Assembly: GCF_025558585.1 (NCBI RefSeq)
Contig: NZ_CP094723.1
Location: 1,426,001-1,490,000, forward strand
Origin: Staphylococcus sp. IVB6214
Lineage (GTDB): Bacteria; Bacillota; Bacilli; Staphylococcales; Staphylococcaceae
Reading direction: 5' to 3'
Length of the DNA: 64,000 nt
The notes under the pieces were generated by a model. That model saw nothing but the letters and a program-made list of their open reading frames with translations. It was not told where the DNA came from and searched no databases. Positions 1-64,000 of the stretch are shown here, piece by piece; within the stretch, counting starts at the first letter, position 1, and each line of letters starts with the position of its first letter. Both the position numbers and the translations under genes were made by a program.

Positions 1-1333
1 GGCTTATGACTTCGTTACTTTCTGGTACGATTTGAATACCACCAATCGGATGTGCTTGAACAATTTGTTTATTTGCCATATTTAATAATAAACCATCTGA
101 CGCATCTAACTGACTCAACTTTTTCTTAGGTCCTGTTGCATTTATGATGACATCTACTGTCATATCTTGTTGGTTTGATTCAAATTCCAATTGGTAATGA
201 CCATTCAAACGTGCTACTTTTTCAAGCCCTGCGTATACTTCTAATTGACTACTTTCAATCGCATCAATAATAAATTGTGCGGTATCTCTTGGCATCGGAT
301 TCATATTCTCTTTGAAATATTGATAATAACGTTCGAGAAATAATTGCTGGTCATCATACGTTAAACTATTCCATATCCAGTTCATATTATCTTTAAGTTC
401 CATTAGAAAACTTTGTAGCAATCCCAATGATTCCGGATGCGCCAAATCATATTGCAAATCCCTTACAACATTTCCTGTTCGTCGATGAATTAAAGTTTTA
501 AACGGTATGTTTAAAGCATCGCATTCTTTTTTGAACAGTGCTTTCAGAATACTCAATGGGATAGTCCCCATATGATTTTGTTTAATCTCATCGAAAGTTT
601 CTCTCGTCATATACTGCAAAGTTACTGTGATCATCTCACCACGTACACTTGGTAATTGCCCGCCTCGACTTGCCAAAACAAGTGTTTGATCGTGATGCTT
701 CAATACATAACGTATTACGTCTAAACTAGCCAAACCAGTACCAATGACAGCTATTTTGTCTCGCTCGCTAACATCATCTAATGCTCGATTTGCTGGATAT
801 GGTTCATAGATATACTTCGGACTTCCCTTCAAGTCATATGGATCATTGTATGAGAATGTCCCTGTTGATAGAAAAACATAATCATAAACAGCACTGCGGC
901 TATCATGTTCATCAGTCTGTACAATTATTTTTTTCACTGAAATTTCTTTCTCTTCTTCAACCACACCTATCTGTGTCACTTCATGTGGAATGACATGAAT
1001 ATTGTCATAACGCTTCACGTATTGATCAAGATAACTTTTCATATAGTGCCCGAATACATAACGCGGCAAATATTCAGCATCCCCATAATCAAAATCATCT
1101 TGCGACGTATACCACTCTCGAAATTCTTTTATATTATCAAGGTTTAAAGACAACATGTCGACTGGGACATTAATCAGTAAATCTTCACTATCATTTTGAA
1201 AAGGTTCTCCTTGCCCCATGTTCTTTTTATTGTCGTAAATATCCACTTGTAAATGTTCAAACATCTTATGCTTTACTAGCTGTCTTAATACACTGACACC
1301 TGCAGTCCCCATTCCAACTATTGCTACTTTCAT
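1..1333 (-). CDS. FAD/NAD(P)-binding oxidoreductase, 3' end outside window
   Basis: The frame is open from an ATG at 1333 to the left edge of the window, about 444 codons, so the C-terminus is missing. The N-terminus begins MKVAIVGMGTAGVSVL, a dinucleotide-binding Rossmann fold with a GxGxxG loop. A second pyridine-nucleotide motif (VIGTGLASLDVI) lies mid-protein and an NATG-type motif lies near the end. This arrangement fits the COG4529/FAD-NAD(P)-binding family, whose substrates are mostly unknown. The family call rests on motifs; no substrate can be named. The gene is read leftwards, away from the small transcript that starts near 1457. Confidence 0.75.
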   Translation of the reverse strand, partial: MKVAIVGMGTAGVSVLRQLVKHKMFEHLQVDIYDNKKNMGQGEPFQNDSEDLLINVPVDMLSLNLDNIKEFREWYTSQDDFDYGDAEYLPRYVFGHYMKSYLDQYVKRYDNIHVIPHEVTQIGVVEEEKEISVKKIIVQTDEHDSRSAVYDYVFLSTGTFSYNDPYDLKGSPKYIYEPYPANRALDDVSERDKIAVIGTGLASLDVIRYVLKHHDQTLVLASRGGQLPSVRGEMITVTLQYMTRETFDEIKQNHMGTIPLSILKALFKKECDALNIPFKTLIHRRTGNVVRDLQYDLAHPESLGLLQSFLMELKDNMNWIWNSLTYDDQQLFLERYYQYFKENMNPMPRDTAQFIIDAIESSQLEVYAGLEKVARLNGHYQLEFESNQQDMTVDVIINATGPKKKLSQLDASDGLLLNMANKQIVQAHPIGGIQIVPESNEVIS

Positions 1334-1423
1334 TATTATCACCTTCATTATTTCATTTCATCATGTTATACCCTATTTTACGTCAAATTGTACATCATTA
1401 GGTGAATAGTATTTCTCTCCATT

Positions 1424-1450
1424 TTGACAACAAATATCTCATGTTATACT
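1424..1450 (+). promoter_or_regulatory. Promoter of a short two-peptide transcript
   Basis: A consensus TTGACA at 1424-1429 is followed, after a slightly short 15-nt spacer, by TATACT at 1445-1450. It precedes two tiny ORFs that each have a Shine-Dalgarno sequence, and an intrinsic terminator at 1623-1661, which would give a transcript of roughly 200 nt. Confidence 0.5.
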
Positions 1451-1474
1451 GGAGAAAGATTTGGGAGTGAGACA

Positions 1475-1537
1475 ATGATATCTTTGTTAAAATTATTTTC
1501 TATATCACGTCCACCTATTTATTATACAGAACAATAA
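1475..1537 (+). CDS. Tiny hypothetical ORF, 20 aa
   Basis: An ATG preceded by GGGAGTGA opens a 20-codon frame, MISLLKLLFSISRPPIYYTE followed by Q and a stop. It lies just downstream of a near-consensus promoter. No family is recognised. It could be a leader peptide or chance. The evidence is the ribosome-binding site, its position between promoter and terminator, and a second tiny ORF 17 nt after it. Confidence 0.3.
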   Translation: MISLLKLFSISRPPIYYTEQ

Positions 1538-1554
1538 AAATGCGAGGTGTTCTC

Positions 1555-1635
1555 ATGTTAAAATTTTTATTTAAAGTTTTGATTTCAACGGCTATCTTGT
1601 TTTTTACACTTGGACGTAAAAACAAAGCGCAATAA
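1555..1635 (+). CDS. Tiny hydrophobic peptide, 26 aa
   Basis: The ATG is preceded by GCGAGGTG at good spacing. The peptide starts MLKFLFKVLISTAILFF and ends in a basic tail (GRKNKAQ), so it looks like a single membrane-spanning peptide with a cationic C-terminus. Its last codons form the 5' arm of the terminator hairpin at 1623-1661. Small hydrophobic, basic-tailed peptides in staphylococci include type I toxins and cytolytic peptides. I do not recognise this one, and any such role is inference. Confidence 0.4.
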   Translation: MLKFLFKVLISTAILFFTLGRKNKAQ

Positions 1636-1661
1636 AGCTTCTATCGCTTTATTGCGCTTTG
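1623..1661. terminator. Bidirectional hairpin terminator
   Basis: A near-perfect inverted repeat (CAAAGCGCAATAAAGC and its complement around a 7-nt loop) sits between the converging small transcript and sagB. It overlaps the last codons of the 26-aa peptide. Confidence 0.7.
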
Positions 1662-1667
1662 TTACTA

Positions 1668-2531
1668 TTAATAGTTATGACCGTCCTTATGTTTTGAATC
1701 ATCTTTGTAGACATACCAGTTAAAGTATTTACCTTCTGTCTTCAAATCTTTATAGAAATCAGCAATAATGGTCGCATTACTCTTTGCCCAGTTAATATCT
1801 GTCGCATACTGATGTTCACCCGGATCTTTTGGATTCCATCTCATACTGTACAAAGTATTTTGATCTTCATGAGATAAGTAATGGTCGTGAATAAACTTCG
1901 CTCCACCATCAATCGCTTTTTCAGGTGTATCCCATCCTTGCTTCTTCGCATATTCAGCACCTGTTTTAATCGGATCTTCATCCAATGCACCGACACCGTA
2001 GAAGTTGTAATACTTCTTACCATCAATCTCAACACCATTTGATAACTCGGATACAACTGAACCCGTTTCTAAGAGCGCATGTGAAATCAAGTAAATCTCA
2101 TTCACATGTTGTTTTTTTGCTGCTTTGATGAAGTCATCAGTATGATTTAAAAGGGTCGGATGTTCATATAGCATGCGCTTGATTCTGTTTTTATCAATCC
2201 CTTGATACTTGGATAGATCTAAAAATTGATACTTTTGGCGTTTATCATCCATGAATACAGAACTATCCATTGCTTCTTTGATTTCAGCGTCTGACGCATC
2301 TCGCCAGTTCGTATTATCTTTATTTGAAACTTGTTGACTTGTATAATTGTTAATCTGTTTTTTTGCGGCTGCTTCCAATGTTACATCTAATGTTTCCACT
2401 GATTCAACTTGATCAACTGGTTCAAAAAATATTTGATCTTTTATCATGTTGAAAAACGTATAGGCTGCTAAAACAGTGATAACAAAGAAACCCACAATCA
2501 CTAAGATTGAACTTTTGTTATGTTGTTTCAT
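1668..2531 (-). CDS. sagB: Membrane-anchored N-acetylglucosaminidase SagB
   Basis: A 287-aa protein with one N-terminal membrane segment (about residues 9-30, VIVGFFVITVLAAYTFF) followed by an extracytoplasmic glucosaminidase domain (GH73-like). The domain is visible around LISHALLETG, with the catalytic Glu in this motif, and FYGVGALDEDP. The family cleaves GlcNAc-MurNAc bonds, and staphylococcal SagB trims newly made glycan strands to mature length at the membrane. Length and topology match S. aureus SagB (about 284 aa), and the nearby metK/pckA order supports orthology. It is transcribed alone and ends at a shared terminator. Confidence 0.85.
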   Translation of the reverse strand: MKQHNKSSILVIVGFFVITVLAAYTFFNMIKDQIFFEPVDQVESVETLDVTLEAAAKKQINNYTSQQVSNKDNTNWRDASDAEIKEAMDSSVFMDDKRQKYQFLDLSKYQGIDKNRIKRMLYEHPTLLNHTDDFIKAAKKQHVNEIYLISHALLETGSVVSELSNGVEIDGKKYYNFYGVGALDEDPIKTGAEYAKKQGWDTPEKAIDGGAKFIHDHYLSHEDQNTLYSMRWNPKDPGEHQYATDINWAKSNATIIADFYKDLKTEGKYFNWYVYKDDSKHKDGHNY

Positions 2532-2729
2532 TGATACACCTCTTCAGAATGTACTGAGTAATCGTGATTACACACTCGAATACAAAGTTTAACATTATCT
2601 TATATTTTTCACAATTCGAATGGGTCGTTGTCACATATTCATAAAAGAACAGTAATCTCTATGTAACTTTTTATCGCTCACTGTACCATCTCAACTTTTA
2701 AATAGATGACCGCTTCACATTTCAATTCG

Positions 2730-2951
2730 TTAATAAGGTCTCTGATAATCCATTAAAATATAACTCATTGCTTGTGAACGACTTTTATAATAATACGGTG
2801 TTAAATCAATTGTTCCCTCTATCTCACCATCACGGTACATCATTTCTCGTTGAATATTATTAATCATAATAAAATCAGCATTGTCACGAATCTTATCTAG
2901 ATCTTCGTTGCGTGCAAAGAAATGTACCAAGTTGAAATGTTCATAATCCAT
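2730..2951 (-). CDS. Conserved small protein of unknown function, 73 aa
   Basis: This short cytosolic protein begins MDYEHFNLVHFFARNEDL and is Asp/Tyr/Met-rich. It has no signal peptide or membrane segment. A strong GGAGG ribosome-binding site lies just upstream of the ATG. I do not recognise a domain. It lies between sagB and the divergent sigS. The good translation signal and isolated frame favour a real gene; the function is unknown. Confidence 0.55.
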   Translation of the reverse strand: MDYEHFNLVHFFARNEDLDKIRDNADFIMINNIQREMMYRDGEIEGTIDLTPYYYKSRSQAMSYILMDYQRPY

Positions 2952-3111
2952 TATGATTCCTCCATCTATCCCGTAGTAAAAATATCAAAATCCGTAGAAA
3001 TGCACCTTTTTATATTAATTTTAAGCGTATTTATTGGTAATAATCAATGTTTAAATCATAAAATAGCATATATAGACAAATGCAACAATTTTTAAGCTGT
3101 GGTAATAATGC

Positions 3112-3125
3112 TTTGACCGGTCAAA
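3112..3125. promoter_or_regulatory. Perfect 14-bp palindrome in the sigS leader
   Basis: TTTGACCGGTCAAA is exactly self-complementary and lies about 10 nt upstream of the sigS Shine-Dalgarno sequence (AGGAGG). A dimeric repressor site is the simplest reading; TetR-type operators often look like this. No regulator gene sits next to it, so the regulator is unknown. Confidence 0.45.
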
Positions 3126-3146
3126 AATTCCAAGGAGGTCATCAAT

Positions 3147-3614
3147 TTGAACTTTGATGATATTTTTCAACGCTATCACAAATATATTCATTATTTGTTG
3201 CATGCCTACCATATCCGCTATCATTACGACGACTATTTCCAACTTATGTTAATAAGACTTTGGGAACTCCACTTATCTTTTGATACGACTCGTGAATCAA
3301 GTCTTCATGCTTTTATTACGTATCGACTTAAATACTACCTTATCGACCTTTTGCGTAAACAAGATCGCCTTCCCCAATTAGAAAATATCGATATTGCAAC
3401 AGAACTGGCAGCCTACGAGAGTGATCTAATCTTTTCGATTAAACAATGGTCATTGAAACTGCCTTATATGCATCGTCATTGGCTTTATCTCTATCTTCAA
3501 GGCTATACACAGTTAGAAATAGCATCCATTCTGAGTCGTTCTCCCACATCTATCAAAAATTATAAAAAAGCGACCTTCAAAGCATTGCGCCATTCATATT
3601 TCAACCAACACTAG
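3147..3614 (+). CDS. sigS: Alternative sigma factor SigS
   Basis: A 155-aa sigma-70/ECF-size protein. The N-terminal half resembles region 2 (YHYDDYFQLMLIRLWELHLSFD, then HAFITYRLKYYLIDLLRK). The C-terminal half is a region 4 helix-turn-helix (GYTQLEIASILSRSPTSIKNYKK). Start TTG at 3147 is chosen because AGGAGG lies at the right distance. In S. aureus SigS acts in stress and virulence responses and is usually nearly silent. Here a perfect palindrome precedes it and a ComK-like gene follows after 11 nt, as in S. aureus, where the neighbour is called ecfX. No anti-sigma gene is visible. Confidence 0.85.
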   Translation: MNFDDIFQRYHKYIHYLLHAYHIRYHYDDYFQLMLIRLWELHLSFDTTRESSLHAFITYRLKYYLIDLLRKQDRLPQLENIDIATELAAYESDLIFSIKQWSLKLPYMHRHWLYLYLQGYTQLEIASILSRSPTSIKNYKKATFKALRHSYFNQH

Positions 3615-3625
3615 GAGGATACGCT

Positions 3626-4066
3626 GTGCAAACATATTCAAATATTGCCTTTGAAACATTATTATTTATTAAGACATCTTCTCAGATAGATCAACGTCTT
3701 GAGTTATACTTTTTGACGCATAAAACACACACTACATTAGCTTTATCTAAATTAATGAAGCATATTTTAAAGTCTCACCATAAACATCATTACACACAAA
3801 AAGAACTGACACATCAATATCTCGGAACACATCAACTCACTCCGATATACATCTCACCGCAGCTCATATTATGCCCCCTACAATCACATCGTGCACCTAT
3901 CCAATATATCATCAATATGTCTCACGTAATTGGCATGTCTTCTCAAAAGTCTGATACAATTATTGTCTTCAAACAAAATCATCGAATTACAGTGCCTTAT
4001 CCATTAACTGTATGTTTAAAACAGTGGAAAGCAGCACAAATACTCTCACAAGTCCCCGATATTTAG
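3626..4066 (+). CDS. ComK-like competence regulator (EcfX/ComK2 position)
   Basis: A 146-aa protein starting with GTG after AGGAGG, 11 nt behind sigS and probably co-transcribed. The stretch around LTPIYISPQLILCPLQSH, SHVIGMSS and DTIIVFKQNHRITVPYPL aligns by eye with the core of Bacillus ComK (hydrophobic strand, SH motif, then DTIVTF). ComK is the DNA-binding activator of competence genes. In S. aureus the gene beside sigS is named ecfX. I infer that this is the same locus but cannot tell whether it is a true ComK. The protein is shorter at the C-terminus than B. subtilis ComK. Its stop overlaps the convergent gene by 4 bp. Confidence 0.65.
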   Translation: MQTYSNIAFETLLFIKTSSQIDQRLELYFLTHKTHTTLALSKLMKHILKSHHKHHYTQKELTHQYLGTHQLTPIYISPQLILCPLQSHRAPIQYIINMSHVIGMSSQKSDTIIVFKQNHRITVPYPLTVCLKQWKAAQILSQVPDI

Positions 4067-4512
4067 TTTACTTTATTGAACTTATAATCCACTAAACGCT
4101 TTGTAAAATATGCGTTCGCTATTTTCATCATTATAATGCCAAGAACCATCAATACTAAGCCACCTACTAGAGCAGCAATCACGGTGCCGATTGACAATGA
4201 CACTTGCGGATGAATAAAATAGTTGACTGCATTTAAACTCAACAGCATCCCTGTAATCAGTACACCGAGTAAGAAGATATTTCCGATAAACAACCCTAAC
4301 AGCGATGCATACAAATGCCCTGACCCTAGAACTCTCGATTTAAAAATATATTCTTTCAAATAAAAGCTCGCAAATCGACCTGGTGTTTTAAATTTTTCTT
4401 GAATACTAGCAATATGTTCATCTGCAAGTAATTCTGCTAACTTTGCCTTCTCTTTACGACTTAAATACCATAATTGTTTTTCTACTTTATATTTAAATAC
4501 TTTGTGCTCCAT
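4063..4512 (-). CDS. Two- to three-pass membrane protein with HAAS-like N-terminus
   Basis: This 149-aa protein has a cytosolic N-terminal helical part (about 1-60, with LSRKEKAKLAELLADEHI) that resembles the HAAS/DUF1700 signalling domain. Two long hydrophobic stretches follow (about 70-95 and 103-128). HAAS proteins often work with PadR-type regulators, but none is adjacent. The gene converges with the ComK-like gene, overlapping it by 4 bp. The family assignment is tentative. Confidence 0.55.
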   Translation of the reverse strand: MEHKVFKYKVEKQLWYLSRKEKAKLAELLADEHIASIQEKFKTPGRFASFYLKEYIFKSRVLGSGHLYASLLGLFIGNIFLLGVLITGMLLSLNAVNYFIHPQVSLSIGTVIAALVGGLVLMVLGIIMMKIANAYFTKRLVDYKFNKVN

Positions 4513-4555
4513 CTTTAACTCCTTCTCTATATGATGTTGACTTCAATCATCACAC

Positions 4556-4612
4556 AAAAAAATAGGAGCGACAAGTACCAATTTCATATTTGTTGGTACT
4601 TTATCACTCCCA
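4556..4612 (-). terminator. Terminator of the transaldolase gene
   Basis: An inverted repeat (AGTACCAA/TTGGTACT extended by GGAGTGA/TCGCTCC) is followed on the minus strand by a run of T. It lies directly after the tal stop codon. Confidence 0.65.
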
Positions 4613-4618
4613 TCACAT

Positions 4619-5329
4619 TTATAGGATGCTTAAACCTGAAGTTTGAATATCTTTCGCAAATCCTTTTACTGTATCAACAGATAATGATTCGATGTCACGA
4701 CCAATATTTGATACTTTTTTCACAACATCAGCAGGACATGTAATAATATCTGCACCAATTTCATCTGCTTGAATAACATTATATAATTCACGGCAACTTG
4801 CCCATAATAGTTTGACACCCGCTTTACTATGTGTCACACGAACAGATTCTTTCATCAATGGCAGTGGATCTACCCCTGTATCTGCAATTCGTCCAGCAAA
4901 GACTGATACATAAGTCTCTACGCCTTCTGTGACTGCTTCAGTGATGGCTTTGACCTGTTCGATTGTGTAAACAGCTGTAACGTTTAGTTTCACACCTTGG
5001 GCTGATAACTTTTCAATCAGTGGTAACATTGATTCGCCTTTTGTATTCACAATTGGAATCTTCACAAAAATATTTTCCCCAAATTGTTCAATGATTTGCG
5101 CTTCTTTTTCCATTGTTTCCATATCATCACCGAACACTTCGAATGAGATAGAAGCATCTGGAATTGCTTGTACTACATCTTGAGCGAAGGCCTTATAGTC
5201 TTTGACGCCAGCTTTAGCCATTAAGCTTGGATTAGTTGTAAATCCATCAACTTCCTTGTTTTGATATGCTTGCTTCATTTGTTCAATATCTGCACCATCT
5301 GCAAATACTTGTACATTTAAATTCGTCAT
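4619..5329 (-). CDS. tal: Transaldolase
   Basis: A 236-aa single-domain TIM barrel of the short transaldolase/fructose-6-phosphate aldolase family. Visible motifs are DGFTTNPSLMAK at the N-terminus, FVKIPIVNTKGE carrying the Schiff-base Lys, LNVTAVYT, and VSVFAGRIADTG. It moves a three-carbon unit between sugar phosphates in the non-oxidative pentose phosphate pathway. It is transcribed alone, with a terminator immediately downstream. The short family makes it hard to separate transaldolase from F6P aldolase by sequence alone; staphylococcal members are annotated as transaldolase. Confidence 0.88.
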   Translation of the reverse strand: MTNLNVQVFADGADIEQMKQAYQNKEVDGFTTNPSLMAKAGVKDYKAFAQDVVQAIPDASISFEVFGDDMETMEKEAQIIEQFGENIFVKIPIVNTKGESMLPLIEKLSAQGVKLNVTAVYTIEQVKAITEAVTEGVETYVSVFAGRIADTGVDPLPLMKESVRVTHSKAGVKLLWASCRELYNVIQADEIGADIITCPADVVKKVSNIGRDIESLSVDTVKGFAKDIQTSGLSIL

Positions 5330-5498
5330 AAATGTGCCTCCTATTGTTTCTACATTATATTTATATTAAAGTTATACCATTTTTCTATTATTAAAGGCTA
5401 TTGTTAAGCTTTACTTCCATAGAAAATATAGAAATGGTGCTTTATTCTTCGTCGTTAAATATGCTATTATTACAAGCGATAATAAAGGAGGCAGTTCC

Positions 5499-5801
5499 AT
5501 GTCCAAATCGAAAAAATACTTTTACTTAACCGTGATATTCATCATGATAAGTTTTTACTTCAATACACAAAACCCGATACTCAACCACCAATTTGACTCG
5601 ATCGTAAAAATTATTATTGCGAGCAGTGTGATTAATGCAATTATACTTATTATTGCGATACAATTCGCCGACAAATCAGTAAAGTATTTACCCGAAAAGA
5701 AAAGCTGGATTCATCGAGCAGCCAAAAGTTTACCTTGGATACTACTTTTTGTTTTAATCTTCCATCTTATCACTGCAATCCGAACTTTTGGCATTATTTA
5801 A
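5499..5801 (+). CDS. Small membrane protein upstream of crcB, 100 aa
   Basis: Hydrophobic segments lie at about residues 7-24, 33-57 and 75-97. The Shine-Dalgarno AAAGGAGG is strong. No known domain is recognised. It is the first gene of a likely operon with the two fluoride exporter subunits 22 nt downstream, so a link to fluoride or ion handling is possible, but this is positional inference only. I looked for a fluoride riboswitch in the leader and did not see one. Confidence 0.6.
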   Translation: MSKSKKYFYLTVIFIMISFYFNTQNPILNHQFDSIVKIIIASSVINAIILIIAIQFADKSVKYLPEKKSWIHRAAKSLPWILLFVLIFHLITAIRTFGII

Positions 5802-5822
5802 CGTAAGAGGAGCGACAAGTCT

Positions 5823-6188
5823 TTGAAATATTTCATTATTTTTGTTGGTGGAAGTTTAGGTGCCTTATTGCGATATACACTATCCTATCTACCGTATTTC
5901 CATCAATTGCCTATTGGGACGTTTATCGCCAATCTTTTAGGTGCCTTTTTGATGGGGTTCATAACTGCCTTAACGACGCAATTATTCTATAAGTATCCAT
6001 TCATTAAAAAAGGGATTGCAACAGGTTTTGTCGGTGCTTTTACAACATTTTCTACCTTTCAATTTGAATTGAACGCATTATTTGAAACACACGCTTGGTA
6101 CTTGTTAATATCTTATGCTTTATTCAGCTATGTTGGTGGTATGTTATGTTGCTTTTTAGGATATCGAATCGGGGTGAGACCACTTTGA
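5823..6188 (+). CDS. crcB: Fluoride channel subunit CrcB/Fluc 1
   Basis: A 121-aa protein with four predicted membrane helices. Family signatures are GGSLGALLRYTLS near the N-terminus, the GTFIANLLGAFLMGF segment with its conserved Asn, and GFVGAFTTFSTFQFE containing the phenylalanine box. Fluc proteins are dual-topology dimers that let toxic fluoride leave the cell. Start TTG at 5823 follows AGAGGAG. The second subunit gene overlaps its stop codon, so the two are probably made together as a heterodimer. Confidence 0.9.
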   Translation: MKYFIIFVGGSLGALLRYTLSYLPYFHQLPIGTFIANLLGAFLMGFITALTTQLFYKYPFIKKGIATGFVGAFTTFSTFQFELNALFETHAWYLLISYALFSYVGGMLCCFLGYRIGVRPL

Positions 6189-6535
6189 CAATTATGATGG
6201 TGCTACTTGGCGGTGGCATTGGAGCAATATTGCGTGCAATCATAACAGATATCATTGCGTATGTGCATCGGTCATCGTTCCCTATCGCAACTGCAGTCAT
6301 CAACCTTATTGGAAGTTGTTTCATCGGTATGCTCGGTGGCATATTGTTGTCATCCACACCAGCATATACATTCTTTATCACAGGTATACTCGGTGGTTTT
6401 ACGACATTTTCGACTGTACAACTTGAACTTGTACAATTAATGGAAAAGCGCCAAAGCCTAACATTCATTGGTTATAGTTTATTACAATATATCGGCTGTT
6501 TTATCAGTTGTTACATTGGAACACATATCGTTTAA
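6185..6535 (+). CDS. crcB: Fluoride channel subunit CrcB/Fluc 2
   Basis: The second tandem subunit, 116 aa, with GGGIGAILRAIIT, a conserved Asn helix (TAVINLIGSCFIGML) and GILGGFTTFSTVQLE. I chose TTG at 6185, which overlaps the preceding TGA stop, because GGGGTGAG sits at proper spacing. An ATG at 6194 is the alternative. The longer upstream frame would overlap crcB1 extensively and is unlikely. Tandem divergent pairs like this generally form heterodimeric channels. Confidence 0.88.
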   Translation: MTIMMVLLGGGIGAILRAIITDIIAYVHRSSFPIATAVINLIGSCFIGMLGGILLSSTPAYTFFITGILGGFTTFSTVQLELVQLMEKRQSLTFIGYSLLQYIGCFISCYIGTHIV

Positions 6536-6544
6536 ACTACAGAA

Positions 6545-6580
6545 AGCCTGTATGCTGTCATTGCAGCATACAGGTTTTTA
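6545..6580. terminator. Terminator after crcB pair, usable in both directions
   Basis: The stem AGCCTGTATGCTG pairs with its complement around a 4-nt loop and is followed by a T-run. It lies between the converging crcB2 and the NERD-like gene. Confidence 0.8.
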
Positions 6581-7492
6581 TTAGTTATATGATTCAATCT
6601 CTTCCATAATAGCTTGTAATTCGTTTACATCGTATTGGATACGACCATGGAATACATATTTGTTGAAGAATTCATCAAGTTGCTCAGGTCCAACAAGTAC
6701 CTTCGTCGTACTTTGCGGTGCATAGCTTGATAATGTCACATCACCATCTTGTTTCGGATTGAAATATAAGATTGGCGTTGGCGTATATTTATTGTTTAGC
6801 TGACGTTGCAGCTTCTCTGCTACCGCTTCTAAATGTTCGATTTGCTCAGAATAATCAACAATAGAAAGTTTACGAGCGTTATCTTCACTCTCATCAAGCA
6901 CGATTGTTTGTGGTGCTGTTTCATCAAGGTGTAGCGTTTTGAATACTTGCTCCATCATTGGATTGTCCGCAAATTGATTGCGACTAATCCCTTGATACAC
7001 ATGTCCTTTTAACAGTTGTGAATCGATGATGTATAAACCTGTGCGCGTTAATACTAAATGACTAATACGTGTAATATTGTCTAAATCATTTGTAGGCATA
7101 AAGATATTCGCCATAATATGCATATCTTCTGGTCGGATACGCTTCTCTCTAACGAGTCGTTCACGAATGCCAATCAAACGCATATCCGTCACGTATTCAC
7201 TATTGTTTTTCGAAAAGACTTTTAATGCATCAATTTCTCTGTCTTTCGAAGCCACCATCGTTTCATAATCTTCTTTATGCTTTGTTTCCACTTTTTTCTT
7301 TTCAATTCTTACCTTTTCAAGTGCTTCTTGGTGTGACTGTGTTAATTTTTCTTCTTTTTCTTTGTATTGTGTTTCAATTCTTTGTTGTGCTTTCTTTTTG
7401 CGATTCAGTGCAACTAAAAACATAATAAAACAAATAACTGCAATCCCTACGGCAACATACAAGCCTATTTCCATTGGGCCAAACTGTGTCAT
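6581..7492 (-). CDS. Membrane-anchored NERD-like domain protein
   Basis: A 303-aa protein. An N-terminal transmembrane helix (about 7-29) is followed by a charged coiled coil (about 32-95, rich in KEK and EALEKV). A globular domain then contains SHLVLTRTGLYIIDSQ, a strand pattern typical of the NERD (nuclease-related) domain. NERD proteins are thought to act on nucleic acids, but the catalytic residues are not evident to me. It lies between crcB and metK, convergent to crcB. The NERD relation is tentative; a conserved staphylococcal membrane protein is the safe call. Confidence 0.6.
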   Translation of the reverse strand: MTQFGPMEIGLYVAVGIAVICFIMFLVALNRKKKAQQRIETQYKEKEEKLTQSHQEALEKVRIEKKKVETKHKEDYETMVASKDREIDALKVFSKNNSEYVTDMRLIGIRERLVREKRIRPEDMHIMANIFMPTNDLDNITRISHLVLTRTGLYIIDSQLLKGHVYQGISRNQFADNPMMEQVFKTLHLDETAPQTIVLDESEDNARKLSIVDYSEQIEHLEAVAEKLQRQLNNKYTPTPILYFNPKQDGDVTLSSYAPQSTTKVLVGPEQLDEFFNKYVFHGRIQYDVNELQAIMEEIESYN

Positions 7493-7542
7493 TTTTAAAA
7501 TCCTTCCTTTTGTTTACATTTATACAATACGCTATAAATTCA

Positions 7543-8748
7543 TTATTGAGCTGTATACGCTTGAACTGCCTCTTTCAATACGTCTACTTTGTCTGTTTTC
7601 TCCCATGGCAATTCAACATCTGTACGTCCGAAGTGTCCGTACGCTGCTGTTTGTTTATAGATTGGACGTTGTAAGTCTAACATTTGGATGATACCGGCTG
7701 GTCTCAAGTCAAAGTGAGAACGCACTGCTTGAATCAATGACTCCTCAGAAACAGTACCCGTTCCAAACGTATCAATAGCGATAGATACTGGCTGTGCGAC
7801 ACCAATCGCATATGCCAATTGAACTTCACATTTATCAGCAAATCCTGCAGCTACGATATTTTTAGCTACATAGCGTGCCGCATAAGCTGCTGAACGGTCC
7901 ACTTTCGTTGGATCTTTACCTGAGAATGCACCCCCGCCATGTCGTGCGTATCCACCATATGTGTCTACGATAATTTTTCGACCTGTCAGACCTGCATCAC
8001 CTTGTGGTCCACCGATTACAAAACGACCTGTTGGATTGATGAAAAATTTCGTTTCATCATCCAATAACGTCTCAGGTACTACTGGATAGATGACATACTC
8101 TTTAATGTCTCGTTGAATTTGATCAAGTGCAACTTCTTCGTGATGTTGTGATGATATAACAATCGTATCGATACGCTTCGGTTGATCGTTCTCATCATAT
8201 TCAACAGTCACTTGAACCTTTCCATCTGGACGTAAATAGTCTAATGTGCCATCTTTTCTAACATCTGTCAGACGTTTCGCTAATTTATGCGATAAATCAA
8301 TTGGTAGTGGCATAAATGATGCTGTCTCATTTGTTGCATAACCAAACATAAGTCCTTGGTCACCTGCACCAATATTCAATACTTCGTCATTCGATGCATC
8401 TCGATATTCCAATGCACGGTCTACACCTTGTGCAATATCAGGAGATTGTTCGTCAATCGCAGTTAATACAGACATTGTTTTATAATCATAACCATACTTA
8501 GCACGTGTGTAACCAATCTGCTTAACGGTTTCACGTACTACTTTAGGGATATCCACATATGTCGACGTAGTTATTTCCCCTGCGATGAGAGCCATACCTG
8601 TTGTTACTGTTGTTTCACAAGCAACACGTGCATGACTATCTCCTTTCAGAATTTCATCAAGTATTGCATCTGAAATTTGGTCAGCAATCTTATCCGGATG
8701 ACCTTCAGTAACAGACTCTGAAGTAAATAATCGTTTATTATTTGTCAT
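7543..8748 (-). CDS. metK: S-adenosylmethionine synthetase
   Basis: A 401-aa protein that makes SAM from methionine and ATP. Signatures are [20 protein letters not shown] at the N-terminus, [12 protein letters not shown], and [19 protein letters not shown] (ATP/phosphate binding). The start at 8748 ([11 protein letters not shown]) is chosen for its AAAGGAG site; the open frame continues upstream but runs through the riboswitch terminator. Family length is about 395-400 aa. Expression should fall when SAM is abundant, because a SAM-I riboswitch with its own terminator lies in the 5' leader. Confidence 0.97.
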
Positions 8749-8799
8749 AATATGCTCCTTTAAAAATAGATTACGAACACTCTCTTTATCTGAGCTCAA

Positions 8800-8848
8800 A
8801 TAAAAAGAGCCTTTCACCACTACGGCACATACATAGAGTGAAGGCTCA
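8800..8848 (-). terminator. Riboswitch-controlled terminator of metK
   Basis: On the minus strand GAGCCTTCAC pairs with GTGGTGAAAGGCTC and is followed by a T-run, between the SAM-I aptamer and the metK start. This is the expression platform of the S-box. Confidence 0.85.
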
Positions 8849-8857
8849 ACGTCCATT

Positions 8858-8968
8858 CGCTCTTATCGTTCAGGCTATCGCCTGCAAACGGTTTGGCACC
8901 TTTCTTCGTTAAAAGAGGTTGCTGGGTTTCATTGGGTCCATGTCCCTCCACCACTCAGGATAAGAGAA
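8858..8968 (-). promoter_or_regulatory. SAM-I (S-box) riboswitch
   Basis: Read on the minus strand, the leader has the classic S-box layout: a P1 helix formed by CTCTTATC and GATAAGAG, then GAGTGGTGGAGGGA, the conserved GAAACCCAGCAACC and the GGTGCCAAACC segment. SAM binding favours the downstream terminator and turns metK off. The match to the family is strong by eye and the position upstream of metK is typical. Confidence 0.95.
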
Positions 8969-9182
8969 TCCGTTGCTTTTATATTACATAAATTTTGATC
9001 ATGTGTCAATTTCACAAATGTATTCAAATACTAGATGATCATTTCATGAAAACGCCATCAAACAAACCCTTATATTTCCTATATTTCCATGCAAAATCCG
9101 TCATTTCCCTCGAAGAAAATCACCCGTAATTTTTTTAGAATTTTTATAGGGATTATTACCCAAATATGTTATACTCTGTAAT

Positions 9183-9196
9183 TGTAAAGGCTTACA
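9183..9196 (+). promoter_or_regulatory. Candidate CcpA (cre) site upstream of pckA
   Basis: TGTAAAGGCTTACA agrees with the cre consensus TGWAANCGNTNWCA at all but the central C. It lies just downstream of a TATACT -10 box (9170-9175) and before the pckA ribosome-binding site, where a bound repressor would block transcription. pckA is a known carbon-catabolite-repressed gene in staphylococci; the site itself is inferred. Confidence 0.5.
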
Positions 9197-9226
9197 TTAA
9201 AGAAGAAACTATTGGAGGGATTCATC

Positions 9227-10807
9227 ATGTCATTTGATACAAGTGCACTGAATGCATTGATTGACAAGCCTACTTCTCATCTGCAGCTTACAAAAACTGA
9301 ACTCTACAACAAAATTTTGAGTCGTGGCGAGGCAGAATTAACAGAGCTTGGAGCAATTAACGCAAAAACTGGAGAATATACGGGGCGTTCTCCAAAAGAT
9401 AAATATATCGTTAATAATCCACAAGTCATCGATGACATCGACTGGGGTACTGTAAACCAACCTATTTCTGAGGACAAGTTTTTAAATCTATACCATCAAG
9501 TATTAGAGTATTTAGATGCTAAAGACGAAGTGTTCGTATTCAACGGCTATGCCGGAAGCGACAAGGATTCCCAACTAAAATTAACAGTTGTGAATGAATT
9601 CGCATGGCATAACCTTTTCGCACAAAATATGTTTATTCGTCCACATTCTAAGAGCGAAGCAGAAAAAATCAAAGCTGACTTCACAATCATTTCTGCACCG
9701 ACATTTAAAGCAGATCCTGAAAAAGACGGCACACGTTCTGAAACATTCGTTATCGTGTCATTCAAACATAAAACTGTACTCATCGGTGGTACAGAATATG
9801 CAGGAGAAATGAAAAAGTCTATCTTCTCTGTGATGAACTATCTACTTCCTAAACGTGACATCATGAGTATGCACTGTTCAGCTAACGTAGGTCGTAAAGG
9901 CGATGTTGCGTTATTCTTCGGTTTATCAGGTACTGGTAAAACAACTTTATCTGCGGATCCAGATCGCAAATTAATAGGTGATGACGAACACGGCTGGAAT
10001 GAAAATGGTGTATTTAACATTGAAGGGGGTTGTTACGCAAAAGCAATCAACTTGTCAGCTGAAAAAGAACCACAAATTTTTGATGCGATTCGTTACGGTA
10101 CAGTATTAGAAAACTTAGTTGTTGATGAACATGGTTATATCGACTTCGATGATAACAAATATACAGAAAATACACGTGCAGCATACCCTATTGAACATAT
10201 CGACAATATTGTTGTACCTTCAAAAGCATCACATCCAAACACGATTATTTTCTTAACTGCAGATGCTTTCGGTGTATTACCACCCATTTCTAAGTTAAGC
10301 AAAGACCAAGCAATGTATCACTTCCTAAGTGGTTTCACATCTAAGCTTGCTGGTACTGAACGTGGCATCACTGAGCCGCAACCATCATTCTCAACTTGCT
10401 TCGGTGCACCATTCTTACCATTGAATGCAAAAGTGTACGCTGACTTACTTGGTGACTTAATTGACAAACACGAAGTAGATGTCTACTTAGTGAACACAGG
10501 TTGGACTGGTGGCGTATACGGAAAAGGTAACCGTATCGAATTGAAATACACACGTAAAATGGTAAACAGCGCAATTAACGGTTCTCTGAAAAACAGTACG
10601 TTTGAAGAAGATGAAATCTTTGGTTTAAGTATTCCAACTGAAATTGAAGGCGTACCAACAACAATTCTACAACCTAAAAATGCTTGGCATGATAAAGAAG
10701 CCTATGACAAACAAGCAACAGACTTAATCGAACGTTTCCGTGAAAACTTCAAAAAGTTCGGTGAAGAAACTCAACAATTACAACAAAATGGCGGTTTCAA
10801 AGGATAA
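9227..10807 (+). CDS. pckA: Phosphoenolpyruvate carboxykinase (ATP)
   Basis: A 526-aa protein converting oxaloacetate and ATP to PEP, CO2 and ADP, the first committed gluconeogenic step. Motifs are [10 protein letters not shown] (substrate binding), MHCSANVG, the kinase P-loop [12 protein letters not shown], and [21 protein letters not shown] for metal binding. ATG at 9227 follows TTGGAGGG; an upstream TTG in frame is rejected because it overlaps that site. It is divergent from metK, monocistronic, and ends at a strong terminator. A cre-like site suggests glucose repression. Confidence 0.97.
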
Positions 10808-10816
10808 ATAGAACTC

Positions 10817-10849
10817 AAAAAGAGAGACACGATCGCGTGTCTCTCTTTT
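10817..10849. terminator. Terminator of pckA
   Basis: The perfect stem AAAGAGAGACACG, a 3-nt loop and its complement are followed by TTTT. It lies between convergent pckA and the hydrolase gene. Confidence 0.9.
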
Positions 10850-11618
10850 ATATATTCCTTTCAACTTCATCCATCCAGCTTTGTATTCGTTGGAGTACTT
10901 CTGATAAGGCTTCGGGACGTGGTAGGTGACCTTCTTCCATCTGATAAAATGTCTCATAGCGAGCATGTTTGGCTTCCAAGTGTTTGGCTAGATGATACGC
11001 TTGATGAATACCTACTTGTGCATCTAAACCACCATGTACAATCAAGATTGGAGGTGCGGTATGATCAATTATACGCAATGCATCTCGTTGTTCATATGCT
11101 TCTGGTTGCTTTTTCGGATGTCCTATCATACGTCGCAACATCCCCCTCAAATCAACACGCTCTTCATACATAAGATGCATATCAGAGACACCACCCCATA
11201 TGATATAACTCGCTGCTTGTACAGCTTGGAATGTCAATAATCCTTGGATACCACCACGAGAAAAACCAATCAAATGAATAGGGACATTGGGGTACATTTT
11301 TTTGAGAATCTCGACACCCACAATAACATCTTGTAAGTCATCACCTGCAAACGCATCCCGCCCCTGACTGCCATTGTTACCACGATAATAAGGACCAAAA
11401 ACAAGTGTAGTTGTATTTACAAACTGCAACATTCGACCTAACCGAACTCGCCCCACTTGTCCTTTCCCACCACGTAGGTAGACTACAATTCGTTCAACAG
11501 ATTGTTTCGGTGTTACAAGTAATCCACGTACAGTCACACCGTCTGCATTATACTGTACTTCATCCACTTGATGCGTTCCGAGATCTGCTGGCATACGTTT
11601 ATAACTGATAAAATCCAA
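10848..11618 (-). CDS. Alpha/beta hydrolase, prolyl-oligopeptidase (S9)-like
   Basis: A 256-aa cytosolic hydrolase. The nucleophile elbow is GFSRGGIQG (Ser in GxSxGG), the acid region is HGGLDAQVG, and the catalytic His lies in EEGHLPRP. The order and GxSxGG form match S9-type peptidases/acyl hydrolases lacking the beta-propeller. The substrate is unknown. It overlaps the upstream Nudix gene by 20 bp, so the pair is co-transcribed. Confidence 0.8.
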   Translation of the reverse strand: MDFISYKRMPADLGTHQVDEVQYNADGVTVRGLLVTPKQSVERIVVYLRGGKGQVGRVRLGRMLQFVNTTTLVFGPYYRGNNGSQGRDAFAGDDLQDVIVGVEILKKMYPNVPIHLIGFSRGGIQGLLTFQAVQAASYIIWGGVSDMHLMYEERVDLRGMLRRMIGHPKKQPEAYEQRDALRIIDHTAPPILIVHGGLDAQVGIHQAYHLAKHLEAKHARYETFYQMEEGHLPRPEALSEVLQRIQSWMDEVERNI

Positions 11619-12069
11619 GCGATACCATCCTTTCTACACAAGCCAAAATCGCCTCATCAGATAGCAAAATACTCCGCTTATCTTCAGGAATATCTTCAAT
11701 TTTAGATACTATTACTGGCCCATTCGTCTCTAAATAGTCCGATTTTTCTTCAATATGATTCACAATGACTACGTAAACATCTTTTTTAAATGGCATCGTC
11801 TCCTTGTGAACTGTATATTGCGCAATATAATATAACGTTTCTATTGTTGCCCCAGTCTCTTCATATAATTCTCGTTTTAATGCATCTACCGCCGTTTCCC
11901 CCGCTTCACATTTACCACCGGGAAACTCAATTCCGCGTTGTCGATGATCTGTCATGAGCAATCGTTTTTGATATATAGGTAGTGCCAACACATGGTCACC
12001 GTCAGCAATGTCATGATGTGCACGAAAACTTAAAGTCACCCGTTGTTGGGCTGCATCTATAAACTCCAA
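11599..12069 (-). CDS. ytkD: Nudix hydrolase, YtkD-like nucleoside triphosphatase
   Basis: A 156-aa protein with a full Nudix box: GGKCEAGETAVDALKRELYE followed by ETGA, so all metal-binding Glu residues are present. The flanking sequence (RGIEFPGGK, ETNGPVIV) resembles Bacillus YtkD, which cleans oxidised or unwanted (d)NTPs. It forms an operon with the downstream alpha/beta hydrolase, with overlapping ends. The orthology to ytkD is by eye; the Nudix assignment is certain. Confidence 0.85.
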   Translation of the reverse strand: MEFIDAAQQRVTLSFRAHHDIADGDHVLALPIYQKRLLMTDHRQRGIEFPGGKCEAGETAVDALKRELYEETGATIETLYYIAQYTVHKETMPFKKDVYVVIVNHIEEKSDYLETNGPVIVSKIEDIPEDKRSILLSDEAILACVERMVSLGFYQL

Positions 12070-12130
12070 AATCCAATCTCCCCTTATTCTATGTTACAAT
12101 ATTTCTAATCATCTACACGGAGGTCTATGA

Positions 12131-12367
12131 ATGAAAAAAATATTCGTCAAATGTATTCGCTTCTATCAGCGATTTATATCACCATTGACACCACCATCAT
12201 GTCGCTTCTATCCAACATGTTCAAATTACGCTATCGAGGCGATCCAAGTACACGGTGCCATCAAAGGCAGTTGGTTAGCTATTAATCGAATCTTGAGATG
12301 TCATCCATTTCATAAAGGGGGCTTTGATCCTGTTCCTTTAAAAAAAGAGAAACATCATCATGAATAA
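12131..12367 (+). CDS. yidD: Membrane protein insertion efficiency factor YidD
   Basis: A 78-aa protein containing the family core [20 protein letters not shown] and, later, [20 protein letters not shown] with GGFDPVP. The conserved Cys and Pro residues are present, as is the usual amphipathic N-terminus. YidD helps YidC/Sec insertion of inner-membrane proteins. The C-terminus is His-rich (KHHHE). Its stop overlaps the convergent menC by 10 bp. AGGAGG-type ribosome-binding site (ACGGAGG). Confidence 0.93.
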
Positions 12368-13350
12368 TGCTGTAATTTCGACGCATCAATAACAGGTGGT
12401 TTAAATTGTAACCGTCCGTTTATGACTCGGTCTGATTGCATCACGATATCATCCGTAAAATAATATCCGCATGGTGTGACATCACCAGCATAATCACCAT
12501 ATCGACTGGCTAGAGCTGTGAAATATCGGCTCAAGCCACACTCATACATACCTCCGATAACAACTGTAATGCCTTGATTATGTAATGTGTCTATCAGTGA
12601 TAAAGCACGGTCTATACCACCTACTCTAAACGGCTTAATGACAACAACACGCACATGATTATGTTCCACAGCTTGTACAATAGCTTGTTCATCCGTCGCA
12701 TGCTCATCAATTGCAATCGGAGGCATATTTTCGAGTTCTTCCTTTTTCAACAACTTCGGAAACGGTTCTTCTACATATGCCAAGTTATAATTTGCCAATT
12801 GATTTAACAAAGGGATTTCTCTCTCTCCAAGTGTTTGATTCGCATCTGTTGTAATCGGAATATCAGGATACATAGCCGTTAGCATTTTTACTTGTTCAAC
12901 AATATCACAGTTCCACTTAATTTTGATGCGTTCTGCATGGTCTAAACGTAAGAAACGTTTCTGCATATCACCGTTTACAGTTACCGTCATAGGTACTTCA
13001 AACGATGGCAAATCATGAAACATTTGATACAAAGCCATCATCACCGTTGCTCGTGCAGCCGGTGTATTGTTTAAGTTTTCGACTATTCTTTGTGCCTCAC
13101 AAAAATCCTGTATCTCCTGTCCTTTCACATTTTCGAACCAGTTTTCCAACGTGGACTTCACGGTTTCAATCGTTTCAAAATGATACCAATCTGTCTCAAA
13201 CGCATTGCATTCCCCAAACCATTCTTTCCCAGACTCATCTACCACACCGATAAATAAAGTTTTACGCACATTCATTGTTGTTTTCGGCGTTTGTATTTTA
13301 TGTTTAAAAATAGGTGTATATTCATAAAAATGTAACTCCGATAATTTCAT
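12358..13350 (-). CDS. menC: o-Succinylbenzoate synthase
   Basis: A 330-aa enolase-superfamily enzyme of menaquinone synthesis that dehydrates SHCHC to o-succinylbenzoate. Visible active-site elements are RIKIKWN (acid/base Lys), TTDANQTLG (metal Asp), YVEEPF (metal Glu), AIDEHA (metal Asp/Glu) and VIKPFRVGG (second Lys). It follows menE with only 2 nt between, so the two are one operon. Menaquinone is the respiratory quinone of staphylococci. Confidence 0.93.
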
Positions 13351-13352
13351 CG

Positions 13353-14756
13353 TTATTCTCCATTCAATAACTGTCGTTTTAATTTACCTGTACTTGTATA
13401 AGGTAAAGATTGTACGTACTTGATTTCTTTAGGTAATTTATATTTTGCGAGATGCCTTGATAAATAATCAAACATCTCTGCTTCATGCGATGTTCCTACA
13501 AGATAAAGAATTGGACGTTGCCCCCAGTAATCATCTTTGACACCGACACACATCGCATCTACCACATCAGTATGTTTCTTAGCAATACGCTCAATTTCAT
13601 TCGGATAGATGTTTTCACCACCACTGATAATCAAATCTTTGCGTCGATCATGTATGATGACAAAACCATTTGTATCAATACTCGCAATATCTCCTGTCAT
13701 GAAGAACCCATCTTCATCAAACGTTTCAGTCAAACCTTTAGGATAAAGATACCCTCGCATTACATTATCCCCACGAACACATAACTCCCCATGTCCATTC
13801 TGATTCGACTGACTGATTTTAAGCTGTGAATCAAACTTACCAACAGCTTCTGGGTTTTTAGCTAATAACGCTGGACTTGCTGTTAAAAACTGTGAACACG
13901 TCTCTGTCATACCGAATGAATTATAGATTGGGAGTTCATATGACAACGCCTGCATCACAAAGTCGCGTTCCAACTTTGCACCACCGAGTAATATTTTTTC
14001 AAGTGCATAAGGTCTTGTTAGTCCCGCATGCATCAATCGTTTTAACGTTAATGGCACTAAAGACATATGCGTAATATTTTTATATTTTATTGCATTCATT
14101 ACTTGTTGTTCATCAAATCTATCCATTAAATAGACTGTGAAACCATATAATACACTACGAATTACTATACTCAGTCCTGAAATATGATAAATGGGCAACA
14201 CCGTCAACCAACGTGTCTCTTTGTTAAAACCTAAATCAGACCAACATCTTTTCGCACTCGCTTTGTGGTTTAAAAAAGTTTGAGGGACTGCTTTTTGCGT
14301 GCCTGTTGTTCCCGATGTAAACATAATCGAAGCAATTGCTGTTTCATCGAATTCTGGTGAATCTGATGTTGCTTCATAATCCAACACATCTGAAGAAGTC
14401 AGACATTGAAATTGTTGTGACAGTTGTGTTTTCCTACAACGTGATTGATACTTATCACTTACTATAATTGTTTTAACATCAATTGATTTCATTTGTTTTA
14501 TAATTTCTTCATCTGTCAAACGATTGTTAATGAGTGCTATTTCAATATTAAACAACCATGCACCATGTATTAACGCCAGTGACTCTAATGAATTATCAAC
14601 AAGTAATCCTAAACGTTTGTCGTTCAACATCGTAAGACCACTTCCATATTGCAATGCAATCTCAAACAATTGTTGAAAGGACAACTGCTGATGCTCAGTC
14701 TCCACAGCAATTGCATTCGGTGTTTTCTTTACACGTTGTATCAGCCAAGACTCCAT
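13353..14756 (-). CDS. menE: o-Succinylbenzoate-CoA ligase
   Basis: A 467-aa acyl-adenylating (ANL) enzyme. It has the AMP-binding loop IMFTSGTTGTQKAVPQTF, the YNSFGMTETC core, MTGDIAS, and a C-terminal TSTGKLKR Lys motif. It activates o-succinylbenzoate for ring closure by MenB in menaquinone synthesis. Start at 14756 (MESWLIQR) is chosen for TTGGAGGAAG; a longer in-frame extension lacks a ribosome-binding site. First gene of a menE-menC operon. Confidence 0.93.
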   Translation of the reverse strand: MESWLIQRVKKTPNAIAVETEHQQLSFQQLFEIALQYGSGLTMLNDKRLGLLVDNSLESLALIHGAWLFNIEIALINNRLTDEEIIKQMKSIDVKTIIVSDKYQSRCRKTQLSQQFQCLTSSDVLDYEATSDSPEFDETAIASIMFTSGTTGTQKAVPQTFLNHKASAKRCWSDLGFNKETRWLTVLPIYHISGLSIVIRSVLYGFTVYLMDRFDEQQVMNAIKYKNITHMSLVPLTLKRLMHAGLTRPYALEKILLGGAKLERDFVMQALSYELPIYNSFGMTETCSQFLTASPALLAKNPEAVGKFDSQLKISQSNQNGHGELCVRGDNVMRGYLYPKGLTETFDEDGFFMTGDIASIDTNGFVIIHDRRKDLIISGGENIYPNEIERIAKKHTDVVDAMCVGVKDDYWGQRPILYLVGTSHEAEMFDYLSRHLAKYKLPKEIKYVQSLPYTSTGKLKRQLLNGE

Positions 14757-15147
14757 GTTTCTTCCTCCAAAATAATGTTCCCTTTTTATTATAGACACAA
14801 TTGAAAGCGAATGCATGATTTTAGTTTCATTTGATATAAAAAATTATATGATACAGACACACATTATTAATCTTAAATACATTTTAAGTAGATACCCTAG
14901 TATTTCTGAATTTTGATAGCTATCATCTACATTCTTTTAAATATTAAGTATCATTTTAAATTATTTCAATAAATCATATTGCCTCGCTCTACATAAATCT
15001 ATATAATATTAACGAAAATATCAGCTTTAGTCTAAATCGCAATATGACAATATTTAATTAATGTTTGATTCTTTTAAACTTTAAAATTTCGGAATATTCT
15101 TAAATATATTTCGTTTATTTAATATAATATTGATAGGAGAAAAAATT
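14757..15147. other. AT-rich intergenic stretch at the left edge of the accessory island
   Basis: About 390 bp of very AT-rich DNA with no convincing frame. It contains short palindromes such as GATAGCTATC but no recognised element. It presumably holds the promoters of menE and of the Ltp-repeat gene. Confidence 0.5.
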
Positions 15148-15726
15148 ATGTCAAACGACACAACAAATCAAAATTTCAATCCTACTAGAAAGATTGAGCA
15201 ACAAGTACAACCAAGTAAGGAAACATCTTCAAATTCTAAGAAATGGTGGCTATGGGGCTGCGGTGGTTGTGGTGGCTGCCTTGTTATCATCATTATTCTC
15301 AGCGTTGCATTCACTTTTTTAGCTGGCGCTATTATGGATAATGTCGATGAAGAACTCCAAAAAGATCCGATTATACAAAGCTCGCCTTTAAAAACAGATG
15401 ATAGTACAGGTCATAAGGGAGTAAAAAGCGAAAAAGAAAGAGCGCTCGACCAAGCAAAAATCTATTCAGACGACCTTTATATGTCAAAAGAAATGATTTA
15501 TCAAACATTGACATCGAATGATGGAGATAAATTCCCAGCAGATGCCGCACAGTATGCCATTGACAACTTACATGCCGATTACAAACAGAATGCAGTGAAA
15601 AAAGCTGAATCATATGCCAATGATATGAACATGTCGAAAAATGAAATTTATGATCAACTCACATCACCTTATGGCGAATTATATACGCAGGAAGAAGCAC
15701 AATACGCCATCGACCATATGAAATAA
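15148..15726 (+). CDS. Membrane protein with two Ltp (superinfection-exclusion type) repeats
   Basis: A 192-aa protein. A polar N-terminus (1-30) precedes an unusual Trp/Gly/Cys-rich stretch (WWLWGCGGCGGC) and a membrane helix (to about residue 60). The outside part carries two helix-turn-helix repeats, ALDQAKIYSDDLYMSKEMIY and AVKKAESYANDMNMSKNEIY, each ending in AQYAID. These match the Ltp domain named after the phage TP-J34 lipoprotein, which blocks injection of superinfecting phage DNA. Unlike Ltp it is helix-anchored, not a clear lipoprotein. ATG at 15148 follows AGGAGA. Phage exclusion is inference. Confidence 0.75.
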   Translation: MSNDTTNQNFNPTRKIEQQVQPSKETSSNSKKWWLWGCGGCGGCLVIIIILSVAFTFLAGAIMDNVDEELQKDPIIQSSPLKTDDSTGHKGVKSEKERALDQAKIYSDDLYMSKEMIYQTLTSNDGDKFPADAAQYAIDNLHADYKQNAVKKAESYANDMNMSKNEIYDQLTSPYGELYTQEEAQYAIDHMK

Positions 15727-15735
15727 CACAAATCA

Positions 15736-15769
15736 TACAAGCCCACCTATCCTATTAGGCGGGCTTGTA
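15736..15769 (+). terminator. Hairpin after the Ltp-repeat gene
   Basis: TACAAGCCC and GGGCTTGTA form a strong stem extended by one mismatch. The T-run is poor, so it may be a weak terminator or an RNA-stabilising hairpin. Confidence 0.5.
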
Positions 15770-15820
15770 CAATATTGAATATTTAAATATTATTATTTAC
15801 CACTATATAGAGAACTGATC

Positions 15821-15886
15821 GCATATCCCACATGTAAAATGTGTGGCGTTATATGAATCTCGAGGGTTCGAATCCCCCCATCTTCC
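15821..15886 (+). pseudogene. Degenerate tRNA-Ser copy (anticodon arm to 3' end)
   Basis: The last 28 nt (TCTCGAGGGTTCGAATCCCC onward to CATCTTCC) match the T-arm and acceptor of tRNA-Ser(GGA) at 18245-18332, with one substitution and one inserted C. Upstream a CACAT/ATGTG hairpin aligns with the anticodon arm, but the 5' half is unrecognisable. It cannot fold as a functional tRNA. It is inverted relative to the intact tRNA, so it is not a simple direct attachment-site duplication. Confidence 0.65.
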
Positions 15887-15956
15887 ATTAAACTTTAGTT
15901 TGTATTAATGGGCTCCCTTATTTTCAAATGCACACAAATGAAGGTGTGAGATTTGT

Positions 15957-16154
15957 TTATTTATCATCCAGTTGCATTTGATAATTGTATAGTTTTTCAG
16001 CAGTATCTAATGTGATATTGCCAATCTTACGTTTTCCAGATCGTAATTTCGAAATTGTCTTACTGATTACATTTGTTACTTGTGAAATTTTATAATGTGA
16101 TATATCGGAGTCTAATAACTTTTCAATTTCTTTTCTGATCAAATACCTTTTCAT
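15957..16154 (-). CDS. Small XRE-like helix-turn-helix protein, 65 aa
   Basis: A short protein with an HTH pattern (ISHYKISQVTNVISKTISKL) followed by a GKRKIGNITLDTAEKLYNYQ tail. It is clearly related to the 61-aa protein at 16955-17140 (shared tail RxGxRK...LYNYQ..L-DK). Such mini-repressors are common on staphylococcal plasmids and islands; the target is unknown. It flanks the CRISPR remnant on the left, its paralogue on the right. Confidence 0.55.
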   Translation of the reverse strand: MKRYLIRKEIEKLLDSDISHYKISQVTNVISKTISKLRSGKRKIGNITLDTAEKLYNYQMQLDDK

Positions 16155-16331
16155 ATTGATCTTAGTGAGATATTTACTGTAACCATCACATATTTTGAAA
16201 TCATCACGATAAATATTTGAATAGATACATTATTTTTTTTGAATGTTTAGTTTCTTAAAAGATTCAAGGCTGAATAATTAGCTTCATAAAACTGTAATTT
16301 TTTCTTTTATACACAAATAACATATCCATTA

Positions 16332-16433
16332 TACCGTCTGAGCTCAAAAATGACAGAGTACTAAAACAACTAAACTTGAAGACGAATGTCGGCATAGGTT
16401 TCACTCATACCTAAAATTACAGAGTACTAAAAC
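16332..16433 (-). CRISPR. Orphan type II-A CRISPR remnant: one repeat, one spacer, degenerate terminal repeat
   Basis: Minus strand: a complete 36-nt repeat at 16433-16398 starting GTTTTAGTACTCTGTAATTT. A 30-nt spacer at 16397-16368 follows, then a repeat at 16367-16332 that keeps only GTTTTAGTACTCTGT and partial 3' identity. The repeat's first 30 nt agree with the S. aureus Cas9 (type II-A) repeat as I remember it. The degenerate last repeat fixes the orientation and puts the leader at higher coordinates, where a TATAAT box lies about 20 nt before the first repeat. No cas gene or tracrRNA is visible in the window. Confidence 0.85.
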
Positions 16434-16916
16434 CTCTAGCTTCATTATACTCTAATTTTTTCGGTAGTTCAGCTTTTATTTCTATTAATAACATATCAAA
16501 CTATAAATCTTCTACATAGTTATTGCGTATTTGTGCCATGAAAATCTTTAAATAATACAATCAGTTAAAGTGTTCTTTCACTAAATTATGAAGAACAACA
16601 GACTCTTGGGATTTTAACAGTGGTAAACACAATTATTATGATTATGTATTTGTCTATTATTAACACAATCACACTTTATACAAGCCTTTGGTGTGGACAA
16701 AATTTTTCCGTAAACAACCGTATAAAGCCGACTATACACTTTTACATCTTTCTCTACCTAAATAACTTTAATATACTATTATACTTAGGATCATCATGTC
16801 TTCACTCGATTTTTTGTTTAGGTATTTAAAATAATAGAAACATGAGTATATTTGTATATTAAAATAGTCAGTCGGGATTGCATTTAATGCTGCTATCCCA
16901 CCACAAAAGGTGTACA
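16434..16916. other. Gene-free stretch, former CRISPR leader/cas side
   Basis: This AT-rich region has no credible coding frame; the frames present lack ribosome-binding sites. It begins with the CRISPR leader. At 16868-16915 it carries a segment (TCCCACCACAAAAGGT) that recurs near 58638, so part of it is a dispersed intergenic repeat. Confidence 0.5.
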
Positions 16917-16954
16917 TCCAAAACACCCCACCCAAATGAATGAGTGGGGGTTGG
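16917..16954 (-). terminator. Terminator of the 61-aa HTH gene
   Basis: On the minus strand AACCCCCACTC pairs with GGGTGGGGTGTT and is followed by T residues, immediately behind the stop codon. Confidence 0.65.
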
Positions 16955-17140
16955 TTATTTATCTTCCAGTTTCTTTTGATAGTTGTACAAAGCAACGCCT
17001 TTTTCAAAACTGATGGTCTCTAATTTTCTTTCACCACGACGAATACGTCTTATTGAAGATGCATCGACACCTGTATTTTTCTGTATGGTAGTTGCATCAA
17101 TATCAGATTGTATCAATTTTTTTGTTGTTTCTATTATCAT
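16955..17140 (-). CDS. Small XRE-like helix-turn-helix protein, 61 aa
   Basis: Sequence MIIETTKKLIQSDIDATTIQ then NTGVDASSIRRIRRGERKLE forms a helix-turn-helix, followed by LYNYQKKLEDK. It is a paralogue of the 65-aa protein at 15957-16154. A 31-aa hydrophobic peptide gene lies 25 nt upstream in the same direction, so the two may form a small unit. No function is known. Confidence 0.55.
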   Translation of the reverse strand: MIIETTKKLIQSDIDATTIQKNTGVDASSIRRIRRGERKLETISFEKGVALYNYQKKLEDK

Positions 17141-17165
17141 ATTTTTACATGAACAGGCTATCAGA

Positions 17166-17261
17166 TTATTTGAAAATCATATAAAATGCACACAATAACG
17201 CTATCACACCAATAGTGTAATTTAAAACAATCTTAATTTTCGTTTTAGTAATATTTGTCAT
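17166..17261 (-). CDS. Small hydrophobic peptide, 31 aa
   Basis: ATG at 17261 is preceded by GGGGTGATATAA. The peptide is a basic N-terminus (MTNITKTKIKIV) plus one membrane helix (YTIGVIALLCAFYMIF) and a final Lys. It is too short for many gene callers. Its position directly upstream of a mini-HTH gene recalls toxin/regulator pairs, but I recognise no family and the pairing is inference. Confidence 0.4.
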   Translation of the reverse strand: MTNITKTKIKIVLNYTIGVIALLCAFYMIFK

Positions 17262-17546
17262 TTATATCACCCCATATTTTAATTAGGTTGAAAGAGATTA
17301 AATCCTCAACTATCTTTTGATTATTGAAGCAATTGTCGCAATCCCTAAGCAGTATTTTCGGAAGGTTCTGCTTTTAGATTCAGCGATACTTGTTTCTTTT
17401 TTGTTTTCTTTCTAGCCTGTTCACGTTTTCACCTCCTATATAGTTATAATTTTAAAGGACAATCGTCCTTTTTTCAACGCTTTTTCTAAAGTTTTCCTAT
17501 TTTTTTATTAAAAATAACCGCACCAGTTAAGGTGAATATCCATTAC

Positions 17547-17741
17547 TTAAAATGCTTCTGCTTCTTCTTTTATCTCTTCAAACATAACATTTACACCGGT
17601 ATCACTTTTAATAACAATACACTGCCCATTATCACAATGTATCATAGTTACAACGTCATACGTATCACTGTTGTTGAATGTTACTAACTCTCTTTCAGAT
17701 AATTTACTTGTTGATTCTACTTTAATTTTATATTTTTTCAT
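17547..17741 (-). CDS. Hypothetical protein, 64 aa
   Basis: A small acidic cytosolic protein, MKKYKIKVESTSKLSERELV at the N-terminus and CIVIKSDTGVNVMFEEIKEE at the end, probably a small beta-barrel-like fold. A ribosome-binding site (GGGGC) is present but not ideal. Found in the island between the truncated recombinase and the mini-HTH genes. Function unknown. Confidence 0.45.
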   Translation of the reverse strand: MKKYKIKVESTSKLSERELVTFNNSDTYDVVTMIHCDNGQCIVIKSDTGVNVMFEEIKEEAEAF

Positions 17742-17792
17742 ATGGTGCCCCTTTTATTAAAAATCGCAAATTTCAAGTTTAAGTTAGCCACT

Positions 17793-18140
17793 TCAACCAA
17801 ATAAACTATGCATAGATGTTAGCCGATTTGAACCCCTAACGTGCAACAAATAGCGCTTAAATTTCTCAATATCATCAGGGCTTAGGCTCAAAAAATTATC
17901 TAATAATTCAGGTACACAATCAACTAAAAAATAACGAAAAACCTTCAGCTCTTCATTGTAGTACCTTATTGTTTCATCGCTCAAACCACGTGCTACACAC
18001 CTATCAATAAATTGTTTACTCAAGGTATCAAACTTTTCTTTTTTTATCTGATTTATCTTCTTTTCTTTATCAAAAAAGCCTTGTAACAAATCAAGCTCAT
18101 CTTTTGATAAATCAACGTTTCTGACTACTTTTTTCATCAT
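17793..18140 (-). pseudogene. Truncated tyrosine recombinase/integrase (N-terminal part only)
   Basis: About 115 residues remain. After a charged N-terminus the segment LSKQFIDRCVARGLSDETIR followed by YYNEELKVFRYFL and DIEKFKRYLL has the form of the core-binding (SAM-like) domain of phage-type integrases. The frame then ends; no catalytic domain with the R-H-R-Y residues follows. It points away from tRNA-Ser(GGA), whose 3' end is 105 bp away, the usual place for an island integrase. ATG at 18140 follows AAGGATG. Probably non-functional. Confidence 0.65.
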
Positions 18141-18244
18141 TATCACATCCTTATTTTTAAGATATAATAATGAGCAAAACAAAAAGGCTTATACCACACA
18201 CCATGTAAAATCGAGTAGTGTAGCATAAACCTTTCAAACCTTAC

Positions 18245-18332
18245 GGAAGATGGGGGATTCGAACCCCCGAGACGCTTGTGGCGCCTACACACTTTCCAGG
18301 CGTGCTCCTTCGGCCAACTCGGACAATCTTCC
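18245..18332 (-). tRNA. tRNA-Ser(GGA)
   Basis: An 88-nt type II tRNA with a variable arm. The anticodon loop CTGGAAA gives anticodon GGA. It borders the accessory island and is the likely integration target. Confidence 0.93.
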
Positions 18333-18378
18333 AAAACAATGACAAAAAATCAGAAGCGATATTTCGCTTCTGATTATA

Positions 18379-18450
18379 TGACCCCTACGGGACTCGAACC
18401 CGTGTTACCGCCGTGAAAGGGCGGTGTCTTAACCGCTTGACCAAGGGGCC
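18379..18450 (-). tRNA. tRNA-Glu(TTC)
   Basis: Clear cloverleaf; the anticodon loop CTTTCAC gives TTC. CCA is not encoded. Confidence 0.93.
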
Positions 18451-18451
18451 A

Positions 18452-18526
18452 TGGCTCCACAGGTAGGACTCGAACCTACGACCGATCGGTTAACAGCCGA
18501 TAGCTCTACCACTGAGCTACTGTGGA
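18452..18526 (-). tRNA. tRNA-Asn(GTT)
   Basis: Anticodon loop CTGTTAA gives GTT. The 3' CCA is encoded. Confidence 0.93.
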
Positions 18527-18536
18527 ATAATTAAAA

Positions 18537-18610
18537 TGGAGCGGGTGATGGGAATCGAACCCACAACATCAGCTTGGAAGGCTGAGGTTTTGCCATTAAA
18601 CTACACCCGC
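18537..18610 (-). tRNA. tRNA-Gly(TCC), canonical
   Basis: Anticodon loop CTTCCAA gives TCC. It has the normal GTTCGATTC T-loop, unlike the two glycine tRNAs at 58742-58901, so it is the translation-type tRNA. CCA encoded. Confidence 0.92.
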
Positions 18611-18623
18611 ATAACAACGATAT

Positions 18624-18698
18624 GGGCGGTTGATGGGAATCGAACCCACGAATGTCGGAACCACAATCCGATGCGTTAACCACTTCGCCACAACCGCC
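18624..18698 (-). tRNA. tRNA-His(GTG)
   Basis: Anticodon loop TTGTGGT gives GTG. The extra 5' G (G-1) typical of tRNA-His is encoded, opposite C73. Confidence 0.92.
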
Positions 18699-18711
18699 GT
18701 AATATAAGAAA

Positions 18712-18784
18712 TGGTTCAGGACGGAATCGAACCGCCGACACAAGGATTTTCAGTCCTTTGCTCTACCGACTGAGCTACTGAACC
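18712..18784 (-). tRNA. tRNA-Phe(GAA)
   Basis: Anticodon loop CTGAAAA gives GAA. First gene of the 247-bp block that is repeated exactly at 59425-59671. CCA is not encoded in this copy. Confidence 0.93.
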
Positions 18785-18791
18785 ATAATAA

Positions 18792-18868
18792 TGGCGGTCC
18801 CGACGGGAATCGAACCCGCGATCTCCTGCGTGACAGGCAGGCGTGTTAAACCGCTCCACTACGGGACC
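18792..18868 (-). tRNA. tRNA-Asp(GTC)
   Basis: Anticodon loop CTGTCAC gives GTC; CCA encoded. Lies inside the duplicated block. Confidence 0.93.
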
Positions 18869-18879
18869 ACTCAAAAATA

Positions 18880-18953
<74 letters not shown>

Positions 18954-19202
18954 ATAATGTTATTTAAAAGCAATTACTTAATTATATTATCACTTTAACA
19001 ACAAAGTGTCAATATATTTCTTGTAACTTTTTTATCTTTTTATTAAACAGATAAATAAATGCGTCCAATAAAATCAATGACCTACTCATTATATAGTTAC
19101 ATAATTAAAAGGTCAACAGTTCTCCAACTAGTATTTTGTATAAATACTCACCTTTTCGGCATTAATTGAATTAATGTAGCTTAATGTACTAAAAATATCA
19201 TT

Positions 19203-19313
19203 AATATAAAACGCCCAAGGTTCTGACGGAGGATGAGTCATACCTTGGGCGTTTTGGAATCGAAACATAATTAGGAAAATATCATTTTCATACCGATAGT
19301 TTTATAACTATCT
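19203..19313 (-). ncRNA. Candidate small regulatory RNA with anti-Shine-Dalgarno loop
   Basis: A strong promoter (19320-19348) would start a transcript of about 110 nt that ends at a perfect 14-bp terminator stem (AAAACGCCCAAGGT and its complement, 19208-19255). The terminator loop is closed by an inner TGAC/GTCA helix and exposes TCATCCTCC, complementary to GGAGGATG, that is a Shine-Dalgarno next to a start codon. A GATAGTT hairpin lies near the 5' end. No credible ORF is present. I do not recognise it as a named RNA. Confidence 0.6.
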
Positions 19314-19319
19314 AAAAAC

Positions 19320-19348
19320 ATTATATTTAGGTTCGCCTAAAATTTCAA
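19320..19348 (-). promoter_or_regulatory. Promoter with an operator-like inverted repeat, driving the small RNA
   Basis: TTGAAA (19348-19343), a 17-nt spacer and TATAAT (19325-19320). The spacer is filled by TTTAGG-TTCG-CCTAAA (19326-19341), a perfect 6-bp inverted repeat. Its form resembles DtxR/MntR-type metal-repressor boxes from memory, so metal-dependent repression is a testable inference. Confidence 0.6.
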
Positions 19349-19371
19349 GTGATTAGTATCAATTTTTCTAT

Positions 19372-19944
19372 TTAGTCAAATTTTTGTAAGATTTTATTCT
19401 TCAGAAATAGGAATGCATCGTATCCATCTTCCTTACAAAAATGACCGCCTGTGTCTAATTCATATAACTTACAATCTAATGCTTCACAAAGTTTTTCAGT
19501 TGCTTCTATTGGTACAACATAGTCATCTTTAGCAGCTACGCCAAACATGTGAAGTACTTTATTATGTAATAATTCATAGTCTAGTTCCCAGTTGAAGAAA
19601 GAATCGAGTACTTCTTGATCGGGTAATAGATCATTCTGTGGTAAGTCTCCTTTAAAACCGGATATCATGGCTAAGCTACCTACTTTGGAGACATCGAGCT
19701 CTTGTATGAATTTTAATGTTGTTACTACACCTAAGCTATGTGCAATAAATATTGTGTCATTATTCACTTCAGTGATATGTTCTTTCATATACGAAACCCA
19801 TTCACTACCATTTGGGCGATTCGTATTGGGTAAATCGAGTACTGTAACTTGATGCCCTTCGATTTCTAAAGTTCTTTTTAACCAAGGAAACCAATGATCT
19901 CCACTATTTGCTTGGTATCCGTGTACAATATAAACATTCGTCAT
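19372..19944 (-). CDS. RBBP9/YdeN-family serine hydrolase
   Basis: A 190-aa alpha/beta hydrolase without signal peptide. Features are YIVHGYQANSGDHWFPWL at the N-terminus, the nucleophile elbow IAHSLGVVT (Ser about 79), an Asp near AAKDDYVVP and a catalytic His in TGGHFCKEDG, all as in the RBBP9/YdeN family. Substrates of bacterial members are unknown. It is monocistronic; the promoter region of the candidate small RNA begins just after its stop. Confidence 0.85.
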   Translation of the reverse strand: MTNVYIVHGYQANSGDHWFPWLKRTLEIEGHQVTVLDLPNTNRPNGSEWVSYMKEHITEVNNDTIFIAHSLGVVTTLKFIQELDVSKVGSLAMISGFKGDLPQNDLLPDQEVLDSFFNWELDYELLHNKVLHMFGVAAKDDYVVPIEATEKLCEALDCKLYELDTGGHFCKEDGYDAFLFLKNKILQKFD

Positions 19945-20125
19945 GGTAAAGCCCCCTAGTCCAATCTATATTTATATCATATCATACGTTAAAGTATTAT
20001 TGCGTTTCTGCAAATAGTTGTACATAATTTGTCGAATTTTCTTAATTTTCAACCTATTTGTTGTCTAAAATTAAAAGTAGCATCTCATGACCCTTTTTAG
20101 ATCATGGACGCCACTTAGATTAACA

Positions 20126-21529
20126 TTATCGAATACGCGGTAATAAATTTTCAACCGCTTTGTATGCTTGACTAATACAATCTGGTAAACCGACCGCTTC
20201 AAACGGTGCCCCAGTTATTTGTAAATGCTGATAGTTTTCTAAAAGATGTTGTTGAATTTGTTTAATTTTATCAATATGTCCGACATGATATTGTGGACTG
20301 GCATACGGCATTTTGTTTACGATTGTAAATTCTGGTTCACCTTTGAACGTCATCATTTGTTCGAGATCACGGCGTGCAATTTGAACGAGTTCTTCATCTG
20401 TTTTCTCATTCACGATATTATCGCCTTGTTTACCCACATATGCACGTATCAATACTTTTCCTTCAGGCGTTGTATGTGGCCATTTTTTCGAAGTCCATGT
20501 GCAAGCAGTAATATCCGTTTGACTTGTTCTTGCAATAACAAATCCAGTTCCGTTATGAATATTTTCAATATCTTCTTCATCAAATGCAAAGACAATAGTT
20601 GCAACGGATGATGCTTCTAATTCATTAAAATAATCAAACATCGGATCCTTTTCAAACCATTGACGGAAGACTTGATGTGGTGTTGCGATAATCACACCAT
20701 CATAAAATGGGCGTGAATCAGCATCAATCTCAATATGATATCCCTTCTGAGTTGAGGTTAAATCTTTAACTTGGGTGCGATATTGTATTGAAACATCATG
20801 ATCAACCAACCATGTCTCCATATGCTCAATAAAGTCATAAAGTCCACGTCTAAATTGTTTAAATTGACCTTGTGCACCACTTCGACGTTGATCTTCTTTT
20901 TCCAAACGAGCTTTTCGCACTTGTTGCATCCCTTTTATGATGCTACCATGTGTCTCTTCAAGCGATTTGAAGTGTGGGAATGTACTCATTAAACTCAATT
21001 CATCAATATCCGTACCATAGATACCACTCAATAGTGGTTCAATTAAGTTCTCTAACAATTCATCACCTAAACGCTCACGAAAAAAAGCACCAACTGACAT
21101 ATCTCCTTCAGGCATATCCACAGGCTTAATCGTTAAATCTTTTAATGCACGTAACTTCCCTTTCATGGAAATTAATTGCGTCGTCATAAATGGCTTAATA
21201 TCGGTTGGCACGCCTAAAATGGCACCGCCAGGAATAGGATACAATTCATTATTCGCAAAAATATACGATTGACCTGTTTCATTTGTCACGATATCTTCAT
21301 CTGCAATACCGATATCTTTTGCCACATCAGTCATAATCGTCTTACGGCCTAAATACGATTCGGGGCCAAGCTCAATCACATATCCATCTCGATATGCAGT
21401 TTTAATCTTACCACCTGGTCTATCTGTTGCTTCATAAATGGTAACGTCTGTATCTGGATAATGTTTTTTAATAAAATACGCACTCGTTAAACCCGTGATT
21501 CCCGCACCAACTATTGCTACCTTTGTCAT
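20126..21529 (-). CDS. hemY: Coproporphyrinogen III oxidase CgoX (formerly HemY)
   Basis: A 467-aa FAD enzyme beginning MTKVAIVGAGITGLTSAY with the Rossmann GxGxxG and YEATDRPGGKI. It ends with the FAD-binding ITGAPFEAVGLPDCI. In Firmicutes it oxidises coproporphyrinogen III to coproporphyrin III. It is the third gene of hemE-hemH-hemY, with the start overlapping or abutting the hemH stop. Several ATGs lie close together; I chose the one giving MTKVAIV, with 21532 and 21538 as alternatives. Confidence 0.93.
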   Translation of the reverse strand: MTKVAIVGAGITGLTSAYFIKKHYPDTDVTIYEATDRPGGKIKTAYRDGYVIELGPESYLGRKTIMTDVAKDIGIADEDIVTNETGQSYIFANNELYPIPGGAILGVPTDIKPFMTTQLISMKGKLRALKDLTIKPVDMPEGDMSVGAFFRERLGDELLENLIEPLLSGIYGTDIDELSLMSTFPHFKSLEETHGSIIKGMQQVRKARLEKEDQRRSGAQGQFKQFRRGLYDFIEHMETWLVDHDVSIQYRTQVKDLTSTQKGYHIEIDADSRPFYDGVIIATPHQVFRQWFEKDPMFDYFNELEASSVATIVFAFDEEDIENIHNGTGFVIARTSQTDITACTWTSKKWPHTTPEGKVLIRAYVGKQGDNIVNEKTDEELVQIARRDLEQMMTFKGEPEFTIVNKMPYASPQYHVGHIDKIKQIQQHLLENYQHLQITGAPFEAVGLPDCISQAYKAVENLLPRIR

Positions 21530-21534
21530 CATTC

Positions 21535-22473
21535 TCACGCTTTCTTATAAATGTTAGAAATTTCATCAATAATTGCACCGATAAATAAAGGGTGTGTATC
21601 AGGCATTGGTGGACGATGATACGTTGCGCCCACTTCGTCACAAACAACTTTACATTCATAATCATTGTCGTATAAAACTTCAAGATGTTCTGCAACAAAG
21701 CCAAGTGGTGTATAAATAAAATGTTTACAACCTAACATATGATGCAATTCACGTGTTAAGTCCTGAACATCAGGTGCAAGCCATGGTGTCCCGGTATTCC
21801 CCGCTGATTGCCAACCCACCGAAATATGTTTCAACGGAATATGTTCAGCAATTAGTCTTGCTGTTTTTGATATTTGTTCCGGATAAGGGTCGTTACTCTC
21901 TAAAATCATTTTTTCCGGCAAGCTGTGTGCAGATACAACAAGCATGGTTTTCGCATGTTCCTCAACCGGTATATTTTCAAGTACTTCATTAATGCGCATT
22001 GACCAATAATCAATGAATTTCGGCTGTTCAAAATAACTATTAACATGATGTAACGTTATACCGAATTCATCAGCTTTTTCCTTCGCACGTTTATTATAAG
22101 AACCAATCGAAAATCTTGAATAATGTGGCGCTAATACAACCGTTACTGCTTCTGTAATACCATCTTTATACATCTGCGATACTGTATCTTCAATAAATGG
22201 ATGAATGTGTTTCAAACCGATATACAATTTAAATTCAATATCTTTATATAAGCCACTCTCATTAAGCACATTGACTAGTGCCTCTGCTTGACGTTCGGTT
22301 GTACCCGCCAATGGAGATAAACCACCAATCGCTTCATATCGTTGTGTGAGATCATCTAATTCTTCCTGACTCGGCTTTCGTCCATGTCTGATATCCGTAT
22401 AATACGGTTCAATATCACTTTTTTTATATGGCGTGCCGTAAGCCATCACTAACAAACCAACTGTTTTAGTCAT
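21535..22473 (-). CDS. hemH: Coproporphyrin III ferrochelatase CpfC (HemH)
   Basis: A 312-aa protein inserting iron into coproporphyrin III. Signatures are LLVMAYGTPYK at the N-terminus, VLAPHYSRFSIGSY with the active-site His, VVSAHSLPEK, and WQSAGNTGTPWLAPD. Middle gene of the hem operon, 37 nt after hemE. Together with hemY it belongs to the coproporphyrin-dependent heme route; the last gene, hemQ/chdC, is not in this window. Confidence 0.94.
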   Translation of the reverse strand: MTKTVGLLVMAYGTPYKKSDIEPYYTDIRHGRKPSQEELDDLTQRYEAIGGLSPLAGTTERQAEALVNVLNESGLYKDIEFKLYIGLKHIHPFIEDTVSQMYKDGITEAVTVVLAPHYSRFSIGSYNKRAKEKADEFGITLHHVNSYFEQPKFIDYWSMRINEVLENIPVEEHAKTMLVVSAHSLPEKMILESNDPYPEQISKTARLIAEHIPLKHISVGWQSAGNTGTPWLAPDVQDLTRELHHMLGCKHFIYTPLGFVAEHLEVLYDNDYECKVVCDEVGATYHRPPMPDTHPLFIGAIIDEISNIYKKA

Positions 22474-22510
22474 CTTCTATCCGTCCTTTACATACACGTA
22501 TTCAATCTTA

Positions 22511-23548
22511 TTATTTTGCCGTATAGTCGTGTACAAATTGTGCGACACGTCTCAATGTGTCTGGTGATACTTCCGGAAATACACCGTGTCCTAGATTAAA
22601 GATATGCCCCCCAGTATGTACCATACCTTGATCTAAGATAGGTTTAAGTCGCGCTTCGATTACATCCCAAGGTGCAAGTAGGATACTTGGATCTAAGTTC
22701 CCTTGTACTGTTTTGGTTACACCTTGTCGCCCTGCTTCACTGATAGATGTACGCCAATCAAGACCTAAAACATCAATAGGCAATTCATGCCATGCATCAA
22801 TTAAATGACTTGCCCCTACACCAAATAAAATGACAGGTGTATTTAATGCTTTAATGCCTGCGACTAACTTATTCATACACGGTTGAATATAATATTTATA
22901 ATCTGATTCATTCAGTGCACCAACCCAAGAATCAAAAATTTGAATAATTTGTGCACCTGCTTCAACTTGTCCTTTTACATATGTAATCGACATATCTGCC
23001 AGTGTATCCATTAACTTGAACCATGTCGCTTCGTCACTGTACATCATCGCTTTTGTTTTATTGTAATTCTTTGAAGGCCCACCTTCTATCATATAACTGG
23101 CTAAAGTAAACGGTGCACCCGTAAAACCAATAAGTGGCACATTTAACTGTTCTTGTGTGAGTATCTTAATCGTATCTAAAACATAAGGGACATCACGTTT
23201 TGGATCAATTTGTCCAAGTGCTGTGACATCAGAATATTGACGAATCGGGTTAGAAATCACAGGTCCAATACCCGACTTAATCTCAACATCGACGCCAATT
23301 GCTTTAAGTGGTGTCATAATATCTTTATATAGCACAGCAGCATCTGTATTATATTGATCTACCGGTAACTTTGTCACATAAGCACAAATTTCCGGTTGAT
23401 GTGTGATATCAAATAATGAATATTTTTCTTTTAACTTTCGATATTCTGGTTGAGAACGACCTGCTTGGCGCATAAACCAAACTGGTGTATGCGTAGCCTG
23501 TTCCCCTTTGATTGCTCGCAACATTGTATCGTTAAACGTATTATTCAT
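22511..23548 (-). CDS. hemE: Uroporphyrinogen decarboxylase
   Basis: A 345-aa enzyme decarboxylating uroporphyrinogen III to coproporphyrinogen III. Signature [19 protein letters not shown] is present near the N-terminus, as are [13 protein letters not shown] and the C-terminal NLGHGVFPE. Start at 23548 (MNNTFNDT) is set by CAAGGAGGAC; the frame extends further upstream without a signal. First gene of hemEHY. Confidence 0.95.
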
Positions 23549-23928
23549 GTCGTCCTCCTTGACTGTAATCATTCTTTTCTAGATTAGCACACTTACATTA
23601 AAGAACTCTGTGAAAATGGTGTTTAACACAAAAGTTTAAAATGAATTGTTAAAATACTATCATGACCTAAAATGAAAATAAATGGATGCTTTTCTCTATG
23701 TATGTCATACACCGTCAATTATATCATGTTGAAATGAAAAGCGTCTAAGTATGAATTCTCTATATTTTAAAAATAAATACCATTAAAAATGATAAAACTA
23801 AAGGCTTAATCCGCTTACAAATCAATCTATATAGTTGTCCACATCAAGATTTCAGATTCACTTTTCAAGATTTAAGGTATATGATGGAAGTAGCTTTTAC
23901 ATAAAAAGATGAATATAGGAGGATTTAA
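23549..23928. other. Divergent intergenic region between hemE and traP
   Basis: About 380 bp, AT-rich, with no ORF of note. It must hold the hem operon promoter and the traP promoter. I found no Fur-like box and no riboswitch. Confidence 0.5.
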
Positions 23929-24453
23929 ATGAACTTTTTCATTACTTATGGCACATTAAGCTTTTTACAACAAATTCAAAACAAACATGAAGACCGTAAC
24001 TTGCTTATTTTTGCAGGTGAAGGTCAAGCAATCATATTGGAAGAGACAGATTTAGATACCATTTTTCAACAGCCGAATGAATATCGTGTAATGTCACGTA
24101 CTGGTGATCTATCTGAATCTGATTTTCAAGTTTTAATTACGATTCCGACTTCTGAAGATCATAAATATCAACTAGAAAAACAATTAGAAACTTATCAGCC
24201 AGCTTTAGATGAAAATCCAGACTACCATAGCTATCGCTTGTTGAAATCCACACATCAAAATGTCTATAAAGTACTTCTTGGTTTTACTACTAGAAATGCT
24301 TATGATGATTATAAAAAATCAAGTGCTTTTCGCAATAACTTATCATTAGAAGCAACAAAACCTTTAGCAGGTGCATCTGCTGTACATACACCTTATATCG
24401 AACAATACTTCTATCCAAGTCAGGATGTCTCTGAAGAAGAAATTGACCTGTAA
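23929..24453 (+). CDS. traP: TRAP / HmoB-like heme-degrading-fold protein
   Basis: A 174-aa protein similar by eye to S. aureus TRAP (target of RNAIII-activating protein): FFITYGTLSFLQQI, IPTSEDHKYQLEKQLETYQP, SYRLLKSTHQNVYKVLLGF and a YFYPSQD end. The C-terminal half is an antibiotic-biosynthesis-monooxygenase (dimeric ferredoxin-like) fold shared with heme mono-oxygenases such as Bacillus HmoB. Its place divergent from hemEHY fits a heme role better than the disputed agr role. AGGAGG site at ideal spacing. Confidence 0.85.
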   Translation: MNFFITYGTLSFLQQIQNKHEDRNLLIFAGEGQAIILEETDLDTIFQQPNEYRVMSRTGDLSESDFQVLITIPTSEDHKYQLEKQLETYQPALDENPDYHSYRLLKSTHQNVYKVLLGFTTRNAYDDYKKSSAFRNNLSLEATKPLAGASAVHTPYIEQYFYPSQDVSEEEIDL

Positions 24454-24460
24454 TATAAAT

Positions 24461-24501
24461 GAAACCCACCGCATTCAAATTCGAATGATTCGGTGGGTTT
24501 T
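24461..24501. terminator. Terminator between traP and ecsB
   Basis: AAACCCACCG and CGGTGGGTTTT form a strong stem that can act for both convergent genes. Confidence 0.85.
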
Positions 24502-24505
24502 ATGA

Positions 24506-25720
24506 TTAATCTCGTAATAAAGATTCTTTGTATTTTAATTTTTTGATCGTGCGATGTATTGTCGCATAACTTACTATGAATAACAAGACGATAAGGTAAC
24601 CATGTTGAATATTAAACACTAAATACACGACACTCAACACGCCTGCCATGACACTTGTTGTAGCTGTTAAAAATTTTTGATATCCCTGTATGACAAGCGC
24701 TTCAGATGGGGGCCAAACTTGCGGCCACAATCCATAAGCTTCTTGCGTGTAAAACTGTGACATTTGTAATACTAAAATGTACATCGCCAAGCAACCGATC
24801 ACGACGCTAACATACGGGTGATTTAACCACGACATAAGTAATATTGTAATCACTACAAGTCTTAATGTCAGATTAAAGGCATCTTTTCCACGTAAAAAGT
24901 TACGCTTGAATAAAAATGGGTACATCGCAGCTTCGTGAAACGATTTTGGTGTTGACAGCAAGAAGTCCAAGTAACGTCTTCGAACGGCACGTTCTTGCAA
25001 ACCTTTCACATCCGTAAACATACTTACAAATTTATAGTAATTCGCCTGATGTTGGTGTGCTTGTTTTATTAAGAAAGTCCACGGTAAGTGGTGTTGCTTC
25101 GTTAATTTCTGTAAAAATACAGCGAGTATAATAAGCGCAATCGGTGCACCGAAACTGTGTGAACTGCCTGATGCGAACATGACATAAATGGCTGACATAT
25201 TTAAAATGCCCAATATCAGATTAACTGACCAGGCTTCTAGTCCATATAGAAACCAATACCACTTCACAAATAAACCCACTAGCGGTAATAGTAGCGTGAA
25301 TAAACATACAACAACAAACTGAGATGTTTGATTCGGTGCTAACGCATGTATTAACGGATATGCGATCACTAGCAATACGACTTGCAATGGCAATCGTTTG
25401 TAATAACTCGTCCAAATACTTTTTTGTATATACGCTTTCATTTGTGATTCAAAGGGTAATAAAAAGAGACTATCCGCTTCGACTAAATATGTTTTTAACG
25501 GGAAAATAGAACTCATCGCTAATATAATTGAAATAAGTAAAAAATAGTTAATGCCAGTTGGTATGTCTTTCAACCATTCCCCATATCCGAGAATGAAAGC
25601 ACCGATAAGAATGACCAAAAAGACAGTAAAATGCCCATTAAAAATAAATTTATTATAATATTGTGCCTCTTTGAGCTTTGCACGATGTCTTTGGTTAAAA
25701 AGTTGTTTCGCTGTCATCAT
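24506..25720 (-). CDS. ecsB: ABC transporter permease EcsB
   Basis: A 404-aa protein with about eight hydrophobic segments, starting MMTAKQLFNQRHRAKLKEAQ. It is the membrane partner of EcsA. Its start codon overlaps the ecsA stop (ATGA), showing translational coupling. In Bacillus and staphylococci EcsAB affects protein secretion and regulated membrane proteolysis; the transported substrate is not settled. Confidence 0.9.
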   Translation of the reverse strand: MMTAKQLFNQRHRAKLKEAQYYNKFIFNGHFTVFLVILIGAFILGYGEWLKDIPTGINYFLLISIILAMSSIFPLKTYLVEADSLFLLPFESQMKAYIQKSIWTSYYKRLPLQVVLLVIAYPLIHALAPNQTSQFVVVCLFTLLLPLVGLFVKWYWFLYGLEAWSVNLILGILNMSAIYVMFASGSSHSFGAPIALIILAVFLQKLTKQHHLPWTFLIKQAHQHQANYYKFVSMFTDVKGLQERAVRRRYLDFLLSTPKSFHEAAMYPFLFKRNFLRGKDAFNLTLRLVVITILLMSWLNHPYVSVVIGCLAMYILVLQMSQFYTQEAYGLWPQVWPPSEALVIQGYQKFLTATTSVMAGVLSVVYLVFNIQHGYLIVLLFIVSYATIHRTIKKLKYKESLLRD

Positions 25721-26451
25721 TGACCGACCCCTTGCGTCGAACGAATATAAATATCATCCAATGTCGCATTTGGCATTTTAAAATGTTGACGTAACGCTTC
25801 TAAGTCACCTATTCCGACAATTTCACCCTTATCTAATATAATAAAGCGATCACAATAACGTTCTGCTGTTGCTAATATGTGCGTACTCATTAATACGGTA
25901 CGATCCTCTTGTTTTTTTGCTTCCATCAAATCAAGCATCGACTGAATACCCAGCGGATCAAGTCCTAAGAAAGGTTCATCGATAATATATAGATCTGGGT
26001 CAACGATAAAGGCGCAAATAATCATAACCTTCTGTTTCATCCCCTTAGAAAAGTGACTCGGAAAAATCTCGAGTTGTTCTTCAAGGCGGAATGTTTTTAA
26101 TAATGGCTGTGCACGAGTCATCGCCGTCTCTTGATCAATGCCATACGCCATTGCCGTCATATAAATATGTTCTTTTAAAGTCAGTGTTTCATAAATGACA
26201 GGCGATTCTGGAATATAAGATAGTTTTTTTCGATATGTATTGATATCTTCATTAATATCAATTCCTGATATAGACATCTTCCCTTCGCTCGGTGTCAATA
26301 ATCCTAAAATATGCTTAATCGTCGTACTTTTACCTGCACCATTTAAACCAATCAGCCCAACAATCTCACCAGGCTTTAGTGCAAATGATATATCTTTAAT
26401 AACAGGCTTTTTTCCATAACCACCTGTTAAATGTTCAACTTTTACAGTCAT
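25717..26451 (-). CDS. ecsA: ABC transporter ATP-binding protein EcsA
   Basis: A 244-aa ATPase: Walker A GLNGAGKST, signature FSKGMKQKV (SKGMK variant of LSGGQ), Walker B LYIIDEPFLGLDP and the switch His in STHIL. First gene of ecsAB, divergent from hit as in Bacillus. It powers the EcsB membrane subunit. Confidence 0.93.
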   Translation of the reverse strand: MTVKVEHLTGGYGKKPVIKDISFALKPGEIVGLIGLNGAGKSTTIKHILGLLTPSEGKMSISGIDINEDINTYRKKLSYIPESPVIYETLTLKEHIYMTAMAYGIDQETAMTRAQPLLKTFRLEEQLEIFPSHFSKGMKQKVMIICAFIVDPDLYIIDEPFLGLDPLGIQSMLDLMEAKKQEDRTVLMSTHILATAERYCDRFIILDKGEIVGIGDLEALRQHFKMPNATLDDIYIRSTQGVGQ

Positions 26452-26586
26452 GCGTATGACACCTCCATAGCATGTATTGTACCAAATTCTTATATCATAA
26501 TGCTATGTAAGAGATACCGTTAAATTAGTTACACGTGTTTCGGCACATGCTATAATATTAACAAATGATCGGAGGGAGCGAATATT

Positions 26587-27009
26587 ATGTCTGAAACAAT
26601 CTTTTCAAAAATCATCACAGGAGAAATACCGAGTTATAAAGTTTATGAGAATGAATACGTCTATGCGTTCTTAGATATCTCGCAAGTATCAAAAGGCCAT
26701 ACTTTATTGATTCCTAAAAAAGCATCTCCTAATATTTTCGAAACTGATGCTGAAACAATGAAACACATTGGAGAAGCATTACCCATTGTCGCCAATGCGA
26801 TTAAAGAAGCATTTAATCCAGATGGCTTGAACATTATCCAAAACAATGGATCCTATGCAGCACAATCTGTTTTCCATATCCACTTCCACCTCATTCCACG
26901 ATATGAAAATGACATTGATGGATTTGATTACAAATGGGAAACACACGAAGATGAAATTGATGATGCGCAAAAAGAAGAGATTGCGAAACAAATCGCATCA
27001 CACATTTAA
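26587..27009 (+). CDS. hit: HIT family protein (Hit)
   Basis: A 140-aa member of the histidine-triad nucleotide hydrolases. It has FSKIITGEIPSYKVYE at the N-terminus and the triad FHIHFHLIPR (HxHxHxx). HIT proteins split adenosine 5'-monophosphoramidates and related nucleotides. It is divergent from ecsA, a conserved arrangement. CGGAGGGAG precedes the ATG. Confidence 0.92.
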   Translation: MSETIFSKIITGEIPSYKVYENEYVYAFLDISQVSKGHTLLIPKKASPNIFETDAETMKHIGEALPIVANAIKEAFNPDGLNIIQNNGSYAAQSVFHIHFHLIPRYENDIDGFDYKWETHEDEIDDAQKEEIAKQIASHI

Positions 27010-27196
27010 TTACTGTATCAGTATATAAATATTAATTACGACTATCTCACAAACTAGTATCAAATTTTTGGTAATGCGTGTTTGACATGATATTGTATGT
27101 ACTATTATTCATTCACCATACTCTGTTAGACGAAAAAAGTTTTGAAATAAACAAATGTCTAATCATTATCTAAATATAAAATATAGGAGGATTTTT

Positions 27197-27550
27197 ATGA
27201 AATTAGCAAATGTTACACTTGGACTTGCTGTCGGAATTGCAACAGGTGTCAGCTTAGTATTAATGGAACGACAAAATCAATCATTGGGTGCCAAAGCACA
27301 AATTGGAACGTCATCTGATATTTCAAATGATTTAGATATCATCAAATCACAAATGAGTCAAATTAAAGATCATGCTTTAACAATTAAAGAAGATAGTACT
27401 GACTTTGCACAATCAATCGGCGGAGATCTCAAAACAACTTTAGGTGAATTCAAGGCGGATATTACGCCAAATATCAAAAGATTACAAGGATATATAGAAA
27501 ATATCCAAAATCGTGGAAATGAAATTACAAATTTTCCAACAAAAAAGTAA
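27197..27550 (+). CDS. YtxH/YhaH-like small envelope protein
   Basis: A 117-aa protein starting MKLANVTLGLAVGIATGVSL, a single N-terminal membrane segment, followed by a helical tail rich in Ile, Lys and Gln (DIIKSQMSQIKDHALTIK). This is the layout of YtxH-domain general-stress proteins. Gene order ecsAB-hit-this-hpr-prsA parallels Bacillus, where yhaH sits at this place. ATG at 27197 follows TAGGAGG. Confidence 0.7.
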   Translation: MKLANVTLGLAVGIATGVSLVLMERQNQSLGAKAQIGTSSDISNDLDIIKSQMSQIKDHALTIKEDSTDFAQSIGGDLKTTLGEFKADITPNIKRLQGYIENIQNRGNEITNFPTKK

Positions 27551-27623
27551 AATTATGATATATAAATTAAAAATATTTGATATTTTTAGTGAGTAATATC
27601 AAATAATCAGATATACTATAATT

Positions 27624-27654
27624 AAGCATGGTACATAATGTACCATGCTTTTTA
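27624..27654 (+). terminator. Perfect palindrome with T-run in front of hpr
   Basis: AAGCATGGTACAT and its complement followed by TTTTT. It terminates the upstream gene. It also lies between a TATAAT-like box (27616-27621) and the hpr ribosome-binding site, so it could act as a leader attenuator. Confidence 0.6.
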
Positions 27655-27677
27655 TACAGTTGAAAGGAGATAGTCGC

Positions 27678-28208
27678 ATGACCGATAAACAGCACCAAAT
27701 TGAGAGTATTTTATACACACATAAAGCTGCTATGCTATCTAAAGTCATCTGGAAAAATGCAGAAAATGACTGGCAAGCTTGGCTTAAAAAATCCGGCATT
27801 ACAATGAATGAACATTTGATTCTAATGACTATTTATGCATTTAAAAAGGTAACTATTTCTGATATTTCACGTTACGGTGTGATGCATGTATCAACTGCTT
27901 ACAATTTCGCAAAGCGCTTAGAGTCACAAGAATTATTAAAATTAGAAAAAGATACAAATGATAAACGTAATACCTTTATCGTTTTAACCGAAGCGGGTCA
28001 TTCACTTGTAGAAGATATTTTTGACCAATATGATATGTCACATAACAGCATTTATCGTGTGGCTCAAGAATATAATAATGAAATGTTTCATTTTCCAAGT
28101 TTCAGTGATGAACATTATCTTGTTTCACAATTGCAAGGTAAAGCATTTTTAGATGGCATCAATCAATGTCACGAACATCTAAGAGAAAATTTACTTGACG
28201 AGAAATAG
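27678..28208 (+). CDS. hpr: MarR-type transcriptional regulator Hpr/ScoC
   Basis: A 176-aa regulator. LSKVIWKNAENDWQAWLKKS, IARYGVMHVSTAYNF-like (ISRYGVMHVSTAYNFAKRLE) and DTNDKRNTFIVLTEAG closely follow Bacillus ScoC, a winged-helix repressor of extracellular proteases and peptide uptake. ATG at 27678 follows AAAGGAGA. Its neighbours (hit, prsA, yhaM) are those of Bacillus hpr. Confidence 0.88.
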   Translation: MTDKQHQIESILYTHKAAMLSKVIWKNAENDWQAWLKKSGITMNEHLILMTIYAFKKVTISDISRYGVMHVSTAYNFAKRLESQELLKLEKDTNDKRNTFIVLTEAGHSLVEDIFDQYDMSHNSIYRVAQEYNNEMFHFPSFSDEHYLVSQLQGKAFLDGINQCHEHLRENLLDEK

Positions 28209-28259
28209 TTTGCGGTAGATAATACGTATTATCAAACTTTGAATCAAAGGAGTTTCATC

Positions 28260-28826
28260 ATGCTTAATTGTTCAAGATCAATTGACATTCATTCACGGTT
28301 TGGTATTCCGCGTATTGCATTTATTAGTTCTGTAACTGTCGTTATCACATTTCTTGTGAGTTTTGAAATGTTTCATTATTATTCCAATGTCCCATTTTCG
28401 GATAGGCATTTTTTAATATTTATTATTTCGATGCTATGCTTATATCCATTACACAAACTGATACATGTCTTAACGGTATTACCTTATTTTCGATATATTA
28501 AAATGTACAAATTAATGCCTAAAAAGTGGTTCCCTTTCTACAATATATTTTTAGATAAACCCGTGCGTAAATCTTATTTTTGTGTATGCTTGATTGCACC
28601 TTTAGTCGTTATCTCGATTCTGTGTATCATCATTGCAACAAAGTTACCACATTATGGTCATTATTTGATGTTTTTATTAGCACTCAATGCCGGATTTTCT
28701 GTAATGGATATACTCTATTTGAAAGTGATACTATTCTGTAAAAGAGGACAATATGTAGAAGAACACGTCAATGGATTTCTTCTTTTAGAAAAAAATGGTA
28801 AATCTGATTATATGTCTATTGGCTAA
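28260..28826 (+). CDS. DUF3267 membrane protein with degenerate HExxH
   Basis: A 188-aa protein with about four membrane helices (near 22-42, 56-75, 105-130, 138-160). DUF3267 proteins resemble membrane zinc peptidases with an HExxH motif. Here the equivalent is HKLIHVL, in which the catalytic Glu is Lys, so peptidase activity is unlikely. It sits between hpr and prsA. The start follows AAAGGAG; its role is unknown. Confidence 0.7.
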   Translation: MLNCSRSIDIHSRFGIPRIAFISSVTVVITFLVSFEMFHYYSNVPFSDRHFLIFIISMLCLYPLHKLIHVLTVLPYFRYIKMYKLMPKKWFPFYNIFLDKPVRKSYFCVCLIAPLVVISILCIIIATKLPHYGHYLMFLLALNAGFSVMDILYLKVILFCKRGQYVEEHVNGFLLLEKNGKSDYMSIG

Positions 28827-28853
28827 GCATTGAGCGCTTAGCCAATGTTTTTA
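28817..28853 (+). terminator. Terminator overlapping the end of the DUF3267 gene
   Basis: ATTGGCTAAGC, a short loop and GCTTAGCCAAT followed by TTTTT. The 5' arm includes the stop codon. Confidence 0.8.
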
Positions 28854-29003
28854 TTTCATACAGAATATCTGATATATTCTACTATATTTTTATTCTTCTT
28901 CAACATGCTTATCATACATTAGTCGTAGATACCCGCTCTTTCGTTGGTTAAGCACTATGAATGTGGTATATTATTTGTGTTACTTTTATGTAAAGGAGAC
29001 AAC

Positions 29004-29972
29004 ATGATGAAAAAAGGATTACAAAAACTGATTATTCCGTTATCTGCAAGTGCATTGTTATTAGGTGCTTGTGGCAATGGTGCCCCATCATCAAAAGACG
29101 AAACATTGATTTCATCAAAAGCAGGTGACGTCAAAGTAGAAGATGTTTTAGAAGATATTGGTAGTAACCAAATTGCAAGTAGTTCATTTAAAATCTTACT
29201 AGGAAAAATATTAGAAGATAAGTATGCTGAAAAAGTAGACGAAAAACAACTTGAAAAGGACCTCGATCAACAAATAGAAAAATACGGTGGTAAAGAACGT
29301 GTTGAAAGCTTGCTGAAGCAACAAAAGCTCACAATGGATGAATATAAAGAGCAACGTAAACTTGTTGAATATCAAAAGCAATTACTTAATGAAAAAATAG
29401 ATATGTCAGATAAAGAAATTAAACAAAAAACAAAGAAAGCATCGCATATTTTGATAAAAGTAAAGAAAAATGACGATGACAAAGAAGGATTATCTGATAA
29501 AGAAGCGAAAAAGAAAATCAATGACATCAAATCACAGCTTGATAAAGATCCTAAATCATTCGATAAAATAGCAAAAGACGAATCAATGGACTCAAGTAGT
29601 GAGAACAATGGCAGTCTCGGATATGTCATTAAAGGTCAAATGGTCGAACCCTTTGAAAAAGCATTATTCAAATTAAAAGACAATGAAATCTCAGATGTTG
29701 TCAAAACAGATTATGGATATCATATCATTCGTGCAGATAAACCATCTGATTTTAATAAAGAAAAATCAAAACTGAAATCAAAGTTAATCCAAAATAAAAT
29801 TCAAGAAGAACCAAAAATTCTAACAGATGCCTACAAATCATTGTTAGATGAATATAATGTCGATTATAAAGATCGTGATATTAAAAATGCGATTGAAGAT
29901 TCTATCTTAAATCCAGAAGCATTACAAAAAGCAGCTCAAGGTAACCAAAACGGACAAGGATTAGGTGTATAA
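29004..29972 (+). CDS. prsA: Foldase lipoprotein PrsA
   Basis: A 322-aa lipoprotein with signal peptide and lipobox LLLGAC (Cys about 22). An N-terminal chaperone region is followed by a parvulin-type peptidyl-prolyl isomerase domain (about 140-245: KASHILIKVKK, then GSLGYVIKGQMVEPFEKALF, TDYGYHIIRAD). It helps secreted proteins, including penicillin-binding proteins, fold outside the membrane. ATG at 29004 follows AAAGGAGA. Monocistronic. Confidence 0.95.
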   Translation: MMKKGLQKLIIPLSASALLLGACGNGAPSSKDETLISSKAGDVKVEDVLEDIGSNQIASSSFKILLGKILEDKYAEKVDEKQLEKDLDQQIEKYGGKERVESLLKQQKLTMDEYKEQRKLVEYQKQLLNEKIDMSDKEIKQKTKKASHILIKVKKNDDDKEGLSDKEAKKKINDIKSQLDKDPKSFDKIAKDESMDSSSENNGSLGYVIKGQMVEPFEKALFKLKDNEISDVVKTDYGYHIIRADKPSDFNKEKSKLKSKLIQNKIQEEPKILTDAYKSLLDEYNVDYKDRDIKNAIEDSILNPEALQKAAQGNQNGQGLGV

Positions 29973-29978
29973 AGTTAA

Positions 29979-30018
29979 AAACAGGTCTTACACATAGCAC
30001 GTGTAAGACCTGTTTTTC
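29979..30018. terminator. Terminator between prsA and yhaM
   Basis: AAACAGGTCTTACAC and GTGTAAGACCTGTTTTT form a 15-bp stem between convergent genes. Confidence 0.9.
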
Positions 30019-30020
30019 TT

Positions 30021-30962
30021 TTAATTTAATTTTTCTGGTTTATAGAAGCGTCTATTTTCTAAGCCTCTAATTTTACCAGTCATTGTTCCATCTTCTGTTG
30101 ATTTCATTGCTTTATCAAACATATTCATTCGTGCATCGATATTATCGATAAAGTGTAATATTTCCGCTTCTTTCACTTGTGGTAACTTCGGTGAGCCGAA
30201 TTCTAACTTCCCATGATGCGCTAAAATGAGATGGCGTAATAATAACACTTCTTCCCCTTCTACTTGCAGTTGACGTGCTGCCTCTGCGACTTCATCACTG
30301 GCAATTGAAATGTGACCTAATAAGTTCCCTTCTAGCGTATAAGTTGTAGCAACGGGACCTGATAGTTCAACAACCTTACCGATATCATGTAAAATAATAC
30401 CACTGTACAATAAACTTTTATTGATTGATGGATAAATATGGCTTAATTGCTTTGCTACTTCAAGCATTGTGATAACATGATATGCCAATCCACCTACAAA
30501 GTTGTGGTGCATCGAACTTGCTGCTGGATAAACAAAAAATTGTTGCTCATATTTATTCAAAATATGGCGTGTAATTCGTTGTAATGGTGCATTTTCAATT
30601 TCAAAAATATAATCGCGCAATATGGATTGCATTTCTTCTTTGGATATCGGTGCACGATCAATAAAATCACTTATTTGAACACCATCTGATTCTGTTGCCA
30701 GTCTGTATTGTGTCATTTTCAGCTGACGGTTATTGCGATAATTAATGACGTCACCTTTTACGTGAATAACACTTTCTGGTTTTAAAATAGCCATATCTTC
30801 TTTCGTTACAGTCCAGAACTTTGCTTCAATCTCACCGCTTTGATCTTGAAGTTTTAAGGTCATATAATCTTTCCCTTGATTCGTTACACCTTGTGTTACT
30901 TGATGCACTAAAAAGAAATGATCTACCTTATCTCCAGGCTTTAACGTCTCTACATGTCTCAT
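30021..30962 (-). CDS. yhaM: 3'-5' exoribonuclease YhaM
   Basis: A 313-aa enzyme. The N-terminal OB-fold ([20 protein letters not shown]) is followed by an HD phosphohydrolase domain ([30 protein letters not shown]). The family trims RNA 3' ends and single-stranded DNA; the S. aureus member is called Cbf1. It is last in a yhaO-yhaN-yhaM operon. Confidence 0.93.
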
Positions 30963-30982
30963 GGTACAGCACCTTTCTTTAT

Positions 30983-33907
30983 TTATTTCTCTAGTTTATT
31001 CAACATGACACTCTGTTTAGCTGTAATCGATGTATCGTGATTACATGTAAAATACAGAATTTGATAATTATCTTGCATAGTTTTTAGAAATGCCATCATA
31101 CGTTTCTTGCGTGTTGCATCGAAATGAACGAATGCATCATCAATAATAATTGGTAATGAGTAGTATGGTTTCAATATTTTAATTAAACTAATGCGCAATG
31201 CAAAGTACAACAGCTCTTTTGTTGATTGACTTAATTCTAGCGGATGATACATTTGGCCATCTTTATGACGTACCATTACTTTTTCATTTTCGTAGGTCAC
31301 TTGTGTGTATTGCCCATCTGTTAAATGCGAATAGATATCAGTGGCTTCATGAACAACCTTTGGCAAACGCTCATCTTTAATTTGCTTAATATGTGCATCG
31401 ACTACATGCTCTAAATAACTAAGCGCTGCCCAATCTTCTGCTATTTCATTCAGTTGTGTACGCAATAATTGATATTTATGTTTTAAATGACGCAATGTAT
31501 TATCCGTTTCCATGTGATTGATTTGCGCTGTTAAATCACTCACTTCACTTTGTAACGTTAAATACTTGTCATTGTAATCATCAATTTGAGCTTCAAGTTC
31601 TTGATGCTCTGCTTCAATTTGAGCTGTTGTTTTTCCACTTACTTTTGTACTTTTTTCATAACCATAATCTTGATTTTCTAAAAACTGTGTCAGGTCATGA
31701 TAACGAGATAATGATTGTGTATAATTAACAAAACGATCATGATGTCTATAATAGCTCTCTTCATCAAGAGCACCAGTATAGCTAAATAACTTGTCTATCA
31801 CTTCAGTATTATCATGTAAACGTTGTTTAAGATGTCCAACTTCCTTCTCGAGCAATTGAATTTGTTCTTGATTATGTTGATACTTAGTTGTTTCTGATTT
31901 CGCATGCTCAAGCCATTCTCTAACATCATGAAAAACAGACATTCGATTAAAGTTTTGAAAATGTGGTGCTAATGTTTGTTCAGCATCACGATAGAATACA
32001 TCTAATTTTCCAGTCACATATGCCTTTTTCTCTTGTGTTTTTGTGAGTAATGCTGACTGTTCCTTAAGAGACTGAATCGTTTGTAATGCGTCTAATAGCA
32101 ACTCATCAGACAACTTATCTGATACATGTAAGTCGTGACGAATACCATCTACTTTTTCTATACTTTCTTGTTGTTGCACCTTTGCATTTTCTAATTGTTG
32201 CTGTAAATGCTGTTGCTTTTTTGTAGAAATTGCTAAGTTCTGTTCACGTTGAACGATGCGATCTCGTAATTGATGTTGTTCAGATAAATCGAAGTTTAAA
32301 TCATAAGTATCTTCTAATTGCTTCACTTCTGATTCAAGCTGACGAATCTCCTCCGCAAAACGCTCGTTATGACCGACTTCTTTCGTCTTAATCATAAAGA
32401 TTGCGATGAAGAATACAAACGCCAATACTGCAAAAATTGCCCCATATAACATCGCAGGTGCAAGAAAGGCATAAACAGCCATGCCTGCACATAATAGTGC
32501 AATCACAATAAAAATTGTTCTCATCACATTCTGTTGTTTTTTCTTTTGCTGTTGTTCTACTTCAAAGGCTTCCTTCATCTTCATAAAGAGATTGCGTTTT
32601 TCATTCAACTCTAATGAGCGTTTCTCATAGACTTTTTTCTGTTCAAATGTTTCTTCCGGCACTAATTCTTCCTGAAGTTGTGCTAGCTCTGTTTCATGTG
32701 ATTGATGTGCAATGACATGCTCGTCAAGCATATTTTCATATTGTTTAAGCTGATACGTATTGTCTCTCTTGTCTTTCAACGTATCACTTATGTAGCTTTT
32801 TTGAACATCAGATGTATCCACATCATCGTGTATTTCTTGCCAACCAATATTCGATTTTAAGCCTTCAATTTCACGTTGGATATTTTCAATATCACGTATC
32901 ATTTGATTCAAATCACGTTCATATTGTTTTATTTCTTCTTCTTGTTTCGCAATTGTATCAATTTGATTAACAACGTCATTGTTCGGTACAAATCGCTGAT
33001 GGTTTTCATGTTTCAACTGATTATATTTCTCTTCACGTAAACCTATATCCCGTTCGAGTTGTTGTTTTTGAAGTTTTGCTGCCTCATATCGATCAATTCC
33101 TTGTTCAGGAAAAGTGATAGGCTCAATGTTCAACTCTGCTTCTAATGCTTTCCATTCTTGAACTTGATCATGTAAAGCAAGTTCCTTTTGCTTTTCTTCA
33201 AAAAAGTGGGTCAGTTGATCAAGATTTTGTTTTACCGTTTCCAAGTGATCTGATGACTTATCACGTGTTTCAACAAGTCTCTGATATGATTCAAGTTGTG
33301 TCGATGCATCACGAATTTGTAGTTCAACTTCTTTTAATTCTGCGACCCGTTGGTTAATTTCTGGCTGTTGTCCTGATTTCTTATAAAGTGACTGTTTCTT
33401 TTTATGAATGAGATCACGCATACCGATAAATTCAGTCGAGCCTAATGCGCCCGCCTGCATTAGAAAGTTCTGCAATTGATTTTCTGTCATATGTTTATGG
33501 ATATCTTGTAGTCCGAGTACATTGAATGAAAATATATCTTGATATGTGCGTTTATCGATATAATTGAGTTGATGTTTTAACCATGCTTCATCTTTGATAG
33601 CACCGTTTGGAAGATATACTTTTACATCACCTTGTGCACTTCCTTTAACCCGTTCTACATCTACTTCTGAGTTGTCATCCAATATGAGTGTGACACGCCC
33701 CCCATATTGATTGCCCATGCGGGGTTCTAATCGTGGTTCATTTTCTTTACGTGTTGGGAAGCCGAATAGAATCGAATGAATAAATGCTTGTAACGTTGAC
33801 TTTCCTGCTTCATTCTCTCCAAAAATTTGAGTGAGATGCTGGTTAAACTCAACTGTTCGTTTTACAAATTGCCCATAACCATATATTTCAACTGATTTGA
33901 TTTTCAT
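30983..33907 (-). CDS. yhaN: SbcC/Rad50-like ATPase YhaN
   Basis: A 974-aa AAA ATPase. Walker [16 protein letters not shown] is near the N-terminus and Walker [19 protein letters not shown] near the C-terminus, separated by long coiled coils. Two membrane segments (about 475-520, [16 protein letters not shown] and [19 protein letters not shown]) interrupt the coils, as in Bacillus YhaN. It overlaps yhaO by 4 bp; the pair resembles SbcC-SbcD and probably acts on DNA ends at the membrane. Confidence 0.92.
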
Positions 33908-35097
33908 CGCTTATCAGCTCCCTTCAGTTCCGCTTGAATCATCTCTTCTGCACGTTTTATCAATGCTTGTCGATCGTGTTCCATGTAATGATCTAAGTAT
34001 TTTGAAGCTTTCGGATTCATATAAAGGTCACTTAATGCCGCTTCATAAATCTCATCTTTCTTCAACAGTTCGTCATCAAACTCATCAAAAATGGATGGTG
34101 TATCTAATTCTGTATAATGAATATCCAACGTATCAATTATCACAAAATACTGTTCATTCTCTTCATAATCGATAATCATCGCTTTCACTTGTTCTAATAC
34201 TTGATGATCAATGCGTTCATCTCCAGGTACATTGAGTTGTAAACGATAAAAGGCACGTCCTAAACTTCTAACACTGTCCTTGAATGCTTGTATCTCTTCA
34301 TAAAGTCCTTGTTGTGTAATCTGTGTAACGTCTAGCACTGCAGACTCAAAACGAATAAATTGTGTCGGCACGAATCGTGTTTCTAACTTGGCATAATCAC
34401 CTTCTACAATTAAGCATCCCTTTTCACCTTGTTCTTTAAAATGTCGCCCTTGAATATTACCCGGATAATTGATTTCGGGTAAATCACTCAATTGTTGGCG
34501 CTTATGAATATGGCCGAGAGCCCAATAGTGATATAGTTTTTTGTTCAAATCTTCTAATCTGAATTCTGTATATCGATCTGAAACCCCTGACTTACTATAA
34601 GTTCCATGTAATACACCGATATGAATCGCTTGACGATCTTCATTTGTCGGATAATCATCAATTTTATTTTCATAACTTGCATCGGTTTCGTAACTAAATC
34701 CGTGGATATGGACTTTGTCACCTGTTTTCGTAATCGCTTGATATGTTTCAACCTTATTTGAGAAGACTGTGACATTGTTTGGCCAATTAGAAGTAATTCG
34801 ATCAGATAATGGATCATGATTTCCATGAACGATGTAAATAAATATTTGTTCTTTCTGTAAGCGTTCAAACTCTTCCTTTAAAAACACTTCAGCTTTCAAT
34901 GTTCGATTGCGTTGATCAAATAAATCACCACTAATAATGACAAAATCAACCTGTTCACGTAGTGCGATATCAACTATCTTTCTAAAACTCTCATATGCAC
35001 TGTTTTCCACATCTCTCAAAATACTTGGACTTAGATGTTGCTTTGATACAAATGGACTATCAAGATGTAAATCTGCACAATGCAAAAATTTAACCAT
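33904..35097 (-). CDS. yhaO: SbcD/Mre11-like phosphoesterase YhaO
   Basis: A 397-aa calcineurin-like phosphoesterase: FLHCADLHLDSPF, ISGDLFDQRN, YIVHGNHDPLS and WALGHIHKRQ supply the metal ligands. It is the nuclease partner of YhaN. First gene of yhaONM, overlapping yhaN, so made in stoichiometric amounts. Role in DNA repair is established for the family, not tested here. Confidence 0.92.
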   Translation of the reverse strand: MVKFLHCADLHLDSPFVSKQHLSPSILRDVENSAYESFRKIVDIALREQVDFVIISGDLFDQRNRTLKAEVFLKEEFERLQKEQIFIYIVHGNHDPLSDRITSNWPNNVTVFSNKVETYQAITKTGDKVHIHGFSYETDASYENKIDDYPTNEDRQAIHIGVLHGTYSKSGVSDRYTEFRLEDLNKKLYHYWALGHIHKRQQLSDLPEINYPGNIQGRHFKEQGEKGCLIVEGDYAKLETRFVPTQFIRFESAVLDVTQITQQGLYEEIQAFKDSVRSLGRAFYRLQLNVPGDERIDHQVLEQVKAMIIDYEENEQYFVIIDTLDIHYTELDTPSIFDEFDDELLKKDEIYEAALSDLYMNPKASKYLDHYMEHDRQALIKRAEEMIQAELKGADKR

Positions 35098-35192
35098 TAT
35101 CGTTCACTCCTCTTCTTACTCTTCAACACCCTTTTATGTATTCTTATATTTTAGCATAATTCACCTTTCAATGATGTTACAAATCAAAATAC

Positions 35193-35242
35193 AATGCTCC
35201 CTAAAAAGCAAAGACAGTGTCCATCGCTTTATAGGGAGCATT
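35193..35242 (-). terminator. Terminator of yheA
   Basis: AATGCTCCCT and AGGGAGCATT with an inner AAAGC/GCTTT helix, just beyond the yheA stop. Confidence 0.7.
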
Positions 35243-35273
35243 GATCAGTTATAACATTATTGTATGAATGGCA

Positions 35274-35618
35274 TTAGTCTTGATAGATTTCGTCTAATGG
35301 TTTCACAATAATTTGGTTAATTTCTTGGAATACTTGACTCATTTTTTGTTCAGCATTCATTAATGCAGAGATGTTTTCATCTTTTTCAATTTCTTGCGCT
35401 TGTTCTTGCGCTTGTTTGATTTCTTCCTCAGTCACTTGTTCACCTTGCATTTGTTTTTGTTGGAAGTTTAATTGTGTTTCACGGAATTCATCAAACAATT
35501 TTTTTGAATCTGCATTTGCATTTACTTGTGCATATGCATCTTTAATTGCCTTATATTCGTCACTTTCACGTAACGCTTGTTCTAATTTGTTTGCGTAATC
35601 ATATAAATTTACAGCCAT
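35274..35618 (-). CDS. yheA: UPF0342 (YlbF/YmcA-fold) protein YheA
   Basis: A 114-aa all-helical protein, [20 protein letters not shown] at the start and [18 protein letters not shown] at the end, with a Gln/Glu-rich centre. It matches the UPF0342 family, related to YlbF/YmcA, which modulate RNase Y in Bacillus. The RNase Y link is family knowledge and not shown for this member. It is followed by its own terminator and preceded by yheB. Confidence 0.85.
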
Positions 35619-35703
35619 TATTATCGCTCCTTAATTGTCTATGTTGAAGCTAGTAGTTCTCAACCAACTTCTTTCCATGCTTACGATACCATACTTTCAC
35701 TGA

Positions 35704-36834
35704 TTATACAAAGATTGCAATGATTCCTTGGAAGATTCCAATCAAACCACCTAATATGAATCCAAGTAAAGTAATTAATTTAAGTTCTTTACCAGCAATT
35801 TCCAAAATAAGCTTTTCGATATAATCTAATTCAAAACGGTTAATTTGTTCTTCAATCAATCCACGGATATTCACACGACGCATAATAGACGATAAGCGGT
35901 TGGCAAGTACACTTAAAATAAGATCCGTGATTTTATCAATCCCATCAATATCTAATCGTTCAAACAATTGCGGTACGAGTCGATTTAATGGTTGATGTGC
36001 ACGCTCGCGAACTTTAAACTGTTGCAAAACATATTCTGCAACATTGCCATTGAAACGTTCAAACTGATCTTCAGACATGAGTTCTTCCACTTTCATCATT
36101 TTAAACGATTGATATTCTTTGTCGATTTGTGTCGCTAATATTTGACGCGCTTTCGGATGATTCGTTAAACGTACTAACTCCGTTTGAATACGCGTTGCAA
36201 TCGCTTCATTCGTCATGAACATTTGCAGCATAGAAATAATCTTGCCTTTTTCAATAAAGAATGTATCTAACATCATACAAATGTCGTTATAACCTTTGCC
36301 CGATTGCAAATAATCACGTGCTTTGTCTAACAATACACCATCTAGTTCAGCCACTTTATGATCTAAAACATCTACCACTTCTTGTGGAATGACCGCACCA
36401 ATTGATTGGTCACGATGTTGTGTATACTTCTTTCTCAACTGTTCCGTTACAAATTGCTCAAGCCACTGATTACTCGTATGAACCACTTCTATATCAAAAT
36501 GTTCAGCGATCGTTTGAATCGTCATGTCGTCTCGCTTGAGTCGTTCTACTTGATTCGTCACTGTTTGTTTGATTGTTTGTCTCATCTCAGGTGCGTTCAG
36601 TTTTTCACGTATTAACGATTCCGTTAATAGATGGTCTTCAACCACTTGACCGATTTTTACCGCTACTTCTTCTCTTCTTTTCGGAATCAATCCAGGTGTA
36701 AATGGGATACGACGTCCAAATAGGTAATATGGTTTATAAGGATGAAACAACATCCTAATAGCAATGATGTTCGTCACGCCACCGATGACGGCACCGACCC
36801 CCATCATAAACAATAATAATAGTAAAACTTTCAT
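35704..36834 (-). CDS. yheB: DUF445 (UPF0754) membrane protein YheB
   Basis: A 376-aa protein with one membrane helix at each end (MKVLLLLLFMMGVGAVIGG; ELKLITLLGFILGGLIGIFQ) and a long helical middle. N-terminal motif NIIAIRMLFHPYKP and RIPFTPGLIPKRR are family signatures. Start at 36834 is set by GAGGCGGAAG. Likely in the yheB-yheA pair as in Bacillus. Function unknown. Confidence 0.88.
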   Translation of the reverse strand: MKVLLLLLFMMGVGAVIGGVTNIIAIRMLFHPYKPYYLFGRRIPFTPGLIPKRREEVAVKIGQVVEDHLLTESLIREKLNAPEMRQTIKQTVTNQVERLKRDDMTIQTIAEHFDIEVVHTSNQWLEQFVTEQLRKKYTQHRDQSIGAVIPQEVVDVLDHKVAELDGVLLDKARDYLQSGKGYNDICMMLDTFFIEKGKIISMLQMFMTNEAIATRIQTELVRLTNHPKARQILATQIDKEYQSFKMMKVEELMSEDQFERFNGNVAEYVLQQFKVRERAHQPLNRLVPQLFERLDIDGIDKITDLILSVLANRLSSIMRRVNIRGLIEEQINRFELDYIEKLILEIAGKELKLITLLGFILGGLIGIFQGIIAIFV

Positions 36835-36938
36835 TAACTTCCGCCTCTCAGTCTTTTTATCTATTTTGTTATTATTCCACATTTTTCATAGATTAACCAA
36901 ACTTTTATTTCGTTTACTTTGATTAAATATTCATATAA

Positions 36939-36967
36939 AAAAGCTGCGACAATTAAATGTCACAGCT
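36939..36967 (-). terminator. Terminator of xdrA
   Basis: Minus-strand AGCTGTGACA pairs with TGTCGCAGCT and is followed by six T residues. Confidence 0.85.
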
Positions 36968-36993
36968 AACCATACATCTTCTATTATTATTTC

Positions 36994-37458
36994 TTAAGCA
37001 CGGATTAAATCATCTTTGGCATGACGTTGGAAGTATGTTTCAGCTTCTCTTTGTTTTGCCGTACCGTATAAAGGTTGTTTATCTGCATCTAACACACGGT
37101 ATAATTCACTCACCTTGTTTGCTTGTAAAATATATCCGCCTTTTGATGAAAGTGTTTCCCAATAAATATCACTTACTGTTGAATATTTTGGATATGCCGC
37201 TTGATTGCGTGAAATTGTTTGAACGATTTCTAACGGATCACAACCAAATGTACTATTCAAAACTTCAGAATCTCTAAATAACGCACAAATTGAAACACAT
37301 GTTGTCCAGTTTGGTAACACACGTTCTTTTTCGATTTGAACAAGCGTCTTTTTTGATAATCCGATTGTTTGAGCCATTGTATCTTGTGTGTATCCCGCCT
37401 CGATACGCACCATTTTAAATTTTGCTTGAATTAAATCTGTAAAACTTTGTCTATCCAT
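36994..37458 (-). CDS. xdrA: XRE-family regulator XdrA
   Basis: A 154-aa DNA-binding protein. The N-terminal HTH (GYTQDTMAQTIGLSKKTLVQ, IEKERVLPNW) is followed by a conserved domain with DIYWETLSSKGGYILQANK. Length and sequence fit S. aureus XdrA (SA1665), reported to activate spa and to influence beta-lactam resistance. Neighbours yheB and the symporter are consistent. Assignment by memory of the family. Confidence 0.82.
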   Translation of the reverse strand: MDRQSFTDLIQAKFKMVRIEAGYTQDTMAQTIGLSKKTLVQIEKERVLPNWTTCVSICALFRDSEVLNSTFGCDPLEIVQTISRNQAAYPKYSTVSDIYWETLSSKGGYILQANKVSELYRVLDADKQPLYGTAKQREAETYFQRHAKDDLIRA

Positions 37459-37953
37459 TTATTATTACGACCTCTCTAAAAGTGAAATTTTATCCGTACA
37501 CAAGAAATTGCAATTCTACACATTTCTTGAAACACAAATTACATATTAATACATAAAGATGTAAATGAAAAGAGTCATTTTATTAATTTTGGTAAAACTT
37601 TAATAGGCGAAATAGTCGAAAAACTTGTACACTTATTTTTAAGTTTCTTAATACCCTTCTGTTTCATCTATTCTTATTTTTTATCCTTATACACTCCAGT
37701 TTTTATCATAACATAGTTCAGAAATGACCGAAAGAATCACGATGTTTTTCCAAAAATTGATCTATCAGCATAGTTATTAAAAATGGTGACGTATATTGAT
37801 ACCATTGAACATACATTGAAATCACTATTTTTTAACTCTAGGCTTTTGCACAATAAGTGCTAAAACAGACAAAATGCTCCCCTTTAATTTGCCACGTCTC
37901 ACTCAGTAACACGTAGGATTAAAAAGAAGCATTTCAAATATTATTGTTGATGT
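37459..37953. other. Intergenic region upstream of xdrA and downstream of gltT
   Basis: About 495 bp without a credible gene. A long imperfect hairpin at about 37872-37935 (AAATGCT...AAGCATTT with an inner ACGT pair) may terminate gltT. The rest is AT-rich; it presumably contains the xdrA promoter. Its length for a single promoter is unusual. Confidence 0.5.
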
Positions 37954-39240
37954 TTATTCAGCATGCATATGCCCTTTTAACTTTCGTCCTTCACGTTCAG
38001 ATAAAATTAATGCACAAGCAGCATCACCCGTGATATTTACAGCTGTACGAGACATATCTAAAAGTCGATCAATCCCTAAAATAATACCGATTGCTGCTGG
38101 ATTTAAATCAACGGCTGTTAATACCATTGCTAACATGATAAGTCCAACACCAGGAACACCTGCTGTCCCAACTGATGCAATAACCGCAACTAATACAACT
38201 GTAATCAATTGACCTATTGTTAAGTCTGCACCCATCAACTGTGCAATAAAGATTGTCGCTACCCCTTGCATGATCGCTGTTCCATCCATATTGACCGTTG
38301 CCCCTAAAGGTTGTACGAAGGAAGCAATCTCTGGTTTAACACCCATTCGCTTCGTACATTCCATCGAAACTGGTAACGCAGCATTTGAGCTTGAGCCACC
38401 AAATCCGACTGTAATCGCCGGGAAGAAACCTTTAAAAAATTCAATCGGACTACGCTTAGCTAGGAATTTCACTGCACCACCATAGACAACAAAGAAGTGA
38501 ATGAGCAATGCTGCGAGTACGACTACGAAGTATAAACCTAACTGTCGAATGGCACCAAATCCTGCACCAGTAAAAGCATGTGCAACAAGACCAAATGTCC
38601 CAATTGGTGCGAATACATTCATTACCATAGAGATAATATACATCAGTACCTCGTTAAATTGGTCGAAAAATTTATGTACGACTTTTGCTTTTTCACCAAC
38701 CATCATAATTCCGATTCCGATAAAAATCGCAAATGTAATAATTTGCAGCATGTTACCGTCTGTCATTGCTTCAACTGGATTTTTCGGGAAGAAGTTAATA
38801 ATCGTTTGGTCGAATGTTTGATTAAATGGTGAATCTTCTGCACTTTTTTGTGCTGTCAATTCTTTTTGATATGCTGTCACTTCATCACTCTTCAACAAAT
38901 CTGAGTGTCCTGCACCTGGCTTAACAATTAATGCTAAACACATTGCTAGCATGATTGCCAAAGCTGTTGTCGATAGGAAGAATAACATCGTTTTAAGTCC
39001 GATACCCCCTAATAATTTGGGATCTCCAACACCAATAACACCAAGTACGATTGATACAAAAACAACAGGTACAACTAACATAAAGATAAGATTTAGAAAT
39101 ATTTGTCCGATGAGATTGAATCCATATTGATCAATAAGTGTTACAAACTTTGCGCCTTCATAAAAGTTGAAAACTGAACCAATTGTAATACCTAATACAA
39201 GTGCAATAATTATTTTAACTGTAAGTCCTTTAAACTTCAT
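37954..39240 (-). CDS. gltT: Glutamate/dicarboxylate:cation symporter (DAACS family)
   Basis: A 428-aa protein with eight membrane helices and two re-entrant loops. The family loop GFGGSSSNAALPVSMECTKR (serine-rich HP1) and MDGTAIMQG (cation/substrate site, NMDGT motif) are intact. The C-terminal DRLLDMSRTAVNITGDA is the substrate-binding helix. It imports glutamate/aspartate or C4-dicarboxylates with protons or sodium. Substrate cannot be fixed from sequence; GltT is the best name. Confidence 0.85.
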   Translation of the reverse strand: MKFKGLTVKIIIALVLGITIGSVFNFYEGAKFVTLIDQYGFNLIGQIFLNLIFMLVVPVVFVSIVLGVIGVGDPKLLGGIGLKTMLFFLSTTALAIMLAMCLALIVKPGAGHSDLLKSDEVTAYQKELTAQKSAEDSPFNQTFDQTIINFFPKNPVEAMTDGNMLQIITFAIFIGIGIMMVGEKAKVVHKFFDQFNEVLMYIISMVMNVFAPIGTFGLVAHAFTGAGFGAIRQLGLYFVVVLAALLIHFFVVYGGAVKFLAKRSPIEFFKGFFPAITVGFGGSSSNAALPVSMECTKRMGVKPEIASFVQPLGATVNMDGTAIMQGVATIFIAQLMGADLTIGQLITVVLVAVIASVGTAGVPGVGLIMLAMVLTAVDLNPAAIGIILGIDRLLDMSRTAVNITGDAACALILSEREGRKLKGHMHAE

Positions 39241-39505
39241 TGTTCATTCATCCCCTTCTTCTAACAAGATTATCTTGCATCATTGAACGCACATTATTGC
39301 TATTAAATGTATCGTTCAACAAATTGTCACTATTCATATACTTGCAATCATATGTATAAAAATAGCTTATAAATAATTATAGTCAGAAGATTAACAATAT
39401 TGCAATGTAATTTTTATTGGCTTTCATCGGATTTTCATTGCATAATAATAAAATGCTATAATGAAAATCAAACATTTCTTTAAAATTTATTTGAGGTGTC
39501 CAGAC

Positions 39506-40381
39506 ATGCAATTGGATTATAAAATAACACAAGCTAAAAAAGGGGCATGGCTCAGTATTGTTACATATACATTATTAACGATTCTAAAAGTACTATATGG
39601 TTGGATCGCAAACAGTCGTGGTTTAACTGCAGATGGTATCAACAATGCGACTGATGTCGTAAGTTCTATTGCGATTCTTGTCGCCTTACAAATCTCCATG
39701 AAACCCGTTGATGAGAACCACCCATATGGACATTATCGATCTGAATTTATCGCATCTCTCATTGCTTCTTTTATTATGTTTGCTGTTAGTATTCAGGTTA
39801 TAATTACAGGCATTCAACATTTCTATAAAGGTCAATTCCACCAGCCGAGTCAATCTGCAGTCATCGTTGGTATTTTATCGAGTCTTATAATGTTTGCTGT
39901 TTTTCTGTATAATCATAACTTAGCTAAAAAAGTAAAAAGTAGTGCGTTAAAAGCTGCAAGTTATGATAATTTATCCGATGCACTTGTCTCGCTTGGTACA
40001 GTCATTGGAATCATTGGCGTTTATTTTGGCGCACCGATGCTAGATACATTAGCCGCAATTATTATTGGGTTGTTAATTATGAAAACAAGTATCGATATCT
40101 TTAAAGAAACTGCCATCACCTTAACAGATGGATATGACGAAGATGAGCTATCATATATTCATCAATGTATCGCACCGATTGAAGAAATACTGGAAATTAG
40201 AGATATTAAAGCCCGCAGTCACGGGATGATATCATTCATTGATGTGACGATTGCCGTCAATCCTAAACTTACCGTTGTTGAAAGTCATGAAATATCCGAT
40301 TTAATTGAGTCAAAACTGAAAGAACATTTAGGAGAAGTTGAAACAATTGTCCATATCGAACCCTATGAACCATCTATCTAA
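39506..40381 (+). CDS. Cation diffusion facilitator metal exporter
   Basis: A 291-aa CDF protein: six membrane helices and a C-terminal cytoplasmic domain (from about 205). Metal-binding residues are seen in DGINNATDVV (TM2), HPYGHYRSEF and DNLSDALVSLG (TM5, D..SD pattern rather than HxxxD). The DDxxD-like sites suggest manganese or iron specificity more than zinc, by family rule. ATG at 39506 follows TGAGGTG. Monocistronic, with its own terminator. Confidence 0.88.
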   Translation: MQLDYKITQAKKGAWLSIVTYTLLTILKVLYGWIANSRGLTADGINNATDVVSSIAILVALQISMKPVDENHPYGHYRSEFIASLIASFIMFAVSIQVIITGIQHFYKGQFHQPSQSAVIVGILSSLIMFAVFLYNHNLAKKVKSSALKAASYDNLSDALVSLGTVIGIIGVYFGAPMLDTLAAIIIGLLIMKTSIDIFKETAITLTDGYDEDELSYIHQCIAPIEEILEIRDIKARSHGMISFIDVTIAVNPKLTVVESHEISDLIESKLKEHLGEVETIVHIEPYEPSI

Positions 40382-40423
40382 TCATTTAATTTTGTGCAAA
40401 TGACTCATTTTTCAGGCAATAAA

Positions 40424-40470
40424 AATCACTTTAAAGGTTGTGCATACCAACCAATAAAGTGTTTTTTTTA
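40424..40470. terminator. Terminator between the CDF gene and airR
   Basis: AAATCACTTTA...TAAAGTGTTTTTTT with an inner GGTTG/CCAACC helix. It lies between convergent genes. Confidence 0.75.
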
Positions 40471-41094
40471 TATCAAATGATTACTCATAGCATAAAGAGC
40501 TGCCTGTGTTCGGTCTGTCACTTCTAGTTTGGATAAAATATGACTCACATGCGTTTTAATCGTTTTTTCAGATACGAATAACACATCTGCAATCTCTTTA
40601 TTCGTTTTTCCTTTTGCCATCTCTTTCAAAACTTCTGTTTCACGTTTTGATAATTTATTTTGAATGTGCGGTTTATTGTTTACAACTTCCATCACTTGTT
40701 GTGCTTCTTTATGAATAACTGTGTCCCCTTCTAAAACACGCTGAATAGATGCCATTAGCTGTTCTGGTTCCACATCTTTCATCTCATAGCCGTCTGCACC
40801 AACTTGCATCGCCGAAATCACATGTTCTTCATCAACATAACTTGTTAAAACTAGTATTTTAATTTTTGGATACTGTTGTTTTAATTGTTGAATCAATGTT
40901 ATTCCATTCATTTCAGGCATTACAAGATCTACAAGCACTAATTCAGGCTGACAAATATTATCGTGAAGCGCATCTAACAATTCTTGGCCAGCACTAAAAC
41001 TACCAACCATCTCAATGGTATCTCGTGTTGAGAGTAAAAATTCCAAACCTTGTCTTACAATATAGTGATCATCCACGATTGCAACTTTGGCCAT
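40468..41094 (-). CDS. airR: Response regulator AirR
   Basis: A 208-aa NarL/LuxR-type regulator. The receiver domain has acidic DD at 8-9, phospho-acceptor Asp about 56 (LVLVDLVMPEMNG) and the switch T/S plus Lys. The C-terminal HTH is LSKRETEVLKEMAKGKTNKE. It starts 1 nt after the airS stop. ATG at 41094 follows GGGAGGGGATG. In S. aureus AirSR (YhcSR) responds to oxygen/redox and regulates respiration and cell-wall genes. Confidence 0.9.
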   Translation of the reverse strand: MAKVAIVDDHYIVRQGLEFLLSTRDTIEMVGSFSAGQELLDALHDNICQPELVLVDLVMPEMNGITLIQQLKQQYPKIKILVLTSYVDEEHVISAMQVGADGYEMKDVEPEQLMASIQRVLEGDTVIHKEAQQVMEVVNNKPHIQNKLSKRETEVLKEMAKGKTNKEIADVLFVSEKTIKTHVSHILSKLEVTDRTQAALYAMSNHLI

Positions 41095-41095
41095 T

Positions 41096-42223
41096 TTACA
41101 TCCCCTCCCAACTATGATGATTATAAGGCACTTGAACAAACAAAGTCGTTCCGTTTTCAGTTGATAATGTAAGCTGCCCTTTTAATATTTTAACTCGTTG
41201 CTTTATATTTAATATACCGTGATGGGCACGTTCATCCACTGTATTCGGATCAAAGCCAACACCATCGTCTGTTATCGTGATCTCAAGCTTTTCATCGTCT
41301 TGATAGAACTTTACGTATATCTCATCTGTTCCAGCATGTTTTTTCGTATTATTCATTGCTTCTTGAATAATACGATATACATTTGTTTCAATCTTATTCT
41401 CCAAGTCAATCAGCCCTGACACAGAGACATGAATGTCGATACCAATCAAGTCAGCATATTGTTTCAAAGCATGGACCAATCCCTTTTCCAATCCAACTGG
41501 CTTCAATTGCCAGATGAGCGCTCGCATCTCATTCACGGCATTTTGACTTGTCATTTCAATTTGTGAGAAAGCCCTTTTTGACACATCATCTTGCGCCATT
41601 TGACCTGCAGCATGTGCAGTTAATTTTAATGAAAATAGCATTTGATTGACCGAATCATGCAAATCACGTGCGAGACGATTTCGTTCATTGATGCGTGCCG
41701 CTTCTTTCTCTTGATCCGTCAAATCGATTCGTTTAATAGCAGAACCAATTTGAAAAGCCACAGATTCCAACAACTCCAAATCTTCATCACTGTAATGATC
41801 TGTATGAGGCGTAGCAACATTTAAAAGCCCAAATTGTTCTGTACCTGATTTTAATGGAACTGTCGCATGATGCGTAATATCTTCAGTTTCTGTCGCAAAT
41901 TCACGACTTGCAAGATTAATACGAGAGCAATTGATGATATTCGAGGCCTTCGTAAGTTTCTTATTATGATAAGATTGGACACACCAACAGGTACCTTCTA
42001 CCATGTACTTACAATGGTGATTCGTCAAAGCTTTCGGCAAAGAACGATGTGACGCTAAGGTATGTGCGCCCGTTTCATCAATAAAGAAAATCCAGCCTGT
42101 CGTAAAATCACTGCCTTCAATTAAATAATCCAACGCACCGTCCATCATCGACTGCAACTCTGTCTCTTCGTTCAAAAACTCTGCAATCTCTTTTAATAGC
42201 GCCAATCGTGTCGGTTTCTCCAT
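41096..42223 (-). CDS. airS: Oxygen/redox sensor histidine kinase AirS (Fe-S GAF)
   Basis: A 375-aa soluble kinase. An N-terminal GAF domain holds four cysteines (about 71, 79, 81 and 99: HCKYMVEGTCWC... NIINC), the spacing known to carry the [2Fe-2S] cluster of S. aureus AirS. The HisKA_3 helix has the phospho-His in RNRLARDLHDSVNQ and an ATPase domain follows (DDGVGFDP). No membrane segment. Start at 42223 (MEKPTRL) follows GAGGAGATGAG. Operon with airR. Confidence 0.92.
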   Translation of the reverse strand: MEKPTRLALLKEIAEFLNEETELQSMMDGALDYLIEGSDFTTGWIFFIDETGAHTLASHRSLPKALTNHHCKYMVEGTCWCVQSYHNKKLTKASNIINCSRINLASREFATETEDITHHATVPLKSGTEQFGLLNVATPHTDHYSDEDLELLESVAFQIGSAIKRIDLTDQEKEAARINERNRLARDLHDSVNQMLFSLKLTAHAAGQMAQDDVSKRAFSQIEMTSQNAVNEMRALIWQLKPVGLEKGLVHALKQYADLIGIDIHVSVSGLIDLENKIETNVYRIIQEAMNNTKKHAGTDEIYVKFYQDDEKLEITITDDGVGFDPNTVDERAHHGILNIKQRVKILKGQLTLSTENGTTLFVQVPYNHHSWEGM

Positions 42224-42346
42224 CGTCTCATCTCCTCTATTCCACTCATTTGTATTATACATGTTCTATTTTATTGTGAAAAACATATCGCCCAGTCACA
42301 AGTGATTCAAATTTATGTTATGATAGAAAGGCTTAAGGAGGCTACT

Positions 42347-43174
42347 ATGAAGATAAACATCCCTCAACAATTTGACAACATGACATTGAGAGCCATGTTT
42401 CAATCATTGAAATTACCAAAAAAAGAACTACATCAATTGAATATGTCAAAAGAAATTTTGATTAATGACGAATCTGCGACGTTAAACACAACCGTCCATA
42501 CTGGTGACAATGTCGTACTACCGGAAACACATGCGGAGAGTCAATATTTACCAAGCTATCGCTATGCAAATATTGTTTATGAAGATGATTACCTTGCGAT
42601 TGTCTTAAAACCTAAAGGAGTCAAGACACATCCAAATGACTTGAAAGAAAGTAATACATTGATGAATCACGTCATCTATACATTGAATTGTCCATACGTT
42701 GAACCAATCCATAGACTCGACCAAGAAACTGTTGGATTATTAATCGTAGCGAAAAAACCACTCGTTAAAAAGATTTTGGACCGCATGTTAGAAGACAATG
42801 ACATTCATCGTATCTACCGTGCACAAGTGAAGAGTCTCTTACCAATCAAACCACAAACAATCGATATGCCCATCGGTAAAGATAAGTTTCATCCGAACAA
42901 ACGCCGTGTTTCACCAACTGGACAACGCGCAGTGACACATATTATCGAATCTGAAATGGTAAAAGAAGGCGTCTGTCAACTGTATGTTAAGTTAGATACA
43001 GGACGTACGCACCAAATTCGTGTACACCTTGCAGAAATAGGACATCCAGTTCTTGGGGATCCACTATATAGTGATGCAACATTACGTCAGTTGAAATTGG
43101 AAAGCTATAAAATCGAATTTGTACATCCATTTACACAAGAAACTGTTTCAGTGTCTTTAGATGATGTAGAATAA
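42347..43174 (+). CDS. RluA-family pseudouridine synthase
   Basis: A 275-aa enzyme. A short S4-like N-terminus is followed by IVYEDDYLAIVLKPKGVKTH, the catalytic HRLDQETVGLLIV (Asp nucleophile) and TGRTHQIRVHLAEIGHPVLG. It isomerises uridine in rRNA or tRNA; the target site cannot be assigned. Start at 42347 (MKINIPQQ) follows AAGGAGG. Divergent from airS and followed by a terminator. Confidence 0.9.
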   Translation: MKINIPQQFDNMTLRAMFQSLKLPKKELHQLNMSKEILINDESATLNTTVHTGDNVVLPETHAESQYLPSYRYANIVYEDDYLAIVLKPKGVKTHPNDLKESNTLMNHVIYTLNCPYVEPIHRLDQETVGLLIVAKKPLVKKILDRMLEDNDIHRIYRAQVKSLLPIKPQTIDMPIGKDKFHPNKRRVSPTGQRAVTHIIESEMVKEGVCQLYVKLDTGRTHQIRVHLAEIGHPVLGDPLYSDATLRQLKLESYKIEFVHPFTQETVSVSLDDVE

Positions 43175-43184
43175 ACCGAAATGT

Positions 43185-43225
43185 TAAAAAGCGTGCACTC
43201 CTGATTTAGGAGCGTACGCTTTTTT
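43185..43225 (+). terminator. Terminator of the pseudouridine synthase gene
   Basis: AAAAGCGTGCACTCC and GGAGCGTACGCTTTTTT form an almost perfect stem. Confidence 0.88.
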
Positions 43226-43314
43226 GCTGTATAACAGACAGTTCAGTAGAAATATAGACATGACTACCGTACAACTTAGTTTATTTAGCTTTTCTTTTAA
43301 TACATGTAGATACT

Positions 43315-44028
43315 TTATTTTTCATTCGAGTATTCAATAAATTTTTGTAATGTATAAATGAACAATTCATTTTCTTTTTGGAGATTTTTATGAGATGTTT
43401 TCATATTTTTGTATAGATTACTTTTTTTAACAGTGTTTTTCCAATTATAATTATTTTTATCTTTCACTAAATTATCTAAGCTATCTTTTATCTCTACGTA
43501 CGTTTTATCACTGTATTCAACTTGTAATAGTTTGTATAATGAAAACAATTCGTCATAATTAATTTCTCTATATGGTTTAATTAATTCATCCTCTGCCTTT
43601 TGTTGATTGTTTAATAAATTTTTCTCCCAATGATCAGCAAGTAGATACCTTGCGAATAATCTTATAATTCTAGGATCAAATTGTGATTTGCATTCAATTT
43701 TAACTGAAAAGCGAATTAATCTTTCTTCTCTTTCGATAGCTTCACAATATAAAATAATAATTTTCGTCATTATATCAAAATATGTTTTTGCGTTATCCTT
43801 ATAATTGAAACGCAAAGTCGTTCTTAATATCTGTACATCTTCCGGAACAATGTCTTGCTTCTCTGCTAATTCAAATAAAGATTTGCGCCAGCCAGATTTT
43901 GCATCTAATGAATCTATTAATTGTCTATGATTATTAGTAGTCGTATAATGATATGCTAAAAGACCTGCAATTAACGTAGCTATTGCAACATAAAAACTTT
44001 CAGTCCCTTTTAAAATTGTTGAAAACAT
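43315..44028 (-). CDS. Membrane-anchored protein of unknown function, 237 aa
   Basis: One N-terminal membrane helix (about 12-28, FYVAIATLIAGLLAYHY) then a mostly helical, Lys/Glu-rich cytosolic domain (SGWRKSLFELAEKQDI; LFARYLLADHWEKNLL). No family recognised. AT-rich compared with its neighbours. The ATG has no clear Shine-Dalgarno; instead the perfect palindrome TATAGTATACTATA abuts it, so the start may be different. It follows the 86-aa gene by 21 nt, likely an operon in a species-variable slot between the pseudouridine synthase gene and ppk. Confidence 0.6.
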   Translation of the reverse strand: MFSTILKGTESFYVAIATLIAGLLAYHYTTTNNHRQLIDSLDAKSGWRKSLFELAEKQDIVPEDVQILRTTLRFNYKDNAKTYFDIMTKIIILYCEAIEREERLIRFSVKIECKSQFDPRIIRLFARYLLADHWEKNLLNNQQKAEDELIKPYREINYDELFSLYKLLQVEYSDKTYVEIKDSLDNLVKDKNNYNWKNTVKKSNLYKNMKTSHKNLQKENELFIYTLQKFIEYSNEK

Positions 44029-44049
44029 GTATAGTATACTATATGTTAA

Positions 44050-44310
44050 TTATGATACTGAAATTAAGAATTGAAACAATCTAATAAAACTAAAACGCTC
44101 TAAAAATATTATAAATACTGTACCAATACAAAAAATCAAAAATATAATTTGTATCATATAACTAGAATTTTTATTTATGTCTATTATACTTGCTAAGATA
44201 CCCATACCGGCACCTATAAAAATCCAATGTCTCAAATAGATTATATATAATTTAATTCTATCAAACCGCTTTTTTAAGTCAGTTATATCTTCAAATTTAT
44301 TTCTTTCCAT
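44050..44310 (-). CDS. Small two-helix membrane protein, 86 aa
   Basis: A charged N-terminus (MERNKFEDITDLKKRFDRI) precedes two membrane helices (about 27-45 and 52-72). GGGGAG precedes the ATG. No family recognised. It is upstream of and probably co-transcribed with the 237-aa membrane protein; the two may form a complex. Accessory character is inferred from AT-richness and lack of a known counterpart. Confidence 0.55.
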   Translation of the reverse strand: MERNKFEDITDLKKRFDRIKLYIIYLRHWIFIGAGMGILASIIDINKNSSYMIQIIFLIFCIGTVFIIFLERFSFIRLFQFLISVS

Positions 44311-44424
44311 ATACTCCCCATCCCTTACTACATATACTCTTATGTTATAAAGATATTGAATAACTATTTACTTTATTTTACTGTACAAATATTTTCTGCA
44401 CTACAAAAGTTTGCAATAATACCC

Positions 44425-44466
44425 AAAAAATCACAGCCTTTATAGTTTTCCTATAAAGACTGCGAT
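44425..44466 (-). terminator. Terminator of ppk
   Basis: Minus-strand CGCAGTCTTTATAG pairs with CTATAAAGGCTGTG and is followed by TTTTTT. Confidence 0.85.
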
Positions 44467-44502
44467 CCTTAACTTTTACCGCTTCCTACGTATTCGGTTT
44501 TT

Positions 44503-46662
44503 TCAACGTTTCAATTTATTTCGAAAACGATTCACCCAACCTGTTGCTGCTCTGACAGGTTGGCCCGTCTCAACAATATTATCTTTTTTGCGTTTGATAC
44601 TGTAATTCATTGCTTCTTCCATTAAATATTCTTGGGCATTTAATGGCTCAAGGTCATTATCTACATAGTGATATACACCATAACGGTCTTGGTAACGTCC
44701 TTTTTGGTTATCTGATAACTGTAAGTTCATGTAGTTCACGAGACGTTCTGCAACTTCTTTATCCAGTACTGGGAATAAAATTTCTACACGCTTAATCATG
44801 TTACGAGTCATCATATCTGCGGAAGACAAGTAAATACGTGCATCTCCATTGTTATGGAAATAGTAAATACGTGAATGTTCGAGTAAACGGCCGACAATAC
44901 TAACAACTTCGATATTCTCACTCACACCCGGAATGCCAGGTTTCAAACAACAAATCCCTCTAATAATCAGTTGTACTTTAACACCTGCTTGTGATGCTTC
45001 AAATAACTTCGTGATAAGCGTTTTGTCAGTTAATGAGTTCATCTTCATCATCATTTTACCGTTACCATACTTTTTATGACTCTCAATTTCTTCGTCAATA
45101 CGTTCAATGAATGAATCACGGATTTCGTAAGGTGCAACAATCAGTTCTTGATAATCTGGTTTTACAGAGTAACCACTCAAATAGTTGAAGAAATTCATCG
45201 CATCTTCTGCTATTTTTTTATTTGTTGTAATGATACCCATATCTGTATATAGTTTTGCGGTTTTGTCATTGTAGTTCCCTGTACCAAGATGTACAAATGG
45301 TACTAGCTCTCCATTGATACGCTTCACAACTAATGTGATTTTACTGTGCGTTTTCAAGTGAGTCATACCATACATGACATGACACCCTGCTTCTTCTAAC
45401 ATACGTGCCCAATGCACGTTGTTTTCTTCGTCAAAACGTGCCTTCAATTCAACGAGTACCGTTACTTGTTTGCCGTTTTCCGCCGCATTTTTCAATGCAT
45501 CGATAATTGGTGAATCACTACTTACGCGATACAATGTTTGCTTAATTGCCATCGTATTAGGATCTTCAGAAGCTTCACGAATAAAGTCGACAATCGGATC
45601 AAACGACTCATATGGATGATGGAAGAAAATATCTCGTTTAAGTGCTAAGTCATAGACATTATGCCCCCCTAATGATTGTGGTACTTGTGGGACATAACGT
45701 GAATATTTCAAGTCTTTGAGTTTGTTCGATAAATGTCCGACAAGTTCGAACACCATTGTTAAATCAAGAGGGCCATCAGTGTAGTATACATCTTCAGGTG
45801 ATAATTCCAACGTATCGATTAACCAGTCCATTTCTAGATCTTGTTGTCCACGATTATCTATTTCTAAACGAACTGCTGCTCCACTTTTTCTTTCTTTCAA
45901 AAAGCGCTCAATTTCAATCAATAAGTCTTCCGCATCATCTTCATGAATCATTAAGTCCGCATTACGTGTAATTCTAAATGTGTACGTATTAAGAATCTCA
46001 TATCCTCTGAACAAATATCCCATGAAGAACGTAATGATATCTTCAATTAATATGATATATTGTTTGTTACCTTCATTAATTGTTGTGAAGCGATCTAACA
46101 GTGTAGGGATTTGTACAATTGCGGAGTTCACTTCATCCCCCGTATCAACATCAACAAATATATTCAGTGTTTTATTGTTTAACTTTGGAAAAGGTCGATA
46201 AGCGTCAATACCAAGTGGCGTCAATGTTGGTAAGATTTCATTCAAAAAGATAGTTTCTAGACGTTCAATTAATGGCTCATCTAAATCATCTGGCTTTGTA
46301 AGATAAACATCATATTCTTTCAACTCTTCAATCAGTTCATTAAATCGATGATATTGAAATGCAACATTTTTTCGATTTTTGCGCTCGATTGCTTGAAGCT
46401 GTTCAGAAGGAGTCAACTGCGATTTGTTTTCAGGTTTATCGTATCCCATTTTCACTTGGTCTTTAAGACCTGCGACACGCACCATAAAAAATTCATCTAA
46501 GTTAGAACTGCCGATTGCAATAAAGTTGAGTCTCTCTAACAAAGGATTTGTTTTATCACATGCTTCTTGTAGGACACGATAGTTGAAATCGAGCCAACTT
46601 ACTTCTCTATTGTTATAAAAACTAGGATCGTTAATATCAATTTTCAAATTATTGTTTGTCAC
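44503..46662 (-). CDS. ppk: Polyphosphate kinase (PPK1)
   Basis: A 719-aa enzyme that polymerises ATP gamma-phosphate into polyphosphate. N-terminal [17 protein letters not shown], core [18 protein letters not shown] (catalytic His of the HxK motif) and [12 protein letters not shown] (second His motif) are intact; family length about 690-720. I chose GTG at 46662 because GAGGTGG lies 9 nt upstream. The ATG at 46680 would put that site inside the coding frame. With ppx it controls polyphosphate level. As I recall, S. aureus lacks this gene at this locus. Confidence 0.93.
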
Positions 46663-46811
46663 TTTGTCATTCCACCTCATTTTATGTGCCTGCTACTCTA
46701 TTGTGATACAAATTAAGACCTCCGTTGACAACGAAACAGTGTATTATCGTTTCAATATTTCTACCGCATTCTCCGTTTTTTAACTTTTCAGTTATTTGGG
46801 AATATAGGCTA

Positions 46812-46873
46812 AAGTGGGGAGCGGGACAGAAATCTTTTTTGCTATAAAAGCATTCATCCTCCCACCCCGGCAA
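46812..46873. repeat. Staphylococcal intergenic repeat (GGGACAGAAAT type)
   Basis: AGTGGGGAGCGGGACAGAAA starts a segment ending in TCCTCCCACCCCGG. This type of G-rich 'gggacagaaat' repeat is scattered between genes in many staphylococci. It can fold into a weak hairpin. It lies in the 500-bp gap between ppx and ppk; the remainder of the gap shows no gene. Confidence 0.6.
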
Positions 46874-47163
46874 GGTTAACTAGAAATTTAAAAGTAGATG
46901 ATTGATATGTGACTAGGTTTACTTAATAAACTTGTTAAATACTTAATCATCCTTGTCCGCATTTCCACTTCAGACACCTAATGCCTTTATACTTATCTCT
47001 TGATCTTAAAAGAGCGCATCTAAGCATTATGTCTCAGCGCCACACTTCTACCTAAAATCATTCTAAATACTGTATAATACAATCTTCATCTTTTCTGTTT
47101 CAACATCAATCTTTATTTTTTCGGCAGTCTCTACATCATCACGATTATCTTCGTATGCAAAAA

Positions 47164-48690
47164 CTATTTTTTTATAAATTGAATGTTCAACTTATTCTTT
47201 AAAACTTTTTCAATATGTTTTTTCTGTCGATTAGACTGGTATTCTTCCGCAATCGGCTCACCTTGATAATATACATCTAACTGATAAGGTTCTGAGTCTG
47301 TAATGAGTTTAACTTGATTGACGGTATTGGTGTTTGAAATATTTAACGCATTAACAAACTTGATCATACCACCTAATGCTTGAATTTCATTGATTTCATC
47401 TTCTGTAAACCAATTCGTTTCACCACTGTATATTTTCAATAATGATTTATTTTTGAAGCTTGTCAACAGGGCTAGACGCACACGTTCTTTATGCGATAAA
47501 CCGTTAATACTCGAGTTCGCAATAATGTAATACGTATGTTGCGAGCTTGAATCAGAGTCAATAAACTTACCCAAATAGTAAAGATAAGCAGCTTGTAGAA
47601 AACGCTGTTTTACCACTTCATCAACCTTCAGCTTGCCTTGCGCTGTTAGTTGTTTTAATAATGCTTCCGCAAGATTTTGTCGCTGTGTTGCACCGGTTGG
47701 TTCAATTCTATATTCATTCGCCAAATGACGTAATGCATCGTTTTGAACATTGTTACTTTTGAACTCGCCTTTATGTGCTTTCGAGATTTGATGCATAATA
47801 AACCCTTCTCGAATCCCTTTACGAGAGAAAGTAAAGGATTCGGCTTGTATCATGTCATAAAGTACATTGAACACCACAACGGCTGGAACGATAATGTCCA
47901 TCCGATCTCTACTCAATCCATCTAGGTTGACAAGCTCATCTCGTGAGTATGATTTTAATCTCTCATACACTTGAGAAAGGTCATCTTGTGCCATCGTATA
48001 TCCATGAACACCAGCGATAGGATAATGTTGAAGTGCTTGATGGATACGCGCACAGTTACGTGCGGATCCCCCAATGCCTATCAACGTCACCTTTTTATCA
48101 ATAATCCAATCAGCTTTACTGAATGACTTTTTAAGAAACTTCTCCATTTTTTTTAGGGCTTCTTTATCATTGTGCGCTTTGCCATCGAAAAACATACGTG
48201 TCAATGTTACGACACCGAATGGAAAGCTGATGGCTTCCTTGATTTTTTTATTTTTAAAGTATGTTAGTTCCGTTGAACCGCCACCGATATCTACCGTAAT
48301 GCCGTCTTGAATATCTGTCGTATGAGTGACAGCATATGAGCCATAAAAAGCTTCATCCTCTTCTGGAATTAGAATGACATCTAACCCTACTTCCTTTTTG
48401 ACAGATTTTAATATGTCATCACGGTTCGTTGACTGACGAATCGCTGCAGTCGCAATAGGATACAACGTCTTAACGTGAAATGCTTCTGCTACCTTCTTAA
48501 AACTTTGCAGTGCCGTCATCAATACTTTGATGCCGTCTTCGTGCATATATCCTGCATCGTCTAAGTATTGACTTAGACGAGCAGGTGTTTTTATATTTTG
48601 AATCTCATTCAGTCCCGTCTCATGATCAAATTCAAATATAACAAGACGAATGGTGTTTGATCCGATATCTATTAAACCATTGCGCTCCAT
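47164..48690 (-). CDS. ppx: Exopolyphosphatase (Ppx/GppA family)
   Basis: A 508-aa ASKHA-fold phosphatase. GLIDIGSNTIRLVIFEFD (phosphate 1), the catalytic Glu in IPEEDEAFYGSYA and VDIGGGSTELTYF (phosphate 2) are present. A long C-terminal helical/HD-like region follows. It removes terminal phosphate from polyphosphate. ATG at 48690 is 12 nt after GAGGAGG, a long but usable spacing. It follows fumC by 21 nt and is probably in an operon with it. Confidence 0.9.
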   Translation of the reverse strand: MERNGLIDIGSNTIRLVIFEFDHETGLNEIQNIKTPARLSQYLDDAGYMHEDGIKVLMTALQSFKKVAEAFHVKTLYPIATAAIRQSTNRDDILKSVKKEVGLDVILIPEEDEAFYGSYAVTHTTDIQDGITVDIGGGSTELTYFKNKKIKEAISFPFGVVTLTRMFFDGKAHNDKEALKKMEKFLKKSFSKADWIIDKKVTLIGIGGSARNCARIHQALQHYPIAGVHGYTMAQDDLSQVYERLKSYSRDELVNLDGLSRDRMDIIVPAVVVFNVLYDMIQAESFTFSRKGIREGFIMHQISKAHKGEFKSNNVQNDALRHLANEYRIEPTGATQRQNLAEALLKQLTAQGKLKVDEVVKQRFLQAAYLYYLGKFIDSDSSSQHTYYIIANSSINGLSHKERVRLALLTSFKNKSLLKIYSGETNWFTEDEINEIQALGGMIKFVNALNISNTNTVNQVKLITDSEPYQLDVYYQGEPIAEEYQSNRQKKHIEKVLKNKLNIQFIKK

Positions 48691-48711
48691 ACGTATGGGT
48701 TGCCTCCTCAA

Positions 48712-50097
48712 TTATTTAGGGTGAACCATGTCAGCAGGACGAATCCATTGTTCGAATTGTTCTTCAGTAAGATGACCTGATTGAATTGCTGCTTCTTTTA
48801 ACGTTAATCCTTCTCTATGTGCTTTTTTCGCAATTGATGCTGCATTTTCATATCCGATGTGTGGGTTCAACGCAGTGACTAACATTAATGATTGATTTAA
48901 GTAGTTATCAATATGTGATTCAATTGGTTCGATACCCACTGCACAGTTTTCGTTAAATGTATTCATACCATCTGCTAATAAGTAAATAGATTGTAACGTA
49001 TTATGCATGATAACTGGTTTAAATACATTCAATTCAAAGTTACCTTGTGAACTTGAAATACCGACTACTGTGTCATTACCCATTACTTGAACAGCAACCA
49101 TTGTAAGCATCTCACATTGCGTTGGGTTTACTTTACCCGGCATGATAGATGAACCCGGCTCATTTTCAGGAATTGAAATTTCAGCCAAACCAGCACGTGG
49201 ACCAGATGCCAACCATCTTACGTCATTTGCAATCTTCATTAAATCACCGGCAAGGGCTTTTAACGTACCGTGCAATTGCACAACTTCATCATGCGCTGTT
49301 AAAGCATGGAATTTGTTTGGTGAAGAAACGAATGGATAACCTGTGTTATTTGAAATATTTGCAGCAACTTTATCGCCAAATTCTGGATGTGCGTTAATAC
49401 CTGTTCCAACAGCTGTACCACCAATTGCTAGATTCAAGATGTGTTTTTTAGATTCTGTTAGAAGTTGTTCACATACATCTAACATATAGCGCCAACCACT
49501 GATTTCTTGACCAAGTGTAATCGGTGTCGCATCTTGTAAGTGTGTACGGCCAATTTTGATAATATCTTGATATGCTTCTTCTTTTTTATGGAACGTATCA
49601 CGTAAGCCTTTTAAAGCTGGTACTAACTTTTGTTCAATTTCATGGTATAGTGCAACGTGCATTGCTGTTGGGAACGTATCATTTGAACTTTGCGACTTAT
49701 TCACATCGTCGTTTGGATGAATCTTTTCTTCACTCCCCTTTTCAGATAGATATTCATTCGCAACATAACTTACAACTTCATTGACGTTCATGTTACTTTG
49801 CGTACCACTACCTGTTTGCCAAACTACAAGTGGAAAATGTTCATCTAACTCTCCAGCTAAGATGCGGTCACAAGCATATACAATGGCTTCTTTTTTCGCA
49901 TCACTTAACTTCCCTAATTCATTGTTTGCAATGGCAGCTGCACGTTTTAATTGAGCGAAACCATACACAACTTCGATTGGCATCTTTTCTTTACCGACTG
50001 GGAAGTTTTGCTTACTACGTTGAGTTTGTGCACCCCAATATTTATCGCCTGGTACTTCAATTTCTCCAAATGTATCATGTTCAATTCTTACTGACAT
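48712..50097 (-). CDS. fumC: Class II fumarate hydratase
   Basis: A 461-aa TCA-cycle enzyme interconverting fumarate and malate. It carries [39 protein letters not shown] and the superfamily signature [15 protein letters not shown] (SS loop, catalytic Ser). First gene of fumC-ppx(-ppk). In S. aureus fumC lies near airSR, consistent with this location. Confidence 0.96.
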
Positions 50098-50263
50098 TTC
50101 ATTCGACCCCTTTACAATTAATGTTAATACCTTCAGTTAAATTATAGCATTAAAGGAAATATTCATTCAATGAGATCTCACGTTAAACGATTAAAAAATA
50201 ATGCGCTTACATTTACTTGTTGATCATCATATTAAGTATATAAATCAACGGTACAAGTGGTTA

Positions 50264-50303
50264 TAAAAAAACACCTTGAATATGACGAATCATTTCAAGG
50301 TAT
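50264..50303 (-). terminator. Terminator of the 136-aa membrane protein gene
   Basis: ACCTTGAA...TTCAAGGT stem followed on the minus strand by GTTTTTTT. Confidence 0.8.
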
Positions 50304-50312
50304 CACTAATGC

Positions 50313-50723
50313 TTATTCATATTCTGTTTGGTAGCGTTGCTTTACAGCCTGAATAACCGCAATTGCTGCTAAAATATATAAAATCATTCCGATAACAACA
50401 GACAGCGGACTTGTCTGAATGAGAATCGCCCAGATACCATTCAAACTTGCGTAAAATTGATCTAAGTATATGTATAATCCAATAGTAATGGCAATACAGC
50501 ACAGCACACTGATAACAATCCCTTTTTGATTACTATGAATAAATGTATCAGCTGTGACTGTATGATCCACGAGTCCCTTAGACAAATTCAATTGTAATTG
50601 CACAACCTTAAATAATACTGGTAAATAGAGGGTACCGAGTGCTAATGGAAAACCTTTGATAGATAGTAAATTGACTAGTGTTGAAACAATCAACAGTGGA
50701 ACCCAGAATCGATATATTTTCAT
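50313..50723 (-). CDS. Four-helix membrane protein of unknown function
   Basis: A 136-aa protein with hydrophobic segments at about 6-22, 26-46, 68-88 and 101-122. No family recognised. I chose ATG at 50723 (MKIYRFW) because AGGTGA lies 5 nt upstream; the frame's GTG at 50732 overlaps that site. It lies between fumC and the small acidic protein gene and is transcribed alone. Confidence 0.6.
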   Translation of the reverse strand: MKIYRFWVPLLIVSTLVNLLSIKGFPLALGTLYLPVLFKVVQLQLNLSKGLVDHTVTADTFIHSNQKGIVISVLCCIAITIGLYIYLDQFYASLNGIWAILIQTSPLSVVIGMILYILAAIAVIQAVKQRYQTEYE

Positions 50724-50871
50724 ATTTGTCACCTAATTAGTATTTGTAAATTCTTCATTATTTTATCATATCTCTTATACATTGACAGTGACAATTTTAC
50801 AACCATTTCATGACGATGACATGTCTCGTGGTGTGTATCATAAAATCATCGTATCTCTTATCAAATGCTAA

Positions 50872-50921
50872 AAGTAAGAGTAGGACATTAAGCAATTGAT
50901 TGCTTATTGCCCTACTCTTAC
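50872..50921. terminator. Long hairpin after the 52-aa acidic protein gene
   Basis: GTAAGAGTAGG and CCTACTCTTAC with an inner AAGCAA/TTGCTT helix. It begins 8 nt past the stop codon and acts as terminator. Confidence 0.75.
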
Positions 50922-50928
50922 AAACATC

Positions 50929-51087
50929 TTATTTATCTGTTTCACGATCACTGCGAACGGCTTCTTCATGTGATTGTTCAAATTTTTGTTCATCATTTTC
51001 TTCAGAGATTTGTTCCATCTCTTTACCTAATTCAACCACTTCTTCAAAGCTGTCGACCATGCCATGTTCATTTTCTTGTTTATTCAT
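50929..51087 (-). CDS. Small acidic conserved protein, 52 aa
   Basis: Starts MNKQENEHGMVDSFEEVVEL and is rich in Glu (EEVVELGKEMEQISEENDEQ), so it is probably intrinsically helical or disordered. AAGGAGG precedes the ATG at 51087. Similar short acidic proteins exist in other staphylococci as I recall. It was too short for most ORF listings. It lies 18 nt downstream of the NagB-like gene and may be co-transcribed with it. Function unknown. Confidence 0.65.
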   Translation of the reverse strand: MNKQENEHGMVDSFEEVVELGKEMEQISEENDEQKFEQSHEEAVRSDRETDK

Positions 51088-51105
51088 GACATTCCCTCCT
51101 TATTA

Positions 51106-51705
51106 TTAAGCATAACGTGCTGTGAAATAAGCTCTAACATCTTCAGGAAGCCCTTGTGCAGCTGCTTCATCCAATACAACATTCACCATGCGATGTGTTT
51201 TCAAACTTGATGGAATGAATGTCGTGCTACCATTCTCTTCATATAACTTACGTGCTACTTCTGCTTTTTCAGCACCTGTTAATACAAGCACAACTTCACG
51301 GGCAGTCAAGACACCATCATTCATTGGAATACCGATGTTACCATCACAATCGATTGTCACAACTTGTAACGTTAATTTACCTTTGTTTTCTTTTGTTTTT
51401 GCATGATGTTTAATGAAAGATTCAACCTTCTCATCTTCTGGAATTTCGTGGATTTGCTTTTCTGGTACGCCTAATGTTTTGTAGTAATTTGTTTGTTTAT
51501 CATAATCTAAAATATGAATTTGACTGAAATCAACAGGGTTTTTCTCAACATTTTCTTGTAATGCTGCATTTACAGGTACACTGTCATTTTTCAAATGAAT
51601 TCCTGCAATTGTTGTTGGATTATTATTGAATTGCTTTCTTAAAATATCCGCTACAAACGTTGCAGCCGTTCCTTGATCTTTGAAAATTTTAAAATTCATT
51701 GCCAT
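51106..51705 (-). CDS. NagB/SugP-fold protein, probable non-canonical isomerase
   Basis: A 199-aa protein related to the glucosamine-6-phosphate deaminase/6-phosphogluconolactonase fold (HILDYDKQTNYYKTLGVPEK, VVTIDCDGNIGIPMNDG). It is about 40 residues shorter than true NagB. Where NagB has GIGxDGHIAFNEP, this protein has DCDGNIGIPM, so the His and Asn of the active site are not preserved. Deaminase activity is doubtful. Next to nagA, 23 nt downstream of it, which suggests amino-sugar metabolism. Confidence 0.65.
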   Translation of the reverse strand: MAMNFKIFKDQGTAATFVADILRKQFNNNPTTIAGIHLKNDSVPVNAALQENVEKNPVDFSQIHILDYDKQTNYYKTLGVPEKQIHEIPEDEKVESFIKHHAKTKENKGKLTLQVVTIDCDGNIGIPMNDGVLTAREVVLVLTGAEKAEVARKLYEENGSTTFIPSSLKTHRMVNVVLDEAAAQGLPEDVRAYFTARYA

Positions 51706-51728
51706 CTTGATCCACTCCTCATTTATGG

Positions 51729-52907
51729 TTACTTGTCATCTATATTATTCATTACATACCCTGATTTAATTGTCATTAAAACATCAATATTGTCATTCAA
51801 AATAACAATATCCGCATCTTTACCTTCTGTCAAACTCCCTTTGTGTGACAAGACATTTAATGCCTTAGCTTGATTATAACTTGTTACACGCCATAAATCT
51901 TCTAAAGATGCACCTGTAAATTTCATTAAATTACGTAAACCATCATTCATTTTTAAAATACTACCTGCCAAAGCACCACTTGCTAAGCGTGCTTCCTTAC
52001 CTTTGACAATCACATCTTGTCCACCAAGATCATAAGTGCCATCTTGCAAGCCTTTTGCACGCATCGCATCAGTGATGAGATAAAATGCATGATTGCCTTT
52101 CATACGATATGCAACATCAACGGCTGCTGGATGTGCATGGATACCGTCGACAATCAATTCTGTATGTAAAAATGGATTCGTCCATGCTGCTCCGAACACG
52201 CCTGGCTCTCGATGTGCAAAAGGTGTTGCTGCATTATATAGATGTGTGACATGCTTAGCACCCATCTTTACCGCTTCATTTGCTTGTTCGAATGTCGCAA
52301 CCGTATGTCCCATTGAAAAAATAATATCATTACTGAGCGCTTGTAACGTTTCTTTTGCCCCTTCAACTTCTGGCGCATATGTCATAATTTTAATTAAGCC
52401 ATTCGCCGTTTTTTGAAAATCATTCACCTGCTCAACAGATGGGCGTTGAACAAAAGCTGGATTTTGCGCACCTACTTTATGCTCAGAGATAAACGGCCCT
52501 TCTAAATGAGCGCCAAGAATTTCAGCAGTAGGTTGTTTTGCTGATTTTTTAGCTTGATTCACATATGTTGCTACTGCTTCCAAAGCAGAATGTATGGCTG
52601 TTTCAGATTGTGTCATCGTCGTTGCGAGATAGCTCGTTGTGCCCTCTGTCAATAAACCTTGTGAAAGCACCTCTAACCCTTCAGGCGAAGCATCCATCAC
52701 ATCTTGCCCATAGCCACCATGAATATGAATATCTATAAAACCTGGTAAAATATGTTGTCCAGTTGCATCAATCACTTCTAACGGTCCTTCATACGGAAAG
52801 TGTTTGATTTGATGAATTTGATTGTCTTTAACAATCATGTGACCATCTTTTATCACACCATCTTCTGTATAAATAAATCCACCTTGTATGACGTACATCT
52901 CAGTCAT
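51729..52907 (-). CDS. nagA: N-acetylglucosamine-6-phosphate deacetylase
   Basis: A 392-aa amidohydrolase. Metal-site motif DIHIHGGYGQDVMDA, catalytic region HLEGPFISEHKVGAQNP, GHTVATFEQANEAV, LYNAATPFAHREPG and the Asp in ITDAMRAKG are intact. It deacetylates GlcNAc-6-P from wall recycling or chitin. It leads a nagA - NagB-like operon. Confidence 0.94.
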   Translation of the reverse strand: MTEMYVIQGGFIYTEDGVIKDGHMIVKDNQIHQIKHFPYEGPLEVIDATGQHILPGFIDIHIHGGYGQDVMDASPEGLEVLSQGLLTEGTTSYLATTMTQSETAIHSALEAVATYVNQAKKSAKQPTAEILGAHLEGPFISEHKVGAQNPAFVQRPSVEQVNDFQKTANGLIKIMTYAPEVEGAKETLQALSNDIIFSMGHTVATFEQANEAVKMGAKHVTHLYNAATPFAHREPGVFGAAWTNPFLHTELIVDGIHAHPAAVDVAYRMKGNHAFYLITDAMRAKGLQDGTYDLGGQDVIVKGKEARLASGALAGSILKMNDGLRNLMKFTGASLEDLWRVTSYNQAKALNVLSHKGSLTEGKDADIVILNDNIDVLMTIKSGYVMNNIDDK

Positions 52908-52927
52908 AACAATCCCTTCTTTTCCAA

Positions 52928-53398
52928 TTATTGTAATCCTGGATAGTCTTGTTGACGTAATGCTTCATAAATTAAAATGGCTGCCGTATTCGATAAGTTT
53001 AATGCTCGAACATTTTCATTCATCGGTATACGCAAAGCTGTATTTTCATATTTATCTTTTACCCAACTTGGTAAACCTGTCGTTTCTTTACCAAAAATAA
53101 AGTAATGATTTGTGTCTCTATCTGAAAAATCTTGTGACGTATGATTTTTAGAACCAAATTTTGTTAATAAATAATATGTTCCTTGCGTCTTTTCAAAAAA
53201 TTCTTCAATGCTGTCATAATACGTAATATCTACAAATTTCCAATAATCTAAACCTGCACGGCGCAACATTTTATCATCCGTACTGAATCCTAATGGTCGG
53301 ATTAAATGCAATTTTGTATCTGTGGCTGCACAAGTACGTGCAATATTCCCCGTATTCGCTGGGATTTCAGGTTGATATAACACAACGTGAATGGTCAT
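52928..53398 (-). CDS. trmL: tRNA (cytidine/uridine-34-2'-O)-methyltransferase TrmL
   Basis: A 156-aa SPOUT (trefoil-knot) enzyme. NTGNIARTCAATDTKLHLIR, FGKETTGLP and IPMNENVRALNLSNTAAIL are the three family motifs. It methylates the ribose at the wobble base of leucine tRNAs. The start overlaps the queG stop by 4 bp, so two tRNA-modification genes are coupled. Confidence 0.93.
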   Translation of the reverse strand: MTIHVVLYQPEIPANTGNIARTCAATDTKLHLIRPLGFSTDDKMLRRAGLDYWKFVDITYYDSIEEFFEKTQGTYYLLTKFGSKNHTSQDFSDRDTNHYFIFGKETTGLPSWVKDKYENTALRIPMNENVRALNLSNTAAILIYEALRQQDYPGLQ

Positions 53399-54528
53399 TT
53401 TACTGTTCTCCTCGTTTCTAGTCCCTTTTTCATTTCAACTTGCACTTCTTCAATTTCTGAGTCATACCGTGACATAATATAGTCTTCAGCTTCATCTTCA
53501 AGAATTTGTCCAATTGCCCAATAAGCAGTTGCACGTAACATTGGTCTTGGGTCATTTTCTGCTAAATCTTTTAGTTCTGGAATTGCCTCTTTTTCTTTAA
53601 AATGTGCAAGTGCCAAGATTGCATTACGCTGTATTGGTTTCTTGCCTCGCCATGCTCCTGCTAAATGTCCATACGTTTCTTTAAATTCCTTGTTACTCAT
53701 TTTTAATAACGGAATTAAACGTGGTTTCAATATTTCAGGTTCTAAAATAATATCATCCTGTTGTGTATTGATTCCTCGATTTCGTGGGCATACTTGCTGA
53801 CATGTATCACAACCATAGAGACGATTACCAATTTTATAACGATATTGATCCGGCATGTAGCCTTTAGTTTGTGTTAAAAAACTCACACACTTTTGGCTAT
53901 TTAACTGCCCATCACCAACAAGTGCGCCCGTCGGACAGCGATCGATACAAATCGTACAATCACCACAGCTATCCATGATTGGATCATCTGGAGGAAAAGC
54001 GATGCTCACAAGCATTTCTCCCAAATAAGTCCATGTGCCCAGTTCAGGATTAATGACAAAGCCATTGCGCCCTGTGTAACCAAGCCCTGCACGTTCTGCA
54101 ACCGCTCGATCAGATAAGACACCTGTATCGACCATCGACATCGTTTCAGCATCTGGCACACGTTCTTTAATATATGCACTCAATGCATCTAACCGCTTAC
54201 GCATAATACTGTGATAATCCTGTCCCCATGACGCACGTGCAAAGATACCACGTCGATCACCGCGCTTACTCTTTGGTGCATCAGGTAAGCGATTCGGATA
54301 GCCAACAGCAATAGCAATAATCGAACGTGCGGACGACATCGACAACTTCGGTTCCGTCCTCATCTCAATATCTGTTGGCTCAAATCCTGAAGCATAGCCT
54401 TTCGCATGATATTCAATCAACTTCTGCTTCAACTCATCAAATGGATCAGCAGTTGTAAAGCCAATGCTGTCAATACCAATCGAATGTGCATATTCAATTA
54501 TATCTGCCTTCAACTGCGAAACATCCAT
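53395..54528 (-). CDS. queG: Epoxyqueuosine reductase
   Basis: A 377-aa cobalamin-dependent enzyme making queuosine in tRNA. Two 4Fe-4S clusters are shown by CGDCTICIDRCPTGAL and CDTCQQVCPRN. The C-terminal HEAT repeats (about 300-370, KDLAENDPRPMLRATAYWAI) bind tRNA. I chose ATG at 54528 with AGGTGA upstream. It forms an operon with trmL. Confidence 0.94.
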   Translation of the reverse strand: MDVSQLKADIIEYAHSIGIDSIGFTTADPFDELKQKLIEYHAKGYASGFEPTDIEMRTEPKLSMSSARSIIAIAVGYPNRLPDAPKSKRGDRRGIFARASWGQDYHSIMRKRLDALSAYIKERVPDAETMSMVDTGVLSDRAVAERAGLGYTGRNGFVINPELGTWTYLGEMLVSIAFPPDDPIMDSCGDCTICIDRCPTGALVGDGQLNSQKCVSFLTQTKGYMPDQYRYKIGNRLYGCDTCQQVCPRNRGINTQQDDIILEPEILKPRLIPLLKMSNKEFKETYGHLAGAWRGKKPIQRNAILALAHFKEKEAIPELKDLAENDPRPMLRATAYWAIGQILEDEAEDYIMSRYDSEIEEVQVEMKKGLETRRTVK

Positions 54529-54635
54529 ATTTGTCACCTCTCAAAAGTTACTCTCCTATTTTAACATATTTTAACAGGCGGAACAGATTTCAAATTTTTA
54601 TAAAATATTTAAAAAGTATGCACTGAATCCATAAA

Positions 54636-54677
54636 AAATCTCAAGTAGACCATTAATTTAAGGCTTACTTGAGATTT
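54636..54677 (-). terminator. Terminator of glnQ
   Basis: AAATCTCAAGTA and TACTTGAGATTT stem, followed on the minus strand by T residues. Confidence 0.75.
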
Positions 54678-54686
54678 ATACATTAA

Positions 54687-55409
54687 TTATAGAACACGGC
54701 TTAAGAAGTTTTGAGTACGTTCATGTTGTGGATTTTCAAAAATATTTTCTGGTGTATCATCTTCTACAACTACACCATCTGCCATAAAGACAACTCGATC
54801 ACTGACGTTTTTAGCAAATCCCATCTCATGTGTAACGACAATCATCGTCATCCCTTCTTTTGCTAAGTCAGTCATTACATTAAGCACTTCTCCAACAACT
54901 TCTGGATCCAGTGCTGACGTCGGTTCATCAAATAATAAGACATTGGGATTCATCGCCAGTGCACGTGCAATTGCTACCCTTTGCTTTTGTCCCCCTGACA
55001 ACTGATTCGGATAAGCATCCGCACGATCTTTTAATCCAACTTTATCCAATAGATCAAGTGCTTGCTTTTCCAATGCTGCTTTATCCCCTTTTTTAAGAAG
55101 TGAGGGTGCCAAAATAATGTTATCCATCACTTTTTTATGTGGAAACAAATTGAAATTTTGAAAAACCATCCCCATATCTTGTCGTAATTGATCGACATTG
55201 GTTGATTTGTCTGTTAAATCTTTCCCTTCAAATATTACCTGCCCTTTTGTCGGTGTTTCTAATAGGTTCATACATCTCAACAACGTACTCTTCCCACTTC
55301 CTGAAGGGCCGATAATAGCGACTACTTCCCCTTTGTTAACTTCTAAATTAATACCTGTCAATACTTCATTTTTTCCAAAAGACTTGTGTAAATCATGTAT
55401 TTTAATCAC
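54687..55409 (-). CDS. glnQ: Glutamine ABC transporter ATP-binding protein GlnQ
   Basis: A 240-aa polar amino-acid-type ATPase: Walker [13 protein letters not shown], signature [15 protein letters not shown], Walker [14 protein letters not shown], and H-loop VTHEMGF. It overlaps the glnP frame by 8 bp. It energises uptake by the fused binding-protein/permease GlnP. If glnP is truly broken, this protein would lack its partner. Confidence 0.93.
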
Positions 55410-56858
55410 TGACGCTCAATCTCCCTTCAAAGAAATTCATCAGACGTGAAAGCATGAATGTTAAGATGAAATATAATACCGCTGCAATCAGTAATGGCGT
55501 GAACGGATCAAATGATGCACCTTGTACAACTTGTGAGTTGAACATGATTTCACTTACTCCGATAACCGATACAATTGATGATTCTTTAATAACTGTTACA
55601 AATTCATTACCAAGAGCTGGTAAAATTTTCTTAACTGCTTGAGGCATAATGACTGTTTTCATCGTTTGACCATAACTCAAACCTAAACTTCTCGCAGCTT
55701 CCATCTGCCCTTTGTCGACTGCGTTAATACCTGCACGAATGATTTCAGCAATGTAGGCTGAGCAGTTAATGACAAGTGCGATAGTACCACATATAAATGC
55801 TGAAATATCAAGGCCTAGTACTGCTGTCGTACCAAAATAGACTAAAAACACTTGTACGAGAAGTGGTGTTCCCCTCAAAAATTCAATATATGCTGAAGCT
55901 AACCATTTTAACGGTTTTATACTGCTAATCTTCATCAATGCAAATAATGCACCAAATATTGCACCAAATGACACACCCATAATTGAGATAACTATTGTAT
56001 TTTTCAAACCAGTAATGAAGAACGTCCCATATTTAGCAAAAAAGCTACCATCTTCTTTCATGGCTTGTGCGGCTTTTTCCGCATATTGATCAATTAACTT
56101 TTTATCTTTCACATCCGAAATCGTATCATTCACTTTTCCCAAAAGTTCAGGTGAATTTTTAGGGACAGCAACTGCTGTTTGTTTTTCAGAATTTGCAAAT
56201 TCAACTTTTGATAACATAAGATCACTATTTTGACTCAAATAAGCATCTGCAACAGCACTGTCCATTACGACACCATCAATTTTATTACTCTTTAAAGATA
56301 AAATAACTTCCGGTAACCTTGTTAAAGACTGGACATCCGCATCTTTAATCTCAGTTTGTGCTAATTCCTCTTGCGTTGTTTGTTTCTGAGCACCAATACG
56401 TTTACCCGTTAAATCTTCTAGCTTTTGATATTTATCTGCATCCTTTTTTCTAATTACTACAGTTTGTTTAACTGTCATGTAAGAATCCGAAAAATCAACT
56501 TCTTTTTCACGTTCTGGTGTCGGTGTCATACCAGAAATAATCATATCAATTTTCCCAGTTTTTAAGGCACCTAATAAGCTATCAAATTGCATATTAACAA
56601 TCGTTAATTTTAAATTATGATCTTTTGCAATTTTTTTGCTAGCTCAATATCAATACCTGCATATTCTCGCTTTCCATTCAAAGTACGCTCAAATTCCATC
56701 GGTGCATAGTCTGCAGATAATCCAACACGCAGCTCTCCACGCTTTTCAATTTCTTTCCACTTGTCATCCGCAGCATGAGCACGATTATCAAGAGGTACAA
56801 TCGTCAATAAAATAGCCAATATGAAAACAATAGAACCTAACTTTTGTATATACTTCAT
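55402..56858 (-). pseudogene. glnP: GlnP, fused substrate-binding/permease protein, interrupted by a -1 frameshift
   Basis: The gene starts at 56858 (MKYIQKLGS) with a signal peptide ending near AHA, then the start of the binding domain (GELRVGLSADYAPMEFE, YAGIDIELAKK). The frame shifts in a run of seven A (56631-56637 on this strand) and stops 5 codons later. In the -1 frame the protein continues IAKDHNLKLTIVNMQFDSLL to a complete permease (KNTIVISIMGVSFGAIFGAL; EAARSLGLSYGQT). Eight A would restore the frame. Total about 485 aa as in the family. It could be a real mutation, an assembly error, or read-through by slippage at A_AAA_AAA. Confidence 0.85.
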
Positions 56859-56923
56859 CAAACAACCTCCTCTAACGTTATTCATTATTATACATATAAC
56901 TGTAAGTTTATGCAATAACATTT

Positions 56924-56965
56924 TAAAAAAATCGCTTATACCTATAATTACTAGATATAAGCGAT
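56924..56965 (-). terminator. Terminator of the EIIC-like gene
   Basis: Minus-strand ATCGCTTATA and TATAAGCGAT followed by TTTTTTT. Confidence 0.88.
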
Positions 56966-56983
56966 CAAGCCTGTTATACAATT

Positions 56984-58042
56984 TTATTGCTTTGGTAATT
57001 CAAAACGGTATATGTCGTCAGAATATCCTGGTATAACACGTTTACATATTTGATGCACAAAAAATGCAATTGTGAATGGTATGATAAAGTATGCAAACAA
57101 TAGCATCAATGCATTCATCATCGGATCACCATCCATACGGTTAAATGCATTAATCGGCCCTACTAAACCTGTATATCCAAATCCTGCTGACATCGGTGTA
57201 CCTTTTATATCAACAAAATATGCTAATAAACCGCCAACAACACCATTAATAGCTAATGGAATCATAATAATCGGATGTTTTAAGTATACTGGAATCATCA
57301 TTTTGGCAGCACCAATCAACAGAACAATATTCACTCCTGCTTTATTAACAGGTAATGAACCGAATAGGAACGTTACACACGCTGCTACTATACCCATGTT
57401 GGCTGCACCACTGCCCAATCCAGTCAGTGAAATTGCCGTCGCTATCGCAACGAGCGAGATTGGTGTAACCATCAATAAGGCAAATGTAACAGTGATTAAA
57501 ATACTCATCAATAACGGATTGAGTTCTGTAAACGAATGAATCATTGCACCAAGCGTACCCGTTACTTTTCGAACATATGGCAATATCAGTAACCCGATAT
57601 ATCCAGAAACTACTGGAATCAAAACAGGTAAAATAATTAACTCCAGCGAACCAAACTTCCCACTTAATAACATAAACATGGCACAGGCAAGTGTTACAAT
57701 GATCATGATATTGATAATATCACCGATACCTTGTAACATAATCACACCATTTTCAAAAACAACCGCACCAGACCCTAGCATTGCCGATGTCCCAACGAAC
57801 ACAGAACCAGGACCTGAAAACTTAAACATATGCGCTGCAACAACACCAATAATGAAGGCCATAAATGATTGAATTACAATCACAAGCTGATAAATCATCT
57901 CTAATGCTTCATTACCATCTTTAAAAAACTTTAGCAATTCTCCCAATAATGCATTCGGTAATAATGCAATGACAACACCTGCACCTACTGCATTTAATAT
58001 ATTATTGAAAAACTGCTTACCACTACTTTGCGTTTTTCCCAC
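56984..58042 (-). CDS. PTS EIIC_2-family membrane protein (PfoR-like)
   Basis: A 352-aa protein with about ten membrane helices. Regions GAGVVIALLPNALLGELLKF, GFGYTGLVGPINAFNRMDGD and VNKAGVNIVLLIGAAKMMIP are typical of the PF13303 family, sometimes called perfringolysin regulator. The family resembles a sugar PTS IIC domain, but there are no IIA/IIB genes nearby, so transport by phosphotransfer is not shown. GTG at 58042 follows GAGGAGG with 8-nt spacing; a longer upstream frame has no such signal. Confidence 0.85.
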   Translation of the reverse strand: MGKTQSSGKQFFNNILNAVGAGVVIALLPNALLGELLKFFKDGNEALEMIYQLVIVIQSFMAFIIGVVAAHMFKFSGPGSVFVGTSAMLGSGAVVFENGVIMLQGIGDIINIMIIVTLACAMFMLLSGKFGSLELIILPVLIPVVSGYIGLLILPYVRKVTGTLGAMIHSFTELNPLLMSILITVTFALLMVTPISLVAIATAISLTGLGSGAANMGIVAACVTFLFGSLPVNKAGVNIVLLIGAAKMMIPVYLKHPIIMIPLAINGVVGGLLAYFVDIKGTPMSAGFGYTGLVGPINAFNRMDGDPMMNALMLLFAYFIIPFTIAFFVHQICKRVIPGYSDDIYRFELPKQ

Positions 58043-58251
58043 AGAGAAATCCTCCTCAATTATAATACGTTTATCATAATACAAAACGATAGCATCTACA
58101 ATATACATTATAACGATTTGTATGCATTCTAATGGATAAACTTTCAAAATAAACATAGACATTAATTATTTCAAAAATTGTTGACGAAACATCGCGAACG
58201 TAATATAATAGTACTTGTGATTTTGATTGTACATTAATAATCACAAATAAT

Positions 58252-58335
58252 GCCGGTGTGGCGGAATTGGCAGACGCGCGGGACTCAAAATCCCGTGTCC
58301 ATTAGGACGTGTCGGTTCGACCCCGACCACCGGTA
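58252..58335 (+). tRNA. tRNA-Leu(CAA)
   Basis: A type II tRNA with variable arm; the loop CTCAAAA gives anticodon CAA. It is the only plus-strand tRNA of the window. Followed by its own terminator. Confidence 0.93.
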
Positions 58336-58341
58336 CTACTT

Positions 58342-58386
58342 AAAAAGGCACGGTAAGTATTTATACTTACTGTGCCTTTTTCTTTT
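58342..58386 (+). terminator. Terminator of tRNA-Leu
   Basis: AAAAAGGCACGGTAAGTA, a short loop and the complement TACTTACTGTGCCTTTTT. Confidence 0.9.
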
Positions 58387-58406
58387 AGGTTGGGACAAAA
58401 GCGTTT

Positions 58407-58485
58407 AGGATTTGAGCAGAACCGAACGATGTGCAAAATTGATTTTCAAATTTTGTCACATTGTGGATGTTCTGTCGAAAATCCT
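58407..58485. repeat. Segmented long inverted repeat in an intergenic region
   Basis: The arms pair in order: AGGATTT/AAATCCT, CAGAAC/GTTCTG, ATGTG/CACAT and CAAAATT/AAATTTTG, separated by small bulges, giving one 79-nt hairpin. It is followed by GGGACA-type sequence, so it probably belongs to a staphylococcal intergenic repeat family. No ORF is credible here. Confidence 0.6.
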
Positions 58486-58741
58486 GCTTTTGGGACACCG
58501 TTTAGCACTACGTATAATGTGCCGCTCATGTCTCCGCTTTATTTTTGGTTTAATTACTTAAAATGATAGAGGCATGCGCGCTTTTTTTGTATCTAAATGA
58601 TAAAAAACAAAAAAGGCGAGACAGCAGTTCATGCCATCCCACCACAAAAGGTAAACATCCTAAAAACACAACAAAAAAACCGTCCATATACTCATCAGAT
58701 AACAATCTGCTAAGTTGGTTCGGTACACAAAATATAAAATA

Positions 58742-58815
58742 TGGAGCGGAAGATAGGACTTGCACCTATATCACTTTCCGGGAAGGAAAGTATTCTGAAA
58801 TTGAAATACTCCCGC
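58742..58815 (-). tRNA. tRNA-Gly(TCC), non-proteinogenic (peptidoglycan) type
   Basis: Anticodon loop CTTCCCG gives TCC. The T-loop reads GTGCAAGTC instead of GTTCRANTC, and the D-loop lacks the GG pair; both features weaken EF-Tu binding and mark the staphylococcal glycine tRNAs that feed Fem-type pentaglycine bridge synthesis. CCA encoded. Promoter-distal end of the array. Confidence 0.85.
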
Positions 58816-58827
58816 ATAATTAAAATA

Positions 58828-58901
58828 TGGAGCGGAAAACAGGACTTACACCTGTACCTCTTTCCGGGAAGGAAAGTGTTCTAGAATTAAACTATTCCCG
58901 C
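58828..58901 (-). tRNA. tRNA-Gly(TCC), second non-proteinogenic copy
   Basis: Same unusual T-loop (GTGTAAGTC) and D-loop as the copy at 58742, but the two differ at several positions, so they are diverged duplicates. Anticodon TCC in an ACTTTC/GAAAG-type stem. CCA encoded. Confidence 0.85.
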
Positions 58902-58911
58902 ATGTAAAAAT

Positions 58912-58986
58912 TGGAGGCGGCAACCGGATTTGAACCGGTGAATAAGGGTTTTGCAGACCCTGGCCTTACCACTTGGCTATGCCGCC
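58912..58986 (-). tRNA. tRNA-Cys(GCA)
   Basis: Anticodon loop TCTGCAAAA region gives GCA. CCA encoded. Confidence 0.93.
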
Positions 58987-58994
58987 AAAAGGAA

Positions 58995-59066
58995 CTGGGC
59001 TAGCTGGATTCGAACCAGCGAGTGACGGAGTCAAAGTCCGTTGCCTTACCGCTTGGCTATAGCCCA
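58995..59066 (-). tRNA. tRNA-Gln(TTG)
   Basis: Anticodon loop CTTTGAC gives TTG. No encoded CCA. Confidence 0.93.
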
Positions 59067-59082
59067 TCAATAATAACTTTAA

Positions 59083-59157
59083 GGGCGGCTGATGGGAATC
59101 GAACCCACGAGTGTCGGAACCACAATCCGATGCGTTAACCACTTCGCCACAGCCGCC
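59083..59157 (-). tRNA. tRNA-His(GTG), copy 2
   Basis: Anticodon GTG. It differs from the copy at 18624 in acceptor and T-arm bases (GGCGGCTG versus GGCGGTTG). Confidence 0.92.
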
Positions 59158-59158
59158 A

Positions 59159-59232
59159 TGGCAGGGGCAGTAGGAATCGAACCCACATCAAAGGTTTTGG
59201 AGACCTCTATTCTACCGTTGAACTATGCCCCT
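59159..59232 (-). tRNA. tRNA-Trp(CCA)
   Basis: Anticodon loop CTCCAAA gives CCA. 3' CCA encoded. Confidence 0.93.
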
Positions 59233-59242
59233 ATTATAAGGA

Positions 59243-59326
59243 TGGTGGAGGGGGGCAGATTCGAACTGCCGAACCCGAAGGAGCGGATTTACAGTCCGCC
59301 GCGTTTAGCCACTTCGCTACCCCTCC
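59243..59326 (-). tRNA. tRNA-Tyr(GTA)
   Basis: Type II tRNA with variable arm; the loop CTGTAAA gives GTA. CCA encoded. Confidence 0.93.
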
Positions 59327-59333
59327 AAATGAA

Positions 59334-59409
<76 letters not shown>

Positions 59410-59421
59410 ATAAATAAAAAA

Positions 59422-59497
59422 TGGTGGTTCAGGACGGAATCGAACCGCCGACACAAGGATTTTCAGTCCTTTGCTCTACCGACTGAGCTACTGAACC
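59422..59497 (-). tRNA. tRNA-Phe(GAA), copy 2
   Basis: Anticodon GAA. Identical to the copy at 18712-18784 but with an encoded CCA. Confidence 0.93.
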
Positions 59498-59504
59498 ATA
59501 ATAA

Positions 59505-59581
59505 TGGCGGTCCCGACGGGAATCGAACCCGCGATCTCCTGCGTGACAGGCAGGCGTGTTAAACCGCTCCACTACGGGACC
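59505..59581 (-). tRNA. tRNA-Asp(GTC), copy 2
   Basis: Anticodon GTC. Identical to the copy at 18792-18868, within the 247-bp repeat. Confidence 0.93.
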
Positions 59582-59592
59582 ACTCAAAAATA

Positions 59593-59666
<74 letters not shown>

Positions 59667-59686
59667 ATAATAGAAATTAAAATAAA

Positions 59687-59779
59687 TGGCGGAGGAAGAG
59701 GGATTCGAACCCCCGCGAGCCGTTAAGCCCCTGTCGGTTTTCAAGACCGATCCCTTCAGCCAGACTTGGGTATTCCTCC
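59687..59779 (-). tRNA. tRNA-Ser(TGA)
   Basis: Type II tRNA; the anticodon loop CTTGAAA gives TGA. CCA encoded. Confidence 0.93.
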
Positions 59780-59788
59780 AAAATTATA

Positions 59789-59862
59789 TGGACCTTGCAG
59801 GACTCGAACCTGCGACCGAACGGTTATGAGCCGTTAGCTCTAACCAACTGAGCTAAAGGTCC
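59789..59862 (-). tRNA. tRNA-Ile2(CAT, lysidine type)
   Basis: Anticodon CAT, but the body (GGACCTTTAGCTCAGTTGG) is that of the minor isoleucine tRNA whose C34 is changed to lysidine by TilS. Chosen over methionine because a typical elongator tRNA-Met follows in the array. Confidence 0.8.
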
Positions 59863-59892
59863 TAATAATCATTTCTATCAACTAATAATTAG

Positions 59893-59966
59893 TGGCGGCG
59901 GAGGGGATCGAACCCCCGACCTCACGGGTATGAACCGTACGCTCTAGCCAGCTGAGCTACGCCGCC
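59893..59966 (-). tRNA. Elongator tRNA-Met(CAT)
   Basis: Anticodon loop TTCATAC gives CAT. Body GGCGGCGTAGCTCAGCTGGC is the elongator form. Confidence 0.9.
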
Positions 59967-59993
59967 ATATATAGTTGTAAAGTATTAAATTAA

Positions 59994-60069
59994 TGGTGGA
60001 GACTAGCGGGATCGAACCGCTGACCTCCTGCGTGCAAAGCAGGCGCTCTCCCAGCTGAGCTAAGCCCCC
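59994..60069 (-). tRNA. tRNA-Ala(TGC)
   Basis: Anticodon loop TTTGCAC region gives TGC. The acceptor holds the G3-U70 identity pair. CCA encoded. Confidence 0.93.
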
Positions 60070-60087
60070 ATAAATTATTTTAGTAAG

Positions 60088-60161
60088 TCGGGAAGACAGG
60101 ATTTGAACCTGCGACCCCTTGGTCCCAAACCAAGTGCTCTACCAAGCTGAGCTACTTCCCG
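60088..60161 (-). tRNA. tRNA-Pro(TGG)
   Basis: Anticodon loop TTTGGGA gives TGG. CCA not encoded. Confidence 0.93.
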
Positions 60162-60174
60162 AAAGAATAAGAAG

Positions 60175-60248
60175 CGCGCCCGATAGGAGTCGAACCCATA
60201 ACCTCTTGATCCGTAGTCAAACGCTCTATCCAATTGAGCTACGGGCGC
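60175..60248 (-). tRNA. tRNA-Arg(ACG)
   Basis: Anticodon loop CTACGGA gives ACG, expected to be edited to ICG by TadA. Confidence 0.93.
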
Positions 60249-60258
60249 ATATTCTAAA

Positions 60259-60347
60259 TGGTGCCGAGGACCGGAATCGAACCGGTACGGTAATCACTTA
60301 CCGCAGGATTTTAAGTCCTGTGCGTCTGCCAGTTCCGCCACCCCGGC
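60259..60347 (-). tRNA. tRNA-Leu(TAA)
   Basis: Type II tRNA; the anticodon loop CTTAAAA gives TAA. CCA encoded. Confidence 0.93.
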
Positions 60348-60354
60348 AAAATAA

Positions 60355-60429
60355 TGGAGCAGAAGACGGGATTCGAACCCGCGACCCCAACCTTGGCAAG
60401 GTTGTATTCTACCGCTGAACTACTTCTGC
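60355..60429 (-). tRNA. tRNA-Gly(GCC)
   Basis: Anticodon loop TTGCCAA region gives GCC. Normal T-loop, so translation type. CCA encoded. Confidence 0.93.
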
Positions 60430-60434
60430 ATTAA

Positions 60435-60516
60435 TGCGGGTGAAGGGAGTCGAACCCCCACGCCGTAAGGCGCTAGATCCTAAGTCTAGTGCGTCTGCCA
60501 ATTCCGCCACACCCGC
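60435..60516 (-). tRNA. tRNA-Leu(TAG)
   Basis: Type II tRNA; the anticodon loop CTTAGGA gives TAG. Confidence 0.93.
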
Positions 60517-60523
60517 TTGAAAA

Positions 60524-60599
60524 TGGTGAGCCATAGAGGATTCGAACCTCTGACCCTCTGATTAAAAGTCAGATGCTCTACCAACTGAGCTAATGGCTC
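60524..60599 (-). tRNA. tRNA-Lys(TTT)
   Basis: Anticodon loop CTTTTAA gives TTT. CCA encoded. Confidence 0.93.
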
Positions 60600-60606
60600 T
60601 TGATAA

Positions 60607-60682
<76 letters not shown>

Positions 60683-60687
60683 ATAAA

Positions 60688-60763
60688 TGGTGGAGAATGA
60701 CGGGTTCGAACCGCCGACCCTCTGCTTGTAAGGCAGATGCTCTCCCAGCTGAGCTAATTCTCC
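60688..60763 (-). tRNA. tRNA-Val(TAC)
   Basis: Anticodon loop CTTACAA gives TAC. First tRNA after 5S rRNA in the transcript. CCA encoded. Confidence 0.93.
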
Positions 60764-60771
60764 ATATATTT

Positions 60772-60886
60772 ACCTGGCACCGTCCTACTCTAGCGGAACG
60801 TCAGTTCAACTACCATCGGCGCTAAAGAGCTTAACTTCTGTGTTCGGCATGGGAACAGGTGTGACCTCTTTGCCATTGGCACCAGA
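60772..60886 (-). rRNA. rrf: 5S ribosomal RNA
   Basis: About 115 nt with the conserved CCCATGCCGAACACAGAAGT core, ends TCTGGTGCC and GGTGCCAGG pair. It sits between 23S rRNA and the tRNA array. Ends are set by the terminal helix. Confidence 0.95.
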
Positions 60887-60965
60887 TAAAATTGAATGTT
60901 ATACATTCAAAACTAGATAGTAAGTATATCATTTACACAAACAAAACCTTGTGAAAAAATTTTGA

Positions 60966-63886
<2,921 letters not shown>

Positions 63887-64000
63887 TTTGTGATGTTTTG
63901 GCAATCGCTTGCATTCGGCTTCATTTCTTTCTTCGCTTGCTCAGTTACGTGTAGTAATCTTCGCTTCGCTCATCAAGAAATTCATAGACTGACAAACGTT
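63887..64000 (-). other. 16S-23S spacer (partial)
   Basis: 114 nt upstream of 23S rRNA with no tRNA. 16S rRNA is expected just beyond the right edge, so the rrn operon is transcribed leftwards into the tRNA array. Confidence 0.75.

Follow-up and report, generated by a model that had tools for sequence, protein, structure and literature searches.

A putative MntR-repressed small RNA predicted to silence sodA in animal-associated staphylococci

What is encoded at positions 19203–19348 of the minus strand, between a serine hydrolase gene and a cluster of tRNA genes? We analyzed this interval within the window, the whole 64,000-nt stretch of DNA under study, and compared it with other genomes of the genus Staphylococcus and its order. 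The results point, with considerable confidence, to the gene of a trans-acting small RNA (sRNA) of about 110 nt that would be repressed by MntR and would silence sodA when manganese is scarce.

The sRNA gene and its surroundings

We examined the architecture of the locus on the minus strand. The -35 hexamer TTGAAA (19348–19343), whose TTG is invariant in the 14 aligned members of the family described below, is followed by a 17-nt spacer and by the -10 hexamer TATAAT (19325–19320), which was found by both the promoter scan and the promoter-plus-box pattern. This promoter matches the consensus at 11 of 12 positions and is one of three sites with 11 matches within 14000–25000. The spacer contains an MntR-type operator, TTTAGG-CGAA-CCTAAA (TTTAGGCGAACCTAAA, 19326–19341). 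Based on the usual -10 spacing, the transcript is predicted to start near 19313. Its predicted fold begins with a 5' hairpin (19295–19312) that recurs with divergent sequence in the predicted folds of many members and is absent from the consensus structure. A near-invariant core, UAUUUUCCUAAUUAUGUUUCGAUUCC (19256–19281), follows and leads into a terminator hairpin, AAAACGCCCAAGGU...ACCUUGGGCGUUUU (19208–19255), recognized from both sequence and fold, with a perfect 14-bp stem. Its loop, UCAUCCUCC (19228–19236), is the exact complement of GGAGGAUGA, the Shine-Dalgarno (SD) sequence of sodA. Our terminator scan, which accepts loops of at most 8 nt, did not list this hairpin, whose loop is longer.

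The 112-nt RNA folds with a predicted energy of −36.7 kcal/mol (z = −6.70), a value reached by none of 200 shuffled sequences, and the CCUCC of the loop has a predicted unpaired probability of 1.00 in the window's RNA. No ORF of at least 50 aa was found within the sRNA, and no Rfam family reached its gathering threshold at the gene. A small peptide starting at the ATG of the core was rejected, since a 1-nt indel in the core shifts the frame of this ATG between members. With its own promoter and terminator and without a conserved ORF, the locus shares these features, as far as sequence can indicate, with the trans-acting anti-SD sRNAs. A preliminary description of this stretch had listed the promoter hexamers and their 17-nt spacing, the spacer palindrome, and the 14-bp stem with its loop, all of which are present; its proposal of an unrecognized sRNA, with about 110 nt free of ORFs, stands as a prediction.

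Upstream and on the same strand, the serine hydrolase gene (Pfam PF06821, 19372–19944) ends 23 nt before the -35 hexamer and serves as the syntenic marker of the locus. Downstream lie the tRNA genes from tRNA-Met to tRNA-Glu (18379–18953, minus strand), followed by tRNA-Ser (18244–18332). Several further features were observed in this part of the window. A match to the Rfam sRNA family S774 (18934–19032, minus strand; 59.4 bits) overlaps both a tRNA gene and a promoter-like site (TTGACA-17-TAATAT) that precedes the tRNA cluster, and may therefore be just a tRNA leader in this genome. Adjoining tRNA-Ser, a 129-aa ORF (17793–18182, minus strand) gave a weak match, under the curated cut-off, to the SAM-like domain at the N terminus of phage integrases; it is perhaps what is left of an integrated element. 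Two further ORFs, of 65 and 61 aa (15957–16154 and 16955–17140, both on the minus strand), are similar to each other, resemble small DNA-binding proteins by eye, and gave only chance-level Pfam matches.

Conservation of the gene and its MntR-type box

To describe the distribution of the sRNA, we searched 84 Staphylococcus genomes. A blastn search with 176 bases gave matches in 15 of them, 14 of which, including the window, were true members; a 26-bp match without a hydrolase neighbor (L015) was dropped as chance. The promoter-plus-box pattern, which required the arms of the box, was found at 16 sites in the 84 genomes and at none in the reversed control. Fifteen of these sites were sRNA members, adding one (G019, L045) to those detected by blastn, and the other (L050), inside an rpoB-like reading frame, was dropped. 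The sRNA unit is thus kept in 15 of the 84 genomes, always beside the same serine hydrolase gene. tRNA genes lie nearby in 11 of the 15 members; none occur in the examined stretch of L003, L010, L013, or L014, the last of which is cut by a contig end. The hydrolase gene is present without the sRNA element in five closely related genomes, and among hydrolase loci of non-bearers, 14 of the 30 fetched were inspected and no box was seen in any.

A covariance search in other staphylococci, as the preliminary description had suggested, was conducted with a model of 14 members; G037, whose contig ends in the terminator, was left out. The model recovered its 14 source members by construction and, in addition, G037. 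Under stricter filters, which lose weak matches, there was no other strong match in the 84 genomes of the genus, and none in a set of 157 genomes from 14 genera of the order, Staphylococcus included. The sole other match with an E-value under 0.01, in G060 (E = 0.0078, 31.2 bits), is doubtful; like one in G014 (27.8 bits), it has no MntR box in the printed stretch and looks like a chance terminator. A match in G071 was judged by eye to be coding sequence. Seven bearers could be named by identical sequence in a collection scan: S. americanisciuri, S. canis, S. coagulans, S. rostri, S. intermedius, S. microti, and S. cornubiensis. We take these species to represent the intermedius-hyicus group.

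Within the RNA, the most constant part is not the loop but the 26–27-nt core before the terminator (UAUUYUCCUAAUnAUG...GAUUCC). In the terminator stem, 5 of 11 consensus pairs stay paired through changes on both sides. The loop is less constant: nine of the 14 aligned members have CCUCC, and L003 and L010 have CUUCC or CUCC; in L007, L009, and L011, the motif is weak or missing.

All 15 members share the arms TTAGG and CCTAA without change, whereas the central 4 nt take eight forms. Fixed arms around a variable center are the behavior of a palindrome read by a protein; the arms were imposed by the pattern search, but the 14 blastn members were found without that requirement. The palindrome alone is not rare, with one perfect site in the window's genome and 96 places with at most two mismatches, compared with 123 in the reversed control. 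What is rare is the palindrome directly followed by TATAAT, which accounts for the 16 sites noted above.

The sole perfect box in the window's genome is that of the sRNA promoter, and three other places carry one mismatch. One of these, TTTAGGTTTACCTAAC (L018), has its mismatch at an outer position, retains the full TTAGG-N4-CCTAA, and lies between mntABC and mntR, a metal ABC transporter operon divergent from a gene for a DtxR-family regulator. NCBIfam matches there are MntR- and MntA-like, below the curated cut-offs. This region is located at about 0.37 Mb and the sRNA at 1.445 Mb in the same genome (G000). Another one-mismatch box (L017) is inside a sulfate-permease-family frame. The third, TTTAGGACATGCTAAA (L019 1501–1516; G000:C1:1902139-1902154), precedes a CopC/CopD-type gene by about 120 nt, indicating that boxes with one mismatch are not confined to MntR targets.

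In S. aureus, mntABC together with rsaC, the source of the manganese-responsive sRNA RsaC, has been published as being under MntR control (PMC9294342, PMC12421985). The literature passages searched contained no printed sequence of a staphylococcal MntR box, and the consensus used here was read from the mntABC-mntR regions rather than from a published consensus. Two RsaC-bearing genomes (L274, L275) carry TTTAGGCTAACCTAAT, with the form TTTAGG-N4-CCTAAT, in the mntABC-mntR intergenic region. Because the box of the sRNA has the same form as the mntABC-mntR box, both here, with one outer mismatch, and in these two genomes, predicted control of the sRNA by MntR is well supported. The operator overlaps the promoter in all 15 members, the sequence feature expected of the staphylococcal MntR regulon. 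The likeness to DtxR/MntR-type boxes, to which the preliminary description had pointed, is borne out by these comparisons.

Predicted pairing with the sodA leader

We examined sodA as a candidate target because it is a known target of RsaC. The sodA leader in the window's genome reads UUGGAAUCAACAAUUAGGAGGAUGAUUAAUU-AUG. Using RNAduplex, 22 consecutive nucleotides of this leader, GGAAUCAACAAUUAGGAGGAUG, were predicted to pair with the core over the ribosome-binding site, G-U pairs included, with two 2-nt bulges on the sRNA side. The sites of the loop and the core on sodA overlap, and simultaneous pairing is excluded there. Over 10 distinct pairs, the core–sodA pairing averaged −19.7 kcal/mol, compared with −10.9 kcal/mol (sd 1.8) after permutation of the core columns; 1 of 3,000 permutations was as low.

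To rank targets, we used for every species the same background of 385 leaders, taken from 400 kb of the window's genome plus the window. With the window's own core, sodA ranked 2 of 386; the cognate sodA of each species came within the first four in 12 of the 14 species, and in the remaining two it ranked 10 and 20. Summation over the 14 species put sodA at rank 2 of 386 with the core and at rank 61 with the loop; core and loop together gave it rank 1. The rank by loop alone ranged from 2 to 367 of 386 between species, its contribution being weak in several, and folding the whole sRNA with each leader placed sodA 6 of 386. Neither GGAGGATGA near the start codon nor GGAATC followed within 2–8 nt by TTAGGA occurs in any of the 385 sampled leaders, and sodA contains both. 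The preliminary description, which named no target and did not mention the core at 19256–19281, had proposed a translational silencer whose working part is the loop, with GGAGGATGA as its partner. That partner proves to be the SD region of sodA, and the silencer holds as a prediction; the main conserved pairing element, however, is the core, and the anti-SD motif of the loop is lacking or weak in several species.

Other candidate targets were also sought. In a scan of five genomes with the exact 10-mer ATTAGGAGAA, no gene came up repeatedly with the match over its ribosome-binding site. Across 15 genomes, 24 places matched a wobble-tolerant 14-mer; 12 of these places were the sRNA genes themselves, and three others that were inspected lay inside coding regions. 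The leader of an ORF beginning MALTAGIVGLPN (L213), ychF-like by eye, scored better than sodA when summed across cores (−280.9 versus −271.4), with this one leader scored against all cores, and its gene is a possible further target.

The SD stretch UUAGGAGGAUGA of the core–sodA match occurs in 44 of 45 sodA leaders, with or without the sRNA, and duplex energy therefore separates bearers from non-bearers poorly: the non-bearers G015 (−21.7) and G064 (−20.3) form stronger predicted duplexes with the core than do many of the bearers. A second element is more restricted. The invariant GAUUCC of the core faces a GGAAUY in the sodA leader, where GGAAUC, or GGAAUU in G011 and G030, sits 4–5 nt upstream of the SD stretch. 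GGAAUY was present in the sodA leaders of all 15 bearers and in 2 of 30 non-bearers, a chosen part of 69 (Fisher p = 3.9e-10, ignoring kinship).

On the sodA tree, both of these non-bearers, G052 and G071, branch among bearers. G052 groups with the bearer G022 (support 91/65) inside a well-supported bearer fork, and neither an sRNA nor a hydrolase match was found in its assembly. G071, a complete genome that forms the sister of the clade containing the window, retains GGAAUC (L244); its stretch after the hydrolase is present, with no box or sRNA seen. Both cases would fit loss of the sRNA, or an assembly gap, after an earlier gain. Genomes with GGAAUY and the sRNA cluster on the tree, and an independent-pairs test that considers kinship yielded three pairs, one agreeing and two without difference, a number that cannot reach significance; with only three such pairs, the correlation of GGAAUY with the sRNA is not proven beyond descent.

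Based on these elements, the following course of regulation can be proposed. When manganese is plentiful, metal-loaded MntR on TTTAGG-N4-CCTAAA between the -35 and -10 hexamers would block transcription. When manganese is scarce, MntR would leave the sRNA promoter together with that of mntABC, and the sRNA would be made and end at its own terminator. In species that keep the loop, UCAUCCUCC may make the first contact with the sodA SD GGAGGAUGA, after which the core would pair progressively with GGAAUC...AUUAGGAGGAUG and so cover the ribosome-binding site. The expected outcome is that SodA synthesis is switched off and manganese is spared. In the predicted folds, the window's loop is fully open, and in several members part of the core is base-paired. 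This would agree with initial contact through the loop in those species that retain it; the only partial single-strandedness of the core is at the same time a weakness of the model.

Alternative explanations and relation to RsaC

How else might the locus be read? The sRNA could be genuine and MntR-controlled with its main targets among other messages, sodA being one of many ribosome-binding sites that an anti-SD core and loop would meet. We consider this unlikely, even though the core also scores well against other sampled leaders and the loop alone gave sodA only its summed rank of 61. Known sRNAs offer precedents, in that RsaC possibly regulates further genes (PMC9294342) and IsrR is predicted to target several mRNAs (PMC9410917). 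What speaks for sodA is that the invariant GAUUCC lies outside the anti-SD part and faces a GGAAUY that is largely group-specific, and that core plus loop put sodA first among all leaders.

To the idea that the locus is no separate gene, and that the hairpin is the terminator and 3' UTR of the upstream hydrolase message with an incidental promoter-like sequence, we give very little weight. Promoter and box stand at fixed spacing in every member, with no such site in the reversed control over 84 genomes, the core is conserved far beyond the need of a terminator, and five close genomes carry the hydrolase without the element. In its favor, the short same-strand distance from the hydrolase end to the -35 hexamer contains no terminator in the scan, and sRNAs derived from 3' ends are known, RsaC among them (PMC9438474). 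A hydrolase 3' UTR mode could also coexist with a separate sRNA gene. Finally, the RNA may be real and the palindrome read by another regulator or by iron-loaded MntR/SirR, so that it answers to iron or another signal; SirR of S. epidermidis has been described as Fe- or Mn-responsive (PMC1764749, PMC2628430). This seems scarcely probable, given that boxes of the same form lie at mntABC-mntR in this genome as well as in two RsaC-bearing ones, and that the predicted target is an Fe/Mn-family SOD, with SOD [Mn] as its best match, below the curated cut-off of that model. Our preferred reading remains an MntR-repressed sRNA directed at sodA.

We then compared this sRNA with known systems. The LhrC family of Listeria has C-rich pairing sites, one of them in the terminator loop, that bind ribosome-binding sites. 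It differs by its regulator, described as LisR, and comparison with the new sRNA through Rfam at threshold gave no match. IsrR of staphylococci, which has C-rich stretches as well, answers to Fur and iron, in contrast to the MntR-type box found here. As in IsrR and RyhB-type systems, a metal-repressed sRNA is predicted to shut off metal-using proteins (PMC9410917). A manganese-dependent sRNA has also been described in Acinetobacter (PMC11796373). SR1 (RF02376) showed a weak overall likeness (24.0 bits, E = 0.012) and was rejected, because this is far below its gathering score of 45 and the alignment consists mostly of A/U-rich letters and the terminator; rli38 and other Rfam near-matches were also below threshold and rejected. 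RsaC is the sRNA linked to MntR in Table 1 of a 2022 review (PMC9294342). Among the titles and abstracts of freely accessible journal papers that were searched, RsaC, IsrR, and others appear, and none is recognizable as the new sRNA, which is apparently undescribed.

The closest functional likeness is to RsaC. For the new sRNA we predict the same control by MntR, expected action in manganese starvation, and targeting of sodA (PMC9294342, PMC9438474, PMC12421985). The two differ in origin: RsaC is a 584–1116-nt piece cut from the mntABC mRNA by RNase III (PMC9438474), whereas the new sRNA has about 110 nt and its own promoter, is encoded at a different locus, and had no detectable sequence relation to RsaC. 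The RsaC model RF01818 reached its cut-off in 4 of the 84 genomes of the genus, and weakly matched 2 more, with no match in the window, the window's genome, or any of the 15 bearers. We regard the four RsaC-bearing genomes as the S. aureus complex on the basis of PMC9438474, which reports RsaC as conserved in S. aureus and S. argenteus; in them, the covariance search for the new RNA gave no strong match (E = 0.56 in G004 and 0.54 in G059). The new sRNA would be an independently evolved analogue of RsaC.

The two groups also differ in their SOD genes. S. aureus has SodM as a substitute SOD (PMC12421985), and the two RsaC-bearing genomes among the 30 non-bearers each gave two Sod_Fe_C genes, the second presumably being SodM. 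Every one of the 15 bearers showed a single Sod_Fe_C gene, which is no special trait of theirs, since 28 of the 30 non-bearers gave the same count.

On balance, we lean toward the view that a manganese-sparing anti-sodA sRNA was invented at least twice in staphylococci, in the S. aureus complex as RsaC, a fragment of the mRNA for the manganese importer, and in the intermedius-hyicus group as a short stand-alone RNA. In the latter group, its target would be the sole Fe/Mn-type SOD detected, with no SodM as a substitute, and the sodA leader would have gained a dedicated GGAAUY docking element. If this is true, bearers would go without an Fe/Mn-type SOD while starved of manganese, and silencing of sodA under manganese starvation would be useful enough to have evolved twice. 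Species without SodM would then separate the idea of manganese sparing from that of SOD swapping, which are intertwined in S. aureus.
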